Below, one piece after another: positions 1-34,934 of a DNA stretch of 34,934 bases. Position 1 is the stretch's first letter, and each line of letters begins with the position of its first letter. The DNA is from Alphaproteobacteria bacterium (lineage in GTDB: Bacteria > Pseudomonadota > Alphaproteobacteria > Bin95). Under the pieces are notes generated by a model. It ran no database searches, was not told the origin of the DNA, and saw nothing but the letters and a program-made list of their open reading frames with translations. The stretch covers positions 1 to 34,934 of the forward strand of contig JAPORR010000243.1 in assembly GCA_026710105.1 (NCBI GenBank), in the 5' to 3' direction. The position numbers and the translations under genes were made by a program.

Positions 1-78
1 GGGCGGATCGCATGGATGGCCCGCCAGCGCGGTGCAAATCAGGCGTTCGAGCCCCTGTTCGGTGAAGTCTGTCGTCAT
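1..78 (-). CDS. hsdR: Type I restriction enzyme subunit R (HsdR), N-terminus only
   Basis: Only the first 26 codons lie inside the window; the gene runs off the left edge. The visible peptide begins MTTDFTEQGLERLICTALAG and continues HPCDPP, which is the wording I know from the extreme N-terminus of type I restriction endonuclease R subunits (the 'EKGLE.LI..ALTG.PCDPP' opening before the YGGVGW and DYDREYCVDL blocks). HsdR is the ATP-dependent translocase and nuclease subunit, working with HsdM and HsdS. The ATG at 78-76 lies 2 nt after the stop of the decayed toxin reading frame, with no strong ribosome binding site, so it may once have relied on coupling to the toxin gene. No hsdM or hsdS occurs in the window; they could lie beyond the left edge. 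The identification rests on 26 residues, so it is likely but not certain. Confidence 0.7.
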   Translation of the reverse strand, partial: MTTDFTEQGLERLICTALAGHPCDPP

Positions 79-80
79 CT

Positions 81-317
81 CTAATCAGTCCGAATGGGCA
101 CCTCGACGATCTCGCCGCACCGCCGCGATCGCCCGGTCGATGTCCTCTATGCGGAGATGATCAGGGGCCAGTTCGCGGAAAGCAGCACGACGATACCGAG
201 GTGCCTGCCCGCCATATTCTGCTGATGCCGCATGCTCTGGTCGGTCGTCACGAGGACCTCATATCCTTCCCGCTCGGCCAGATCGAGCAATTCGCCGTTA
301 CTCTTCTCCGACCAACT
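81..317 (-). pseudogene. DUF5615 PIN-like toxin remnant, 5'-truncated and frameshifted
   Basis: The reading frame from about 314 downwards encodes WSEKSNGELLDLAEREGYEV and then LVTTDQSMRHQQNMAGRHLG, the central and conserved part of DUF5615-family PIN-like proteins, toxins or nucleases usually paired with a DUF433 antitoxin. The usual first 25-30 residues, including the early acidic residue of the PIN fold, are absent: homology starts inside the end of the upstream DUF433 gene, in another frame. The 3' part is also broken. After NWPL the family-like continuation HLRIEDIDRAIAAVRR is in a different frame, and the final GEIVEVPI returns to the first frame, ending at the TAG at 83-81. At least one deletion and two compensating small indels are needed to explain this. 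The protein is probably not made or not functional. Confidence 0.65.
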
Positions 318-483
318 CCTCTCCGACGCCCGGGAACCACTCGACGAATGCCTCGACCGTCGCGCCGCCGGCCAGGTTTTCATAAAGCGCGAACAAGGGA
401 ATTCGCGTGCCGGTGAAAACCCACGTCCCGCTGACCTTTCCCGCCTTCCGTTCCACCGCCGGGCATGTCGTCCAGTCGGTCAT
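298..483 (-). CDS. DUF433 family antitoxin-like protein, C-terminally shortened
   Basis: A 61-residue protein. It opens MTDWTTCPAVERKAGKVSGT and continues with WVFTGTRIPLFALYENL and GGATVEAFVEWFPGV, the DUF433 signature. DUF433 proteins are small helix-turn-helix-like proteins that commonly sit directly before a DUF5615 PIN-like toxin gene and are regarded as its antitoxin. A good Shine-Dalgarno (AGGAGGAG, 488-495 on the complementary strand) precedes the ATG at 483. Family members normally continue past FPGV with about 20 more residues (xxEQVxAVLEHxxRSL). Here the frame ends after GEELVGEE because a deletion joins it to the middle of the toxin gene. The fold may be incomplete, so it could also be scored as a pseudogene. 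Confidence 0.65.
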   Translation of the reverse strand: MTDWTTCPAVERKAGKVSGTWVFTGTRIPLFALYENLAGGATVEAFVEWFPGVGEELVGEE

Positions 484-578
484 CGGCTCTCCTCCTCTAC
501 TATGCGCTGCTCGTCCAAACGAAAGGGGAGGAGCGAACGGTGCGTGCTGCACTGCACGATCGTGAAGGGCATGGTTCC

Positions 579-1136
579 CTACTGATCCACGTCCCCGACC
601 TCTGGCGGCTGGTCCGCATCGATCACCCGCCGCGCCAGCTGCAGCCCGAAACCGGCCCGCGCCATGGCAGCGAGATCCTTGTCCCGCCGCGCCGCGCGCG
701 TGGACGGCGCGCGCCACGGCCCGAGCCGCCGGCGCCGCGCCAGCATCTGGGCAGCTTTCAGTTCGGCTTCATCATCTTCGTCCACAAGCAATCGCTCGGT
801 CTCGGCCCGTGCCAACCCCTTCGACGACAGTCGCGCTGCAAGCCCCCGCGCCGAAGTTCCGCGCCGGCGCAATGCACGCGCTTGCGCCTCGGCCCAAGCG
901 CGGTCATCGATCAACCCCATGCGGGCGAGATCAACGAGCACCGCGTCGATATCCTCCTCGCCGGCGCGAATCTCGTCCCCGCGCGCGGCGCCTCGCTCCA
1001 GCCGACGCTGCAATATATGCCGAACATGTGCCGCAGGTGCGGCATAGCGTGCGAGATAGGCCAGCGCGGACCGCCTTAGCCGCGCCCGGTCCCAGATGCC
1101 TGACGCCCTCTGTCTCTGCTGCTGCCAGGCTCTCAC
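579..1136 (-). CDS. recX: Regulatory protein RecX
   Basis: A protein of 185 residues, highly basic and helical, with the RecX layout of tandem three-helix repeats: LRRSALAYLARYAAPAAHVR near residue 20, then DIDAVLVDLARMGLIDDRAW around 82-101, AEAQARALRRRGTSARGLAA directly after, and a C-terminal KDLAAMARAGFGLQLARRVI repeat. RecX binds RecA filaments and limits recombinase activity. The first possible start is a GTG at 1136-1134 with a poor ribosome binding site, so a downstream start cannot be excluded. It is transcribed leftwards, 84 nt after the polyphosphate kinase gene, and recA is not in the window. The length fits the family. Confidence 0.88.
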   Translation of the reverse strand: MRAWQQQRQRASGIWDRARLRRSALAYLARYAAPAAHVRHILQRRLERGAARGDEIRAGEEDIDAVLVDLARMGLIDDRAWAEAQARALRRRGTSARGLAARLSSKGLARAETERLLVDEDDEAELKAAQMLARRRRLGPWRAPSTRAARRDKDLAAMARAGFGLQLARRVIDADQPPEVGDVDQ

Positions 1137-1220
1137 GGGGGCCCGCCTGGTTCATGCATGGCGGCATTGATGTGCAGGCCCATGGATCCCCTTTCTCCTG
1201 CACTACTGGGAGTATCGTCG

Positions 1221-2096
1221 TCAGACGCCCGGACCCATCGGCTCGCTGCGGTCCACCACGCGCTCGGCTGGGCCAAGGATCAGAGGGTCAGGACCGCAGA
1301 CTACGGCCGGGTCCCGGTCCGGGTAAGGTAGGTGAGAGAGGAAATGCTGCATGCAGGCAAGGCGCGCGCGTTTCTTGTCGTCCGACTTGACGACCGTCCA
1401 GGGCGCATCCGCCGTGTCTGTATAGAAGAACATCGCCTCCTTGGCCTCGGTATAGGCATCCCATTTGTCTAGCGAGGCAAGGTCGATTGGCGAGATCTTC
1501 CACTGCTTGAGCGGATCGGTCAGCCGACTGTCGAACCGCACCGCCTGCTCGTCCTGTGACACTGAAAACCAGTATTTAAACAACCTGATGCCGCTGCGCA
1601 CCAGCATCCGCTCAAGTTCCGGGCACTGGCGCATGAATTCCAGATATTCCGAGCCGGAACAGAACCCCATAACCCGCTCGACTCCGGCGCGGTTGTACCA
1701 GGACCGGTCGAACAGCACGATTTCACCCGCCGATGGTAGATGGCAGATATAGCGCTGGAAGAACCACTGACCGCGTTCGCGCTCGCTCGGCTTCTCCAGC
1801 GCCACGACGCGCGCCCCGCGCGGGTTCAGATGCTCCATGAAGCGTTTGATGGTGCCGCCCTTGCCGGCCGCATCGCGCCCCTCGAAGAGCAAGACCACCT
1901 TCTCGCCGGCATCCCTGATCCAGTGCTGCGCTTTCAGCAATTCGACCTGGAGCGCCGCCTTGAGTAGCTCATATTCGTCCCTCGGCAGACGATCCGCATA
2001 TGGGTAGACGCCTTCGCGAAAGGCCTTGGCCGCCGCCTCTTCCGTCATACCGCCGTCACCACCTGTGCCGTTCTGCGGCGCCATTCCGTTTTGCAT
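1221..2096 (-). CDS. ppk2: Polyphosphate kinase 2 family protein (PPK2)
   Basis: A 291-residue single-domain PPK2. PPK2 enzymes transfer phosphate between inorganic polyphosphate and nucleotides, often in the direction of GDP/ADP phosphorylation. Walker A is GRDAAGKGG (residues 73-81) and Walker B is FDRSWYNR (129-136). The lid region carries GQWFFQRYICHLP, followed by RLTDPLKQWKISPIDL and a DAYTEAKEAMF segment, all typical of one-domain PPK2. The first 16 residues are Gly-rich and poorly conserved, so Met17 (MTEEAAAKAF) is an alternative start. It lies upstream of recX on the same strand with an 84-nt gap. Class I versus class II/III, and so mono- or diphosphate preference, cannot be settled by eye. 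Confidence 0.92.
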   Translation of the reverse strand: MQNGMAPQNGTGGDGGMTEEAAAKAFREGVYPYADRLPRDEYELLKAALQVELLKAQHWIRDAGEKVVLLFEGRDAAGKGGTIKRFMEHLNPRGARVVALEKPSERERGQWFFQRYICHLPSAGEIVLFDRSWYNRAGVERVMGFCSGSEYLEFMRQCPELERMLVRSGIRLFKYWFSVSQDEQAVRFDSRLTDPLKQWKISPIDLASLDKWDAYTEAKEAMFFYTDTADAPWTVVKSDDKKRARLACMQHFLSHLPYPDRDPAVVCGPDPLILGPAERVVDRSEPMGPGV

Positions 2097-2219
2097 CGCT
2101 CGCCTCTCTGAAACCCGTTAACGTCATCGTCTGCCGCCTGGCTGTCGTCTGGCCGGGAGGCGATGTCACCATACGGCTATCTTAACATATTGAAGCAGCG
2201 TTTCTTTCTCTCACTCCTG

Positions 2220-3629
2220 CTATAGCGGTGGTTCCCGATCAGGGAAGCCGGTTTCCGCCTCATAAGCCGCGCCGAGGCTGTAGAGCGACGCTTCGCCAAA
2301 GGGACGGCCGATAAGCTGGACCGAGCCTGGCATGCCCAGCACCGCCTCTGGCGTCGGCAGCGCCAAGCCTGGAAGGGTAAGGTAGTTGAAAGGGCGTGTG
2401 CAGCGCGAAATGCGGGCGAGCACCGCCTCGAACCCCTGCGAGGCCCTGACATCGGTGTCCTCGATTGTTGGCGTGGCGATATTGAAGGTCGGTGCCAGTA
2501 GCACGTCGCAGACTGAGAACACGCGGTCCGCGAAATCCGCCACGATGCGCGGGCGCAGTTGCAGGGCAGCGAGATACTCGACCGCGCTAAAGCGGAAGCC
2601 CATCTCGCAGCGTGCACGCATCTGCGCGCCGTAGTCCGCGCGTCGTTCCCTCAGCCAGTGAGCGTGCAGCGTTGCCGCCTCGCAGGCGGTGAGCGGTGCT
2701 GACAGCGCGTTGATACGCGCCATGTCGCCGACCTCGACCTCGACCGGCTGGGCACCGGCCGAGACAAGAGCGGCGAGCGCGCTGTCGCGGGCTGCGAGTG
2801 CCGGCTCGTCCGCATCCTTCTCGAAGAAACCCCGAACAACACCGACCCGCACACCCGACGCGCGGGGCGCCCGTGCGGCGGCGGCATAGTCTTCTGTGGC
2901 AACCCGTGCTGAGGTCGGGTCAAGCGGGTCGCGCCCGGCGATCGCCGCCAGCATCAGCGCATTGTCGAGCACGGTCCGCGTGAGCGGGCCAACATTGTCG
3001 AGCGAGAAGGAGAGGCCCATGACGCCGAAGCGGCTGACCCGCGTTTGAGTCGGTTTCATGCCGACGAGATGGCAGAAGCCAGCAGGCAGGCGGATTGAGC
3101 CACCTGTGTCGGAGCCGAGCGTGCCGTAGCAGAGCCTAGCTGCTGTCGCTGACCCGGAACCGGAGGATGAGCCGCCGGTGATCCGGTCAGTATCCCAAGG
3201 ATTGCGGCAGGGGCCGAAATGCTCGTTATGCCCGGTCGGCCCCATCGCGAATTCGGCCATGTTGAGCCCGCCCAGATAGGTGGCGCCGGCCCGTTCCAGC
3301 CTTGTTAGGACGGTCGCGGTGATCTCGGGGCGGAAGTCCCGGCGGATGGCGCTGCCGCAGGTGGTGAGCCCACCGGCGCGATAATACATATCCTTGTGCG
3401 CGAGCGGCGCGCCGGCGAGCGGACCCAGCCTCTCGCCCTGGGCGCGTTGCGCATCCACGGCGGCGGCGCCCTTGCGAACGGTGTCCTCCTCGACCCGGAT
3501 GAAGGCGTTGAGCTTAGGATTCACAGCCGCGATCCGCGCCAGCGCGGCCTCTGCAAGCTCCGTCGCGGTGAAGTCGCCCTGGGCGACGCCTGCCGCCGCT
3601 TGGGCGAGAGTGAGGCCGGTCAGGCTCAT
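2220..3629 (-). CDS. Amidase signature family protein
   Basis: A 469-residue amidase-signature enzyme. The Ser-cisSer-Lys catalytic triad can be placed: Lys79 in GAPLAHKDMY, the cis-Ser Ser154 in GGSSSGSGSA (152-161), and nucleophile Ser178 in GSDTGGSIRLPA. Such enzymes hydrolyse amides; the group includes GatA, AtzE-type and aryl or aliphatic amidases. It is not a clear GatA: no gatB or recognisable gatC is nearby. The ATG at 3629 overlaps the stop of the preceding 61-residue gene by 4 nt (ATGA), so I chose it over longer upstream extensions. Translation is probably coupled to that small protein, which may be a partner subunit. The substrate is unknown. Confidence 0.88.
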   Translation of the reverse strand: MSLTGLTLAQAAAGVAQGDFTATELAEAALARIAAVNPKLNAFIRVEEDTVRKGAAAVDAQRAQGERLGPLAGAPLAHKDMYYRAGGLTTCGSAIRRDFRPEITATVLTRLERAGATYLGGLNMAEFAMGPTGHNEHFGPCRNPWDTDRITGGSSSGSGSATAARLCYGTLGSDTGGSIRLPAGFCHLVGMKPTQTRVSRFGVMGLSFSLDNVGPLTRTVLDNALMLAAIAGRDPLDPTSARVATEDYAAAARAPRASGVRVGVVRGFFEKDADEPALAARDSALAALVSAGAQPVEVEVGDMARINALSAPLTACEAATLHAHWLRERRADYGAQMRARCEMGFRFSAVEYLAALQLRPRIVADFADRVFSVCDVLLAPTFNIATPTIEDTDVRASQGFEAVLARISRCTRPFNYLTLPGLALPTPEAVLGMPGSVQLIGRPFGEASLYSLGAAYEAETGFPDREPPL

Positions 3630-3811
3630 GCGCCAGCCTCCGACGCAAGGCGCGCGAGAACAGTCTCGATATGCTGTGGCTCGGTATCGAAGAGCGAGCC
3701 GTGGTCGAGAATCGCGCGACGGGCCGCCGCCTGAGCACGGTCCGCGCGGATGTGCGCCGCTAGATCGTAGCGATAGCCGGGGAAGGGTTCGTCTCGTTCC
3801 GTCTCGCTCAT
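3626..3811 (-). CDS. Small protein coupled to the amidase gene
   Basis: A 61-residue protein (MSETERDEPFPGYRYDLAAH at the start, ending VLARLASEAGA). It is charged and probably helical, with no signal peptide or membrane segment. Its stop codon overlaps the amidase ATG by 4 nt, the usual sign of translational coupling. Several amidase-signature enzymes have a small helical partner encoded beside them (GatC for GatA, the DUF4089 protein AtzG for AtzE). I do not recognise either family here: the Pro-Leu-rich core of AtzG-like proteins is missing. The ATG at 3811 has a modest AGGAAAGG-like site 13 nt upstream; a longer upstream extension is possible but would run into AT-rich, non-conserved-looking sequence. 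Confidence 0.6.
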   Translation of the reverse strand: MSETERDEPFPGYRYDLAAHIRADRAQAAARRAILDHGSLFDTEPQHIETVLARLASEAGA

Positions 3812-4193
3812 GCCGCAAGGCCTTTCCTGCCGAGGTGGTTGGGTGATAGTACCTAGAAGTAGCAGTATCAATTTACCAAGTGCTCGACAGAGAACAGTGA
3901 CTGTCAATCAGAATAGTTCAAGCGCGACGGTCAGTAGCTTTCTCCCGAACAACTGCGAGATGGATTATGCCAGGATGCGGATCATGGCCCGCATTTACTG
4001 CGACCAGGGTGAACAAGCCGGTGCTCTAAGCAACCAGGTGTTCGGCGCTGCGGGCAAAGGCACGGTCCAGTTCACAGTTGCGGACAAAGATGTCTGGTAT
4101 GATGCTGCGAACATCAACTACAGCGTTAGCAGGAATTGCGGGGGCGTCACGCCCACCCCAGCGGGCAATTGGGGGCGAGGGCCTGGGCCCTGA
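3810..4193 (+). CDS. Hypothetical protein in AT-rich segment, start uncertain
   Basis: An open frame of up to 127 codons that I do not recognise. The first codons overlap the opposite-strand 61-residue gene and are probably not translated; a GTG at 3844 or the ATG at 3961 are other starts. Codons from about 3841 to 3930 use many A/T third positions (AGA, AGT, TTA, ATA), quite unlike the neighbours. From 3950 on the codon use looks more native. The peptide has three cysteines and Asn/Ser/Thr-rich strands (ending near NYSVSRNCGG), which recalls a secreted beta-domain, but no signal peptide is present. The tail is Gly/Pro-rich. It may be a 5'-truncated remnant of a secreted protein gene, or horizontally acquired DNA. 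Coding status is uncertain. Confidence 0.35.
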   Translation: MPQGLSCRGGWVIVPRSSSINLPSARQRTVTVNQNSSSATVSSFLPNNCEMDYARMRIMARIYCDQGEQAGALSNQVFGAAGKGTVQFTVADKDVWYDAANINYSVSRNCGGVTPTPAGNWGRGPGP

Positions 4194-4395
4194 TTTTCCG
4201 CACCGGGGGGGCTACCTAGACCGCTTGTGGGTCGGGAGCGAATCTCGTACGGCGATGATGGTGCTGGCCTGAGGATTAGGTTTCATGCGGCGCGTCTGTC
4301 GATTGACGGCGATATTGCTTGCGCCTGTCAACAACAGCGAGCCTGTGAGATATGAGTGACTTCATTCTGCCCCATCTCGGCATATCGTCCCATGT

Positions 4396-4421
4396 GGAGA
4401 CCTTGTGCCTTTTTGGTCTCC
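4396..4421 (+). other. Short hairpin in the leader of the CxxC-protein gene
   Basis: Inverted repeat GGAGACC (4396-4402) and GGTCTCC (4415-4421) with a 12-nt loop containing a run of five T, ending 24 nt before the ATG at 4446. It could be a weak leader hairpin, or chance: a 7-bp stem is short. The rest of 4194-4395 shows no gene, only an imperfect TTGAC/GTCAA inverted repeat around 4309-4340. Confidence 0.25.
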
Positions 4422-4445
4422 GGCCCTGACGGGAGAGCCGAAGCC

Positions 4446-5054
4446 ATGACGCTCCAAAATCGTGTGACGCCGTTCGGGGACATTGTCGCCGTGCCGGAGC
4501 GCGGAACGATGATGGGCAATCGTGGCATATTGCATGACGCGTGCCGCCGGCTCGGCCGGCGGCGCTGGGCGCACAAGGCCTGGATCTGCTGCCTTACCGA
4601 ATTCCGCGCCAGGAAGCGCCAGATCATGGCGCCGGGGCACTATACTGAACTGTTTTTCCTCGATGAGGCGGTCGCGCTGGCCGCCGGACATCGGCCCTGT
4701 TTCGAATGCCGGCGCGCGGCCGCCCTGGCCTATGCGGCCAGCTGGGGCGGCAATCCACGCGCCAGGGAGATGGACCGTGTGCTGCATGCCGAACGCCTAG
4801 ACGGCCGCCGGCAGCGCCTCTATCACTGCGAGGCGGCCGCCCTGCCCGACGGCGCGTTCATGGTCCGGGAGGGGGCCGCCTGGCTGATCCAAGGCCCGCT
4901 ACTGCTGCGCTATACGCCGGCAGGCTATGACATTGTCGCCCAGCGACCCACCGGCCTCGTCGAGACGCTGACACCGCCTGCGACGCTGAGAGCGCTAAGA
5001 GCCGGCTATACCCCGCAGCTCCACCCTTCAGTTACCGCGCTATTTGTGCTCTGA
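4446..5054 (+). CDS. Conserved hypothetical protein with HRPCxxCRR motif
   Basis: A 202-residue protein of unknown function, similar in wording to an uncharacterised family I recall from alphaproteobacteria, beginning MTLQNRVTPFGDIVAVPERG. Conserved-looking blocks are GTMMGNRGILHD (20-31), the basic region around residue 40, MAPGHYTELFFLDEAVALAA (61-80) and GHRPCFECRRA (81-91). The Cys85-x-x-Cys88 pair with a nearby His could bind metal, but a full four-ligand site is not evident. The ATG at 4446 is preceded by GGGAGAG and starts at the conserved block; the longer frame from 4356 looks non-native. Its last 23 bases overlap the convergent lipoprotein gene. It is soluble, with no signal peptide. 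Confidence 0.7.
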   Translation: MTLQNRVTPFGDIVAVPERGTMMGNRGILHDACRRLGRRRWAHKAWICCLTEFRARKRQIMAPGHYTELFFLDEAVALAAGHRPCFECRRAAALAYAASWGGNPRAREMDRVLHAERLDGRRQRLYHCEAAALPDGAFMVREGAAWLIQGPLLLRYTPAGYDIVAQRPTGLVETLTPPATLRALRAGYTPQLHPSVTALFVL

Positions 5055-5865
5055 ACGCAAGGTCGGAAATGCCTGCGGCCGCCCCCTTGGCAGCCCCGGC
5101 AGCGAGCGCTGTCCACGGTCCCTCAAGCCATGCAGCTGGCATGCTGTTGGCCTGGTTGACCTTGCCGGCTTCTCCCCCGTCCGACCAGACCACGGACCAG
5201 CTGAGCTGTAATTCGCGCAGACCCGTCCTCACCGGCCCTATCTCCGCGCTGCCGAAGACATGCAGATGGCTCGGTGCGTCCAGCGGCACGACATCCAGCC
5301 CTGCGCGCGCCAGCGCTACTTCGAGCGCGCGTTGCAGCGGCGCGGTCGCCTCGGCGGTAGCGCCGGCAATCGGCGCAATGGAGATTTTCAGCCGGACCCG
5401 ATCGCCGGCAGCACGTCTGCCGGCGCGCATCTGCTGCGTGATCTCGTCCGCCAACTCTTCAAGAAGCAGGGGTTGCTGCTCGAAACGCCCGACCGGTCTG
5501 CCATTCCAGGCACGAAGATCCCAGACGATGCCGGGCGCTGTGGTCCTCTTGCCCTCCTCGACCGTGGCATCAGGAGCAACGCGCCCGGACAACCGGAAGC
5601 TCAACAGATTGCCTTCACGCCGGCTGGCCGGCAGCCCCCGGCGATGCAGTGCCTCTTCGATACCTCGCCGCAACTGCTGCTCGAGTTCGGTCGGCACCCC
5701 GTGGATACGCCCCACACGCACGCCGACGCTTTCCGGCAGCGCTAGCAAGGCGCTTGCCTTGTCGCGCTCCATGACCCGCGGCAGCGGCTGGCAGGCCGCT
5801 GCGAAGAGCGCCGCGGCACCCAGCAGGAGCAGGCTCGCACGACATCGCTTCGGATCGTAGCGCAT
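5032..5865 (-). CDS. Putative lipoprotein of unknown function
   Basis: A 277-residue protein with a lipoprotein signal peptide: basic N-region, hydrophobic SLLLLGAAALFAAAC and lipidation Cys25. The following Gln suggests release to the outer membrane by the +2 rule. The mature part has two alpha/beta halves of similar wording: ELEQQLRRGIEEALHRRGLP near residue 60 and PLQRALEVALARAGLDVVPL near 175. Each is followed by a strand-rich segment. This suggests an internal duplication of a small periplasmic domain of the kind seen in LptE- or LpoB-like lipoproteins. No assignment is made. The gene stands alone, convergent with the CxxC protein (23-bp overlap of 3' ends). Confidence 0.7.
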   Translation of the reverse strand: MRYDPKRCRASLLLLGAAALFAAACQPLPRVMERDKASALLALPESVGVRVGRIHGVPTELEQQLRRGIEEALHRRGLPASRREGNLLSFRLSGRVAPDATVEEGKRTTAPGIVWDLRAWNGRPVGRFEQQPLLLEELADEITQQMRAGRRAAGDRVRLKISIAPIAGATAEATAPLQRALEVALARAGLDVVPLDAPSHLHVFGSAEIGPVRTGLRELQLSWSVVWSDGGEAGKVNQANSMPAAWLEGPWTALAAGAAKGAAAGISDLAFRAQIAR

Positions 5866-6180
5866 CGGGCCTGGTCTGAGGGGCTACCCCCAGCCTCCGC
5901 CTGTCCTCGCCCCCCGGAGCAGCCGATATCTGGCGCAGGCTCTTGCACGCCGTCCGGGGCGGCAATCGGCGCCGTTCGCTCGAGCTAGCTTCATTTCGCG
6001 GAACCATGCGCTAGATGATCAGACAACCCACGAGCAAGCCAAGCAGGCAAAGCCCCAGGAAAATCAACAGATGCGGCATTGCCGGTGGGGCATCGGGATG
6101 GGCTCCTCCTCATATTTCGTCTTCGAGACTTTGTGCCAGACGGCGGCGCTGTCAAGGCGGTGCGCCCCCTCTTCGCGGCG
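5866..6180. other. Gene-free stretch with one tiny hydrophobic ORF
   Basis: No convincing gene is visible in this 315-base stretch. On the minus strand at 6079-6011 there is a 22-codon ORF whose product would be almost entirely a membrane helix (MPHLLIFLGLCLLGLLVGCL...). A strong AGGAGGAG site lies on the same strand but about 23 nt upstream of that ATG, too far for normal initiation, and a closer ATG gives only 9 codons. The ORF lies just downstream of the ABC transporter operon. It could be a small membrane protein, but the evidence is weak. Confidence 0.25.
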
Positions 6181-7170
6181 TCAGCGCAGGTGGCAGGCGA
6201 CGGTGTGGCCGGGTGCGATTTCGCGCAGCGCCGGGCTCTCGATTCGGCAGCGCTCCTCAGCATAGGGGCAACGCGTGTGGAAATGGCACCCGGAGGGCGG
6301 GTTGATTGGGCTCGGCACATCACCCTGGAGCACCATCTTTTTCCGGCGTAGTTGCGGGTCGGGCACCGGCACGGCGGAGAGCAGCGCTTCTGTATAAGGA
6401 TGCTGCGGGTTGGTGAAGAGGGTCCGCTTGTCGGTGTATTCCACGATGCGGCCGAGATACATGACCGCGATCCGGTGGCTGATATGCTCCACCACTGCAA
6501 GGTCGTGGGCGACGAACAGATAAGACAGCCGGAACTCCCGCTGCAGATCCATCAGCAGGTTTATGACCTGCGCCTGGATCGATACATCAAGCGCCGAGAC
6601 CGGTTCGTCACCCACGATCAGCTTCGGGTTTAGGGCAAGCGCACGGGCGATGCCAATGCGCTGGCGCTGGCCGCCGGAAAACTCGTGTGGAAAGCTCTTC
6701 ATCTGGGCGTGGCTGAGGCCTACCCGCTCGAACAGCGACGCCACCCAGTCCTGGCGTTCGGCGACGGTTCCGAGGCCGTGGACGCGTAGCAATTCGCCCA
6801 CGATATCACCCGCCGACATACGCGGATTGAGCGAGGAATACGGATCCTGAAAGATGATCTGCATTTCGCGCCGCACCGAGCGCATATCTGTCTTGCTGAG
6901 ATGGGTGACATCGCGGCCACTGAGCCAGATCGTACCCTCTGTCGGGTCGATCAAACGCAGCACAGTGCGCCCGACCGTGGATTTGCCACAACCGGATTCG
7001 CCCACCAACCCTAACGTCTCGCCGGGGCCGATATGGAAGCTCACGCCATCGACGGCATAGACCTTGCCAACATGACGAGACAACAATCCTTTCCTGACCG
7101 GGAAGTGTTTCTTCAGACCCTTGACTTCCAGCACGGGCGGCGGGGCGTCGGTTGCCGCAGGCGCGTTCAC
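6181..7170 (-). CDS. Peptide-type ABC transporter ATP-binding protein (OppF/DppF-like)
   Basis: A 329-residue ATPase subunit of an oligopeptide/dipeptide-type importer, acting on the cytoplasmic face. Walker [10 protein letters not shown] lies at 57-65, the Q-loop is in [17 protein letters not shown], the ABC signature is [15 protein letters not shown], Walker B is [14 protein letters not shown] and the switch His is in [13 protein letters not shown]. The C-terminal oligopeptide-transporter extension with the cysteine cluster [14 protein letters not shown] is complete. The ATG overlaps the end of the upstream ATPase gene by 4 nt (7167-7170), so it is the fifth and last gene of the operon. OppF- versus DppF-type and the cargo cannot be decided from sequence. 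Confidence 0.93.
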
Positions 7171-8228
7171 GAGGCGGCTCCGAACAGGCGCTCGGAATGC
7201 CAGCAGGCGGCCCAGTGGCCGGGCTGCTTCTCGTGATAGGGCGGATATTCGGCGCGGCAGCGGTCATCCGCGAAGCGGCAGCGAGGCGCAAAGGCACAGC
7301 CAGGCGGCAAGTTGTTCAGCGGCGGCACGATGCCGGGAATCTCCTCAAGCCGCTCGGCACCCGCCTGTGCGCCGCTCATGATGGCGAGGCGCGGCACCGA
7401 GGCCATCAGGCCATGCGTGTAGGGATGCATCGGGTTGGTGAAGAGCGGCACGACATCCGCCTCCTCGACCTTGCGGCCCGCATACATGACGATGATGCGC
7501 TGGGTGGTTTCCGCGACGACACCCAGATCGTGGGTAATCATGATGACGGCGGTGCCGAGCTCCTTCTGTAGGCGCACGATCAGGTCCAGGATCTGCGCCT
7601 GGATGGTGACATCGAGTGCGGTTGTCGGTTCGTCGGCGATGAGCACCTTGGGGTTGCAGGCAAGTGCCATGGCGATCATAGCACGCTGACGCATGCCGCC
7701 TGAAAGCTGGTGCGGATATTCCTTCGCGCGTTGCGCTGGCTCTGGAATGCGCATCATGTCGAGCATCTCGACCGCCCGCAAGAGCGCCTCCGTCCGGCCC
7801 ATGTCCCGATGCAGCATGAGCGCCTCGGCAATCTGGTAGCCAATGGTCAGCACCGGGTTGAGCGAGGTCATCGGTTCCTGGAAGATCATCGAGATCTCGT
7901 TGCCGCGCACGAGGCGCATTTCCGCCTCATTGAGCGCCTGTAGGTCCTTGCCGTCGAGTATGACCCGACCGCCGATAATCCGGCCCGGGGGATCCGGCAC
8001 CAGCCGCATGACGGAGAGCGCAGTGATGCTTTTGCCGCAGCCGGACTCGCCCACGATCCCGAGCGTCTCGCCTTTGCGCAGATTGAACGAAACGCCGTCC
8101 ACGGCCTTGACGATCCCCTGGCGCGTATAGAACCAGGTTTGCAGGTCCTTCACATCCAGGGCGATGTCTCCAGCCGGCACTTCCGTGGTTGTCGCCCTGC
8201 TGGGGACGTCGGTCGTGTCGGCGCTCAT
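7167..8228 (-). CDS. Peptide-type ABC transporter ATP-binding protein (OppD/DppD-like)
   Basis: A 353-residue ATPase subunit, partner of the OppF-like protein. Walker A GESGCGKS follows [12 protein letters not shown]; the Q-loop is in [19 protein letters not shown], the signature is [15 protein letters not shown], Walker B is [18 protein letters not shown] and the switch region is [13 protein letters not shown]. The C-terminal Cys cluster is [14 protein letters not shown]. The ATG at 8228 ([10 protein letters not shown]) was chosen because it lies 22 nt after the stop of the upstream permease gene and is preceded by a GGGGGGCAGG tract. A longer frame to 8333 would lie inside that permease gene. 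Confidence 0.93.
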
Positions 8229-8250
8229 GTCCTGCCCCCCATGTTCTGGC

Positions 8251-9144
8251 TCAGCTCCGCTGCCGGGGATCGAGGATGTCGCGCACGGCGTCACCGAAGA
8301 GGTTGGTGCCGAACACGGCGAGGCTGATCGCAATGCCCGGGAAGATCACCAGCCAGGGCGCGACCCGCACATATTCGGCAGCGGACTCGGACAGCATCCG
8401 TCCCCAGGACGGATGCGGTTCCGGCACACCGAGGCCGAGGAAGGAAAGCGACGCTTCGACGAGAATCGCCGAGCCGAGCTGCGCCGTGAACAGCACGATG
8501 AGCGGCGCTAGCGTATTCGGCAGCACATGGCGCACGGCGACCCGGAGTTCGCTCATGCCTGCCGCCCGCGCCGCCTCCACGAACGGCATTTCCCGAAGCG
8601 ACAGCGTGCTGGAGCGCACGACCCGCGCGACATTGGGAACCAGGGGTATCGAGATCGCGATGATGGTGTTTTCCAGCGACGGCCCAAGCGACGCCGCCAT
8701 GACGAGCGCCAGTACGAGCAGCGGCAGCGCCTGCATGATGTCGATCAAGCGCTGCATCAGCAGGTCGAACCAGCCGAGTAGATAGCCGGACATGAGGCCG
8801 ATCACGATACCGATCACGCCGCCGAGCAGGATCGAGGCGACGCCCACTGTGAGCGAGATGCGCGCGCCGTGGATGATGCGGCTGAGCACATCGCGGCCCA
8901 TCATGTCGGCACCCATGACGAAGATGGTACCCGGCGCTTTGAGCGAGTCCGGGGCGGAGGTATCCAGCGGGTCATGCGGGGCCAGCACATCGGCGAACAG
9001 CGCCGCGAGCACGAAAACGACCACGATCACAGCGCCGAGCGCGCCCAGTGGATGCTGGCGCGCATAGAACAGCATACGGCTCCAGTGGCCGGAGACATTG
9101 GCACCGGCGCGGCTGAGTTCTGCCCGGTGGTCGATTTCAGCCAT
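8251..9144 (-). CDS. Peptide-type ABC transporter permease (DppC/OppC-like)
   Basis: A 297-residue inner-membrane permease. It has the N-terminal OppC extension with a first membrane helix ([20 protein letters not shown]), the periplasmic [16 protein letters not shown] region and [20 protein letters not shown], then the five-helix transport domain. The EAA loop that docks on the ATPase reads [20 protein letters not shown] followed by NTLAPLIVL, and the C-terminal part contains [18 protein letters not shown], a hallmark of DppC-like subunits. The ATG at 9144 has an AAGGAG site 9-10 nt upstream. It starts 33 nt after the other permease gene. Confidence 0.93.
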
Positions 9145-9177
9145 CGCCAGGCTCCTTACGCGGCGGCGGGGCGCCGG

Positions 9178-10125
9178 TCAGTCAGCATATTTGATCCTCG
9201 GGTCGAGCACCGCGTAGAGCATGTCCACGAGGAAATTGATGAGCACGGTCACCAGCGCGATCAGCATCACCAGATTCTGCACGATCGGGTAGTCGCGCAT
9301 CAGAATGGCCTCGACCAGGAAGTGGGCAACGCCGGGTATGTTGAACACCGTTTCGGTGATGATCAGCCCGCCGATCAGGAAGGCGGCCTCGATGCCGATG
9401 ATGGTCGTCACCGGCAGCACTGCATTCTTGAGTGCGTGGCGATAGTTGACGGCGTTGTCGCTCGCTCCTTTGGAGCGCGCCGTGCGGATATAGTCCTGGC
9501 GCATCACTTCCAACATGGATGAGCGCGTGAGCCGCATGATGAGCGCGGACGAGCGGAAGCCTACGGCTGCAGCTGGGATGCTGTAGAGCAGCAATTCATC
9601 CCAGAGATTGTCTGGCGGGTTTATGTAGATCGGGATCGACCCCGTGTATTGCACGAAGGCCATCAGGATCAGCAGGGCAAGCCAGAAGGACGGCAGGGAC
9701 AGGCCGCTCAGCGATATGCAGCGCAGCGTGTAGTCCATGCCCGAATTTTGCCGCACGGCGCTGATGACGCCGAGTGGCAGACCGAACAGGATGGCGAAGA
9801 AGAGCGACAGCGCGGCGAGCTTGGCAGTGATCGGGATCCGGGGCTGGATCTCGTCAGCCACCGGCATCTCGGACACATAGGAGAACCCAAGATCCCAGAC
9901 GATCAACCCGTGGATCCACTCGAAATACTGCACTGGGATCGGCTGGTCGAGCCCGAGTTCGCGCTCGATATTGGCTTTCTCCGCCGGATCGACGAAGCCG
10001 GCCGAGTCGAACATTATATCGACGATATTGCCGGGCATCAGCCGCAACAGCACGAAGATGATAATTGACATCCCGACCAGAGTCAGGATCATCAGAAGGA
10101 AGCGCTTGACGATATAGGCGCTCAA
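9178..10125 (-). CDS. Peptide-type ABC transporter permease (DppB/OppB-like), TTG start
   Basis: A 315-residue inner-membrane permease with six predicted helices, beginning MSAYIVKRFLLMILTLVGMS as in DppB-like subunits. The EAA loop is RTARSKGASDNAVNYRHALK followed by NAVLPVTTIIG. The C-terminal helix ends DMLYAVLDPRIKYAD, the usual DppB ending. The start codon is TTG (10125-10123), supported by the conserved N-terminus and an upstream AGGAGG/GGGGG tract. It is the first permease gene of the operon, 293 nt downstream of the binding-protein gene, a gap that holds two hairpins. Confidence 0.93.
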   Translation of the reverse strand: MSAYIVKRFLLMILTLVGMSIIIFVLLRLMPGNIVDIMFDSAGFVDPAEKANIERELGLDQPIPVQYFEWIHGLIVWDLGFSYVSEMPVADEIQPRIPITAKLAALSLFFAILFGLPLGVISAVRQNSGMDYTLRCISLSGLSLPSFWLALLILMAFVQYTGSIPIYINPPDNLWDELLLYSIPAAAVGFRSSALIMRLTRSSMLEVMRQDYIRTARSKGASDNAVNYRHALKNAVLPVTTIIGIEAAFLIGGLIITETVFNIPGVAHFLVEAILMRDYPIVQNLVMLIALVTVLINFLVDMLYAVLDPRIKYAD

Positions 10126-10215
10126 GGCCTGCCCCCTTTCCTCCTGCTTTTCTCGGCGGCGATTAAAGCACGATTCGTTCGATGGGAAATGCTATCGAAC
10201 GGTCGGCCCTGATTG

Positions 10216-10269
10216 CCAGCCCCCGCCCTATCTCTGCCGTGCTCGCGGACGAGATAGGGCGGGGGCTGG
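10216..10269 (-). terminator. Large perfect hairpin between binding-protein and permease genes
   Basis: A 19-bp perfect inverted repeat: CCAGCCCCCGCCCTATCTC (10216-10234) and its exact complement at 10251-10269, around a 16-nt loop. It lies in the 293-nt gap between the substrate-binding protein gene and the first permease gene of the same operon. There is no T-run on either side, so it is not a classical intrinsic terminator. In many importer operons such a hairpin protects the upstream binding-protein message or attenuates read-through, giving more binding protein than permease. That role is inferred here. Confidence 0.5.
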
Positions 10270-10364
10270 ATGGTGCTGCCGAGACCGTCAGGAAGCATGT
10301 CGCCCCGGCGTTTCTGCACTTCGCCAGCACATGGGTTCTCACATGGGCTAGCACATAACATATC

Positions 10365-10396
10365 GGCCGGGGCACCCCCCGCGAGATGCCCCGGCC
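10365..10396 (-). terminator. Hairpin directly after the binding-protein gene
   Basis: Inverted repeat GGCCGGGGCA (10365-10374) and TGCCCCGGCC (10387-10396), 10 bp, 12-nt loop, starting 22 nt past the stop codon of the substrate-binding protein gene on the minus strand. It lacks a T-run. It most likely acts together with the larger hairpin at 10216-10269 as a partial terminator or RNA-stabilising structure. Confidence 0.45.
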
Positions 10397-10418
10397 CGTC
10401 TCATGGTGCAAGGCTCGT

Positions 10419-12017
10419 CTACCTGTCGAGCCAGACGTCTTCCAGACGCCAGTTGTTGTACACGCTGTTCACATGCGTGACGAAGCCCTTGACATAAGGC
10501 TGGTAGCAATGGGCTGCCTTGTTGTGGAAGATCATCGGGCGCGCCGCATCCTCCTGGAGCCTCTTGTCGATTTCCCAGACGAGTTTCTTGCGCTCTTCCT
10601 GGTCGGTCATCATCGACTGCTCCTTGAACAGCGCTTCCATCTCCTCCTTGCAATAGCCTGTATAGTTGCGCTGCGAGCCGCAGGAGTAGTTCTCGTAGAA
10701 ATTGGCGTCTGGGTCATCGACGCCGACGCCCGTGAGATTCAGGCCGATCATGTAGTCCTTGCGGGCCACCTTGGGGTGCCAGTTGCTGGTCTCGACCGTA
10801 TCAAGCTCACCGTCGATATAGATATGCTTGAGGTGGTCAATCAGAATCACCGCCGGGTCACGGTAGATGGAGATATTCCGGGTCGAGATCTTGACTGCAA
10901 GCCGGTTTTCGGGCCCGTAACCAAGGCCCTCCATGATCTTGCGTGCTTCGGCCCGGTTCGCCTCGACATCGGGATTGTAGCCTGCGACTTGCTGAAGGAT
11001 TTCCGGAGGCATTCCCCAGACGCCCGAGGGCGGCGGCATCATCGCTCCGCCTTGCAGAGTCTCGCCGTGGCCCAGAATATCAATGAAGGCTTGCCGGTCG
11101 ATGGACAGCACCATGGCCCTGCGAATATCCGAATTGTCGAAGGGTGGGGTGTCCTGGTTGACGATCAGATTGGTGCTGACATTGGTGGTTACCAAGTCGC
11201 AAACCGCATTCGGTGCCTGGGATCTGACGTCCTTCAGCAGCGGGATGGTGACATCGGTAGTGAATGTCATGTCGAACTCACCGGCGATAAAGGCCAGCAC
11301 ACGGGTCGAGCGACTCTTGATGATAGTCCACTCATGACCGTCGAGATGCGGTTTGCCTTCCTTCCAATAGTTTTCGTTCTTCGTGAACTTCACATGCTCG
11401 TTCTGCTTGAGGCTAACGAATTTGAACGGTCCGGTGCCGATGGGCGCCGTGCGCATCGTCTTCGGCGGCACATGGCAGGGATAGACCGGCGAATAGCCCG
11501 AGGCGAGCAAAGCGATAAAGGCCGGCTGGCGGCGCTTAAGGTGGAAGGTGACCTCATGGTCGCCGTTCGTGGTTACTTCCTTCAGGTTCTTGTACCAGGA
11601 TTTGCGCGGGTTCTTGCGCAGCTTGGCCTTGCTCTTGCCGAGAACAAGGTCCCAAGTGCATTTGACATCGGTGGCGGTGAAGGGTTTGTCGTCATGCCAC
11701 TGGACGCCCTGGTGCAGCTTGAAGGTGAGTTGGGTGCCGTCACTGTTCCAGCTCCAGCTTTCAGCCAAGTCTGGCACGATGGTCTCGAGGCTGTTCTTCG
11801 CCTCGTCCTGCCTGTACATGACGAGATTGTTGAAGACGCCCATATACGGCGAAACCGTCGAATTGGTCGCCTCCTCGTGGATCGATCCGCTTGGCGGCGT
11901 GCCGCGATGGTAGAGTTTTAGGACACCACCGTCCTTCTGCGCGAGTGCCGTGCCGGCATAGCCCGCCAGCATTGCAACGCCAAGGCCGAATGCGGCGGCG
12001 CTTAATGGATAGCCCAT
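10419..12017 (-). CDS. Peptide-type ABC transporter substrate-binding protein
   Basis: A 532-residue periplasmic binding protein of the DppA/OppA-type (SBP family 5). A Sec signal peptide runs MGYPLSAAAFGLGVAMLAGY with a likely cleavage after AGTALA. Family landmarks are LVMYRQDE, VPDLAESWSWNSDGTQLTFK followed by LHQGVQWHDDKPFTATDV, and APIGTGPFKFV. The C-terminal part has an extended domain ending WRLEDVWLDR. The ATG at 12017 has a clear GGAGGAAAAA ribosome binding site; an upstream open frame to 12266 overlaps the STAS gene and is not needed. It is the first gene of the five-gene importer operon, preceded by its own promoter. The ligand is unknown; being an SBP_bac_5 protein does not prove that it binds peptides. 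Confidence 0.92.
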   Translation of the reverse strand: MGYPLSAAAFGLGVAMLAGYAGTALAQKDGGVLKLYHRGTPPSGSIHEEATNSTVSPYMGVFNNLVMYRQDEAKNSLETIVPDLAESWSWNSDGTQLTFKLHQGVQWHDDKPFTATDVKCTWDLVLGKSKAKLRKNPRKSWYKNLKEVTTNGDHEVTFHLKRRQPAFIALLASGYSPVYPCHVPPKTMRTAPIGTGPFKFVSLKQNEHVKFTKNENYWKEGKPHLDGHEWTIIKSRSTRVLAFIAGEFDMTFTTDVTIPLLKDVRSQAPNAVCDLVTTNVSTNLIVNQDTPPFDNSDIRRAMVLSIDRQAFIDILGHGETLQGGAMMPPPSGVWGMPPEILQQVAGYNPDVEANRAEARKIMEGLGYGPENRLAVKISTRNISIYRDPAVILIDHLKHIYIDGELDTVETSNWHPKVARKDYMIGLNLTGVGVDDPDANFYENYSCGSQRNYTGYCKEEMEALFKEQSMMTDQEERKKLVWEIDKRLQEDAARPMIFHNKAAHCYQPYVKGFVTHVNSVYNNWRLEDVWLDR

Positions 12018-12051
12018 GCTTTTTCCTCCCGGTTCGCTGGACGCAAGTTGG

Positions 12052-12080
12052 ATTATGTCGACCTCGCGGCCGTCTGCCAA
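12052..12080 (-). promoter_or_regulatory. Sigma70-type promoter for the ABC importer operon
   Basis: Reading the minus strand, TTGGCA (12080-12075) is followed after exactly 17 nt by CATAAT (12057-12052), each 5/6 matches to the -35 and -10 consensus. The predicted start of transcription near 12045 leaves a leader of about 28 nt with the GGAGGAAAAA ribosome binding site before the ATG at 12017. This is one of the best promoter matches in the window. Confidence 0.65.
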
Positions 12081-12141
12081 CCCAGCATCTAGCCTGAGGC
12101 GCAAGCGTTGAATATCCCGGCGGGAATCCGGCAGGTGCTCG

Positions 12142-12480
12142 TCAGCTCCCGACCGCCTCAAGGGCTTCGCCCTCGGAGGCGTGGACCTGGATGATTTTGT
12201 CGAACCCGGAGAGTTGGACGATTTCATGCACGGTATCAGGCAGTTCGCATAGTGCGAAGCTGGCATCGCGCCTCCATAGGTCCTTGGCGATCACCAGAAC
12301 CGCCCGGAGGCCAGCGCTGCTGATATACGAGAGCTGGGATAGGTTCATGACGACGGCGCTGTCTTCGTCCTGAATCGCCGCCTTCATTTTGCTCTCGAAA
12401 TCGCGGGCCGTCGCACTGTCGATGCGGCCCTCCGGCACTGCAAGCAGGGTGCCGCTGCGCCGTTCCATTTTGACTTCCAT
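12142..12480 (-). CDS. STAS-domain anti-anti-sigma factor-like protein
   Basis: A 112-residue single STAS domain. The phosphorylatable serine region reads LSYISSAGLRAVLVIAKDL, with Ser55 in the position of SpoIIAA Ser58. The N-terminal GRIDSATARDFESKM and C-terminal LSGFDKIIQVHASEGEALEA complete the fold. STAS proteins of this size are switched by a partner kinase (RsbW type) and PP2C phosphatase; neither gene is in the window. A strong AGGAGG site precedes the ATG at 12480. The ABC operon promoter lies in the 124-nt gap downstream, so this gene is probably a separate transcription unit. Which sigma factor or other partner it controls is unknown. Confidence 0.88.
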   Translation of the reverse strand: MEVKMERRSGTLLAVPEGRIDSATARDFESKMKAAIQDEDSAVVMNLSQLSYISSAGLRAVLVIAKDLWRRDASFALCELPDTVHEIVQLSGFDKIIQVHASEGEALEAVGS

Positions 12481-12633
12481 CCTGTGCCTCCTGCGCTCAT
12501 GGAGCGGTTTTCAATGCAGCCCCTGCGTCGGTCTGCTTCCGTTATACCCACCACGCCTTGCATGTTTACACGGAGTCGCCGCTGGACACAGCCTTCAATA
12601 CCAGCATCCAGGCGCCCGGGGTCGCAAGGGATA

Positions 12634-15600
12634 TCACGGCTCTCCCACGAATAGCATATCGACGTGATTTGCGGCGCGCGCGGCGACCTCCTCGACCGAC
12701 TGGGCAAGGGCCTCGAAGACCAGCTTGCCGCCCGATAGACCGATCACGCCGACCGGCTCGACAGAGGTGTGCGCTCGTTCCTCCTCTGCGGCCAGTTGCG
12801 CGAGCCCCCATAGATTGCGCCAGAGCCGCGCCGCCTCCGCAAGGTCTTCTGCGGCTTTGGCGCCGATCGAGCCCAGTGTCTGGGCCGTGCCGAATACTGC
12901 CGCCGCATCGCCCTGCAGCAGGTCAGGCCGTTCGGCGGCGTGCAACAGCCGCAAGAAATCCGCTGCTGCCAACACGTCGCGCCGCCCGCCCGCCCTGTGC
13001 TCGATGTGCCGGAGTCCGTTGTCGGACTCCGTCTTTCGCCCGCGCATGGTAGCTAGCCCGGCCGCGAGTCGTTCCGCCGGGCGCGGTGCAGCGAAAATGT
13101 CTCGCTGCGCCGCTTCGAAACGTTCTCCCAGCCCACCCTCGGACCACACGACCCGTGCACGACCCAAGGCAGCCAGCGCCGGTGCGCTGGCGCGATCATG
13201 CGGGTAGTCCAGAAAGGCCTGCAGCGAACAGGCGAGCGGGCCATGGCTTCCGGTATCCCTTGTCTGCATGTCGAGCCGGTAGAGCCCGCCTTCAGCCGTC
13301 TCTGCGGTCAATGCCGTCGTCAAACGACGGCAAAGCCTCACATAGTAGATGTCTGGATCCAGGGGCTGGGGGCCGTCTGACGTTGCGCCCTCATGTTCGT
13401 AAAGCAGCATGAGGTCGAGGTCCGAGTTCACCGTCATCTCGCGGCCACCAAGTGCGCCGAGTGCCAAAAGTGCCGTCCTGCCGCCGGGCGGGTGCCCATG
13501 CACGGCAGCGAACGCTTCCTGCACGGCCGGCATCAGCACGCCGATGCAGGCCTCTGCAATATTGACGAGCGGCGGCCCGGCTTCCTCGGGTGATAGCCTG
13601 CCACGCAGCAAGTGTGCGCCGATCTGGAACAGGCGGTCATTCACCCAGCGGCGCACGACATCAAGCAGATCCGGCAGGTCGTCCGCGCGGCCCGCCACCG
13701 CTTCCAGCTCCGCCTGCATCTCGGCCCGGCCGAATTCGCGCGCATAGAACAGCCGCACCAGCCCCCGGCGGGCGGCTTCCGCAATTTCCGGCTCCAGACC
13801 CTCCTCGTCCGGCAGGTCCAGATCAGTGAAGTCGCGGCTGAGCGCGCTTTCCAGTAGAAGCGGGCGGCGCGTCAGCCGGGCGGCTAGCAGGGGCGCGGCG
13901 CCGGCAACCTCCATGACGATGGCAAGCAATTCGGGCCGTGCCGCCAGCAGCGAGAGTAACCGCCGGTCGGGCGGCAGACCGGCGAGGAAGCGGTCGAAGC
14001 GCGAGAGCGCTGCATCGGGATCAGGTGTGCCCGCCAGCGCTGTCAATATGTTCGGCAGCAGCCTTGCCAGCAGCGCGCGCGCGTCGTCGCGGCGCAGGAC
14101 AGGCACCCGGCCCGCGAGCCAGCGGCGCACGATCTCTGCGCTCCGGCCGCCATCGCCATAGCCCATGCCCGCAAGTGCCGCTTCTCCTTCTTCTTCCGCC
14201 GAGAAATCGATGCCTTCTGCATCCGGCGTGTCCAGCGGATCTTCGAACAGCGCCCCGTAATGGCGTTCCACCGCTGCGATATGTCCGTTCAGCTGCTCCG
14301 CAAACGCGCCGGTGGCAGCAAAAGCCAGGAAGGCCGCGATGCCAGCCAGACCATCTGCGCTCTCCGGCAAGCTGTGGGTCTGGCGGTCGTCCACCATCTG
14401 CAGCCGGTGCTCAACGCGGCGCAGGAAGCCGTAGGCGGCGTTGAGCTCGGCTGCTGCGCCCGGATTGACATGGCCAGCCGACACCAGCGCCTCCAGCGCC
14501 TCCAGCGTGCCGCAGCTGCGAAGGGCGGGGTCGCGCCCACCCCAGAGAAGCTGCTGCGCCTGCACGAAGAACTCGATCTCGCGGATGCCGCCACGGCCAA
14601 GTTTGACATTGTGGCCTTCGAGAGTCTCCCTGCCCGCACCGCGCGAGGCGTCGATCTGCTCCTTGATCGCACGGATATCCTGCGCGGCGGCGAAATCGAG
14701 ATGGCGGCGCCAGACAAAGGGTTGCAGTCCTTCCAGAAACATCCCGCCTGCCTCGATATCACCCGCAACGGGGCGCGCCTTTATCATCGCCGCGCGTTCC
14801 CAGTTGCGCCCGGCATTGCGGTAATAGAATGCCGCCGAGCGCACCGAGACAGCAGGCGGGGTCGAGCCCGGGTCCGGGCGGAGGCGCAAATCGGTTCGGA
14901 ACACATAACCCTGGGCGGTCTGCTGGCCCATGATGCGCATTAGCCCCTGCGCCAGCCGGGTGAAGGCCGGTTGGAGGCCGCGCCTGCCGACATAGGGCGT
15001 ACGATCCTGGTCGTAGAACAAGATCAGGTCGATATCACTCGAATAGTTGAGCTCCCGCGCGCCGAGCTTGCCCATGCCGAGCGCGAACAGGCCCGAGTCG
15101 CGCTCCGGGTCGTCGGGCTCCGGCAGCGCCAGTTCGCCCGCATCGTGAAGGCCGCGCAGCAGATGCCGGAAGGCCGCGCCCAGAGCCGTTTCAGCGAAAT
15201 CGGAGAGCGCGCCGGTCACCCGTTCCAGCGTCCAAACACCGGCGATGTCGCCGAGTGCGATGGCGAGCGCCGCGCGCCGCTTGGCCCGGCGCAGGCGGCC
15301 CATCACATCGGCGAGGGATTCTGCCGCGAAGCCCGTGCGGTCCGCGGCCTCGTCCCGGGCCGCCCGGTAGGCCGCGTCGGGCCCCGCTTCCAGCAGCAGC
15401 CGTGCGAAGCCGGAATCGGAGATCAGACTATGGCTCAGATAGGGGCTGTTCGCGAACACAGAGGAAAGCAACCGCCCGCTCGCCTGGTGATTCGCCCCGT
15501 CGGCCGCCGCCAGCATGAAGGCGTGCAGGCTGTCATCCTCTGCTGCTTGCGCCTCCTCGGCGGCTTCGCGCCAGCGCCGCCAGCAGGTCTCCGCTGCCTC

Positions 15601-15663
15601 GGCATCGGCGGCCAGCGGCAGCGCCGCGCCGTCTGCAATCCACTCTCCTGCCCCATCTGCCAT
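12634..15663 (-). CDS. glnE: Glutamine synthetase adenylyltransferase/deadenylylase
   Basis: A 1009-residue bifunctional enzyme that adds AMP to, and removes AMP from, glutamine synthetase in response to PII state. The N-terminal nucleotidyltransferase (deadenylylase) site is GMGKLGARELNYSSDIDLIL (196-215), with a well-kept later motif GRGGIREIEFFVQAQQL. The C-terminal (adenylylating) site is LGALGGREMTVNSDLDLMLL (735-754). In that half the motif that normally reads PGGLxDIEFxAQxL is changed to AGGRRDVLAAADFL, so the expected Glu is Leu (near residue 898). The protein is full length and in frame throughout. Its target GlnA and controller GlnB are encoded in this window at 22448-24264. Confidence 0.93.
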   Translation of the reverse strand: MADGAGEWIADGAALPLAADAEAAETCWRRWREAAEEAQAAEDDSLHAFMLAAADGANHQASGRLLSSVFANSPYLSHSLISDSGFARLLLEAGPDAAYRAARDEAADRTGFAAESLADVMGRLRRAKRRAALAIALGDIAGVWTLERVTGALSDFAETALGAAFRHLLRGLHDAGELALPEPDDPERDSGLFALGMGKLGARELNYSSDIDLILFYDQDRTPYVGRRGLQPAFTRLAQGLMRIMGQQTAQGYVFRTDLRLRPDPGSTPPAVSVRSAAFYYRNAGRNWERAAMIKARPVAGDIEAGGMFLEGLQPFVWRRHLDFAAAQDIRAIKEQIDASRGAGRETLEGHNVKLGRGGIREIEFFVQAQQLLWGGRDPALRSCGTLEALEALVSAGHVNPGAAAELNAAYGFLRRVEHRLQMVDDRQTHSLPESADGLAGIAAFLAFAATGAFAEQLNGHIAAVERHYGALFEDPLDTPDAEGIDFSAEEEGEAALAGMGYGDGGRSAEIVRRWLAGRVPVLRRDDARALLARLLPNILTALAGTPDPDAALSRFDRFLAGLPPDRRLLSLLAARPELLAIVMEVAGAAPLLAARLTRRPLLLESALSRDFTDLDLPDEEGLEPEIAEAARRGLVRLFYAREFGRAEMQAELEAVAGRADDLPDLLDVVRRWVNDRLFQIGAHLLRGRLSPEEAGPPLVNIAEACIGVLMPAVQEAFAAVHGHPPGGRTALLALGALGGREMTVNSDLDLMLLYEHEGATSDGPQPLDPDIYYVRLCRRLTTALTAETAEGGLYRLDMQTRDTGSHGPLACSLQAFLDYPHDRASAPALAALGRARVVWSEGGLGERFEAAQRDIFAAPRPAERLAAGLATMRGRKTESDNGLRHIEHRAGGRRDVLAAADFLRLLHAAERPDLLQGDAAAVFGTAQTLGSIGAKAAEDLAEAARLWRNLWGLAQLAAEEERAHTSVEPVGVIGLSGGKLVFEALAQSVEEVAARAANHVDMLFVGEP

Positions 15664-15728
15664 CCGAAGCCGCCTCGCAGTCAGAGACGCCGCTAAGGCT
15701 GCGCCGTTTCGCGCGGTCTTTCAACCAA

Positions 15729-16877
15729 TCAGGCGTCACTGATGCCTGCGCAGGTCTCCGCTAGAATCTGATCTACCACGGCATGTAGCGCCTCGCGCCG
15801 GTCCGCACCGTCCAGTAGGCTCAGGCGGTATCGTTCGACCTGCCGGTCGGCCGACGAGCCGTCGCGCAGGATCGATGGAATCCGGCATAGTTCTCGCTCG
15901 CAGTCGAGGGCGCGGGCGTCCTCCGCAACCTCTGCCAGCAGCGCCTCGACGCTGTCTGCGATGTCGCGGTGCCCGCCGTGCTCTGCATCGCCGATGAAGG
16001 CGAGCGTTCCGTAACGCCGGGCGCGCCAGCAATTCTCGATGATGATTTCGGTGGAAGGTTCGGGAGGCAAGCCCTCCGACGCATCGCGCCGCTGCAGCCA
16101 GCGCAGAGTCGCCGCATACAAGGCGGCCAGCGCGATAGCGTCGTCCATGCGTGGGCAGATATCGCAAATCCTAAGCTCAATCGTAGGAAAGGCGTTATGC
16201 GGGCGGATATCCAGCCAAAGCTCGCTGCTGTCGCGCAGGGAGCCGGCGCGGCGATATTCTGTCACCAGGTCATCGAACTCGGCCTGCGAGCCGAAGGCGC
16301 GGGGCATGCCGGTACGCGGCAGGGCGCCGATGACGATCGATCGGTAGGAACTGAACCCGGTATAGCTGCCGGCATTGAAGGGGGAGGACGCTGACAGCGC
16401 GATGAACAGCGGCAGATAGCGGCGCGCGGCCGTCATCACGCGGATACGCGAATCAGGGTCGCCGAAGCCTGCATGGATGTGCATTCCGCCTACCAGGAAA
16501 CGCCGCACGACCTCCTGCATCTGGATTTCAAACTCGCGATAGCGCTGCTTCGGTGTGACCAATTGCTCCCGCCACGCCGCGAAGGGATGCGTTGAAGTGG
16601 CCATGACGCGGGCGCCATGCGCAGCGGCCGCCTCCGCGACCAGCCGGCGCGTCTCGGTGAGCGCCATGCGGAGGTCGGTAATCGAGGCGCACACCCGCGT
16701 ATTGGTTTCAAGCTGCGAGCGTAGGAATTCCGGCACCACGCTGTGCGGGCCACACGTCCGCTGGCACTGTTCTATGATGGCGGGGTTGGGGTCGGCGATG
16801 ATGTCGCGCGTCTGCGGATCGACCAGGAAGAACTCTTCCTCGATGCCAAAGGTGAATGTTAGGCCGGCATCAGTCAT
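15729..16877 (-). CDS. YbdK-type carboxylate-amine ligase (GCS2 family)
   Basis: A 382-residue protein of the glutamate-cysteine ligase family 2 (YbdK/EgtA-like). It opens LTFTFGIEEEFFLVDPQTRD with the acidic metal-binding cluster GIEEEF. Other landmarks are SQLETNTRVCASITDLRMAL, GARVMATSTHPFAAWREQ, VGGMHIHAGFGDPDSRIRVM and TIELRICDICPRMDDAI. Family members form gamma-glutamyl-type bonds; YbdK itself has weak glutamate-cysteine ligase activity and the true substrate is often unknown. It ends 65 nt before glnE on the same strand, so the two may be co-transcribed. Confidence 0.88.
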   Translation of the reverse strand: MTDAGLTFTFGIEEEFFLVDPQTRDIIADPNPAIIEQCQRTCGPHSVVPEFLRSQLETNTRVCASITDLRMALTETRRLVAEAAAAHGARVMATSTHPFAAWREQLVTPKQRYREFEIQMQEVVRRFLVGGMHIHAGFGDPDSRIRVMTAARRYLPLFIALSASSPFNAGSYTGFSSYRSIVIGALPRTGMPRAFGSQAEFDDLVTEYRRAGSLRDSSELWLDIRPHNAFPTIELRICDICPRMDDAIALAALYAATLRWLQRRDASEGLPPEPSTEIIIENCWRARRYGTLAFIGDAEHGGHRDIADSVEALLAEVAEDARALDCERELCRIPSILRDGSSADRQVERYRLSLLDGADRREALHAVVDQILAETCAGISDA

Positions 16878-16953
16878 CGCCTCACTCCTCTGTGGCCCTC
16901 AAACCTTGCCCGCCGGCCCCCCGCGTTCCATCATCCCGACCGGCAGAGGGCCT

Positions 16954-17892
16954 TCAGAACGCCCGATGCAGCAGCGGCTCACCCGCGGTGAAGCGCTTCA
17001 GGTTTTCCAGCCAAATGTCGGCCACGCGTTCGGCGTAGAGCGGGCTCAGAGAGCCGTTATGCGGCGTGATGAACAGGTTCGGCACGTCCCAGAGGTCGCT
17101 GTCAGCGGGCCAGGGCTCGACCGGCAGCACATCCAGGAAGGCCGATGCAATGACGCCCGCTTCGAGCGCCTCCCGGAGCGCATCGATATCGACCAGCGCG
17201 CCGCGCCCGACATTGACCAGCACAGCCGTCTTCTTCATGCGCCGGAGTGCTGTTTGGTCGATCATACCGGTCGTATCGTCGGAAATCGGGAGCGCCAGCA
17301 CGACAAAATCCGCGTCCGGCAAAAACGTTGCGAGGTCTGCCAGCACACCCTGCCGGTCCATGCCAGGAACCGGCCGGGGCGAGCGCCTGATGCCGTGAAC
17401 TGTCATGCCGAAGGCCTTGGCGTATTGCGCGACGCGCCCGCCAATGGCGCCGAGGCCTACGATGAGCACGGTTGTGGCGCTGAGGCCCGGAAGCATCAGC
17501 TTTTCCCAGTGATGCGCGTGCTGTTGTGCGCGCAATACACCGAGGTGCTTCGCCCCCCACATCAGGCCGGCGAAGGCGAGTTCCGCCACTTCTGGCGCAT
17601 TGGCGCCGGGGCTGTGTGTCACCGGAACGCCCTTCGCACGCATGCCATCATAGAAACGCCCGTCTATGCCAGCATCTTCGGTATGCGCCCATTTCGGTGG
17701 TGCGATCGAGAGCATGTCGTCCACGAAGCTGTTCGTATAGGCGGTGCCCGCATAGACGATGGCGTCCGCGCCGGCCGGCGGCCGGGTCCAGACGCCGGTC
17801 TTGTCGGTCAACGCCCATTCGATGTCCGGGCAGATGGCCTCAGCCGCCGTTTGCACTCGCCCGTGGAAATCCCGCGCTGCTGCGATCTTCAT
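16954..17892 (-). CDS. D-2-hydroxyacid dehydrogenase (NAD(P)-dependent)
   Basis: A 312-residue dehydrogenase of the D-isomer-specific 2-hydroxyacid family, reducing 2-oxoacids or oxidising D-2-hydroxyacids. The nucleotide-binding motif is VLIVGLGAIGGRVAQYAKAF; the catalytic Arg is in VLVNVGRGALVDIDAL, the catalytic Glu in DVLPVEPWP and the His in ITPHNGS. I chose the ATG at 17892 (MKIAAARD) because GGAGGTGGG sits just upstream; the ATG at 17907 would place that site inside the coding sequence. It is divergent from the phosphotransferase gene at 18057, sharing a 164-nt promoter region. The substrate is not identifiable. Confidence 0.88.
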   Translation of the reverse strand: MKIAAARDFHGRVQTAAEAICPDIEWALTDKTGVWTRPPAGADAIVYAGTAYTNSFVDDMLSIAPPKWAHTEDAGIDGRFYDGMRAKGVPVTHSPGANAPEVAELAFAGLMWGAKHLGVLRAQQHAHHWEKLMLPGLSATTVLIVGLGAIGGRVAQYAKAFGMTVHGIRRSPRPVPGMDRQGVLADLATFLPDADFVVLALPISDDTTGMIDQTALRRMKKTAVLVNVGRGALVDIDALREALEAGVIASAFLDVLPVEPWPADSDLWDVPNLFITPHNGSLSPLYAERVADIWLENLKRFTAGEPLLHRAF

Positions 17893-18056
17893 AGGTCCCA
17901 CCTCCATGCCCTGGCCGCCATCATGCCCCATCTGCGTGGCTTGGGCGAGCTGTCTGGGGCGCGCCGCCCGGAGCAAGCTGCCCGGGGCCGCGTTGCGGGC
18001 TGCGGCGGTGATCCTTATCGTGGCTTCGCGAGCGGATCGGGAGGGAACCGGCGGCC

Positions 18057-19115
18057 ATGGCGATCGATCCGGGGGACGGCACGCGGCTTGACGATGTGCG
18101 CGCAGTGCACCGCTTCGATGAGGCGGCGCTTGACGCCTGGCTGAAGGACCAGCTGCCGGACACGGAAGGCCGGCTCGAAGTCCGCCAGTTTGGCTATGGC
18201 CAGTCCAACCCGACCTTCGTGTTGGGTTGGCCGAATGCCGACTATGTGTTGCGCAAGAAGCCGCCTGGGACGCTGCTGCCCTCAGCCCATGCGGTGGATC
18301 GGGAATACCGGGTGCAGAAGGCACTGGCCGACACGCCGGTGCCGGTCGCGAAGCAATATCTCTATTGTGCCGACGAGAACATCATTGGCACGCCCTTCTA
18401 TGTCATGGAACGGATTCGGGGCCGCGTCTATACCGACAATGCCATGCCTGGCGTCGAGCCGGAGGAGCGCCACCTCATGTATCAAGCACTCGCCGAGGTG
18501 CTGGCGGCGCTGCACCGCGTCGATCCGGACGCGGTCGGGCTCAGCGATTTCGGGCGGCCTGGCAATTATTTCGAGCGCCAGTTCAACCGCTGGGCGCGCA
18601 ATTACCAAGAGACGGCGACGCGTGACATCCCGGCCATGCACCGGCTGATGCATTGGCTGCCGCCGCGCATGCCGGCAGGCGACGAGACGCGCGTGGTGCA
18701 CGGCGATTTTCGGGTCGGCAATGTCATGTTCCATGTCTCCGAGCCCCGCATCGCCGCCGTGTTTGACTGGGAGCTTGCGACGCTCGGCCACCCGCTTTCT
18801 GACCTCGCCTATCTCTGCATCTTGTTCAACACCACCTCGGATGAATACTGGGGCGTGCGGGACCTCGACCGCGGCGCACTCGGCATCCCCGAGCAGGATG
18901 AATTCGTGGAGGCCTACCGGCGCGCCGCCGGCCGCCCCGACGGGCTGACGCCGGTCCACAATGTCCATGCCATGTTCCGCTTCGCCTCGATCCTGGACGG
19001 TGTGCGCGCTCGTGGCCTCGCCGGCAATGCCGCCTCAGATAATGCCGAGGAAGTCGGTCGTCTTGGCCTGCTCATGGCCGAACGTGCCTGGGAACTGGCG
19101 GAGGCCGTGGGATAG
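18057..19115 (+). CDS. Phosphotransferase family protein (ACAD10/11 kinase-like)
   Basis: A 352-residue protein of the aminoglycoside phosphotransferase/choline kinase-like fold. Motifs are the N-lobe FGYGQSNPTFVL and DYVLRKKPPGTLLPSAHAVD, FYVMERIRGRV, the catalytic loop VVHGDFRVGNVMF and the metal-binding AVFDWELATLGHPLSDLAYL. The wording is closest to the kinase-like domain of ACAD10/ACAD11, which in bacteria is often encoded beside acyl-CoA dehydrogenases and ligases and acts on hydroxyacyl-CoA compounds; that substrate is inferred. A GGGAGGGA site lies about 12 nt before the ATG. It heads the rightward cluster with the FAD oxidase (112 nt downstream) and acyl-CoA ligase. Confidence 0.88.
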   Translation: MAIDPGDGTRLDDVRAVHRFDEAALDAWLKDQLPDTEGRLEVRQFGYGQSNPTFVLGWPNADYVLRKKPPGTLLPSAHAVDREYRVQKALADTPVPVAKQYLYCADENIIGTPFYVMERIRGRVYTDNAMPGVEPEERHLMYQALAEVLAALHRVDPDAVGLSDFGRPGNYFERQFNRWARNYQETATRDIPAMHRLMHWLPPRMPAGDETRVVHGDFRVGNVMFHVSEPRIAAVFDWELATLGHPLSDLAYLCILFNTTSDEYWGVRDLDRGALGIPEQDEFVEAYRRAAGRPDGLTPVHNVHAMFRFASILDGVRARGLAGNAASDNAEEVGRLGLLMAERAWELAEAVG

Positions 19116-19227
19116 ACTGCGTCTGCTTGTCCAGGCACTGCGCCGCCCGCTTGAAGGGCCCGCTCTTGCCGATGCCGCGGCCGGCACTTATGTGAGCGCG
19201 TCGATTCTCATTGAAGGACAGCGGGAG

Positions 19228-20646
19228 ATGGCAAGGGCCGAGGCATTGGCGGCAGCGCTGACGACGCTCCTAGGTGCGCGCGGGCTCTCCGCCGACCCGG
19301 ATGAGCTGGCGCCTCTCCTGGTCGAGCCGCGAGGCCTCTACCGCGGCAGTGCGCCCTTCGTCGCCCGCCCGGCGACCGTCGAGCAGGTGGCAGCCGTGGT
19401 CCGGCTCTGCCGCGAGGCCGGCGTCGCTATCGTGCCGCAGGGCGGCAATACCGGACTTTGCGGTGGCGCGGTGCCGGCGGAAGACGGCAGCCAGCTTCTG
19501 GTGAGCCTCAGCCGCATGAACCGGATCCGTGAACTCGACGCCCTCAATTACACCATGACGGTGGAGGCCGGCTGCATCCTCCAACATGTCCAGACGGCGG
19601 CGGCGGCGGCCGACCGGCTGTTCCCGCTCAGTCTCGGCGCAGAGGGCAGCTGCACCATCGGCGGCAATATCTCCACCAATGCAGGCGGCATCAACACGCT
19701 GCGCTACGGCAATATGCGCGACCTGGTGCTCGGGTTGGAAGCGGTGCTGCCGGATGGGCGCGTCTGGAACGGGCTCCGCCGCCTGCGCAAGGACAATACC
19801 GGCTATGACCTGAAGCAGCTCTTCATCGGCGGCGAAGGCACGCTCGGCATCGTAACAGCGGCCTGTGTCAAGCTGTTCCCCCGGCCCCGGGAGGACGTGA
19901 CGGCCTTCGCCGCCTTGCCCTCGATCCCACAAGTGATCGAACTGCTGTCGCGCCTGCGCGCCGCCACGGGCGATCAGGTATCCGCCTTCGAATATATCGG
20001 CCGCTTCGGCATCGAACTCGCCCTGAAGCATGTGCCGGGTGTGCGCGACCCGTTTGACCGAGTTCACACCCATTATGCGCTGCTGCGTGCCGATGCGGGT
20101 CGGCCGGGCTCGGGGCTGCGCGAGATCATCGAAGAGGCACTCGGGCAGGCCTTGGAGGACGGCTTGGTGCTGGACGCGACCATCGCCGGCAGCGGCGCGC
20201 AAGCGAATGCGCTCTGGCGCATCCGTGAGGCCGTGGTCGAGGCGCAGATCCCGGAAGGCGGCTCAATCAAGCACGATGTCTCCGTGCCGGTGAGCCGGGT
20301 TGCAGATTTCATCAAGGCGGCGGACAAGGCAGTTGCCCGCACTATCCCCGGCGCCCGGCCTTGCCCGTTCGGTCATGTCGGCGATGGCAATATCCATTAT
20401 AATGTTTCACAGCCGGTCGGCGCCGACAAGCAGGCCTATCTTGCGCGCTGGGACGAGATGAATGCCGTCGTGCATGACATCGTCCATGCGCTGGACGGCT
20501 CTGTCTCCGCCGAGCATGGCGTTGGGCGGCTCAAGGTGGGAGAGATCGTCCATTACAAGCCCGACCCAGAAATCGAGATGATGCAGGCCGTCAAGCGCGC
20601 CTTGGACCCGGAGGGCCTGATGAATCCGGGCAAGGTGGTCTTGTAA
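19228..20646 (+). CDS. FAD-binding oxidoreductase (GlcD / D-2-hydroxyglutarate dehydrogenase-like)
   Basis: A 472-residue flavoprotein of the FAD_binding_4 plus FAD-oxidase C family. FAD-binding blocks are IVPQGGNTGLCGGAVP, GNISTNAGGINTLRYGNMRD and GGEGTLGIVTAACVKLFPRP. The C-terminal substrate and metal region has GHVGDGNIHYNVSQP and SAEHGVGRLKVGE, as in D-lactate, glycolate and D-2-hydroxyglutarate dehydrogenases. The ATG at 19228 follows GGGAG and begins a conserved-looking N-terminus; an in-frame GTG near 19192 is an alternative. The divergent D-2-hydroxyacid dehydrogenase acts on the same type of compound, which suggests a 2-hydroxyacid theme for the locus. Confidence 0.9.
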   Translation: MARAEALAAALTTLLGARGLSADPDELAPLLVEPRGLYRGSAPFVARPATVEQVAAVVRLCREAGVAIVPQGGNTGLCGGAVPAEDGSQLLVSLSRMNRIRELDALNYTMTVEAGCILQHVQTAAAAADRLFPLSLGAEGSCTIGGNISTNAGGINTLRYGNMRDLVLGLEAVLPDGRVWNGLRRLRKDNTGYDLKQLFIGGEGTLGIVTAACVKLFPRPREDVTAFAALPSIPQVIELLSRLRAATGDQVSAFEYIGRFGIELALKHVPGVRDPFDRVHTHYALLRADAGRPGSGLREIIEEALGQALEDGLVLDATIAGSGAQANALWRIREAVVEAQIPEGGSIKHDVSVPVSRVADFIKAADKAVARTIPGARPCPFGHVGDGNIHYNVSQPVGADKQAYLARWDEMNAVVHDIVHALDGSVSAEHGVGRLKVGEIVHYKPDPEIEMMQAVKRALDPEGLMNPGKVVL

Positions 20647-20810
20647 CCCACCCAAACACCCTCCGGCCACCAGTGGCACCGAAACCACCCACAATGTCAG
20701 GACCCGCGGCGTCTACTGGACGGCCATCCCGGCGGGTGCGTTGCTGCTGTCGGGGCTTGCAGGAGGAGGCCTGAGCTTGCTTGACTGGCGCCCCATGCCG
20801 GAGATCCCGA

Positions 20811-22340
20811 ATGAACCTGGCCGCCCTGCTGATCCGTGCCGCGCGCGCACGGCCTGACAATCTGGCACTGGCGCGCGGTTTGGCGCCCCATGCCGATTAC
20901 CGTATGCTCGCCGATCGCGTCCAGGCGATCGGCGGCTCGCTCCGCGGTGCTGGCCTCAAGCCTGGCGACCGGGTCGCACTCGCGATGAAGAATTGTCCCG
21001 AATTCATCGAATTGCTTTACGGCATCTGGCATGCAGGCCTTTGTGCCGTGCCGGTCAATGCGCGCCTCCATCCCAATGAATTCGCTTATATCTTCCGGAA
21101 TTCGGGAGCGCGGCTCGCGGCGGTCACACCAGACCTGGCGGACACGCTCGCCCCGGTCTGCGACGTGCTTCCCGACCTCGAGCGCATGATCGTCACCGGC
21201 GAAGCCGAGTTCCGAGCCCTCTATGCGGGCGAGCGGATCGGGCTTGCTGATGTCGCGCCGACGGACAATGCCTGGCTGTTCTACACCAGTGGCACCACAG
21301 GCCGGCCGAAGGGCGCGGCACTCTCACACCGCAACCTGCTGCACTGCACGCTTGGCTATTTCTCTGATGTGGACGAGATCGCCGAAGGTGATGCGGTGCT
21401 GCACCCGGCCCCGCTCAGCCACGGCTCTGGTTGCTACAACATTCCCCATGTCGCGCGCGCGAGCCCGCAAGTGGTGCTGGAGAGCGGGTTCGATCCAGAG
21501 GAGATCTTCGCACTCATCCGCCACTACAAAGGCAGCAGTTTCTTCGCCGCACCCACCATGGTGAAACGGTTGATCGACCATCCGGCGGCGGGGAACGTCG
21601 ATGTCACAAATCTGCGTTCCATCGTCTATGGCGGCGGGCCGATGTATGTGGCTGATGCCAAGCGCGCCTTCGATCTCTGGGGGGCGAAGCTCATCCAGAT
21701 CTACGGCCAGGGCGAATGCCCGATGACGATCACCAGCTTGCGCCGCGAGGAGATCGCCGATGTTGGCCATCCCCGCTATGAGGAGCGGCTCGCCTCGGCA
21801 GGGCGGGCTTTCTCCAATGTCGAGGTGAGGATCGCTGATAGCGAAGAGCGGACCCTGCCGCCGGGCGAGGTCGGCGAGATTCAAGTGCGCGGCGAGGTCG
21901 TGATGAACGGCTATTGGAGGAACCCGGAGGCGACGGCCGCGGCACTTAGGGGCGGCTGGCTGCATACGGGCGATGTCGGCATTGTGGACGAGGAGGGCTA
22001 CGTGACGCTCAAGGACCGCTCGAAGGACATGATTATCTCGGGCGGCGTCAATATCTATCCGCGCGAGATCGAGGAGGCGCTACTGACCCATCCGCAGGTC
22101 AGCGAGGTGGCAGTGATCGGCCGACCGGACCCGGAATGGGGCGAGACCGTTATCGCCTATGTTGTCGCCGGCGGCACCCGACCTGCGCCTGAGGCGCTTG
22201 ACCGCCATTGCTTGGACTGCATGGCCCGTTTCAAGCGCCCCAAGGCCTACCGTTTTGTCGAGACGCTGCCCAAGAACAATTACGGCAAAGTCGTGAAGAC
22301 CGAACTCCGCGACCTCGAGGCTAGACGGACGCACCACTGA
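20811..22340 (+). CDS. Acyl-CoA synthetase / AMP-dependent ligase
   Basis: A 509-residue member of the ANL adenylating family, activating a carboxylic acid to its acyl-CoA through an acyl-adenylate. The P-loop-like motif is FYTSGTTGRPKGAALSHRN (157-175). The A5 region reads IQIYGQGECPMTITSL, A7 includes LHTGDVGIVDEEGYVTLKDR and the hinge is KDMIISGGVNIYPREIEEAL. The catalytic Lys is in LPKNNYGKVVKTEL near the C-terminus. The ATG at 20811 has a GGAG site. An in-frame TTG at 20781 with AGGAGGAGG 12 nt upstream is a weaker choice. The 164 nt before it contain no convincing gene. Chain length or aromatic preference is not visible. Confidence 0.9.
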   Translation: MNLAALLIRAARARPDNLALARGLAPHADYRMLADRVQAIGGSLRGAGLKPGDRVALAMKNCPEFIELLYGIWHAGLCAVPVNARLHPNEFAYIFRNSGARLAAVTPDLADTLAPVCDVLPDLERMIVTGEAEFRALYAGERIGLADVAPTDNAWLFYTSGTTGRPKGAALSHRNLLHCTLGYFSDVDEIAEGDAVLHPAPLSHGSGCYNIPHVARASPQVVLESGFDPEEIFALIRHYKGSSFFAAPTMVKRLIDHPAAGNVDVTNLRSIVYGGGPMYVADAKRAFDLWGAKLIQIYGQGECPMTITSLRREEIADVGHPRYEERLASAGRAFSNVEVRIADSEERTLPPGEVGEIQVRGEVVMNGYWRNPEATAAALRGGWLHTGDVGIVDEEGYVTLKDRSKDMIISGGVNIYPREIEEALLTHPQVSEVAVIGRPDPEWGETVIAYVVAGGTRPAPEALDRHCLDCMARFKRPKAYRFVETLPKNNYGKVVKTELRDLEARRTHH

Positions 22341-22396
22341 GCAGGGCAGCTCAGGAGCTGGACCTGGCAGGAAGCCCGAACGCTGCGAACCTCCGG

Positions 22397-22424
22397 GCGA
22401 AGCCCCGCCGAGGCGGGGCTTCGC
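22397..22424. terminator. Bidirectional terminator-like hairpin
   Basis: GCGAAGCCCCGCC (22397-22409) and GGCGGGGCTTCGC (22412-22424) are perfectly complementary; with a real loop the stem is about 11 bp. It lies between the convergent 3' ends of the acyl-CoA ligase gene (ends 22340) and glnA (ends 22448), where a shared terminator is expected. T-runs are weak on both sides. Confidence 0.65.
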
Positions 22425-22447
22425 GCTTGTCGTCCTCTGCCACCTAG

Positions 22448-23869
22448 TCAGACGCTGTAATACATCTTGAACTCGACTGGGTGTGGCGTGTGCTCAAGGG
22501 CGTAAACCTCGTTCCATTTGAGGCCTATATAGCCGTCGATCAGATCGTCGGAGAACACATCGCCACGCGTGAGAAAGGAGCGATCCGCGTCAAGGCTTTC
22601 CAGTGCCTCGCGCAGAGATCCGCATACGGTTGGCACACCCTGCAATTCCTCCGGCGGCAGGTCGTAGAGGTTCTTGTCCATCGGCTCGCCCGGATGGATT
22701 TTGTTAATGACCCCGTCAATACCCGCCATTAGCATCGCCGCAAAGGAGAGATAGGGGTTTGCGCCCGGATCGGGGAAGCGGACCTCGACACGCTTGCCGT
22801 TCGGGCTCGCTACATAGGGAATGCGACAAGAAGCCGAGCGGTTGCGGCTCGAATAGGCCAGCAGCACCGGGGCCTCGAAGCCGGGAATCAAGCGCTTGTA
22901 GGAATTGGTAAGCGGGTTGGAGAAGGCGTTGATGGCCTTCGCATGCCGAATAATGCCACCAATATAGTAGAGCGCGAACTCCGAGAGGTCGGCATAGCCA
23001 TGGCCAGCGAAAAGCGGCTGGCCGTCTTTCCAGACTGACTGATGGACATGCATGCCGGACCCATTATCACCCATGACCGGCTTCGGCATGAAGGTTGCCG
23101 TCTTGCCATAGCTGTGCGCGACCATATGGGTCACATATTTGTAGATCTGCAGCGCGTCGGCAGAGCCGACCAGAGTGCCGAATTTCAGGCCGAGCTCATG
23201 CTGAGAGGGCGCCACTTCATGGTGGTGCTTCTCCATGTCGAGGCCCATCTCGGCCATGGTCGAGACCATTTCCGAGCGCATGTCCTGGCCGCTGTCCACG
23301 GGTGCGACCGGGAAATAGCCGCCCTTCACATCGGGACGATGGCCGGGATTGCCCTCATCGAACTCGGTCCCGGAATTGTAAGGACCTTCTGCACTATCGA
23401 GCATGAAGAAGGTCCGATTCATCGATACGTCGAAGCGCACGTCGTCGAAGACGAAGAATTCGGCTTCCGGACCGAAATAGGCCGTGTCGCCGATACCGGC
23501 TTCCTGGATATAGGCTTCGGCCTTCTTGGAGACCGAGCGCGGGCACCGCTCATAAGCCATGCCGGTGGACGGCTCGTGGACATCGCAGAACAACACCATG
23601 GTGTTCTCGGCCATGAACGGATCCATGACTGCCGTTGTGGCGTCCGGCATGAGGATCATGTCGGACTCATTGATGTCCTTCCAGCCGGCGATGGACGAGC
23701 CATCGAAGAAGATGCCGTCCACGAAGACATCCTCGTCGATCGTCGTCACATACTGGGCGGTGTGCTGCCATTTGCCGCGCGGATCAGTAAAGCGCAGATC
23801 CACATGGCGGACATCATTGTCCTGGATTGCCTTGAGTACATCCTCAGGCGTCTTGCAGTTAAGCGACAT
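22448..23869 (-). CDS. glnA: Glutamine synthetase type I
   Basis: A 473-residue GSI, making glutamine from glutamate, ammonia and ATP as a dodecamer. Landmarks are [20 protein letters not shown], the catalytic [19 protein letters not shown], the His loop [18 protein letters not shown], the ATP-binding [20 protein letters not shown] and [20 protein letters not shown]. The adenylylation site is present as Tyr402 in [10 protein letters not shown], so it is the GlnE-regulated form. GAGGAGGGAG precedes the ATG at 23869. It follows glnB by 56 nt on the same strand, the usual alphaproteobacterial glnB-glnA operon. Confidence 0.97.
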
Positions 23870-23925
23870 GAGATAGGGGCTCCCTCCTCGGTTCCGAGCG
23901 CTGCGCGCGCCGGAGGTTCCTGGTC

Positions 23926-24390
<465 letters not shown>

Positions 24391-24448
24391 CTATATGAGC
24401 AGCATATGTGCACTTCATGGGCGCCTAGATTGCCTGCGGAGCGGGCGG

Positions 24449-25612
24449 TCATAGCACCGCGCGGATGCGCTCGACCGCGCGTTCTATGTCTTCCTCGCTC
24501 GCCGCGTAGGAAAAGCGGATGAAGCCCTCGCCATGCGCGCCGAAACTGGTGCCGGCAACGGTCGCGACGCCGGCGTCCTCCAGCATCCGACCTTGCAGTT
24601 CGCGGGCGTCCATGCCGGTGCCCTCTATATTGGGGAAGGCGTAGAACGCGCCACCCGGATCGACGCACCGGAAGCCTGGAAGCTGGTTGAGCGCCCGCAC
24701 GATGAGGCGCCGGCGCGCATCGAACGCCTGCTGCATGGCTTCCACCGCGTCCTGTGGCCCCTCCAGCGCGGCGATACCGGCATATTGCGCAGCGGTGTTG
24801 ACGCAGGAATGACAATTGACCGCCAGCCGCTCGACCAACGCGAACAGCGCTTTCGGCCAGACACTGTAGCCGAGCCGCCAGCCCGTCATCGCATAGGTCT
24901 TGCTCCAGCCGTCCAGCAGGACGGTCCGCTCGCGCAGGCTTTCATAGCCGAGCAGCGAGACATGCTCATTGTTCCCATAGAGCAGCCGACTGTAGATCTC
25001 GTCGGAGAGGATTGCGACATGCGGATGGTCCTCGAGCCCGGCAGCGAGCTTGTCCATCTGCGCCTTTGGAGCGATGCCGCCAGTCGGGTTGGCGGGGCTG
25101 TTCAGAATGAGGAGCCGTGTTGCGGGGCCGATCTGCGCCAGCACCTCGTCGGCGGAAAAGGCGAACCCGTTTTCCTCATGCAATGCCATAGCGACCGGCG
25201 TGGCACCAGTATATCGGATCATCGACTCATAGATCGGGAAGCCGGGATTCGGATAGACGATCTCGGCACCCGGCTCCCCGAACATCATGATCGCAAAAAA
25301 CATGGTCGGCTTGCCGCCCGGCAGGATCATCACCAAGTCGGGATCGACCTCGACGCCGCGAAAGCGCGCGATATCCGCTGTCACGGCCTCGCGCAGCGCG
25401 GGAATACCGTTGGCCGGCGTGTAGCCGTGATGCCCATCGCGCAGTGCCTTGGCCGCCGCCTCGACCACATGCGGCGGCGTCTTGAAGTCCGGTTGCCCGA
25501 TGCCGAGATTGACGATGTCGCGGCCTGCCGCCTGTAGCTTCGCCGCCCGTGCCAGGACCTCGAACGCAGTTTCGGTTCCTAGTCGGTCTAGATTATTGGC
25601 AAGGCGGAGCAT
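24449..25612 (-). CDS. PLP-dependent aminotransferase, class I/II
   Basis: A 387-residue fold-type I aminotransferase, similar to aspartate-type or alanine-type aminotransferases. Motifs are INLGIGQPDFKTPPHVV-like (VNLGIGQPDF, 34-43), GYTPANGIPALREAV, LILNSPANPTGG, ILSDEIYSRLLYG and the PLP-lysine motif LLDGWSKTYAMTGWRLGY with Lys238. The C-terminal Arg for the substrate carboxylate is in GFIRFSYA. It uses an ATG at 25612. It lies upstream of glnB on the same strand, but the candidate sigma54 promoter between them suggests separate control. The amino donor cannot be named. Confidence 0.9.
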   Translation of the reverse strand: MLRLANNLDRLGTETAFEVLARAAKLQAAGRDIVNLGIGQPDFKTPPHVVEAAAKALRDGHHGYTPANGIPALREAVTADIARFRGVEVDPDLVMILPGGKPTMFFAIMMFGEPGAEIVYPNPGFPIYESMIRYTGATPVAMALHEENGFAFSADEVLAQIGPATRLLILNSPANPTGGIAPKAQMDKLAAGLEDHPHVAILSDEIYSRLLYGNNEHVSLLGYESLRERTVLLDGWSKTYAMTGWRLGYSVWPKALFALVERLAVNCHSCVNTAAQYAGIAALEGPQDAVEAMQQAFDARRRLIVRALNQLPGFRCVDPGGAFYAFPNIEGTGMDARELQGRMLEDAGVATVAGTSFGAHGEGFIRFSYAASEEDIERAVERIRAVL

Positions 25613-25681
25613 GGCAGCGAGTATCCCGTCTTTTCTAGAAGACGCCGGACTATGGCCAAAACCGAAATCCGCCGCAATGCC

Positions 25682-25710
25682 TTGACCTTAGGGCGCCGGC
25701 TGGCCTAGAT
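25682..25710 (+). promoter_or_regulatory. Promoter of the tRNA-His gene
   Basis: TTGACC (25682-25687) and CTAGAT (25705-25710) are separated by 17 nt. The -35 box is 5/6 to consensus and the -10 box fits the alphaproteobacterial CTANAW pattern. A start near 25717 would lie about 24 nt before the mature tRNA end. The Nudix gene and those after it may use the same promoter. Confidence 0.5.
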
Positions 25711-25740
25711 GACGTTCTTGCTTGCGAGGCTTTCTACGTG

Positions 25741-25817
25741 GTGCCCATAGCTCAGTCGGTTAGAGCGCCTGGTTGTGGTCCAGGAGGTCGCCGGTTCAAA
25801 TCCGGCTGGGCACCCCA
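25741..25817 (+). tRNA. tRNA-His (anticodon GTG)
   Basis: A cloverleaf can be drawn. The acceptor is GTGCCCA with TGGGCAC, the D arm contains AGCTCAGTCGGTTAGAGC and the anticodon stem CCTGG/CCAGG holds the loop TTGTGGT (anticodon GTG). The T arm is GCCGGTTCAAATCCGGC. CCA is encoded (25815-25817). The base before position 1 (25740) is G and the discriminator is C, which gives the extra G-1:C73 pair typical of tRNA-His. Confidence 0.97.
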
Positions 25818-25841
25818 CAACGCGCTCGGGGCGCAGCGCGG

Positions 25842-26531
25842 ATGAAGACAGGCGGCGACCGGCGGTCCGTGACGCCGATCCGTGACGCCGCCACCCTTGT
25901 CATCCTCCGCCGTGAAACCGGCGAGGTGGTGATGGGCGAACGCTCGCAGCATCATGTCTTCTATCCCGAGCACTACGTCTTTCCGGGTGGCCGCGTGGAC
26001 CGTCAGGATGGTCATGCGCCGGCGGCCCGCGAGTTGCGCCCCGATGTCGAACAACGGCTGCGTTCCTCTGCGACCCGGCGGCGGGCGCGGGCGCTTGCGC
26101 TGGCGGCGGTGCGTGAGACCTTCGAAGAAGCCGGGCTGATCGTGGGCGAACCTGCAGGCAGCACCATGCCCGCTAGCCTTTCGAGCGGCTGGCGGCAGTT
26201 CTATGCGAGCGGCCATGTCCCGACACTGGACAGGCTGAGCTATATCTACCGGGCTGTTACGCCTCCGGGTCGGTCCCGTCGTTTCAACGCACGCTTTTTC
26301 GTGATCGACGCCGAGCATGTGCGGGGCGAATTGAACGCGGGATCGGGCGAACTGTTGAAATTGCACTGGGTGCCGTTGGCCGACGCGCAACGCCTAAGGC
26401 TTCGGCCGATCACGGCGTTTGTGCTGAAGGAGATCGAGGCTCGCCTCGCCGAAGACCGGCTGCATGACATGAGTCGGCAGGTGCCGGTCGTGAAGACGCT
26501 CTACGGCAAGCGCGTCATGGAATGGGACTGA
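25842..26531 (+). CDS. Nudix hydrolase with split Nudix box (NUDT19-like)
   Basis: A 229-residue Nudix protein, expected to cleave a nucleoside-diphosphate-linked compound (CoA derivatives in the NUDT19/NUDT7 group). The family start DAATLVILRRETGEVVMGER, then HYVFPGGRVD at 44-53, and the RExxEExG helix VRETFEEAGL at 90-99 are present. Between the GG and the RE lie about 40 residues instead of about 15: a charged, Arg-rich insert as in NUDT19-type enzymes. The ATG at 25842 lies 24 nt past the tRNA-His gene and has only a weak ribosome binding site. The end overlaps the NAD(P)HX repair gene by 10 nt. Confidence 0.85.
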   Translation: MKTGGDRRSVTPIRDAATLVILRRETGEVVMGERSQHHVFYPEHYVFPGGRVDRQDGHAPAARELRPDVEQRLRSSATRRRARALALAAVRETFEEAGLIVGEPAGSTMPASLSSGWRQFYASGHVPTLDRLSYIYRAVTPPGRSRRFNARFFVIDAEHVRGELNAGSGELLKLHWVPLADAQRLRLRPITAFVLKEIEARLAEDRLHDMSRQVPVVKTLYGKRVMEWD

Positions 26532-27994
26532 ACGAAGCCGCTCCCCCTGCAATGGGTGGCCGCTCGTCCCTGCTGACGGTCGAGGAGATGGGGCTGGCCG
26601 ACCGGCTGGCGGCCGCCCGCGGGCATCCTGGTTTTGACCTGATGCGCCGGGCTGGTGCCGCAGTCACCGCTGCCGTGCGTCGGCGCTGGAGCCCACGGCC
26701 AACGCTGGTGTTGGCGGGCCCCGGCAATAATGGCGGTGATGGTTTCATCGTAGCGGCGCGGTTGCGTGCGGCCGGCTGGCCGGTGCGCATGGCACTTCAG
26801 GGCTCGCGCGCGGCGCTTGCAGGCGATGCAGCCGAGGCGGCGAAATGCTGGTCGGGACCGGTTGAGCCGCTCGAGGCGGCAGCGCTGGGTGACGCCGGTC
26901 TTGTTATCGATGCCCTGTTCGGAGCGGGGCTGAAACGGCCGGTATCAAACGCCGCGCGCGAGACCCTTGAGGCGGCGCAGGATTTGCCGCTGGTCGCAGT
27001 GGACCTGCCGAGTGGTCTTGCCGGCGACAGCGGTGTGGTGCTGGGTTATGCCCCCTGCGCGACGCTGACAGTGACATTCTTCCGCAAGAAGCCAGGCCAC
27101 CTGCTGCTACCGGGGCGGTTGCATTGTGGTGAGATCGTCGTCGCCGATATCGGCATTCCCGAAGCGGTGCTGGACGAGATCAGGCCCATCTCCTTCGAGA
27201 ACGGCCCGGGCCTATGGGTGCCGCCTACTCCAGACCCAGAGAGCCACAAATACACGCGTGGCCATGCTGTCATCTGGGGTGGGGCGGAGATGACCGGCGC
27301 GGCGCGGCTCGCGGCGCGGGGTGCGATGCGGGCGGGTGCGGGTCTGGTGACGGTTTCCGCGCCCGACGAGGCCTGGGCGGTCTATGCCGCCTCGCTGCCT
27401 GGCGCACTGGTCGTGCGGCGGAGGGAGCCGGCGGACTTCCGGCACCTGTTGGAGGATGCACGCAAGAACGCCGTATTGGTCGGGCCCGGCGCGGGACTCG
27501 GCCCAGAAACAGTGGCGGCCGTGCAAGCAGCCTGCGCGGGTTCCGGAGCGGTTGTGCTCGACGCCGATGCGCTGACGGCGATGGCCGGACACTTGCCCGA
27601 AGGCAGGGGTGATGCCGGGCTGCTCACGCCGCATGACGGTGAGTTTGCACGCCTCTTTCGGTTCGATGGCGACCGGCTCGCCAGGGCCCGCGCCGCCGCG
27701 GCGGCGAGCGGCTGGACCGTGTTGCTCAAGGGCGCCGACAGTGTGGTCGCGGCGCCGGACGGGCGCGCAGCGATTTCGGCCAATGCGCCGCCCTGGCTCG
27801 CAACCGCGGGCAGTGGCGACGTGCTGGCCGGCATGGCCCTCGGGCTGATGGCTCAGGGCATGCCTGCCTTCGAGGCAGCGGCGGCGGCGACATGGTTGCA
27901 CGGAGAGGCGGCGACGGCATTCGGTCCGGGCTTGATTGCGGAGGATCTGCCGGACATGTTGCCACCAGTTCTCCACAGGATGCATGCGATATGA
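26522..27994 (+). CDS. nnr: Bifunctional NAD(P)HX epimerase / ADP-dependent dehydratase
   Basis: A 490-residue fusion of YjeF-N (epimerase, residues about 20-220) and carbohydrate-kinase-like NnrD (dehydratase, about 230-490). Together they repair hydrated, inactive NADH and NADPH. The epimerase motif is LAGPGNNGGDGFIVAARL (64-81), with VIDALFGAGLKRPV and VDLPSGLAGDSG. The dehydratase half has SHKYTRGHAVIWGG, LLTPHDGEFARLF and the ATP/ADP site TAGSGDVLAG (428-437). The first ATG (26522) overlaps the Nudix stop by 10 nt; Met11 is an alternative. It overlaps the next gene by 4 nt, so translation is probably coupled on both sides. Confidence 0.94.
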   Translation: MGLNEAAPPAMGGRSSLLTVEEMGLADRLAAARGHPGFDLMRRAGAAVTAAVRRRWSPRPTLVLAGPGNNGGDGFIVAARLRAAGWPVRMALQGSRAALAGDAAEAAKCWSGPVEPLEAAALGDAGLVIDALFGAGLKRPVSNAARETLEAAQDLPLVAVDLPSGLAGDSGVVLGYAPCATLTVTFFRKKPGHLLLPGRLHCGEIVVADIGIPEAVLDEIRPISFENGPGLWVPPTPDPESHKYTRGHAVIWGGAEMTGAARLAARGAMRAGAGLVTVSAPDEAWAVYAASLPGALVVRRREPADFRHLLEDARKNAVLVGPGAGLGPETVAAVQAACAGSGAVVLDADALTAMAGHLPEGRGDAGLLTPHDGEFARLFRFDGDRLARARAAAAASGWTVLLKGADSVVAAPDGRAAISANAPPWLATAGSGDVLAGMALGLMAQGMPAFEAAAAATWLHGEAATAFGPGLIAEDLPDMLPPVLHRMHAI

Positions 27995-29337
27995 ACCGGT
28001 CCGAAGCAGAAGTTCCAAGACTGTTCGACCGCACGCTTGCAGGGCTGAAGGAAGCCGTGCGCGGACTCATCGGTGGCGATGGCCCAGATCCAGACCTGGC
28101 GAAAGGTGATGCGGAACGCATACGCGAGCGGTTCTGGGCCTGCCTGGAAGGCAGAGGCGGTGAGGTTTCGGCGCGCAGCCGGGCGGCCGAACTCGGCAGG
28201 ACCTACTTGCAATTGTCCGAGACCGGTCGCCGCCGTTACCTCTCTATTCTGGCGACAGAGTTCGACCGGGACGCGACGGCGGTCAAGCAGGCGGCGAGGG
28301 CGCTGGAAGCGGCCGCGCCGGAGGGTCGGGCGGCGGCGGAAGATGTGCTCCGGGACGCGCTCGAAGCGCCGCGTGAACGCCTATTGCGGCAGTTCAATGC
28401 GCTTGCCGAAGGTGTGAAATTTTTGGTCGATCTGCGCTTCGACTTGATGCGCTTCGCGCGCGGCGATGCGCCGCTCTCCGGCCTTGAGAAGGACTTGAAG
28501 CGCCTGTTGTCGAGCTGGTTCGACGCCGGTTTCCTAGAGCTCAGGCGGATTGACTGGAACGCGCCGGCCTCGCTGCTGGAAAAGCTCATCGACTACGAGT
28601 CGGTGCATGCGATCCAAAGCTGGCACGACATGAAGAACCGGCTCGATTCCGACCGCCGCTGCTACGCCTTCTTCCATCCAAGCATGCCCAATGAGCCGCT
28701 GATCTTTGTCGAGGTCGCGCTCGAGACGGGACTTGCGGACAATGTCCATGCACTGCTCGACGAGGAGAGCCCGGTCGGTGATCCGTCGCGCGCCGATACG
28801 GCCGTCTTCTATTCGATCTCCAATGCCCAGCGCGGTCTCGCTGGCATTGCTTTCGGTGATTTCCTCATCAAGCGTGTCGTGGACGATTTGCGCGCCGAAC
28901 TGCCTAATCTCAAAACTTTCGCCACGCTTTCCCCCATTCCCGGTTTCACGCGCTGGCTGAAGGAAAACCCCGATGACGCTGTCGAGGCCGCGCTCGCGAA
29001 GCCGGGATGGTGGGAGGACCCGGACGCTGCTGAAGCGGCGAAGGCCCCGGTGCTGCGCGCGGTCGCGCGCTACCTCATCCACGCCAAGCGCAAGGGCAGA
29101 GCGGCCGACCCGGTGGCGCATTTTCACCTCTCCAACGGTGCGCGCATGGAACGGCTGAACTGGCTGGCAAATGTGTCCGAGGTGGGGCGTGCCCAGTCAG
29201 CCAGCGTGATGATCAACTATCTTTACCGGAGCGATATGATCGAAGAGAACCACGAGGCCTACAAAGGCGAGGGACGAATTGCCATGTCACCAGCCGTGCG
29301 CGCGCTGGCCGGGAAACCGGAGAAAAAGGGGCGATGA
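27991..29337 (+). CDS. Malonyl-CoA decarboxylase
   Basis: A 448-residue malonyl-CoA decarboxylase, releasing acetyl-CoA and CO2. It has the helical N-terminal oligomerisation domain (about 1-150) and a GNAT-like catalytic domain. The catalytic Ser lies in [14 protein letters not shown] (273-286) and the catalytic His in the HFHLSNGA motif (377-384). [17 protein letters not shown] and [20 protein letters not shown] are further family blocks. The ATG at 27991 overlaps the preceding stop in ATGA, and the gene overlaps tpiA by 4 nt. No malonyl-CoA synthetase or malonate transporter is beside it; the acyl-CoA ligase at 20811 is 7 kb away. Confidence 0.93.
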
Positions 29338-30074
29338 GTGCCGCCACCCGCCGCCTGCTTATCGCCGGCAACTGGAAGATGAACGGCCACGCCGCCGATG
29401 GCTGCGCCCTGGCGCGGTCGCTCGCTGCCGCGCCGGAAGACTGGGCAGCAACGCTCTTGATCTGCCCGCCGGCGACCCTGCTAGCACCGGTTGCCTCCGT
29501 GCTAGCTGGCAGTCCGGTCGCCCTTGGCGGACAGGATTGCCATGCAGAGGCAGCCGGAGCGCATACGGGTGACATCTCAGCCGACATGCTGGCCGATGCC
29601 GGCTGCACTCATGTCATTACGGGTCATTCCGAGCGCCGCGCTGCTTACAGCGAATCGGATGCAGTCGTGCGCGCGAAGGCCGCGGCGGCGCATCGGGCGG
29701 GCCTTATCGCCATTGTCTGTGTCGGCGAGACCGCGGCAGAGCGTGATGCGGGCAAGGCGGAAGCCGTTGTAACCGCAAGCCTGCGCGCCTCGCTTCCGGA
29801 CAGCACCAGGCCGGAAAATACGGTCATTGCCTATGAGCCGGTCTGGGCTATCGGCACGGGACGACTGCCGATCATTGATGAAGTCATCGCTGTCCATGCC
29901 GCGCTACGCGCTGTGCTCGGTGAGCACGGCGCGGCCATGCGCATCCTCTACGGAGGTTCGGTCAAGCCGGACAATGCGGCGGCGCTGCTGGCACCCCCGG
30001 ATGTAGATGGTGCCCTGGTCGGCGGCGCGAGCCTGTCCGCAGCCGATTTCCTCGCCATCGCTGGCGCGGCCTGA
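29334..30074 (+). CDS. tpiA: Triosephosphate isomerase
   Basis: A 246-residue TIM-barrel enzyme interconverting glyceraldehyde-3-phosphate and dihydroxyacetone phosphate. All active-site elements are present: Asn13 and Lys15 in GNWKMNG, His98 in ITGHSERR, Glu168 in [11 protein letters not shown], and the phosphate loop [11 protein letters not shown] followed by GALVGGASL. The length is standard. It is the last gene of the overlapping rightward operon. Its final 127 bases are overlapped on the opposite strand by the 3' end of holA. Confidence 0.96.
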
Positions 30075-31090
30075 GCGCCACCCCGAGCCAGGTCGAACAG
30101 GGCGCGCTCGGCGATCTGCTGATCCGGCAGGCCGGTGGTCTTGCAATCGATTTCGGCCTGATTGAGCTTTGCAAGGACAGCGAAAATCCGCTCTTGCGGC
30201 CATTGCCGGAGCTGTCTGGCAAATGCCTCTTTGCGGCGGAAGAAAACCTGCGGGCGCAGCCGGGTCATGGCGCTGCGCTCGTCCGTGCCGGCGGCGATGA
30301 GAGCTTGTGCTGCATCCAGCCGCTGAAAATGGCGGCCGACAGCACGCAGGATGGAGACCGGCGCTGCCGTCTCGGCCGCTGCCCGGTCGAGGGCGACCGC
30401 AAGCGCGATAAGATCGCCCGCGCCCACGGCAAAGGCAATGTCGTCCAGGGACAGGGCGGCGGAGTCGCCGATGCAAGCCACGGCGTCCTCAAGCGAGATT
30501 TTGCCTCCCTTGCCGGCATAGAGGGCGAGCTTCTCCGCCTCCATGCGGGTCGTCGCCCGGTCATTGCCGAGACAGCCCGCAGCAAAGGCGAGCGCATCGG
30601 GTTCAATGTCCGCGCCAGCGCGCCGCACGGTATGCGCGACCAGCCGGGAAACAGTGCCGCCATCGTCCGCGTAGCAGGGCAAAGCGGCGGCGCGATTATG
30701 CGCTTCGGCCAGCTTGCGCAGCTTCGAGCGCGGCGGGAGGTCGCCAGCCTCGATCACGATCAGTGCGTCGGCAGCAGAGCCATCTAGCACGGCCTGGAGC
30801 GCTTTCTCGCAATCGTCGCCGGCGGCCCGCAGCCTTATCAGTCGCCGGCCGCCTGTGAGGGAGATGGCAGCCGCTTCATCGGCCAATAGGGCCGGGTCTG
30901 CCTTGAGGTCCGCCCCGGTCAGAGTCGCAACCCGGAAGGGGTCCTGGAGATCATCCACGATCCTCCCGGCAACAAGGCGGGCGCGCTCCCGCACCATTCC
31001 CTCGTCGGGCCCGTAGAGAACGATGGCGAGCAGGTCGGGCGGCGGCGGATTGCGAAGAAACGCAGCGATCTGCCGCCCGGCGAGCTTCAT
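29948..31090 (-). CDS. holA: DNA polymerase III subunit delta
   Basis: A 380-residue clamp-loader delta subunit. It begins [20 protein letters not shown] as usual in alphaproteobacteria, with the AAA+-like domain ([40 protein letters not shown]) and the C-terminal collar domain ([41 protein letters not shown]). The family normally ends soon after [10 protein letters not shown]. Here about 43 low-complexity Ala/Pro/Ser residues follow, encoded antisense to the end of tpiA, as if the original stop was lost. The start overlaps the lptE stop by 4 nt. Confidence 0.93.
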
Positions 31091-31614
31091 CCGACTTGTT
31101 CGCCGTCGCGGAAATGTAGTGCCAGCCGCCTGGCGATCCGGGTGCTCAGCGCCTGGATACCGCGTTCGCGCGCCGCACGCTCCGCCGCGCGCGTCGCGAA
31201 GGCGGAGTCCAGCACATCATGGCTGTGCACCGAGCGCACCCAGCCTTGCAGTGCCGGCCGGTTACCACCGCGTTTCCAGAGTTCGAACTCGGCGACAAAC
31301 GCCAGGTCCGTGCGGGTTACAGTCTCACTCCTGCCGATGAGCGCGCTCGCCCCAGACGACTGCAACCGTACGCGCAACTGGTATTCTGAGGGGTGTCTCG
31401 ATCCCTCCGGAGCGAGGCGCTCTTGCAGCTGCTGGCGCAGCAGCATGCCAATCCGATCCGGAATCGGTTCCACTTCGATCTGTGCCATGACGGCGGTGAT
31501 GTCCGGCCCCTGTTTGGGCCGGCGTGCATGGACAGGCTCGAGAGTGCAGCCGGCAAGCATGGCGCCGAGCAGCAGCCCGATGACGGCCGCTGTAAGCCTC
31601 TCAGGCCACGACAT
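31087..31614 (-). CDS. lptE: LPS assembly lipoprotein LptE
   Basis: A 175-residue outer-membrane lipoprotein, the plug partner of LptD in placing LPS in the outer leaflet. The signal peptide ends in LLGAMLAGC with lipidation Cys23, followed by LEPVHARR. The body has [33 protein letters not shown] and the strand [16 protein letters not shown]; the C-terminal amphipathic helix [20 protein letters not shown] fits LptE. The ATG at 31614 overlaps the end of leuS by 14 nt. The position between leuS and holA is the conserved location of this gene in proteobacteria, which supports the call. Confidence 0.92.
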
Positions 31615-34153
31615 TGACGATCCTGTCCGGCACCACGACGACGCGACGGGGGGGCTTGCCTTCCAGCTGCCGCTGCACGCCGGCGAGCGCGAGTGCTGCC
31701 TCCTCGACATCTGCGGCGCCGGAGCCGCGCGCGATCTCCAATTGGCCGCGTAGCTTGCCGTTCACCTGCACGGGGAGAACCACGATGTCTTCCATAAGCC
31801 GCGCCGGATCAGCCGTCGGCCAGGCTTGCTCTGCGAGCAGGCCGTTGCCACCGAGCCTTTGCCAGCAACTCTCCGCCAGATGGGGCGCCATCGGGCCGAT
31901 CAGCCGCACGGCCGTTTCGATGCCCTCGCGATATGCCGCCACCAGCGCGAGATCTGTGGCCGGCAGGGCATCCGCCAGCGCATTGGTCAGTTCGCGAACC
32001 CGCGCCACCGCGCGGTTAAAGTGAAAGCGCTCCAGATCCCCCGTAATCGCGTCTACTGTCTTGTGCGTGATAGTCCTTAGCGCCTCCGCTGCCTCGCTCG
32101 TGCCGGCACCGGCGGGCGCATCCGGTGTCTCATCCACCAGCCGCCAGAGCCGGTTGAGATAGCGCCATGCGCCTTCGACACCAGCTTCAGTCCAGTCCAG
32201 ATCGCGCGCGGGCGGACTGTCGGACAGCATGAACAGCCGGGCCACATCCGCACCGTAACGGTCGATGATCTCTTCGGGATCGACGACGTTCTTCTTCGAC
32301 TTGCTCATCTTCTCGGAGCGGCCAACGATGATCGGCGCGCCGTCCGATACCCGCTGCCTGCCGCCGGCGCCGTCTTCCTCCACCTCGCCCGGCAACAGCC
32401 AGACGCCATCCTCGGCCCGGTAAGTCTCGTGGCACACCATGCCTTGGGTGAACAGGCCGGCGAAGGGCTCATTAATCCCGATATGGCCGCATTCCTTCAT
32501 CGCCCGGCAGAAGAAGCGCGAGTAGAGCAGATGCAGCACGGCATGTTCGATCCCGCCAATATACTGGTCGACCGGCATCCAGTAATCGACCGCCTTGCGA
32601 TCGAATGGCCGATCCTCGACACCCGGAGAGCAATAGCGCGCGAAATACCAGGAAGATTCGAAGAAGGTGTCGAATGTGTCGGTTTCGCGTTCGGCTGGGG
32701 CGCCGCAGGACGGGCAGGGGACATGCTTCCAGGTCGGATGCCGGTCCAGCGGATTGCCGGGGTGGTCGAAGGTCACGTCATCGGGCAGTGTCACTGGCAG
32801 GTCCGCGCGAGGGACCGGGACGATGCCGCAAGTACGGCAGTGGATGACGGGTACCGGACAGCCCCAGTAACGCTGGCGAGACACGCCCCAGTCTCGCAGG
32901 CGGTATTGCAGGGTGCGCTCACCAGTGCCGTGCGCTTCCAGGCGTTCACCCATCCTGCGCTTGGCCTCCGGTACCTCGAGCCCGTCCAGGAAGGACGAGT
33001 TGATAAGCCGCCCGTCGCCGGTATAAGCCTCCGCTCCGATTTCGAAGCTGGTGGGGTCTGCATCCGGCGGGCAGACGACGGGTAGGACCGGCAAGCCATA
33101 GGCGCGGGCAAAATCAAGATCGCGCTGGTCATGGCCCGGGCAGCCGAAAATGGCACCACTGCCATAGTCCATGAGCACGAAATTCGCGGCATAGACAGGC
33201 AGCTCCACCCCGTCGTCGAACGGGTGCAGCGCCCGGAGCCCGGTGTCGCGCCCGCGTTTTTCCGCCTGCTCGATTGCGGCTTCGCTGGTGCCGAGGGCGC
33301 GGCATTCGGCGATGAATGCCTCCATGCCCGGATCTCGCGCCGCGATTTCCTGCGCCAGGGGGTGGTCCGGCGAGATCGCCATGAAAGAGGCGCCGAACAG
33401 TGTGTCGTGGCGGGTGGTGAAGACTTCCAGCGTATCGGCGCGCCCCTTGAGGCGGAACCGGATCCGCGCGCCTTCGGAGCGTCCGATCCAGTTCGCCTGC
33501 ATCAGCCGCACCCGATCCGGCCAACGGTCTAGGCCGTCGAGCGCTTCCAGCAATTCGTCACTATAGGCCGTGATACGTAGGAACCATTGGGCGAGTTCAC
33601 GGCGCTCGACCGGCGCGCCCGAACGCCAACCATGCCCGTCGATCACCTGTTCATTGGCGAGCACGGTGTTTTCGACCGGATCCCAATTGACCCAGGACTT
33701 GCGCCTATAGGCGAGCCCCTTTTCGAGGAAGTCCAGGAACATGGCCTGCTCATGCCTGAAATAGTCCGGCTCACAGGTGGAAAGCTCTCGGCTCCAGTCG
33801 TAGGAGAGGCCCATAGTCGAGAGCTGCGCCTTCATCGTGGCGATGTTCCGGCGCGTCCAGACGCCCGGATGGACGCCGGCTTCGAAAGCGGCGTTCTCGG
33901 CTGGCAGGCCGAAGGCGTCCCAGCCCATCGGGTGCAGCACATTGAAGCCGCGGGCACGCTTGTAGCGGGCGACGACATCGCCCAGCGTGAAATTGCGCAC
34001 GTGGCCCATATGGATGCGCCCCGAGGGATAGGGGAACATTTCCATGACATAATATTTAGGGCGCGACTCGTCCTCATGTGCAATGAAACAGCCAGCTTCC
34101 TCCCAGCGCTGCCGCCAATAGGGCTCGGCTTCCTGGTGGTCGTATCGGATCAT
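31601..34153 (-). CDS. leuS: Leucine--tRNA ligase
   Basis: A class I synthetase of 850 residues. The HIGH motif is HMGH (48-51) within [15 protein letters not shown] and the KMSKS motif is at 615-619. The CP1 editing domain (about 225-420) contains TTRHDTLFG (246-254), where most bacteria have TTRPDT, and [19 protein letters not shown] with the conserved Asp of the editing site. The zinc-binding region has CRTCG and CPSCG. Anticodon-binding and C-terminal domains ([12 protein letters not shown]) are complete. It starts 23 nt after the DUF3576 gene and overlaps lptE by 14 nt. Confidence 0.97.
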
Positions 34154-34176
34154 GGCGGCGCTCCGTGTTCCGGATG

Positions 34177-34707
34177 CTACAGGCTGGCGATGCGCAACTC
34201 CCGCGCCCGGACCAGGATGTTGTTTTCGATTTCGGTATGGGTGGCCCCGTCCACCGTCGCATCGATCCAGCCTGCGTCGCCCTTCTGCTGTCGGAATACC
34301 GCGACCTTCAGACCGTCACTGCGGAGCTGCCGGTCTAGGATATAGACCGTGACCTTAAAGCGTTCATTGGGCGTTTCCGGCGGAGCAAACCAGTCAGTGA
34401 TGATGACGCCGCCAAAGGGGTCGGCCGAGGCCAGCGGCATGAAGGACAATGTGTCGAGCGAGGCGCGCCATAGGAAGCTGTTGACGCCGATGCCCGAGCC
34501 GCCGCCTTGTTCCCGGTCTCCTCCAAGGAGGTTGATCCCGCCCTCGCCGAAGATTCCCTGCGCGCCTTCCTTTGGAAGGTAACTGGAGCCATGGCTCCCG
34601 GGCAGATGGCGGTACAGCGAGTCCGGATAATCATGCTCCACCTTGGCATCACTACAACCGGCCAGAATTGCGGCAGCGGCTAGGGTGGCGAAACAGAAAC
34701 GTATCAT
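34177..34707 (-). CDS. DUF3576 domain lipoprotein
   Basis: A 176-residue lipoprotein with signal [18 protein letters not shown] and lipidation Cys18, followed by Ser-Asp; Asp at +3 rather than +2 leaves the membrane destination unclear. The mature part has [13 protein letters not shown], the conserved [40 protein letters not shown] and [20 protein letters not shown], the DUF3576 signature. The function is not established, though its constant place before leuS-lptE suggests an envelope role. AGGAAG lies before the ATG at 34707; the longer frame to 34833 is not needed. Confidence 0.9.
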
Positions 34708-34799
34708 CAGGTCTTCCTGCGGGTTGGGCGCAAATACCACTCTAGCACATCCCACAGCCGGGTTCGAACGCTGCGGCGTTTGTTTCCGCACACCGGGCG

Positions 34800-34827
34800 T
34801 TGACGGCCGGGGTTCGGAGTCTGTAAG
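34800..34827 (+). promoter_or_regulatory. Candidate promoter of the tRNA-Ser gene
   Basis: TTGACG (34800-34805) is followed after 16 nt by TGTAAG (34822-34827), 5/6 and 4/6 matches to the -35 and -10 boxes. The predicted start would fall about 9 nt before the mature tRNA-Ser 5' end. The opposite-strand promoter for the DUF3576 operon should lie in the same 135-nt gap; a CTAGAG element near 34743 on the minus strand is a weak candidate -10. Confidence 0.4.
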
Positions 34828-34842
34828 TCTCACTGGCTTTCA

Positions 34843-34934
34843 GGACAGGTGGGTGAGTGGCTTAAACCAGCGGATTGCTAATCCGTCGTACGTCAACAGG
34901 CGTACCGAGGGTTCGAATCCCTCCCTGTCCGCCA
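34843..34934 (+). tRNA. tRNA-Ser (anticodon GCT)
   Basis: A 92-nt class II tRNA. The acceptor is GGACAGG with CCTGTCC and discriminator G, followed by encoded CCA at the last base of the window. The anticodon stem CGGAT/ATCCG encloses TTGCTAA-type loop sequence with anticodon GCT. The long variable arm (GTACGTCAACAGGCGTAC) and T arm GAGGGTTCGAATCCCTC are as expected for tRNA-Ser. Confidence 0.97.

Follow-up and report, generated by a model that had tools for sequence, protein, structure and literature searches.

The window analyzed here, a 34,934-nucleotide stretch of an alphaproteobacterial genome, codes for a second GlnE paralog belonging to a subfamily that we term GlnE-B (our own label; the canonical copy is designated A), which is probably a dedicated deadenylylase that has lost or nearly lost the adenylylating activity of its C-terminal half. 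Across all 15 copies of GlnE-B, seven from the genus of the window genome and eight from genus g225 of another family, the deadenylylating half is intact at every scored position, including those in the SSDIDL, RxDLRLRP and GGIREIEF motifs, and the adenylylating half is altered in every one. In E. coli GlnE, the N-terminal half is the one that deadenylylates and the C-terminal half the one that adenylylates (review PMC12409994). GlnE-B scores 865.9 bits with the NCBIfam model PRK14108 (cut-off 724), and its two homologous nucleotidyltransferase halves are recovered by PF03710 in two stretches and by a PDB match in each half (1v4a N-terminally, 3k7d C-terminally); PF08335 is found once in GlnE-B and twice in the canonical copy. 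We scored 20 positions, nine in the deadenylylating and 11 in the adenylylating half, and the features of the window are collected in Table 1. AlphaFold2 models, each computed with seven close sequences, were unusable for both the full-length protein (mean pLDDT 39.5) and the C-terminal half (mean pLDDT 48.7).

Table 1. Coordinates of GlnE-B, its motifs and neighboring genes in the window.
Feature	Coordinates	Strand	Remarks
GlnE-B	12634..15663	-	1009 aa ORF; second GlnE paralog in genome
N-terminal (adenylyl-removing) half, residues 60-478	14230..15486	-	Scored positions intact; PDB 1v4a
SSDIDL, adenylyl-removing half	15025..15042	-	Intact
RTDLRLRP, adenylyl-removing half	14875..14898	-	Intact
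GGIREIEF, adenylyl-removing half, residues 358-365	14569..14592	-	Intact
C-terminal (adenylylating) half, residues 573-1004	12652..13947	-	Accessory motifs lost; PDB 3k7d
FTDLDLP...GLVRLFY, residues 612-640	13744..13830	-	Holds ~27-residue insertion
SDLDL, adenylylating half	13411..13425	-	Kept (D748, D750)
RLDMQTRDTG	13249..13278	-	Replaces ExDxRLRPSG; Asp798 kept; first Arg and RP gone
SAPALAALGRAR	13153..13188	-	Replaces WTWEHxALxRAR
AGGRRDVLAAADFL, residues 891-904	12952..12993	-	Replaces xGGLxDxEFxAQxL
YbdK-type carboxylate-amine ligase (GCS2)	15729..16877	-	Upstream of GlnE-B
GlnA	22448..23869	-	Target-type Tyr402 (22664-22666) in NLYDLPPEE
PII protein	23926..24330	-	Upstream of glnA; P-II match 23947-24264

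An earlier note on this DNA had pointed to GGIREIEF in the deadenylylase half, which is indeed present, and to the replacement by Leu, near residue 898, of the Glu expected in the equivalent motif of the adenylylating half. The residue in question is Leu898 (codon 12970–12972), and the flanks align as well as had been claimed: when the profile of the seven same-genus copies is aligned to that of six canonical GlnE, no gap falls within the motif, so that no neighboring Glu takes the place of Leu898 and a realignment of the motif was rejected. The description of the half as lacking this acidic motif is correct with respect to the Glu but understates the loss, which also takes in R754 (now Gln), RLRPSG (QTRDTG) and WTWEH (SAPAL); none of RLRP, WTWEH and GGxxDxEF is kept. 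Nor is the Glu, though common, an invariant residue. The position corresponds to E856 of E. coli and has a letter in 44 of our 46 canonical rows (gathered along the way rather than as a random sample, with two paralogs decayed in both halves, from G103 and G238, set apart), where it is Glu in 41, Asp in two and Gly in one. Two partial loci (L012 in G038 and L027 in G015) stand outside all alignments. D748, D750 and D798 of the window protein, equivalent to E. coli D701, D703 and D752, which we take to be the catalytic-type Asp residues of the adenylylating half, are all kept, and hence some residual adenylylation is possible.

The note had further suggested that this GlnE may be biased to deadenylylation. 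That suggestion gains support from evidence other than the Glu, namely a separate intact GlnE in the genome, the conservation of the subfamily and the reciprocal decay, in all eight g225 genomes, of GlnE-B and its partner. The missing Glu is itself a weak reason for it: in one genome of the window's own family with a single GlnE found (G009), Gly stands at this place and the other scored positions are intact, and the GlnD of the window genome has His there (GGLRDLH). The g225 copies of GlnE-B in turn keep the Glu, yet have lost the first catalytic Asp. Leu898 alone proves little; it is the set of changes in the adenylylating half that is telling. The note's other option, a variant site, is a lesser possibility for the window copy, which keeps the three Asp residues.

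GlnE-B is found in seven of the eight genomes of the window's genus (there is no match in G007), with 76–80% identity between the window copy and those of the six congeners; mean column identity is 87% in the C-terminal half and 89% over the whole protein. All nine scored positions of the deadenylylating half are intact in these seven copies, and the Glu position is occupied by Ala in five, Leu in one and Gly in one. The window genome has another, full-length GlnE (C103:33426-36017; L031, 7280-10291), of which the earlier note was unaware and in which all 20 scored positions are intact in both halves. This canonical copy was also found in four congeners, and the five copies are uniformly intact. 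It was not found in G005 (listed as 100% complete) or G006 (75%), where GlnE-B is present; missing contigs may explain this, and if the absence is real, GlnE-B stands alone in these two genomes. Among six genomes from other genera of the family, four have GlnE matches, all canonical by motif and tree, and two gave no GlnE match.

A complementary picture comes from genus g225. The class sample of 385 genomes led to G299, whose family (21 genomes) was then searched: both GlnE-B and an A-type copy are present in 8/8 genomes of g225, and at E 1e-50 GlnE-B is absent from the 13 other genomes of the family. The g225 GlnE-B copies have an intact deadenylylating half, and in their adenylylating half Pro replaces D701 (8/8), PRP stands for LRP in the RLRP motif (8/8) and Gln replaces E783 (7/8), with the Glu of GGxxDxEF kept in all eight. 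The g225 A copies show the opposite state: their adenylylating half is intact at its 11 scored positions in 8/8, D173 is lost in all (Ala in four, Glu in three, Thr in one), E325 is likewise changed throughout (Gln in seven, Asn in one) and R225 is Lys in six. For comparison, D173 is Asp in 5/5 A copies of the window's genus and in each of the 45 canonical rows that have a letter at this position; E325 is conserved less strictly, two of these 45 rows being exceptions. In the doubly decayed paralogs of G103 and G238, Pro stands at both D173 and D701. The g225 pattern is the one to be expected of a lineage that divides a bifunctional GlnE between two enzymes, each working one way.

The decayed half of GlnE-B is under purifying selection, its dN/dS lying between 0.17 and 0.23, which shows that GlnE-B is not a pseudogene; for the six same-genus copies in this analysis (the copy of G005, close to that of G002, was left aside), the value is 0.139 in the deadenylylating half and rises to 0.172 in the adenylylating one. 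The ratio of dN/dS in the deadenylylating half to that in the adenylylating half is 1.36 (95% interval 1.08–1.71) for A and 0.69 (0.50–1.00) for GlnE-B in g225, and 0.95 (0.67–1.32) for A and 0.80 (0.59–1.06) for GlnE-B in the window's genus. These ratios point the same way as the reciprocal decay, but only for A in g225 is 1 clearly excluded; the intervals of GlnE-B reach 1.0, which counts against a dedicated deadenylylase.

From these comparisons, we infer a substrate, direction and regulation for GlnE-B, as well as a role and a folded state for its decayed half. With GlnA assumed as the substrate, GlnE-B would remove AMP from Tyr402 by phosphorolysis, probably under the control of the PII/GlnD cascade, and the separate GlnE encoded elsewhere in the genome would add it. 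The presence of the target Tyr in GlnA, which the earlier note had also recorded, was borne out. The A copy of the window's genus may also remove AMP; as it looks bifunctional, GlnE-B would there add to the deadenylylation capacity rather than replace it. The decayed half is probably retained in a folded state, with little or no catalytic activity and a role that is most plausibly regulatory, as a sensor or docking domain. Beyond GlnA, the window genome codes for two more GS-family proteins (three in all), three PII proteins and one GlnD.

Those two additional GS-family genes leave room for the alternative that GlnE-B deadenylylates, or acts in some other way on, a target other than GlnA, either one of these proteins or the YbdK-type ligase, whose gene is found upstream of GlnE-B in the window as in the six other same-genus loci. 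We regard this as doubtful: the ligase gene is adjacent in only three of those six loci and about 1 kb away in the other three, the 14 kb surrounding the single g225 GlnE-B locus tested gave no match to it, every scored deadenylylating position is canonical, and the loss from the g225 partner of the motifs for the opposite activity fits a target shared by the two paralogs. It is also unlikely, in our estimate, that GlnE-B is still bifunctional through a remodelled site built on the three Asp residues still present, with no need of the Glu, RLRP and WTWEH. D703 and D752 are kept in 7/7 same-genus copies, the GlnE of G009 does without the Glu, and GlnD, a related transferase, not only lacks it but has an Arg that the same-genus copies share (GGLRDV in six of the seven, GGRRDV in the window). 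D701, however, is kept in only four of the seven same-genus copies, being Glu in three, and is the residue replaced by Pro throughout g225; at W782, where 43 of 44 canonical rows have Trp, 7/7 same-genus copies have Pro; and the g225 partner has specialized in the opposite direction.

That the changes stem from a dying copy under drift, or from an artefact of assembly, would be most improbable. The genomes are drafts, and six of the eight from the window's genus are listed with 2–9% contamination or 75–98% completeness, but all 15 copies have open, full-length frames, the congeners' copies are closely similar, their neighbors are conserved and dN/dS in the decayed half is 0.17. The pseudogene reading was rejected on this selection test. 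Accounting for the intact removing half, the changes in the adding half and the state of the g225 partner, a dedicated deadenylylase is the reading that we retain for GlnE-B.

Paralogs of this kind are rare. At E 1e-35, 242 of the 385 genomes in the class sample have a match to the deadenylylating half and nine have two, of which two (G015, G159) apparently reflect one gene split over contigs; with few candidates scored per genome, second copies may have been missed. In five of the remaining seven (G000, G003, G020, G093 and G299), one copy combines an intact deadenylylating half with a decayed adenylylating one; G103 carries two copies that keep D701, D703, D173 and D175, and in G238 the second copy is cut at a contig end; the copies decayed in both halves come from these last two genomes. 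In this sample, G005 shows GlnE-B alone. A phylum sample of 398 genomes, searched at E 1e-58, gave a match in the window genome only.

In a tree of the adenylylating half (57 rows), GlnE-B and a set of AlkB-fused relatives described below (class C) form a single clade of 20 rows with support of 100/100, sitting within the alphaproteobacterial GlnE; the branching order of the g225 copy versus the rest of the clade has support of 83/31 in this tree, which holds one g225 copy only and omits C_G000b, C_G001, C_G002a and C_G002b. In the deadenylylating-half tree, GlnE-B of both genera groups with a copy from G020 (G020b) under LG+G4 (98/90); under a mixture model, from which 16 divergent, partial or closely similar rows were left out, the two genera group with 94/78 and are joined by G020b with 89/73. 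Membership of G020b in GlnE-B is uncertain: it falls outside GlnE-B on a long branch in the adenylylating-half tree, it is without the ~27-residue insertion of the adenylylating half, and G020, listed with 7% contamination, is the only genome of its family. A copy from G093 in the same state (S_G093_2) lies outside GlnE-B, also on a long branch, in the deadenylylating-half tree and may be an independent case. By alignment, the ~27-residue insertion is present in 15/15 GlnE-B rows and in none of 62 other covering GlnE rows; as a sequence pattern, the stretch is common to GlnE-B and class C, in 29 of 29 covering rows.

A standing question in signaling is why a single protein combines the two opposing GS-cascade activities; a lineage in which they are apparently split offers a natural comparison. 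There is also a consequence for annotation, in that one NCBIfam model named 'bifunctional' takes both GlnE copies above its cut-off. GlnE-B resembles the bifunctional GlnE/GS-ATase of E. coli (b3053) in its two-half architecture, N-terminal scored positions and PRK14108 score, but differs from it in lacking the C-terminal RLRP, WTWEH and Glu of GGxxDxEF, in its insertion and in being a second copy. It shares with GlnD uridylyltransferase, as a related transferase, a GGLRD motif without the Glu, but GlnD models match GlnE-B only in short stretches and far below cut-off. Among open-licence PMC records, mainly titles and the starts of abstracts, we found none on paired or split GlnE or on GlnE with AlkB. 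PMC10657418 mentions engineered truncated GlnE that constitutively adenylylates GS in Azospirillum brasilense and Azorhizobium caulinodans; these constructs are like GlnE-B in that one of the two opposing activities acts alone, whereas GlnE-B is natural, full-length and of the opposite direction, with removal kept.

In class C, a relative of the GlnE-B C-terminal half is fused behind an AlkB-like (alkane-monooxygenase-like) protein. In profile comparison, the domain matches canonical GlnE with a probability of 100, E 1.9e-44 and 23% identity, and the AlkB-like part of one representative (L034) matches PDB 8f6t with E 4.1e-48. The four His motifs, in somewhat relaxed patterns, are found in 11 of 16 class C rows; among the other five, four are cut at a contig end and one has a shortened frame (L094, with a split frame, was excluded). 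Class C has lost or altered the first catalytic Asp together with the RLRP stretch but often retains GGxxDVE. Class C occurs in 10 of the 385 class-sample genomes, across four families (f1, f66, f76, f81), and the window genome itself has two such loci (L032, L033), both cut at contig ends; three further loci (L103–L105) stand outside these counts, and a search of plasmids for the domain gave no match. AlkB alkane monooxygenases fused to electron-transfer domains are described in PMC8918992. Class C is comparable in being a C-terminal fusion to an AlkB-like protein with His motifs, but its fused domain is GlnE-derived rather than a rubredoxin or ferredoxin and a YcaO gene is usually near.

The class C fusions suggest a pseudo-nucleotidyltransferase domain that can pass between nitrogen control on the one side and enzymes of oxygenation or peptide modification on the other. 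Taking these observations together, we tentatively propose, as a possibility that we rate somewhat short of even, that in g225 one GlnE paralog would only add AMP and the other only remove it, and that the retired half would have become a reusable non-catalytic module, found on an AlkB-type oxygenase in apparent RiPP clusters. If true, the split paralogs could have their two directions separately regulated. The class C neighborhood may represent a RiPP-type cluster; in L034, the exporter (662.4 against a cut-off of 709.4) and the NHLP leader (35.7 against 50.9) both score below cut-off. Of the 17 class C loci, 14 have a YcaO gene downstream (about 1.2 kb away in L042), the three without one being those of family f76, and the YcaO of L034 scores above the cut-offs of both TIGR03604 and TIGR03882 (SagD-family, leader-binding).

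A YbdK-type carboxylate-amine ligase gene lies upstream of GlnE-B, the paralog with an altered adenylylating half, in the window and at all six other same-genus loci compared; of these six, it is adjacent in three and separated by about 1 kb in three. Canonical GlnE was looked for and not found in two draft genomes of this genus, G005 (listed as 100% complete) and G006, each of which codes for GlnE-B.

In the class sample, the G093 paralog combines an intact deadenylylating half with a wrecked adenylylating half and falls outside the GlnE-B clade; judging from its motifs and tree position, it is perhaps an independent case of the same state. The long paralogs L165 (G103) and L164 (G238) show decayed motifs in both halves and are 24–25% identical to the canonical GlnE that the window's genome encodes.

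Sixteen further class C loci (17 with L034) share the AlkB-like fusion of L034, with a YcaO gene close by in 14/17; the window's own genome has two class C copies (L032, L033).

Coordinates of the features discussed
Feature	Location	Strand	Remarks
GlnE paralog, G093	L161, ORF 712-3606	-	motif states of both halves; tree
AlkB-like membrane monooxygenase fused to GlnE-derived pseudo-transferase domain	L034:6432-8870	-	
YbdK-type carboxylate-amine ligase gene	window 15729-16877		upstream of GlnE-B
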